The notes under the pieces: generated by a model
Told to the model about the DNA's origin: nothing
The model's input: only the letters and a program-made list of their open reading frames with translations
Database searches by the model: none
Assembly (NCBI GenBank): GCA_003487005.1
Contig: DNFG01000478.1
Span: 1-13,943, forward strand
Direction of reading: 5' to 3'
Source of the DNA: Bryobacterales bacterium
GTDB lineage: Bacteria > Acidobacteriota > Terriglobia > Bryobacterales > Bryobacteraceae
Length of the DNA stretch: 13,943 nt
Position numbers and translations under genes: made by a program
In this document: in pieces, positions 1 to 13,943 of the stretch
Layout: the number at the start of each line of letters is the position of its first letter
Numbering within the stretch: the first letter of the stretch is position 1

Positions 1-1630
1 GTTTGAGTGGCGGCGTGGCGGGGGCGGCATCGACCCAGACGGCGCCGGCGGCGAGTTTGTCGTAGAGCGCGTCCGCGCTCTCGATTCCGGAGACGGGCGT
101 CTCGGAGGCGTCTTCGATGGCGAAGACGCTGCCACGCTTCGCGGCGTGGATGGCGGCGGCACGGGCCTTGATGGCTGTTTCCGTCGAGGCTTCCGCGAGA
201 CTGGTCCAGCCGGCTTCGCCGGCGACCAACGCGAGAAACGCGGCCGGAGCGATGGCGGTTTCGGGCGCATCGAGCACCGTGGGGGCGAGAGCGTAGCTGT
301 GTCGCGCGGCGCCCGGGGCGGTGGGCGCCTCTTCGAGCGCTTCGAGGAAAGCCGGCGTAGCCACCTGGGCTTGCGCGAAGGCGGCATATCCGGTCTGGTA
401 GGGCGACATCACAACGACGAGGGCTTCGGGAGCGAGGCGGGAGGCGATGGCCTTCCACGGTTGAGCCGCACCGGCCGTGGCCGCTTCGATGAGCAGGACG
501 CCGATCGATCCGGCGGCGGCCTGATTGAGAGTGGTGACGGGTGCGAGATCCGGCGTATCGGCGGCCAGTGGGCCGCGCGCCACGATACCGCCTTCGCGGC
601 CCACGGCGCCGAGCAGCACATTGAGCGCGGCGATGGCGGTTTCGACTTCCTCGCCCAGCGGGCCGGCCAGTTCGCCGCCGCCGATGGCGACTGCCGGGCC
701 GCCGGCATGCAATTCGCGCGCGACGGAGGCGATCTCCCCGGGCTTCAAGCCCGTGATTTCCGCGACGCGGTTCATGGGCATTTCGTCGAGCAAGGTCTTG
801 AAGTGGTCGAGACCGGCGGCCTGCGCCGCGAGTCCTTCGTCCACGAGGACGCGGGCCAGGCCCAGCGCGAGAGCGCCTTCCGAACCGGGCAGCACGGGCA
901 GCCAGCGGTGGGCGAGACGGGCCGTGTGCGAGTACCGTGAACCGGCGTGAATGAAGGTGGCCTCGCCGCTCTTCCAGCGGGTGAGCATCTCGCCGGGGAC
1001 GCCCCAACCATCGAGCACCGGCGCGCCGAAGCTGAGCACGGTCCGGGCATTGGTGATGTCGAAACCAAGAGCGGGGGCGGTGGCCGGCAGCAGGCGGCGG
1101 ATAGCCGCGAGCGTCGCTTCCTCGGCGGCTTCGGGGGCCAGATAGAGGCCGCCCGCGAGCGTGGCGGCCTGCCGGTACAACGAACTCACCGCGCGGCCCG
1201 GACGCTCGTCCAGAATGGCGAACTTCGCACCCGTGCTGATCGCCGCGGCCACTTTGGCCGCGATCACCGACGGTTCGGCCTCTGCGCCGTTCAACCGGCA
1301 CGTCCGGATCCGCCGCGGATGCCACGCCAACTGGTGTGCGCCAAAAGCGAGCGGGCAGAGGGCGCCGTGGCTGACCGGGTGGTCCGCCGCCGGAGCGATG
1401 CCGATCGGGCGCGTGTCCACGCGGCGCACTTTGAGGCCGCAACCGGCCGCGCAGAGTGTGCACGTGGTGGCGACCTGGGTGATTTCACCGGGCTTGGGGA
1501 CCGGCAGCCATGGGAAGTTCTGCGTCCAGATCGAAACGTCGTCAAGCAGCTTGTAGGGAATGGGCGTGAAGGGCAGCGCCACAACGCTGCCGCCGCCGAA
1601 CAGAAGAAGATCTCTGCGAGTGATGGCCAT
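1..1630 (-). CDS. QrcB/ActB-like molybdopterin oxidoreductase-family subunit, Tat-exported (3' end outside window)
   Basis: Open without a stop from ATG 1630 to the window edge (543 codons visible). The N-terminus has a twin-arginine export motif (TRRDLLLFGGG, residues 4-14). The stretch LDDVSIWTQNFPWLPVP (29-45) is, from memory of the family, typical of the QrcB subunit of menaquinone reductase. It is followed by C57-x2-C60-x3-C64 and C92, a cubane [4Fe-4S] site of the molybdopterin oxidoreductase superfamily. Qrc and alternative complex III use such subunits as periplasmic Fe-S scaffolds, in Qrc without molybdenum; I cannot tell from the sequence whether this one binds Mo. GGAAGGGAG lies 8 bases before the start. 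It follows the cytochrome gene by 16 bases, the qrcA-qrcB order, so qrcC/qrcD-like genes (ferredoxin and NrfD-type membrane subunit) would be expected just beyond position 1. A true Mo enzyme is the main alternative. Confidence 0.82.
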   Translation of the reverse strand, partial: MAITRRDLLLFGGGSVVALPFTPIPYKLLDDVSIWTQNFPWLPVPKPGEITQVATTCTLCAAGCGLKVRRVDTRPIGIAPAADHPVSHGALCPLAFGAHQLAWHPRRIRTCRLNGAEAEPSVIAAKVAAAISTGAKFAILDERPGRAVSSLYRQAATLAGGLYLAPEAAEEATLAAIRRLLPATAPALGFDITNARTVLSFGAPVLDGWGVPGEMLTRWKSGEATFIHAGSRYSHTARLAHRWLPVLPGSEGALALGLARVLVDEGLAAQAAGLDHFKTLLDEMPMNRVAEITGLKPGEIASVARELHAGGPAVAIGGGELAGPLGEEVETAIAALNVLLGAVGREGGIVARGPLAADTPDLAPVTTLNQAAAGSIGVLLIEAATAGAAQPWKAIASRLAPEALVVVMSPYQTGYAAFAQAQVATPAFLEALEEAPTAPGAARHSYALAPTVLDAPETAIAPAAFLALVAGEAGWTSLAEASTETAIKARAAAIHAAKRGSVFAIEDASETPVSGIESADALYDKLAAGAVWVDAAPATPPLK

Positions 1631-1646
1631 GTCGTGTGCTCCCTTC

Positions 1647-2231
1647 CTAACGGTGACAGCCAAGGCAGCCGGCCACGGCGCCCCGCTCCTGGTGACAGCC
1701 CATGCAGTCGTCCATCTTCATGCCCTCGTGGGGCTGGCGCCGCATTCGGGAAATGCTGGTGCCCCAGATGTCGCGGCTGTATCCGCTGACCACGTTGTAT
1801 TCGTACGGTCTCAGGCTCTTCGTCTTGCCATGATCCCCGTGACAGCGCTCGCATTCGATCTTGGCCCGCTCGGTATGGACCGAGTGGGAGAAGCGCGTGT
1901 TGATGGGCTGGCGGGAGTAAACCAGCCAGGGAATCTCTTTGCCGGGGGTGATGTACTCGTCGACGATCTTGCGCTCGTTTTCGGTTTCGCCCACGGGTTC
2001 GGAATGGCAAAGGCCGCAGCTTTCCACCTTGGGGATGCCCGCGAAAGTGCCGTCCGCCCGGTATTCATGGCAGGACGAGCACTCCATCTCGGACTTCACG
2101 GTGTGGGCCGCGTGATCGAAATCAACCGGCTGTGTCTGCGCGCGGTACAGGGCCCTCGGGAAGGCCAGCCAACCGGCTGCCAGCATCACGGCCGCGCCTG
2201 CGGTGAAGAGTATAAAGCCGCGTTTCAGCAT
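1647..2231 (-). CDS. QrcA-like membrane-anchored multihaem cytochrome c
   Basis: 194 residues. An uncleaved-looking N-terminal helix (about 5-24) anchors it, with the rest periplasmic. Five CXXCH haem c sites are visible: 51-55, 72-76, 127-131, 176-180 and 189-193. FDHAAH (38-43) and FSHSVH (114-119) supply likely distal histidine ligands. The overall pattern (two N-terminal hemes, an EIPWLVY segment at 99-105, two hemes packed at the C-terminus) matches the c7/QrcA/ActA type that passes electrons between a periplasmic cytochrome network and the QrcB-like subunit encoded next. QrcA is usually described as hexahaem, so one site is missing or non-standard. The start at 2231 is preferred over an in-frame ATG at 2258 because AGGAG sits 4-8 bases upstream of it and the upstream start would overlap the previous gene. 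Eleven bases separate it from that gene. Confidence 0.88.
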   Translation of the reverse strand: MLKRGFILFTAGAAVMLAAGWLAFPRALYRAQTQPVDFDHAAHTVKSEMECSSCHEYRADGTFAGIPKVESCGLCHSEPVGETENERKIVDEYITPGKEIPWLVYSRQPINTRFSHSVHTERAKIECERCHGDHGKTKSLRPYEYNVVSGYSRDIWGTSISRMRRQPHEGMKMDDCMGCHQERGAVAGCLGCHR

Positions 2232-2242
2232 CGTCTCCTCGC

Positions 2243-3175
2243 TCAGGTTTGCGCCCACGCAGCGTGCGGGGCAAAGAATTCATTCAACAGACGGAGCAGT
2301 TCCTCGCGCTGCATCTGCCCGGCCAGGTCGGCCACGGCCACTCCGCCGTCATTCATCAGTGGTCCCAGGCTCGCCTCGCAGCGGGCCGTACAGCCGTGGA
2401 CGAACTCCGTCAGCCGCTGGGCTTCCTGGCCCATCCAGGCTACGGCCTGAGCACCATTCAGCAGGCCTTCGCGGACCTTCGCCGAGGGCGCTTCCCAGCC
2501 TTCAAACAGCCAGCCTTCGCCATACGGATCCTCAGCGAGCCGTTCGGGATGCCGCCGCAGATAGAGGTTCGCGCCGCTGATCAACATCGGATTCGGGAAG
2601 GTCACCGGCCAGGTCACCCCGTCCAGCGTCAGCGCCGCGCTGGGACGCCGCACGCCCTTCGCCGTCGCGAACGTGATCTCGCTGATGTTCTTCAGCGCCC
2701 GCGCCAGCAGTCCGTCAATGCCCACGTGACAGGCGCCGTTTTCACGCACGTCCAGCCACATGTGATTCGGCGCATAGTAGAGCCGCCGCGGTACCCGGAT
2801 CCCTTCCACCACAGGGTCGCGCTCGTCGCCCGAATGGACGCTGCTCAACCCCGGCTGCGCAAAGTTCAGATACAGGCTGCAATACTCGTACGCCCCGTCT
2901 CCGCACCGGCTCAACGAAGCTTCGCTGTAGGGCACGAACTTCGTCACCGGCGCCACCGAACAGAACTGCACCAGCCGCTCCTGCAGGTGGGGACACGCGC
3001 CGCATTCGCCAGCCTGCGCCGCTTCCGGGTGCTCCCGGTACACCACGCATTCCGTGTGCGCCGGGGTGGAACACCGTTCGAGGCCCATGGTTTCCAAACC
3101 ATTGCGGATCTGCATCCGCACCGGCGCTGCCGAACAACTTCGGACTCGCGTTTCCTTGAGAAATGGGCAGTTCAT
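2243..3175 (-). CDS. Cysteine-repeat protein with degenerate GcvH-like (lipoyl-type) domain
   Basis: 310 residues, no signal peptide or membrane helix, so probably cytoplasmic. The first 100 residues hold a tandem duplication of one motif: C-P-x-L-x7-C-S-x-A-P-V, then R-C-x7-C. Copy 1 has Cys 3, 14, 35, 43 and copy 2 has Cys 61, 72, 91, 99; each copy could bind an Fe-S cluster or metal. Residues about 133-235 follow the glycine cleavage H-protein fold pattern, including YYAPNHMWLDV, the VGID strand and the EDPYGEGW signature (215-222). No lysine exists between K173 and K233, so the lipoylated lysine of GcvH is absent (T188/W189 in its place). A C-terminal tail carries C262 and C266. GGGAGG precedes the ATG by a few bases. 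It lies between the small membrane protein and the cytochrome in one operon, which suggests a role as assembly factor or cytoplasmic redox partner. Function unknown. Confidence 0.8.
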   Translation of the reverse strand: MNCPFLKETRVRSCSAAPVRMQIRNGLETMGLERCSTPAHTECVVYREHPEAAQAGECGACPHLQERLVQFCSVAPVTKFVPYSEASLSRCGDGAYEYCSLYLNFAQPGLSSVHSGDERDPVVEGIRVPRRLYYAPNHMWLDVRENGACHVGIDGLLARALKNISEITFATAKGVRRPSAALTLDGVTWPVTFPNPMLISGANLYLRRHPERLAEDPYGEGWLFEGWEAPSAKVREGLLNGAQAVAWMGQEAQRLTEFVHGCTARCEASLGPLMNDGGVAVADLAGQMQREELLRLLNEFFAPHAAWAQT

Positions 3176-3204
3176 GTCCGCCTCCCGGCTCTCGATCCGT
3201 GCCC

Positions 3205-3444
3205 CTACCGGTCCTTCTTCTCTTCCGGTTCCACAGGCTCGCCGCCGTCGGCCATCGTCCAGCCCAGCTCCGGAATGTGCATCGCGTGCGTCTTCTCGCT
3301 CGCCGCCGCCCGCGCCTTCAGCCAGTACTCCACCGCGATGTTGTACGCCACCGCAGCCACGCAAATCAGCGTCACGATCCCCAACCCCAGGTTGGTCAGG
3401 TTGAGCCACAATGTCTCGCTATTGGACCAGTCGACTCCGAACAT
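3205..3444 (-). CDS. Small single-helix membrane protein, first gene of the respiratory operon
   Basis: 79 residues. It has a short N-terminal segment with several Trp/Asn (WSNSETLWLNLTN, 6-18), one hydrophobic helix (about 19-38) and a soluble, acidic-basic tail ending EPEEKKDR. The start at 3444 has a textbook AGGAGG six bases upstream; longer in-frame readings lack a ribosome site. It leads the minus-strand operon, 29 bases before the cysteine-repeat/GcvH-like gene. I do not recognise a named family. By position it may be a small accessory subunit, comparable to the tiny membrane subunits that accompany many respiratory complexes, but that is only inference. Confidence 0.72.
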   Translation of the reverse strand: MFGVDWSNSETLWLNLTNLGLGIVTLICVAAVAYNIAVEYWLKARAAASEKTHAMHIPELGWTMADGGEPVEPEEKKDR

Positions 3445-3514
3445 TTCAGGCCTCCTATTGCCGTTTCTTCCCGGCGGCGCGTCCGTTTGGACTCTCACCG
3501 CGCACCCTTTTCAC

Positions 3515-3531
3515 TGCACTTCCTGGACCAA
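3515..3531 (-). promoter_or_regulatory. Weak sigma-54-type -24/-12 candidate ahead of the respiratory operon
   Basis: Read on the minus strand this is TTGGTCCAGGAAGTGCA. The invariant GG and GC dinucleotides are 12 bases apart as sigma-54 requires, but flanking positions match the TTGGCAC...TTGCA consensus poorly. It would start transcription near 3504, giving a leader of about 60 bases before the ATG at 3444. I saw no better sigma-70 promoter for this operon. Confidence 0.25.
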
Positions 3532-3649
3532 ACCAGCTACCTTTCTGAAATCAGAGACTTACGTCCGAAAATAACTCTTGCGCCCCCTTCTGCGTGCCGG
3601 ATTCTCCAACATTCGCCGTCTCCGATTCCCACACAAGCGATGCCGTAGC

Positions 3650-3678
3650 TTGCCCCTCACCCCTGCCTGAGCGAGAAT
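3650..3678 (+). promoter_or_regulatory. Possible sigma-70 promoter of the hydrolase-GNAT pair (leaderless layout)
   Basis: TTGCCC (3650-3655), a 17-base spacer, then GAGAAT (3673-3678); each hexamer matches 4 of 6 consensus bases. Transcription would begin at or within a base or two of the ATG at 3686, and no Shine-Dalgarno precedes that ATG, so the mRNA may be leaderless. The rest of the 241-base divergent spacer (3445-3685) shows nothing else I can name. Confidence 0.35.
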
Positions 3679-3685
3679 CGCCTGT

Positions 3686-4582
3686 ATGGCCATTGAACGC
3701 ATCCGCGTGGCGTCCCTGCAGTACTTCATCCGCCCCGTGCAGACCTTCGAGCAGTTCCGCGACCAGGTGGATGCCCTTGTCGAGACCGCCGCCGACTATA
3801 AAGCCCAACTCGTCGTCTTCCCCGAATACTTCTCCGTTCAACTGCTGACTCTCGGCAATACCAAGCGCCCGATCCAGGACCAGATCCGCGACCTCGCCGC
3901 CCAGGTCCCTCGCTTCATCGAGATGATGAGCGCTCTGGCCCGCCGCGAGTCCATCTATATCGTGGCCGGCACCATCCCGACCATCGACGACCACGACTCC
4001 GGCATCGTCCACAATGACTGCTTCGTCTTCTCCCCCAAAGGCGAGTACGAGGTTCAGGGCAAACTGCACATGACGCGGTTTGAAAACGAGGAGTGGAAGG
4101 TCAGCCCGCGCTCCACCCTGAAAGTCTTCGATACCGACTTCGGCCCCTTCGCCGTCGCCATCTGTTACGACGTCGAGTTTCCCGAGATCGCCCGCGGCGC
4201 CGCCCGTCAGGGCGCGCACATCCTTGTTGTCCCCAGTTGCACGGATGACCGCCAGGGCTATTACCGCGTTCGCTACTGCGCCCAGGCGCGGGCCATCGAA
4301 AACCAGATGTATGTCATCCACTCCGGCACCGTCGGCTCTATTCCCACCGTCCCCGCCGTCTCGCTCAACTATGGCTGCGCCTCCATCCTCACGCCGAGCG
4401 ATTTCGCATTCTCCCGCGACGGCATCCTCGCCGAGGGCATCCCCAATCAGGAGATGATGGTGGTGGGCGAGTTGAACATGAAGACGATTCTGGATACCCG
4501 CACCAACGGCACCGTCCTGCCCCTGTTCGACTCCCACCGCTCCGCCGAAATCGCCACCCGCGTCGAAGTCTGCGAACTATGA
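3686..4582 (+). CDS. Carbon-nitrogen hydrolase (nitrilase superfamily)
   Basis: 298 residues, cytoplasmic. The nitrilase catalytic triad is plain: Glu47 in VVFPEYF, Lys126 in QGKLHMT and Cys160 in AICYDVEFPE, with a supporting Glu in FENEEW (132-137). These enzymes hydrolyse or condense amide or nitrile C-N bonds through a cysteine thioester. The substrate cannot be read from sequence, but the closest architecture I know is the C-terminal domain of Bacillus YhcX-type proteins, where a GNAT acetyltransferase is fused in front. Here the acetyltransferase is the next gene, overlapping by ATGA (4579-4582), so the two are translationally coupled and probably act together. The start fits the family's usual N-terminus (RIRVASLQY at 5-13). 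There is no ribosome site upstream. Confidence 0.9.
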   Translation: MAIERIRVASLQYFIRPVQTFEQFRDQVDALVETAADYKAQLVVFPEYFSVQLLTLGNTKRPIQDQIRDLAAQVPRFIEMMSALARRESIYIVAGTIPTIDDHDSGIVHNDCFVFSPKGEYEVQGKLHMTRFENEEWKVSPRSTLKVFDTDFGPFAVAICYDVEFPEIARGAARQGAHILVVPSCTDDRQGYYRVRYCAQARAIENQMYVIHSGTVGSIPTVPAVSLNYGCASILTPSDFAFSRDGILAEGIPNQEMMVVGELNMKTILDTRTNGTVLPLFDSHRSAEIATRVEVCEL

Positions 4583-5247
4583 ACATCGAGGTCCGCAACA
4601 CCCGGGCCGAGGATATCCCGGCCATCATTGAACTCTGCCGCCGTGTGTACCCCGAATCGCCGCCCTGGGGTGAAACCCAGTTGCGATCGCATCTCGACGT
4701 CTTCCCCGATGGGCAGTGGGTCGCCGTCGACCGCTCCGACGGCCTCGTCCGGGGCATGGCCGCGAGCCTGATCGTCTGGTGGAACGACTACGACGACGAT
4801 GACGACTGGCGCGACTTCACCGACCACGGCATGTTCACCAACCACGATGCCGAGAACGGCCGGACCCTTTACGGCGCTGAAGTGATGGTCGACCCCGCCG
4901 CCCAGGGCCATGGCATCGGCAAACAGATCTACCAGCAGCGCCGCGCGCTTGCTGAACGCCTCGGCCTGCTGCGCATCCGCGCCGGCGCCCGCCTCCGCGG
5001 CTACCACCACTACGCCGGCCAGATGTCCGCCGAAGAGTATGTCGCCCGTGTCGCCCGCGAGGAACTCGGCGATCCCACCCTCACCTTCCAACTCCACCAG
5101 GGCTTCCACGTCATGAAGGTGGTCCGCGACTACCTCCGCCATGACCCCGAAAGCCTCGGCTGGGCGGCCCTCATTGAATGGATCAACGAAGCCGTGGCCA
5201 CCCCGGCGGACTACCGGTACCGCAATCCGAAGTTCAGCCTCGATTGA
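4579..5247 (+). CDS. GNAT-family N-acetyltransferase
   Basis: 222 residues. The N-terminal pattern (IEVRNTRAEDIPAIIELCRRVYP, given here by position 3-25) is the usual GNAT beta1-alpha1. Motif A, which holds the acetyl-CoA pyrophosphate, is MVDPAAQGHGIGKQIYQ (103-119) with Q109-x-x-G112-x-G114. An acidic run, DDDDD (72-76), lies in the central loop. At 222 residues it is longer than a minimal GNAT, with a C-terminal extension that keeps the FHVMKVVRDYL element. It starts inside the stop of the hydrolase gene (ATGA), so expression is coupled. In YhcX-like proteins a comparable GNAT domain is fused to the hydrolase in the opposite order. The acceptor (amine, amino acid or peptide) is unknown. 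It converges on the ADOP permease gene with only 9 bases between the stops. Confidence 0.87.
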   Translation: MNIEVRNTRAEDIPAIIELCRRVYPESPPWGETQLRSHLDVFPDGQWVAVDRSDGLVRGMAASLIVWWNDYDDDDDWRDFTDHGMFTNHDAENGRTLYGAEVMVDPAAQGHGIGKQIYQQRRALAERLGLLRIRAGARLRGYHHYAGQMSAEEYVARVAREELGDPTLTFQLHQGFHVMKVVRDYLRHDPESLGWAALIEWINEAVATPADYRYRNPKFSLD

Positions 5248-5256
5248 TGGACCCGG

Positions 5257-7917
5257 TCATTCAGCGCGCAATGCGCGTGTGGGATCGATTCGCGATGCCT
5301 TCAGTGCGGGCACATAGCACGCCGCCAAGGTGATCCCAGTCAATAACAGAGGTACGACCACGAGCGTCATCGGGTTCAGCCGGCCCAATCCCGCAAACGC
5401 CGCCGACATGATGCTGAACACGGGCAGACTCAAGGCTACACCGGTCAGGGTTCCGCATCCAGCCAGGATCAGTCCCTGCCGGAGAATCAGCCGCAACACG
5501 CGGCCGCGCCCCGCGCCCACCGCCATCCGGATTCCGATTTCCCGCGTGCGGCGGCTCACGGTGTACGCCACCAACCCATACAAGCCCACCGTCGCCAGCA
5601 CAAGGCCGGCCAGTCCAATCGTTCCGACCATCTGCAGAACCACCATTGCCGGCGCCAGCACGCCCTGCTGATAGTACGTGCGCATGTCATAGACGTTGAA
5701 TACGGGCATGTTCTCATCGAGTGAATGGACCGAGTCAAACAGGTCTCCCACGATCAGCCGCGGTTCGCTCGCCGTTGCCACCAGCAGCGTCATCCGCGTT
5801 TGTGGCGCCTGTTCAAAGGGTAGATACAGGTAGGGTGTGGGCAGCTCCATCGTGCTCAAGTATTTTCCCGTCCGCGCGACCCCCACGACCTCGGCGAAGG
5901 GCCCCTGCGCGCCAAGCCGCAGCCGCCGGCCCAGGGCCTCCCGGCCCGGATAGTATCGCTTTGCGAACTCCTCGTTCACGATGACCACTGGAGCCGAACT
6001 CCCGCGATCGCTCCGGCTAAAGGCGCGTCCCCTCAACAAAGCCACGCCCGCCGTCTCGAAGTAATCCGGGTCCACGACGTTCGCTTCCAGCTTCACCGTC
6101 GTCTGGCCCGGCGCGAAGTCAAAACCTTCCGGAACGACTTCAACCGCGTTGAAATTCGGCCGGAATGGCACCGCCCGTGAGAGCGCGGCTGATTCTACAC
6201 CGGGCAACTGCCGGATGCGCTCCTTGAGTTGCCGCAGAAATTCGGCCGACTGCTCCGCGGAGTATCGGGCGAGCGTTGGATCGAATTCCATCATCATCAG
6301 ACGCTCGGTCCGGATGCCTGGATCGATCACCAACATCCTGCGGAATGCGTCCAGCATCGCCGCGGACGCCACCAGAAGCACCAGGCACAGCGCCACCTGC
6401 GCACCCACCAGCAAGTGCCGCCCCCAGGATCGCACCCGGTCCTTCATCTCCATGTCTCCGGCCTTCAAGGCAGGAGTCAGGTCCGGCTTCACTGCCTTCC
6501 ACGCCGGAATTGCTCCGAAAAACACCGCGCTCAACACGGATGTCACCACACTGAACAAGAGCACCCTGCCATCCAGTTGCGTCGCCAGCGACATCGGTGT
6601 ATCTGTCGGCAGCCGGATCGCAGCCAGGTGCCGGATCACCACGGACGCCAACCCGACCCCAAGCGCTCCGCCACACAGCGCCAGCAGCAGGCTTTCGGTG
6701 AGCAGCTGTTGAAATAGCCGTCCGCGTCCGGCGCCGATCGCCGACCGGATCGCCATTTCCCGCATCCGGCTCCGCGCCCGCGCGAGCAGCAGGCTCGCCA
6801 CATTCGCGCAGGCGATCACCAGGACCAGAAATGAGAGCGTCATCAGCATCGCCACCATTCCCGCCACCTCCGGCGAGTCCTTGAGCCTGTTCCGGAGATC
6901 GCTGAGCGCGATGAACGCCCGGTCCCGGTTCGTTTCCGGATAAGCCAATTCAAGAGCCGCGCCCAACGTCTCCACTTCGGCGCTCGCCTCGGCCATCGAG
7001 ACTCCGGGCTTCAGCCGCCCGCGCACGTCGAATCCCGGTTCGCTCCGGTCCTGGATCACCGGAGTTCCGTGCCGCCGTGGCGCCAGCCGGTCGGCCATCG
7101 TCGCCGGGACGTACATCGCGTACCGCATCAGGTTGCTGATCCCGGTGAACCCTTCCGGCGCCACGCCCACGACCGTGAATGGGATGCCATTCACCCGGAG
7201 CGTCATCCCAATCGCGTCTTGATTCGCCCCAAGATCGTTCTTCCAGAATTCATGACTAACCACCGTCACGGGTTCCCGGCCCGGAACCGTCGTCTCCTCG
7301 CGCGAGAACCCGCGGCCCATGATGGGCTGCACTCCCATGGTCTCGAAGAATCCGTCGCTGACGATCTTGCAGAACAGCATCCGCGGGATGGCGTCTGTCT
7401 CTCGCGCGACGGCCAGCCTTCGGGTCGCGTGGGCGCTCATCGACGAGAATGATTCAGCCCGCGCCCGCAGATCGAGGAAGTCCGGATAGGAAACCTCCTC
7501 GTAACCGCTCCTCCGGTGGTTCACGCTGATCTTCGCCACCGCGTCCGGCTCGTGAATGGGCAGCGGCCGGAGCAACAACGCCTCGGAGACGCTGAATGAC
7601 GCCGTGTTTGCACCGATCCCCAATACCAGCGAAAGCACCGCCGTTCCCGTGAACCCCGGACTTTTCCTTAACGAGCGCCCCGCAAACCGCACGTCCAGCG
7701 CCAGCCGTTCCGCCGCTCCCCATCCCCACATGTCTCTGGTCACCTCCTTCACCAGATCCACGTTGCCGAACTCGCGCCGAGCCGCGTACCCAGCCTCTCG
7801 AGGATCCTCGCCGCGCGCGATGCGATCCTGCTTCGCCATCTCGAGGTGAGACCGGATTTCTTCGTCCAATTCCTCCTCACGCCGCCGCCACCGCCAGAGC
7901 CACCCTCTGAGTTTCAC
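5257..7917 (-). CDS. ADOP-family ABC transporter permease (MacB/FtsX type, duplicated)
   Basis: 886 residues from a GTG start. Residues 1-70 form the soluble helical leader common in acidobacterial orphan permeases (REEELDEEIRSHLEMA, 13-28). Then comes a duplicated MacB-FtsX plan: helix near 90-112, a periplasmic MacB_PCD domain (about 113-350), three helices (353-379, 408-430, 452-474), helix 501-521, a second MacB_PCD domain (about 522-755) and three helices (757-785, 812-840, 852-872). The post-helix signature occurs twice: REMAIRSAIGAGRGRL (386-401) and REIGIRMAVGAGRGRV (792-807). No ATPase gene is nearby, as is usual for the family. GTG at 7917 overlaps the padR stop (GTGA), so the pair is translationally coupled; the reading frame stays open upstream of it but only through padR. 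Related MacB systems export peptides or drugs or act mechanically on the envelope; the substrate here is unknown. Confidence 0.93.
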   Translation of the reverse strand: MKLRGWLWRWRRREEELDEEIRSHLEMAKQDRIARGEDPREAGYAARREFGNVDLVKEVTRDMWGWGAAERLALDVRFAGRSLRKSPGFTGTAVLSLVLGIGANTASFSVSEALLLRPLPIHEPDAVAKISVNHRRSGYEEVSYPDFLDLRARAESFSSMSAHATRRLAVARETDAIPRMLFCKIVSDGFFETMGVQPIMGRGFSREETTVPGREPVTVVSHEFWKNDLGANQDAIGMTLRVNGIPFTVVGVAPEGFTGISNLMRYAMYVPATMADRLAPRRHGTPVIQDRSEPGFDVRGRLKPGVSMAEASAEVETLGAALELAYPETNRDRAFIALSDLRNRLKDSPEVAGMVAMLMTLSFLVLVIACANVASLLLARARSRMREMAIRSAIGAGRGRLFQQLLTESLLLALCGGALGVGLASVVIRHLAAIRLPTDTPMSLATQLDGRVLLFSVVTSVLSAVFFGAIPAWKAVKPDLTPALKAGDMEMKDRVRSWGRHLLVGAQVALCLVLLVASAAMLDAFRRMLVIDPGIRTERLMMMEFDPTLARYSAEQSAEFLRQLKERIRQLPGVESAALSRAVPFRPNFNAVEVVPEGFDFAPGQTTVKLEANVVDPDYFETAGVALLRGRAFSRSDRGSSAPVVIVNEEFAKRYYPGREALGRRLRLGAQGPFAEVVGVARTGKYLSTMELPTPYLYLPFEQAPQTRMTLLVATASEPRLIVGDLFDSVHSLDENMPVFNVYDMRTYYQQGVLAPAMVVLQMVGTIGLAGLVLATVGLYGLVAYTVSRRTREIGIRMAVGAGRGRVLRLILRQGLILAGCGTLTGVALSLPVFSIMSAAFAGLGRLNPMTLVVVPLLLTGITLAACYVPALKASRIDPTRALRAE

Positions 7918-8279
7918 GCCATGGCCTCGCTTTCCGAGCTCATGAATCCGCTGATCGCGGCGCTCAGCACATTCCAGCGGTTCCGTTCCGAGGCCAATTG
8001 CCGTCGTCCGGCCGGAGTCAGCCGGTAATACTTGGCTCGCTGATTGTTCTCGGTCAATTTCCATTCCGACGAGACCCACCCATTACGCTCCAGCCGGTGC
8101 AGCGCAGGGTAGAGAGATCCCGTCTCCACGCGCAACACTTCGCCCGAACCCGACCAGATTGTCTGGCAGATTCCATAGCCGTGTCGCGGTTCTTCTCCCA
8201 AGGCTCGCAGGATCAGCATGTCCAGCGTCCCTTGCAGAAGTTCAATCCGGTTCCGGTAGCGGGTGTCCGTTGAAGGCAT
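7914..8279 (-). CDS. PadR-family transcriptional regulator
   Basis: 121 residues. A PadR winged helix: LLQGTLDMLILRALGEEPRH (14-33), GYGICQTI (34-41), the recognition helix around GSLYPALHRLERNGWV (54-69), then the wing RAKYYRLTPAGRRQL (81-95). The short C-terminal helix makes it a small, PadR-s1-like member that would dimerise. Family members usually repress their own operon and the linked transporter gene until a ligand binds. The stop overlaps the permease GTG (GTGA), and two inverted repeats lie across its own start region, which supports autoregulation of the regulator-permease unit. No Shine-Dalgarno precedes the ATG. What it senses cannot be read from the sequence. Confidence 0.93.
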   Translation of the reverse strand: MPSTDTRYRNRIELLQGTLDMLILRALGEEPRHGYGICQTIWSGSGEVLRVETGSLYPALHRLERNGWVSSEWKLTENNQRAKYYRLTPAGRRQLASERNRWNVLSAAISGFMSSESEAMA

Positions 8280-8317
8280 GTAGACATTCTACAGCCATGG
8301 ACGTAGATTCACTACAT
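8278..8317 (-). promoter_or_regulatory. Tandem PadR-type operators over a probable leaderless promoter
   Basis: Two copies of one inverted repeat: TGTAG-ACATT-CTACA (8279-8293) and GTAG-ATTCA-CTAC (8303-8315; with one mismatch the arms extend to 8301-8317). Their centres are 23 bases apart, about two helical turns. On the minus strand TAGAAT (8291-8286) is a 5/6 match to a -10 box, with TAGTGA (8314-8309) as a weak -35 at 17 bases. The -10 box ends six bases before the padR ATG, so the mRNA would be leaderless and one operator would cover the -10 and start codon while the other covers the -35. Confidence 0.55.
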
Positions 8318-8351
8318 CCTTTTTTCGCGCCCGCCTGCAATTTACAGTTGT

Positions 8352-9758
8352 CTACTCCACCCCCAACCCCAGCATCCTCTTCGCGTTCCCGTAGCAGATG
8401 CCTTGCACCAGCGGGGCCAGCAGTTCGTCGGAATCCGGCAGCAGTCCCTTTTCGACGTCATCGCCCAGCAGGTTGCACAGTGTCCGCCGGAAGTATTCAT
8501 GCCGCGGGTAGGACATGAACGACCGCGAATCCGTCAACATGCCCACGAATTTGGACAAAAGCCCGCAGTTCGACAACGCATTCATCTGCCATTCCATCGC
8601 TTCCTTCTGATCCAGGAACCACCAGCCGCTGCCAAATTGAATCTTTCCAGCCGTCCGCCCGTCCTGGAAATTGCCAACCATCGTCGCCACCGCGTAATTG
8701 TCCGCCGGATTCAGGTTGTAAATGACCATTTTCGGCAGCGCGTTCTCGCTTTCCAACGCGTCCAGGTAGTTGCCCAGCGCGTCGATCTGCGGCCAGTCGC
8801 CGATCGAATCATAGCCCGTGTCCGGACCCAGTTGCGCCGCCATCCGCGAATTGTTGTTCCGCCGTGCGCCCAGGTGCAACTGCTTCGTCCAGCCCTTTTC
8901 CGCGTCCAGACGCCCGAAATAGAGCATCAGGAACGAAGCGAACTTGCGGTGCTCTTCGGGCGTGGCCGCCTGGCAGGACCGCGCCTCGTCGAAGATCGCC
9001 GCCGCGTCGGCTTCCGTGCAATCCTCTGCGTAGCAACTCGTCAGTCCGTGGTCGCTCAACCGTCCGCCCAGACTGTGAAAATAATCATGCCGCTGCTTCA
9101 GCGCGTCCAGAAAACTCTGGAACGACTCAATATCGACATTCGCCGCTGCCGACAGCCGCCCCACCCAGTCATTGAAAAGATCCGGCTGCGAAACCAGCAG
9201 CGCCTTGTCGGGCCGGAAGGTGGGAAACACCTTTGTCCCCAAATCCGACGCCGCAATCTGCCTGTGCCATTCCAGATCATCCGTCGGATCATCCGTGGTG
9301 CACACCGCTTTGACATTGAATTTTCCGAGAATGCCCCGTGCCCGCAAGTCCTCCCCGGCCAGTTTCTCTTTCGCCCGCTCCCAGATCGAGGGAGCCGTGT
9401 TCTCGTCCAGTAATTCCTCGATCCCGAAATACCGCTTCAATTCCAGGTGCGTCCAGTGATACAGCGGATTCCGCAGCGTCGCCGGCACCGTCCGCGCCCA
9501 CGCCAGGAACTTCTCCCGGGGCTCGGCGTCCCCCGTCACCAGGCGCTCGTCCACCCCGTTCGCCCGCATCGCCCGCCACTTGTAGTGGTCCCCTTCCAGC
9601 CAGATCTCGAACAGGTTGGCGAACTGCCGGTTCTCCGCCACATCTTTCGGCGGCAGGTGGCAGTGATAGTCCAGAATCGGCTCCCCGGCCGCGTGATTGT
9701 GATACAACCGCCGCGCCGTCGCGCTCTGCAACAGAAAATCTTCATGTATGAAAGCCAT
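8352..9758 (-). CDS. uxaC: Uronate isomerase (glucuronate/galacturonate isomerase)
   Basis: 468 residues against 470 in E. coli UxaC. It interconverts D-glucuronate and D-fructuronate, or D-galacturonate and D-tagaturonate, the first cytoplasmic step of hexuronate use. The family N-terminus AFIHEDFLLQSATARRLYH (2-20) is followed by the amidohydrolase-type metal motif DYHCH (His32, His34); further signatures are RLSDHGL and, at the C-terminus, TDSRSFMSYPRHEYF (409-423) with the conserved Asp410 and Arg412. The ATG at 9758 is chosen over one at 9764 because GGAGG lies seven bases before it and only two before the other. No other uronate-pathway gene (uxaA, uxaB, kdgK) is in view, so it stands alone between the regulator-permease unit and a divergent exported-enzyme cluster. 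Confidence 0.96.
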   Translation of the reverse strand: MAFIHEDFLLQSATARRLYHNHAAGEPILDYHCHLPPKDVAENRQFANLFEIWLEGDHYKWRAMRANGVDERLVTGDAEPREKFLAWARTVPATLRNPLYHWTHLELKRYFGIEELLDENTAPSIWERAKEKLAGEDLRARGILGKFNVKAVCTTDDPTDDLEWHRQIAASDLGTKVFPTFRPDKALLVSQPDLFNDWVGRLSAAANVDIESFQSFLDALKQRHDYFHSLGGRLSDHGLTSCYAEDCTEADAAAIFDEARSCQAATPEEHRKFASFLMLYFGRLDAEKGWTKQLHLGARRNNNSRMAAQLGPDTGYDSIGDWPQIDALGNYLDALESENALPKMVIYNLNPADNYAVATMVGNFQDGRTAGKIQFGSGWWFLDQKEAMEWQMNALSNCGLLSKFVGMLTDSRSFMSYPRHEYFRRTLCNLLGDDVEKGLLPDSDELLAPLVQGICYGNAKRMLGLGVE

Positions 9759-9823
9759 CGCCATTCCTCCATCCCGCTCGTGTTCGCGCCGTCCCCATTG
9801 CAACACCAGGACTTCGCGATCTC

Positions 9824-9853
9824 ATTCTCTGCCAACCCGTCCGCAAACGGCAA
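9824..9853 (-). promoter_or_regulatory. Possible sigma-70 promoter of uxaC
   Basis: On the minus strand TTGCCG (9853-9848), an 18-base spacer, then GAGAAT (9829-9824). Each hexamer matches 4 of 6 consensus bases. It would give a leader of roughly 60 bases ending in the GGAGG ribosome site. Confidence 0.35.
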
Positions 9854-9857
9854 GCGC

Positions 9858-9863
9858 TATATT
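9858..9863 (+). promoter_or_regulatory. -10-like element ahead of the exported isochorismatase gene
   Basis: TATATT, 5 of 6 to the -10 consensus, ends 12 bases before the ATG at 9876. No convincing -35 is present, and only GAAGAA (9866-9871) resembles a ribosome site. The uxaC -35 candidate on the other strand is 5 bases away, so the two promoters would be back to back. Confidence 0.3.
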
Positions 9864-9875
9864 CTGAAGAACGCC

Positions 9876-10667
9876 ATGCTGCTGCCGCGCCGTTCGCTGC
9901 TGTTCGCGCCCCTCGCCCTTGCCGCTCAGCCACCCGCTGACCTGCGCTTCCAGGCCCGCACCCGCATTCTCCGGCCTCCCGCCGAACAACCCACCCCCGT
10001 CGATTTCCCCGCCTCCTGCCCCCCGGCGCGCGCCGCCGCCATCCTCTGCGATGTCTGGGACCGCCACTGGTGCCGCGGCGCCAATGAACGCGTCGCCGCC
10101 ATGCTTCCCCGTCTCATCGAAACCGCCGGAGCGCTGCGCCGCCGCGGCGTGCAGATCATCCACGCCCCTTCCGACACCATGGACTTTTACCGCGACGCCC
10201 CCCAACGCCGCGCCATCCAGGCCCTGCCCGCCGCCACTCCGCCTCCCCTCAAGCCCTGGCCCGATCCCCCCCTGCCCATCGACGATTCCGACGAAGGCTG
10301 CGACACCCCCGGCGACCTCCCCAAGAAAACCTACACCCGCCAACACCCCGCCATCCCCATCGAACCCGCCGATTTCATCTCCGACAACGGCAACGAAATC
10401 TACAACGCCCTCCATGCCCGCCGTGCCACCCACCTGTTCATCATGGGGGTCCACACCAACATGTGCATCCTCAACCGCTCCTTCGCCATCAAGCGCATGA
10501 CCCGCTGGGGCTTCCGCTGCTTCCTCGTCCGCGACCTCACCGACGCCATGTACAACCCCGCCCGCGCCCCCTTTGTCTCCCACGACCGCGGCACTGAACT
10601 CGTGGTTGAATATATCGAGCAGCACTGGTGCCCCAGCACCACCTCTGAAGCCCTGATCAACGCCTGA
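9876..10667 (+). CDS. Exported isochorismatase-family cysteine hydrolase
   Basis: 263 residues. The start at 9876 gives an export signal with a twin arginine and a hydrophobic run, PRRSLLFAPLALAAQ (4-18); the frame is open further upstream, but only as antisense to uxaC. The mature part has the isochorismatase/nicotinamidase plan: Asp59 in AAILCDVWDRHW, a lysine at 150/151 (PKKTYTRQH) and Cys197 in GVHTNMCILN, forming the expected Asp-Lys-Cys triad. The family hydrolyses amides or vinyl ethers (nicotinamide, isochorismate, ureido compounds) and is usually cytoplasmic, so the signal is unusual. Three bases separate it from the DUF1080 gene, implying one transcript. Substrate unknown; a link with sugar processing is suggested by neighbours only. 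Confidence 0.83.
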   Translation: MLLPRRSLLFAPLALAAQPPADLRFQARTRILRPPAEQPTPVDFPASCPPARAAAILCDVWDRHWCRGANERVAAMLPRLIETAGALRRRGVQIIHAPSDTMDFYRDAPQRRAIQALPAATPPPLKPWPDPPLPIDDSDEGCDTPGDLPKKTYTRQHPAIPIEPADFISDNGNEIYNALHARRATHLFIMGVHTNMCILNRSFAIKRMTRWGFRCFLVRDLTDAMYNPARAPFVSHDRGTELVVEYIEQHWCPSTTSEALINA

Positions 10668-10670
10668 ACC

Positions 10671-11291
10671 ATGTCACTTTTCGCCCTCCTCCTCCTCGCC
10701 GCCGCCGCCGCGCCAGCCACTGCCGCCGACTGGCAGTCCCTTTTCGACGGCCGCTCCCCCGCGGCTTTCCTCTCGATCACCGGCGGACCCGTCGATCCCG
10801 GCAGTTGGGCCGTTCAGGATGGCTGCCTCTGCGCGCTCTCCACCACCGCCGGCCGCCAGGATCTCCGCACCCGCGCCGAATTCGAGGCCTTTGAACTCGA
10901 ATTCGACTGGCGCTCGCCCGTCAAAGGCAATTCCGGCGTCAAATACCTGATCGAGCGCATCGACGACTGGCCCCACCCTCAGGGCCAGGGCCGCCACGCC
11001 CGCGCCCGGGGCAGGGAATACCAACTCGGCGACGACTCCATCTTCCCCCAGAAACAGCGTCAGGCCGCCGCCCTGTATGGCGAAATCGCGCCCTCTCAAT
11101 CCGCCGCCCGCCCGCTCGGCGAATGGAACCAGTCCCGCATCGTCGTCAAGCCCACCGGCGAAGTTGAACACTGGCTCAACGGCCAGCGCGTCGTCTCCTA
11201 CCAGTCCAAAATTCACCGCAGCCCCATCTCGCTGCAGAACCACAACACCGCAGTCTGCTTCCGCAACCTCAGGATTCGCGCCCTCCAGTAA
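10671..11291 (+). CDS. DUF1080 family protein (3-keto-glycoside hydrolase/lyase type), secreted
   Basis: 206 residues with a clear Sec signal (FALLLLAAAAAPATAADW, 4-21; cleavage probably after TAA). The mature domain carries the hallmarks of PF06439: WQSLFDG (21-27), DLRTRAEFEAFELEFDW (64-80), GNSGVKYL (86-93), EYQLGDD (115-121), ALYGEIAP, GEWNQSRIVV and HWLNGQRVVSY near the C-terminus. The fold is a concanavalin-like beta jelly roll. Characterised members cleave 3-keto-disaccharides or 3-keto-glucosides after an oxidoreductase has made the 3-keto form. The next gene, 84 bases on, is an oxidoreductase of exactly that class with its own export signal, so the two could act one after the other in the periplasm. 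No Shine-Dalgarno is visible in the 3-base gap to the previous gene. Confidence 0.9.
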   Translation: MSLFALLLLAAAAAPATAADWQSLFDGRSPAAFLSITGGPVDPGSWAVQDGCLCALSTTAGRQDLRTRAEFEAFELEFDWRSPVKGNSGVKYLIERIDDWPHPQGQGRHARARGREYQLGDDSIFPQKQRQAAALYGEIAPSQSAARPLGEWNQSRIVVKPTGEVEHWLNGQRVVSYQSKIHRSPISLQNHNTAVCFRNLRIRALQ

Positions 11292-11333
11292 CTTGCGCCC
11301 CACCCCGGTCGTCCCATTTGTGATAGACCTGTC

Positions 11334-11353
11334 TTTAATCACCCGAAAGTGAT
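11334..11353 (+). promoter_or_regulatory. Weak -10-like box and small hairpin before the oxidoreductase gene
   Basis: TTTAAT (11334-11339) resembles a -10 box but has no good -35. It overlaps a short inverted repeat, ATCAC (11338-11342) with GTGAT (11349-11353). AGGAG (11359-11363) lies 12 bases before the ATG. The gene may have a second promoter of its own, but the signal is weak. Confidence 0.22.
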
Positions 11354-11375
11354 CCTCCAGGAGCAAACCACCACC

Positions 11376-12656
11376 ATGAGCAGCCGCAGATCCTTCATAT
11401 TCGGCGCCGGGGGAGCCATGGCCTCCCACCTCGCCGCCCGTCAGGCCATGTCCGCCAACAACAAACTCCGCATCGCCGTCATCGGAGCCAACGGCCGCGG
11501 CCGTGACCACATCCGGGGCATCATGCAGCAGCCAGACGCCGAAGTCGTCTGCCTCTGCGACCCCGATCAGTCGATCCTCGACCGCCGCGTCGTCGAATTC
11601 GAGAAACAGTACGGCAAAAAGCCCCACCTCGAAAACGACCTGCGCAAGGTCTTCGATAACAAGGACATCGACGCCGTCACCATCGCCACCCCCAACCACT
11701 GGCACTCCCTCGCCGCCATCTGGGCCTGCCAGGCCGGCAAGGACGTCTATGTCGAAAAACCCGGCTCCCACAACATCTTTGAAGGCCGCAAGATGGTCGA
11801 AGCCGCGCACAAATACAAGCGCATCGTCCAGCACGGCGTCCAACTCCGCAGTTCCGAAGCCATCCGGGAAGCCGTTTCGCTGCTCCGCAAGGGCGTCATC
11901 GGCGACGTCTACATGGCCCGCGGCCTCGTCTTCCGGTGGCGGCCCTCGATCGGCAACAAGGGCCCCGAACCCGTCCCCGCCGGTCTCAACTACGACCTCT
12001 GGACCGGCCCCGCCCAGATGGAACCCTTCTCCCGCCGCCATGTCCACTACAACTGGCACTGGACCTGGAACTACGGCAATGGCGACGTCGGCAACCAGGG
12101 CATCCACGAAACCGACCTCTGCATGTGGGGCCTCGGCGTCAACACCCTCCCCTCCAAGATCACCTCCATGGGCGGCAAGTTCACCTTTGACGACGACAAG
12201 CAGACCCCCGAGGTCCAGACCAGCCTCTACCACTACCCCGAACAGAAGAAAATGATCCAGTTCGAGGTCCGCCACTGGTGCACCAATAACGAAGACGGCG
12301 TCGGCGTCGGCAACATCTTCTATGGCACCGAAGGCTACATGATCGTCAACGGCTACGAGACCTTCCAGGTCTTCCTCGGCCAGAAGAAAGAAAAGGGCCC
12401 CGGGCGCAAAGCCGGCGGCGACCACTACGCCAACTGGATCAAGGCCGTCCGCTCCCGCAATGTCGAGGACCAGAACGGACCCGTCGAGACCGCCCACCTC
12501 AGTTCCGCCCTCGCCCACCTCGGCAACATCGCCTTCCGCACCGGACGCGTGCTCTCCTTCGACCCGCTCAAGGAACGCTTCATCGGCGATAAAGAAGCCG
12601 ATTCCATGCTCACCCGCAACTATCGCAAGCCTTACGTGGTCCCCGAAAAGGTCTGA
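11376..12656 (+). CDS. Tat-exported Gfo/Idh/MocA-family oxidoreductase
   Basis: 426 residues. The Tat signal SSRRSFIFGAGGAMASHLAA (2-21) is followed by the Rossmann motif AVIGANGRGRDH (34-45), the acidic residue CDPD (61-64) that discriminates the dinucleotide, ATPNHWH (104-110) and the family lysine motif YVEKPGSHN (125-133, Lys128 expected to be catalytic). C-terminal landmarks include WNYGNGDVGNQGIHETDL with a His suited to catalysis. Family members oxidise or reduce sugars with tightly bound NAD(P); Tat export lets the cofactor cross pre-loaded. With the DUF1080 gene before it, 3-OH oxidation of a glycoside is a reasonable guess. The ATG at 11376 puts the signal peptide at the N-terminus; a GTG at 11349 would bury it. 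A hairpin terminator follows 24 bases after the stop. Confidence 0.93.
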   Translation: MSSRRSFIFGAGGAMASHLAARQAMSANNKLRIAVIGANGRGRDHIRGIMQQPDAEVVCLCDPDQSILDRRVVEFEKQYGKKPHLENDLRKVFDNKDIDAVTIATPNHWHSLAAIWACQAGKDVYVEKPGSHNIFEGRKMVEAAHKYKRIVQHGVQLRSSEAIREAVSLLRKGVIGDVYMARGLVFRWRPSIGNKGPEPVPAGLNYDLWTGPAQMEPFSRRHVHYNWHWTWNYGNGDVGNQGIHETDLCMWGLGVNTLPSKITSMGGKFTFDDDKQTPEVQTSLYHYPEQKKMIQFEVRHWCTNNEDGVGVGNIFYGTEGYMIVNGYETFQVFLGQKKEKGPGRKAGGDHYANWIKAVRSRNVEDQNGPVETAHLSSALAHLGNIAFRTGRVLSFDPLKERFIGDKEADSMLTRNYRKPYVVPEKV

Positions 12657-12679
12657 CCCTCCTCGCAGGCCTTTCCGTC

Positions 12680-12713
12680 AAAGGGCGGCATCCCTCACCG
12701 GGACCGCCCTTTT
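12680..12713. terminator. Hairpin terminator between convergent genes
   Basis: AAAGGGCGG (12680-12688) pairs perfectly with CCGCCCTTT (12704-12712), and an inner TCCC (12691-12694) pairs with GGGA (12700-12703). TTTT ends the right side, so it best serves the plus-strand oxidoreductase gene. The A-run on the left lets it also work, more weakly, for the minus-strand gene ending at 12715. Confidence 0.8.
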
Positions 12714-12714
12714 C

Positions 12715-12975
12715 CTATTCCTGTCCCGGATCGAAATCGTCCGCCAGCGGTTCCGGATTCGCCAGTAGATGAACCGCCGCCTCGGCATCCATCCGCTTCA
12801 CCTGAACCCGGAACTCCCCCCGCGTCTGCCCCGTGTACGCGCCATGGTGAATCCCCAGAGGCGACCCGCTCACCACCACCTCCAACCCGTTCGCCTCCAG
12901 ATACCCCGCCGCCATGTAGGCCTCGTGCACCTGCGCATACTGCCCCACTGTCACCACATCATCATCTTCCGGCAT
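12715..12975 (-). CDS. DUF2007-like small protein
   Basis: 86 residues, cytoplasmic. DVVTVGQYAQVHEAYMAAGY (6-25) followed by LEANGLEVVVSG, then a loop and FRVQVKRMDAEAAVHLL, gives the beta-alpha-beta/beta-alpha pattern of DUF2007, a small 'putative signal transducing' domain in which a strand with residues like TVYT leads into an alpha helix over multiple positions. The ATG at 12975 is used; a longer TTG reading from 13011 would start inside the upstream terminator. GAGGGG directly abuts the ATG, too close for a normal ribosome site. It lies downstream of the YXWGXW gene on the same strand but behind that gene's terminator, so it is probably transcribed alone. Role unknown. Confidence 0.72.
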   Translation of the reverse strand: MPEDDDVVTVGQYAQVHEAYMAAGYLEANGLEVVVSGSPLGIHHGAYTGQTRGEFRVQVKRMDAEAAVHLLANPEPLADDFDPGQE

Positions 12976-12981
12976 CCCCTC

Positions 12982-13011
12982 ATTACACCCCGTCCGCCCG
13001 TCCAGGCGCAA
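12982..13011 (-). promoter_or_regulatory. Possible promoter of the DUF2007-like gene (leaderless layout)
   Basis: On the minus strand TTGCGC (13011-13006), an 18-base spacer, then TGTAAT (12987-12982). The -10 matches 5 of 6 bases and the -35 matches 4 of 6. Transcription would start at about the ATG. It begins right after, and touches, the T-run of the upstream terminator. Confidence 0.33.
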
Positions 13012-13055
13012 AAAGAGGGCCGCGCGAGCCCATTTTCGTGGTTCGCGCGGCCCTC
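13010..13055 (-). terminator. Rho-independent terminator of the YXWGXW-repeat gene
   Basis: A perfect 13-base inverted repeat, GAGGGCCGCGCGA (13015-13027) with TCGCGCGGCCCTC (13043-13055), and a 15-base loop. On the minus strand it is followed by TTTTT (13014-13010). It begins 16 bases after the stop of the secreted protein gene and separates that gene from the DUF2007-like gene. Confidence 0.9.
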
Positions 13056-13071
13056 CCGGTCCTTCCTTTGA

Positions 13072-13374
13072 CTACCGCCAGCGGCCCTCGAAGTACATAT
13101 ACCCGCCCCGCCGCGGCGCCGGCGCCCAGTAACCCGGATCATAACGCATGTACCCCCGCGGCGGCTTCATCCACCGGCCCCGGACCCACCTGTAGCGGTT
13201 CCCCGTCCACCGGTAATGTCCCGGCACCCACACATGCCGCGGGCTCGGCGCCCTCATCATCCTCTCGTAAGGCGGAGGAGGAGGGCCATACATCGCCCGG
13301 CCACCCCCGCGCGCTTCCGCCACCCCCGTCGCCAGGGTCAGGGCGAAAATCCCGAGTGCGAGAAATCTCTTCAT
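13072..13374 (-). CDS. Secreted YXWGXW-repeat protein
   Basis: 100 residues. A Sec signal peptide MKRFLALGIFALTLATGVAEA (residues 1-21, cleavage after AEA) leads to a Gly/Pro/Arg-rich linker and a Trp/Tyr/Arg-rich body. The body carries repeats of the YXWGXW type: HVWVPGHYRWTGNRYRW, then VRGRW, GYWAPAP and FEGRW. Such short, basic, aromatic-rich envelope proteins are common in Proteobacteria and Acidobacteria and have no firm function; cell-envelope binding is often supposed. The ATG at 13374 has AGGAG seven bases upstream and puts the signal at the N-terminus. A strong sigma-54 promoter match lies ahead of it and a strong terminator behind, making it a tightly bounded single-gene unit. Confidence 0.85.
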   Translation of the reverse strand: MKRFLALGIFALTLATGVAEARGGGRAMYGPPPPPYERMMRAPSPRHVWVPGHYRWTGNRYRWVRGRWMKPPRGYMRYDPGYWAPAPRRGGYMYFEGRWR

Positions 13375-13416
13375 GGCTGCTCTCCTTCTCGTCCAGGTTG
13401 GACCTGACCACTTCAC

Positions 13417-13433
13417 TGCAAGCGCTGTGCCAA
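13417..13433 (-). promoter_or_regulatory. Sigma-54 (-24/-12) promoter of the YXWGXW-repeat gene
   Basis: The minus strand reads TTGGCACAGCGCTTGCA, matching the sigma-54 consensus TGGCACG-N4-TTGCA at all positions but one (A for G after TGGCAC). GG and GC are exactly 12 bases apart. The predicted start near 13406 leaves a 32-base leader that includes AGGAG. A small palindrome, ATTGA-A-TCAAT (13446-13456), lies about 45 bases upstream of that start. The rest of the 204-base divergent spacer (13375-13578) shows no other clear signal. Confidence 0.62.
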
Positions 13434-13578
13434 ACACCAAGTGTCATTGAATCAATAGCTTGAGCCAGGAAGCACCGCTCCGCCCACTGGCCCATTACCA
13501 CCACCCCTTGCCGATTTCCACCACCATCCCGCCTCGCTATTTGCTCTCGATCCCACGTCCGCGGTCGAAGAGTCCTCC

Positions 13579-13943
13579 ATGACGGAAACCGCCATCGCGG
13601 ACCGCCGCGCCCGGCGCCGGACCACCCTCCCTCACCAGGCCGAAGTCCGCCTCCGGATCGACGAACCCGGCGGACCCGGCCGTCTCATCATCACCTCCGC
13701 CTTCGACCAGTCCGGCGAAGGCCTCGGCCTCGTCGCCGCTGAATCCCTCCCCGCCGGCCTCGAAGTTGGTCTCGAACCCTCCCGGGAATTCACCACCCGT
13801 TCCGGCCTGCTCCCGGCCCGTGCCCGCATTGTCTGGTGCCGGCAGGCGCACCCCGGCCAGTTTCGTCTCGGCCTGCATCTGCTGTTTCCACATGGAGAAA
13901 GAGGGAAGTCGGTAGAATCTCCCCCTTCGGATTCAGTGATTTA
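13579..13943 (+). CDS. PilZ-domain protein (runs to the window edge)
   Basis: 121 codons are visible, and the last two bases are TA, so the stop (TAA/TAG) may come at the very next base. The PilZ c-di-GMP signature is present: an arginine-rich RxxxR around R9-R14 (DRRARRRT), and D43-Q-S45-G-E-G48 as the (D/N)xSxxG element, followed by GLGLVAAESLPAG. The C-terminal strands ARIVWCRQ (82-89) and FRLGLHLLF (95-103) fit a PilZ beta barrel. PilZ domains bind cyclic di-GMP and pass the signal to motility, exopolysaccharide or transcription targets. As a stand-alone domain of about 120 residues it would be an adaptor. Only a weak GAAGAG precedes the ATG. It is divergent from the YXWGXW gene. Confidence 0.75.
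   Translation, partial: MTETAIADRRARRRTTLPHQAEVRLRIDEPGGPGRLIITSAFDQSGEGLGLVAAESLPAGLEVGLEPSREFTTRSGLLPARARIVWCRQAHPGQFRLGLHLLFPHGERGKSVESPPSDSVI

What the first reader, a model, noticed from the sequence alone, without database searches (positions are those of the whole stretch)
2243..3175. Duplicated four-cysteine motif fused to a GcvH-like domain that has lost its lipoyl lysine, inside a respiratory operon
Seen: two copies of C-P-x-L-x7-C-S-x-A-P-V...R-C-x7-C (Cys 3/14/35/43 and 61/72/91/99), then a domain with GcvH landmarks ending in EDPYGEGW. No lysine occurs from 174 to 232, so it cannot be lipoylated at the usual site. Known: GcvH carries lipoate; lipoyl-type carriers also serve sulfur oxidation. 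Inference: the fold has been reused as a scaffold, with the cysteine repeats as a new metal or Fe-S site, for assembling or feeding electrons to the Qrc-like complex encoded next. The protein appears cytoplasmic while its partners are periplasmic or membrane-bound. This is the best candidate here for an undescribed component.
Basis: partly seen in the sequence, partly recalled or inferred. Interest (0 to 1): 0.74.

Follow-up and report, generated by a model that had tools for sequence, protein, structure and literature searches.

The report
Cysteine-rich GcvH-like protein beside respiratory complex
A soil bacterium encodes a protein made of two cysteine-rich repeats that look like metal sites and a version of the glycine-cleavage H protein that can no longer carry lipoic acid; it leads a respiratory operon and belongs to a family often found with signalling genes, so an old metabolic fold may have been reused to sense or control respiration.

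Summary
The 310-residue protein has eight cysteines in two homologous units, kept in the 204 listed homologues aligned (two rows lack the first); the column facing the lipoyl lysine is never lysine. It precedes qrcABCD behind a small membrane protein (QrcA next in 73 of 80 loci; three others end first), and a second GcvH-like protein often closes the operon.

Five genomes show no QrcD-like match above 164 bits yet keep this protein nearly unchanged beside a kinase and sigma-54 regulator. Paralogues are fused to receiver domains, and one stands with kinase, regulator and archaemetzincin without an NrfD gene nearby. Sigma-54-like sites lie upstream of the operon (38 of 77 loci, 3.1 expected).

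My reading: a membrane-tethered, non-lipoylated GcvH-fold adaptor with two four-cysteine sites, a redox- or metal-responsive regulatory subunit of a two-component system attached to respiratory complexes. A lead: tail motif DG[GA] accompanies archaemetzincin (two joint changes on the tree, one counterexample).

The parts
3515..3530 (-). sigma-54 (-24/-12) promoter-like site TGGTCCAGGAAGTGCA, 8 of 11 consensus positions, ending 70 nt before the ATG of the small membrane protein
   Evidence: weak alone; 61 of 77 related loci have a site of at least 8/11 (13.9 expected) and 38 of 77 of at least 9/11 (3.1 expected)
3205..3444 (-). small one-span membrane protein (79 aa) ending in TMADGGEPVEPEEKKDR; probable membrane anchor of the Cys-GcvH protein (anchoring inferred)
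   Evidence: found upstream in 79 of 80 loci (in the other the contig starts inside Cys-GcvH); DGG in 79 of 79 of these, but lost in the orphan L088
2243..3175 (-). Cys-GcvH protein, 310 aa: the subject of the finding
3047..3169 (-). four-cysteine unit 1 (residues 3-43: C3, C14, C35, C43)
2879..2995 (-). four-cysteine unit 2 (residues 61-99: C61, C72, C91, C99)
2441..2782 (-). GcvH-like domain (residues 132-245) without lipoyl lysine; T188 (2612-2614) faces the lysine
2342..2350 (-). DGG tail motif (residues 276-278)
   Evidence: D 203, G 204, G 204 of 204
1647..2231 (-). QrcA-like multiheme cytochrome c (ORF runs from 2258; likely ATG at 2231), five CxxCH
   Evidence: NF041781 200.7 bits, cut-off 180
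1..1663 (-). QrcB-like molybdopterin-type subunit, cut by the contig end
   Evidence: PF04879 and PF00384; window 9-3533 is 78% identical in DNA to the operon of L005

Best explanation
The protein is a cytoplasmic, non-lipoylated GcvH-fold adaptor with two four-cysteine (Zn or Fe-S) units, tethered to the membrane by the small ADGG-tailed protein encoded just upstream. With the GcvH2 protein at the end of the operon it forms a redox- or metal-responsive regulatory layer on the inner face of a Qrc-type cytochrome c:menaquinone oxidoreductase. SHOWN: the anatomy and conservation; the operon order; the neighbouring kinase, sigma-54 regulator and archaemetzincin in many loci; an excess of sigma-54-like sites upstream; presence in genomes without recognisable Qrc; paralogues fused to receiver domains. 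INFERRED: that the regulator acts on these sites; that the cysteines bind a metal or cluster; that the membrane protein is the anchor; that the GcvH-like domain docks on the kinase, the regulator or the NrfD-type subunit and passes a signal rather than electrons.
For: Cysteines conserved and units homologous to 12 single-unit sequences from other genomes (99.0%, E 4e-18 with unit 1). Operon order TM, Cys-GcvH, QrcA-D, GcvH2, with sigma-54 regulator (38 of 80), kinase (37) and M54 (33) in the stretches fetched. In 297 genomes of the phylum, Cys-GcvH occurs in 6 and QrcA over its cut-off in 5, all 5 within the 6 and adjacent. Orphans L050, L062, L083, L082 and L088 (G262): best QrcD-model match in each genome 128-164 bits, against 561-585 in three controls, yet all eight cysteines and 46-51 of 51 near-invariant positions kept. 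Sigma-54-like sites 38 of 77 against 3.1, near background when the spacing is shifted by one base (2 against 2.5, and 4 against 2.2); also in orphans L050, L062, L083 and L088. Membrane span + receiver + GcvH fusions beside kinase and NrfD-like gene in L100, L120, L121, L122 (Pfam test of L120). L123: hydrogenase-like sensor kinase, M54, sigma-54 regulator, then an 11/11 site before a gene for cysteine motifs plus GcvH-like domain, no NrfD gene in the 20 kb.
Against: 73 of 80 loci have QrcA next to it, and all five genomes with QrcA over its cut-off have it, which also fits a structural subunit. The orphan genomes keep other NrfD-type proteins (best 128-164 bits) that it might serve, and only the QrcD model was searched there, in drafts. 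Orphans carry 0-5 changes at near-invariant positions, mean 2.6 against 1.2 in the rest. Orphan L082 has no site of 9/11 or more; in the window the site is only 8/11. Of 20 paralogue loci fetched, L095, L098 and L099 show none of kinase, QrcC/QrcD-like or M54 matches, and only 10 of 20 show kinase, regulator and M54 together. No structure, metal, binding or expression data were obtained.
Confidence: 0.45

Rival explanations
1. It is a true accessory subunit of the Qrc-like complex on the cytoplasmic face, stabilising the complex or shaping proton entry to QrcD; the regulators are encoded nearby only because they control the operon.
For: Near-obligate synteny with QrcA (73 of 80 loci; 5 of 5 genomes with QrcA over its cut-off). 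Qrc takes protons from the cytoplasm (PMC13059093, abstract and passages), so an inner-face partner is plausible. 15 of 20 paralogue loci fetched have QrcC- or QrcD-like genes.
Against: Kept under constraint in five genomes without recognisable QrcD; kin in loci without an NrfD gene nearby (L123, L124, L125); receiver-domain fusions. The Desulfovibrio complex was made and studied as QrcABCD (PMC13059093, passages).
Confidence: 0.33
2. It is a cytoplasmic maturation or quality-control chaperone for exported QrcB or for the hemes and Fe-S clusters of the complex.
For: A soluble protein in an operon with exported partners; QrcB begins with a twin-arginine-type signal (by eye). The cysteine units could hold a metal.
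Against: Does not explain the orphans, the receiver fusions or the loci without exported partners; only GcvH models matched the protein in Pfam and NCBIfam.
Confidence: 0.13
3. It is an electron carrier between a cytoplasmic donor and the complex through Fe-S clusters in the cysteine units.
For: Eight conserved cysteines in a respiratory operon.
Against: The peripheral Qrc subunits face the periplasmic side (PMC8076601, passages); the units also occur as small proteins beside sigma-54 regulators. A cytoplasmic redox partner gene was not among the ten families surveyed and was not sought further.
Confidence: 0.07

Closest known systems
Glycine cleavage H protein (GcvH, PF01597 / TIGR00527)
   Same: Homologous domain, residues 132-245; H138, W140, G152, N203 and the DPYGxGW block kept
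   Different: No lipoyl lysine, N-terminal cysteine units, C-terminal tail with DGG; the genome has a separate GcvH with ESVKA
Lipoate-binding protein LbpA of Hdr-like sulfur oxidation
   Same: A GcvH-like protein working outside glycine cleavage (PMC6067878, passages)
   Different: The 95 LbpA aligned there share a strictly conserved lysine; here it is absent. Hdr genes were not sought in my loci
QrcABCD menaquinone reductase of sulfate reducers
   Same: QrcA and QrcD models match over or within a bit of their cut-offs; same gene set
   Different: Two GcvH-like proteins and a small membrane protein are added; full dsrA in 4 of 22 Cys-GcvH genomes tested, not in the window's own draft
Archaemetzincin (M54) with sigma-54 two-component systems
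   Same: HExGHxxGxxHC motif in 32 of 33 M54 proteins of the loci; L011's protein 154.4 bits on NF033823, cut-off 145
   Different: No paper of the library holds both 'archaemetzincin' and 'histidine kinase'; the substrate is unknown to me

Membership tests
GcvH (glycine cleavage H protein) | sequence match to the GCV_H domain | tested here: met
   28.7 bits, cut-off 22.2
GcvH (glycine cleavage H protein) | match to the equivalog model over its cut-off | tested here: not met
   TIGR00527 23.8 of 115.85; NF002270 35.8 of 117
GcvH (glycine cleavage H protein) | lipoyl lysine | tested here: not met
   no K in 204 rows at column 188; no K in residues 174-232 of the window protein
GcvH (glycine cleavage H protein) | lipoyl-domain beta-barrel fold | not testable with these tools
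QrcABCD complex (neighbouring genes) | QrcA over its curated cut-off | tested here: met
   200.7 of 180 bits
QrcABCD complex (neighbouring genes) | QrcD over its curated cut-off | tested here: inconclusive
   own genome 569.6 of 570 on another contig; L011 583.3 of 570
QrcABCD complex (neighbouring genes) | QrcB over its curated cut-off | tested here: not met
   L011 255.4 of 440; the truncated window copy was not scored against this model
Known Fe-S or Zn domain family | match of the N-terminal units to Pfam, NCBIfam or PDB sequences | tested here: not met
   no match to residues 1-110; none in the PDB to E 10; two single-unit proteins gave only one chance-level NCBIfam match, 12.4 of 777 bits

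The most novel reading that the evidence does not exclude
A new signalling module: a sensor kinase (heme-c or hydrogenase-like) and a sigma-54 regulator switch on membrane-tethered, non-lipoylated GcvH-fold proteins with four-cysteine units, and the co-encoded archaemetzincin recognises or cleaves their shared DG[GA] tail motif, adding a proteolytic step to the control of respiratory complexes. Basis: M54 is present in 43 of 44 genomes with a listed match reaching the tail and in 38 of the 253 others (the exception, G172, is a true GcvH). The motif is present in 65 of 66 such proteins from M54-positive genomes and 0 of 10 from M54-negative ones (after dropping two true GcvH). The 66th is the orphan L088 (EGG), whose membrane protein also lacks DGG and whose neighbouring M54 is a truncated remnant. 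Limits: on the gene tree these are only two joint changes, and G325 has a DGG-tailed protein with no M54 found in a draft of 92% completeness.
Probability: 0.13. Interest if true: 0.9.

Novelty: new variant of a known kind. Interest (0 to 1): 0.66.

Why it matters
It shows the GcvH fold kept without its cofactor lysine in a diversified family, often beside NrfD-type respiratory genes and two-component systems, where annotation calls it 'glycine cleavage system H protein'. It gives the Qrc complex of Acidobacteriota and Ignavibacteria candidate partners that the papers I looked at do not mention, and it ties bacterial archaemetzincins, whose substrates I recall as unknown, to a concrete and testable set of neighbours and a candidate motif.

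Tried and rejected
The first sigma-54 scan used a wrong spacing and found background; corrected. A tight link with sulfate reduction was rejected: full dsrA in 4 of 22 Cys-GcvH genomes, not in the window's own draft. A first alignment of GcvH2 mixed in Cys-GcvH rows; the cleaned set of 54 (score over 180) is. Literature searches of the open library found no description of this protein or module: (listings only, unless passages are named). PMC10564751 (passages seen) reports qrcABCD transcription in MAG CO124, which by its record title is my locus L030; its main text does not hold 'GcvH' or 'glycine cleavage'; supplements could not be read. PMC6338057 does not hold Qrc or NrfD.

Dropped rows and weak points: one search kept 80 of 97 confirmed loci. 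Of the 7 loci without QrcA, L053, L075 and L079 end right after the gene (coordinates). Besides the 5 genomes with QrcA over its cut-off, 212 of 297 have weaker matches to that model (217 in all), which I take for other cytochromes. G172 and G246 were dropped from the DG[GA] count as true GcvH; one of the three G078 rows repeats another's tail. In one search the row G262_L088 was scored motif-positive through a chance DGA upstream of its EGG; 73 rows were used. The match list is cut, and the 44-genome set was chosen by reach into the tail, so it leaves out the receiver fusions. The paralogue loci were picked among the best matches, not at random.

Full report
Observation. The ORF at 2243-3175 (-) encodes 310 residues with the cysteines and the lysine-free stretch described. 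The two four-cysteine units are homologous (97.8%, E 7.9e-13). In the 204 homologues listed (of 277 and 718 hits) the motif cysteines are kept, except that two rows lack the first; the column facing the lipoyl lysine is D in 177, T in 12, E in 12, G in 2, M in 1. The GcvH domain is real but divergent (PF01597 28.7 bits; NCBIfam models far below cut-off). The N-terminal region matches nothing in Pfam or NCBIfam, and its profile matches no PDB sequence up to E 10.

Operon. In 80 loci (best of 97) from named genomes (record titles name Acidobacteriota, Bacteroidota including Ignavibacteria, Kryptoniota, KSB1 and Eisenbacteria) the order is: small membrane protein (79 of 80), Cys-GcvH (80), QrcA (73), QrcB (69), QrcC (65), QrcD (62), a second GcvH-like protein, GcvH2 (56); a sigma-54 regulator (38), histidine kinase (37) and M54 archaemetzincin (33) are found in the stretches fetched. 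Many stretches end early; I did not check each missing gene. GcvH2 has an N-terminal hydrophobic stretch (by eye), four cysteines conserved in 54 of 54 and a DGG tail (D 53, G 54, G 53 of 54). In the window's own genome the operon appears split: the window contig ends in QrcB, and contig C450 carries the end of QrcB, QrcC, QrcD, GcvH2, regulator, M54 and kinase.

Co-occurrence. In 297 genomes of the window's phylum (unnamed; Acidobacteriota by the closest named relatives), full-length Cys-GcvH is in 6 and QrcA over its cut-off in 5, all 5 among the 6 and adjacent; weaker QrcA-model matches occur in 217 in all. Genomes are related, so I rest nothing on a p-value here.

Beyond Qrc. Four of the 80 loci (L050, L062, L083, L082) and G262 (L088) have membrane protein and Cys-GcvH beside regulator and kinase but no qrcABCD. 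QrcD-model searches of those five genomes found no match above 164 bits, against 561-585 bits in three controls; in G300 two QrcD fragments lie beside L082. QrcA, B and C were not searched in the four locus genomes. The orphans keep all eight cysteines and 46-51 of 51 near-invariant positions, on end branches of 0.09-0.89 changes per site. L082 is a recent loss (87% identical to L078); the other four are at most 66% identical to a row known to have Qrc.

Wider family. I fetched 20 loci of other GcvH-like proteins with the C-terminal extension (L085, L089-L101, L120-L123, L126, L127). QrcC- or QrcD-like genes are seen in 15, a matching kinase in 15, and kinase, regulator and M54 together in 10; L095, L098 and L099 show no kinase, QrcC/QrcD-like or M54 match. 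In L100, L120, L121 and L122 the GcvH-like domain lies behind a membrane span and a receiver domain (L120 scored 98.9 bits for Response_reg and 65 for GCV_H); a simple motif test and the sequences suggest more such fusions. Single cysteine units occur as small proteins upstream of such operons, or beside a sigma-54 regulator and NuoE/NuoF/hydrogenase-like genes (L124, L125), or fused to further cysteine motifs and a GcvH-like domain (L111, L114, L118). In L123 that fused protein follows a hydrogenase-like sensor kinase, M54 and a regulator, with no NrfD gene in the 20 kb fetched.

Regulation. A -24/-12 scan (consensus recalled, not from a call) upstream of the small membrane protein gives sites of at least 9/11 in 38 of 77 loci against 3.1 expected from random windows, and of at least 8/11 in 61 against 13.9; shifting the spacing by one base gives near-background counts. 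The window's site is 8/11 (3515-3530). Orphans L050, L062, L083 and L088 have one; L082 has none of 9/11. Among 19 other loci scanned, a site of at least 9/11 lies just before the first cysteine-unit or GcvH-like gene (or before Cys-GcvH's membrane protein) in 10 by my reading (L085, L088, L089, L090, L092, L093, L097, L123, L124, L127), 11/11 in L123 and L124; no chance expectation was computed, and L096, L120 and L122 have no site at all.

The kinases beside Cys-GcvH carry CxxCH motifs in 27 of 30 strong matches, consistent with a periplasmic heme-c sensor; this is inference.

Archaemetzincin. M54 was found in 21 of 21 genomes of Cys-GcvH loci tested and in 43 of 44 genomes with a match reaching the tail, against 38 of 253 others. 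The tail motif DG[GA] is present in 65 of 66 proteins from M54-positive genomes and 0 of 10 from M54-negative ones. The 66th is G262's orphan (EGG); its membrane protein also lacks DGG and its neighbouring M54 is a truncated remnant. On a tree without the tail columns these are two joint changes only, and G325 is a counterexample, in a draft genome. I treat it as a lead.

Interpretation. Three facts weigh against a pure Qrc subunit: presence without recognisable Qrc, kin in loci without NrfD, and receiver fusions. Near-obligate synteny with QrcA weighs for one. The best compromise is a regulatory, redox- or metal-responsive adaptor on the cytoplasmic side of Qrc and related complexes. Whether the cysteines bind Fe-S or Zn, and what the GcvH-like domain touches, is not known.

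Literature. QrcABCD is described as a periplasm-facing complex taking protons from the cytoplasm (PMC13059093 and PMC8076601, passages seen); PMC8076601 found QrcD in 35 deltaproteobacterial species only, and PMC10564751 (passages) assigns one to an acidobacterium. None of the searches named in Tried and rejected found this protein or module described.

Noticed in passing
L100 9429-10775; L120 6916-8037; L121 7188-8315; L122 7431-9077: Fusion of membrane span, response-regulator receiver and GcvH-like domain beside a kinase and NrfD-like gene.
   Followed up: partly
L123 3629-9027: Hydrogenase-like sensor kinase, archaemetzincin, sigma-54 regulator and a protein with three cysteine motifs plus a GcvH-like domain, apparently a self-contained signalling unit.
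   Followed up: partly
L124 9872-10063; L125 9417-9623: Tiny single-unit cysteine proteins between a sigma-54 regulator and NuoE/NuoF/hydrogenase-like genes (gene names by eye); 11/11 sigma-54-like site in L124.
   Followed up: no
L086 1-1084 (own contig C450): The end of QrcB is preceded by an unrelated open frame; similarity to L005 starts at 1084, so a rearrangement or an assembly join is likely.
   Followed up: partly
L082 11098-12479: QrcD and GcvH2 fragments beside intact membrane protein and Cys-GcvH: a recent loss of Qrc.
   Followed up: yes
window 3686-5247: Divergent carbon-nitrogen hydrolase (nitrilase family) and GNAT acetyltransferase genes upstream of the operon.
   Followed up: no
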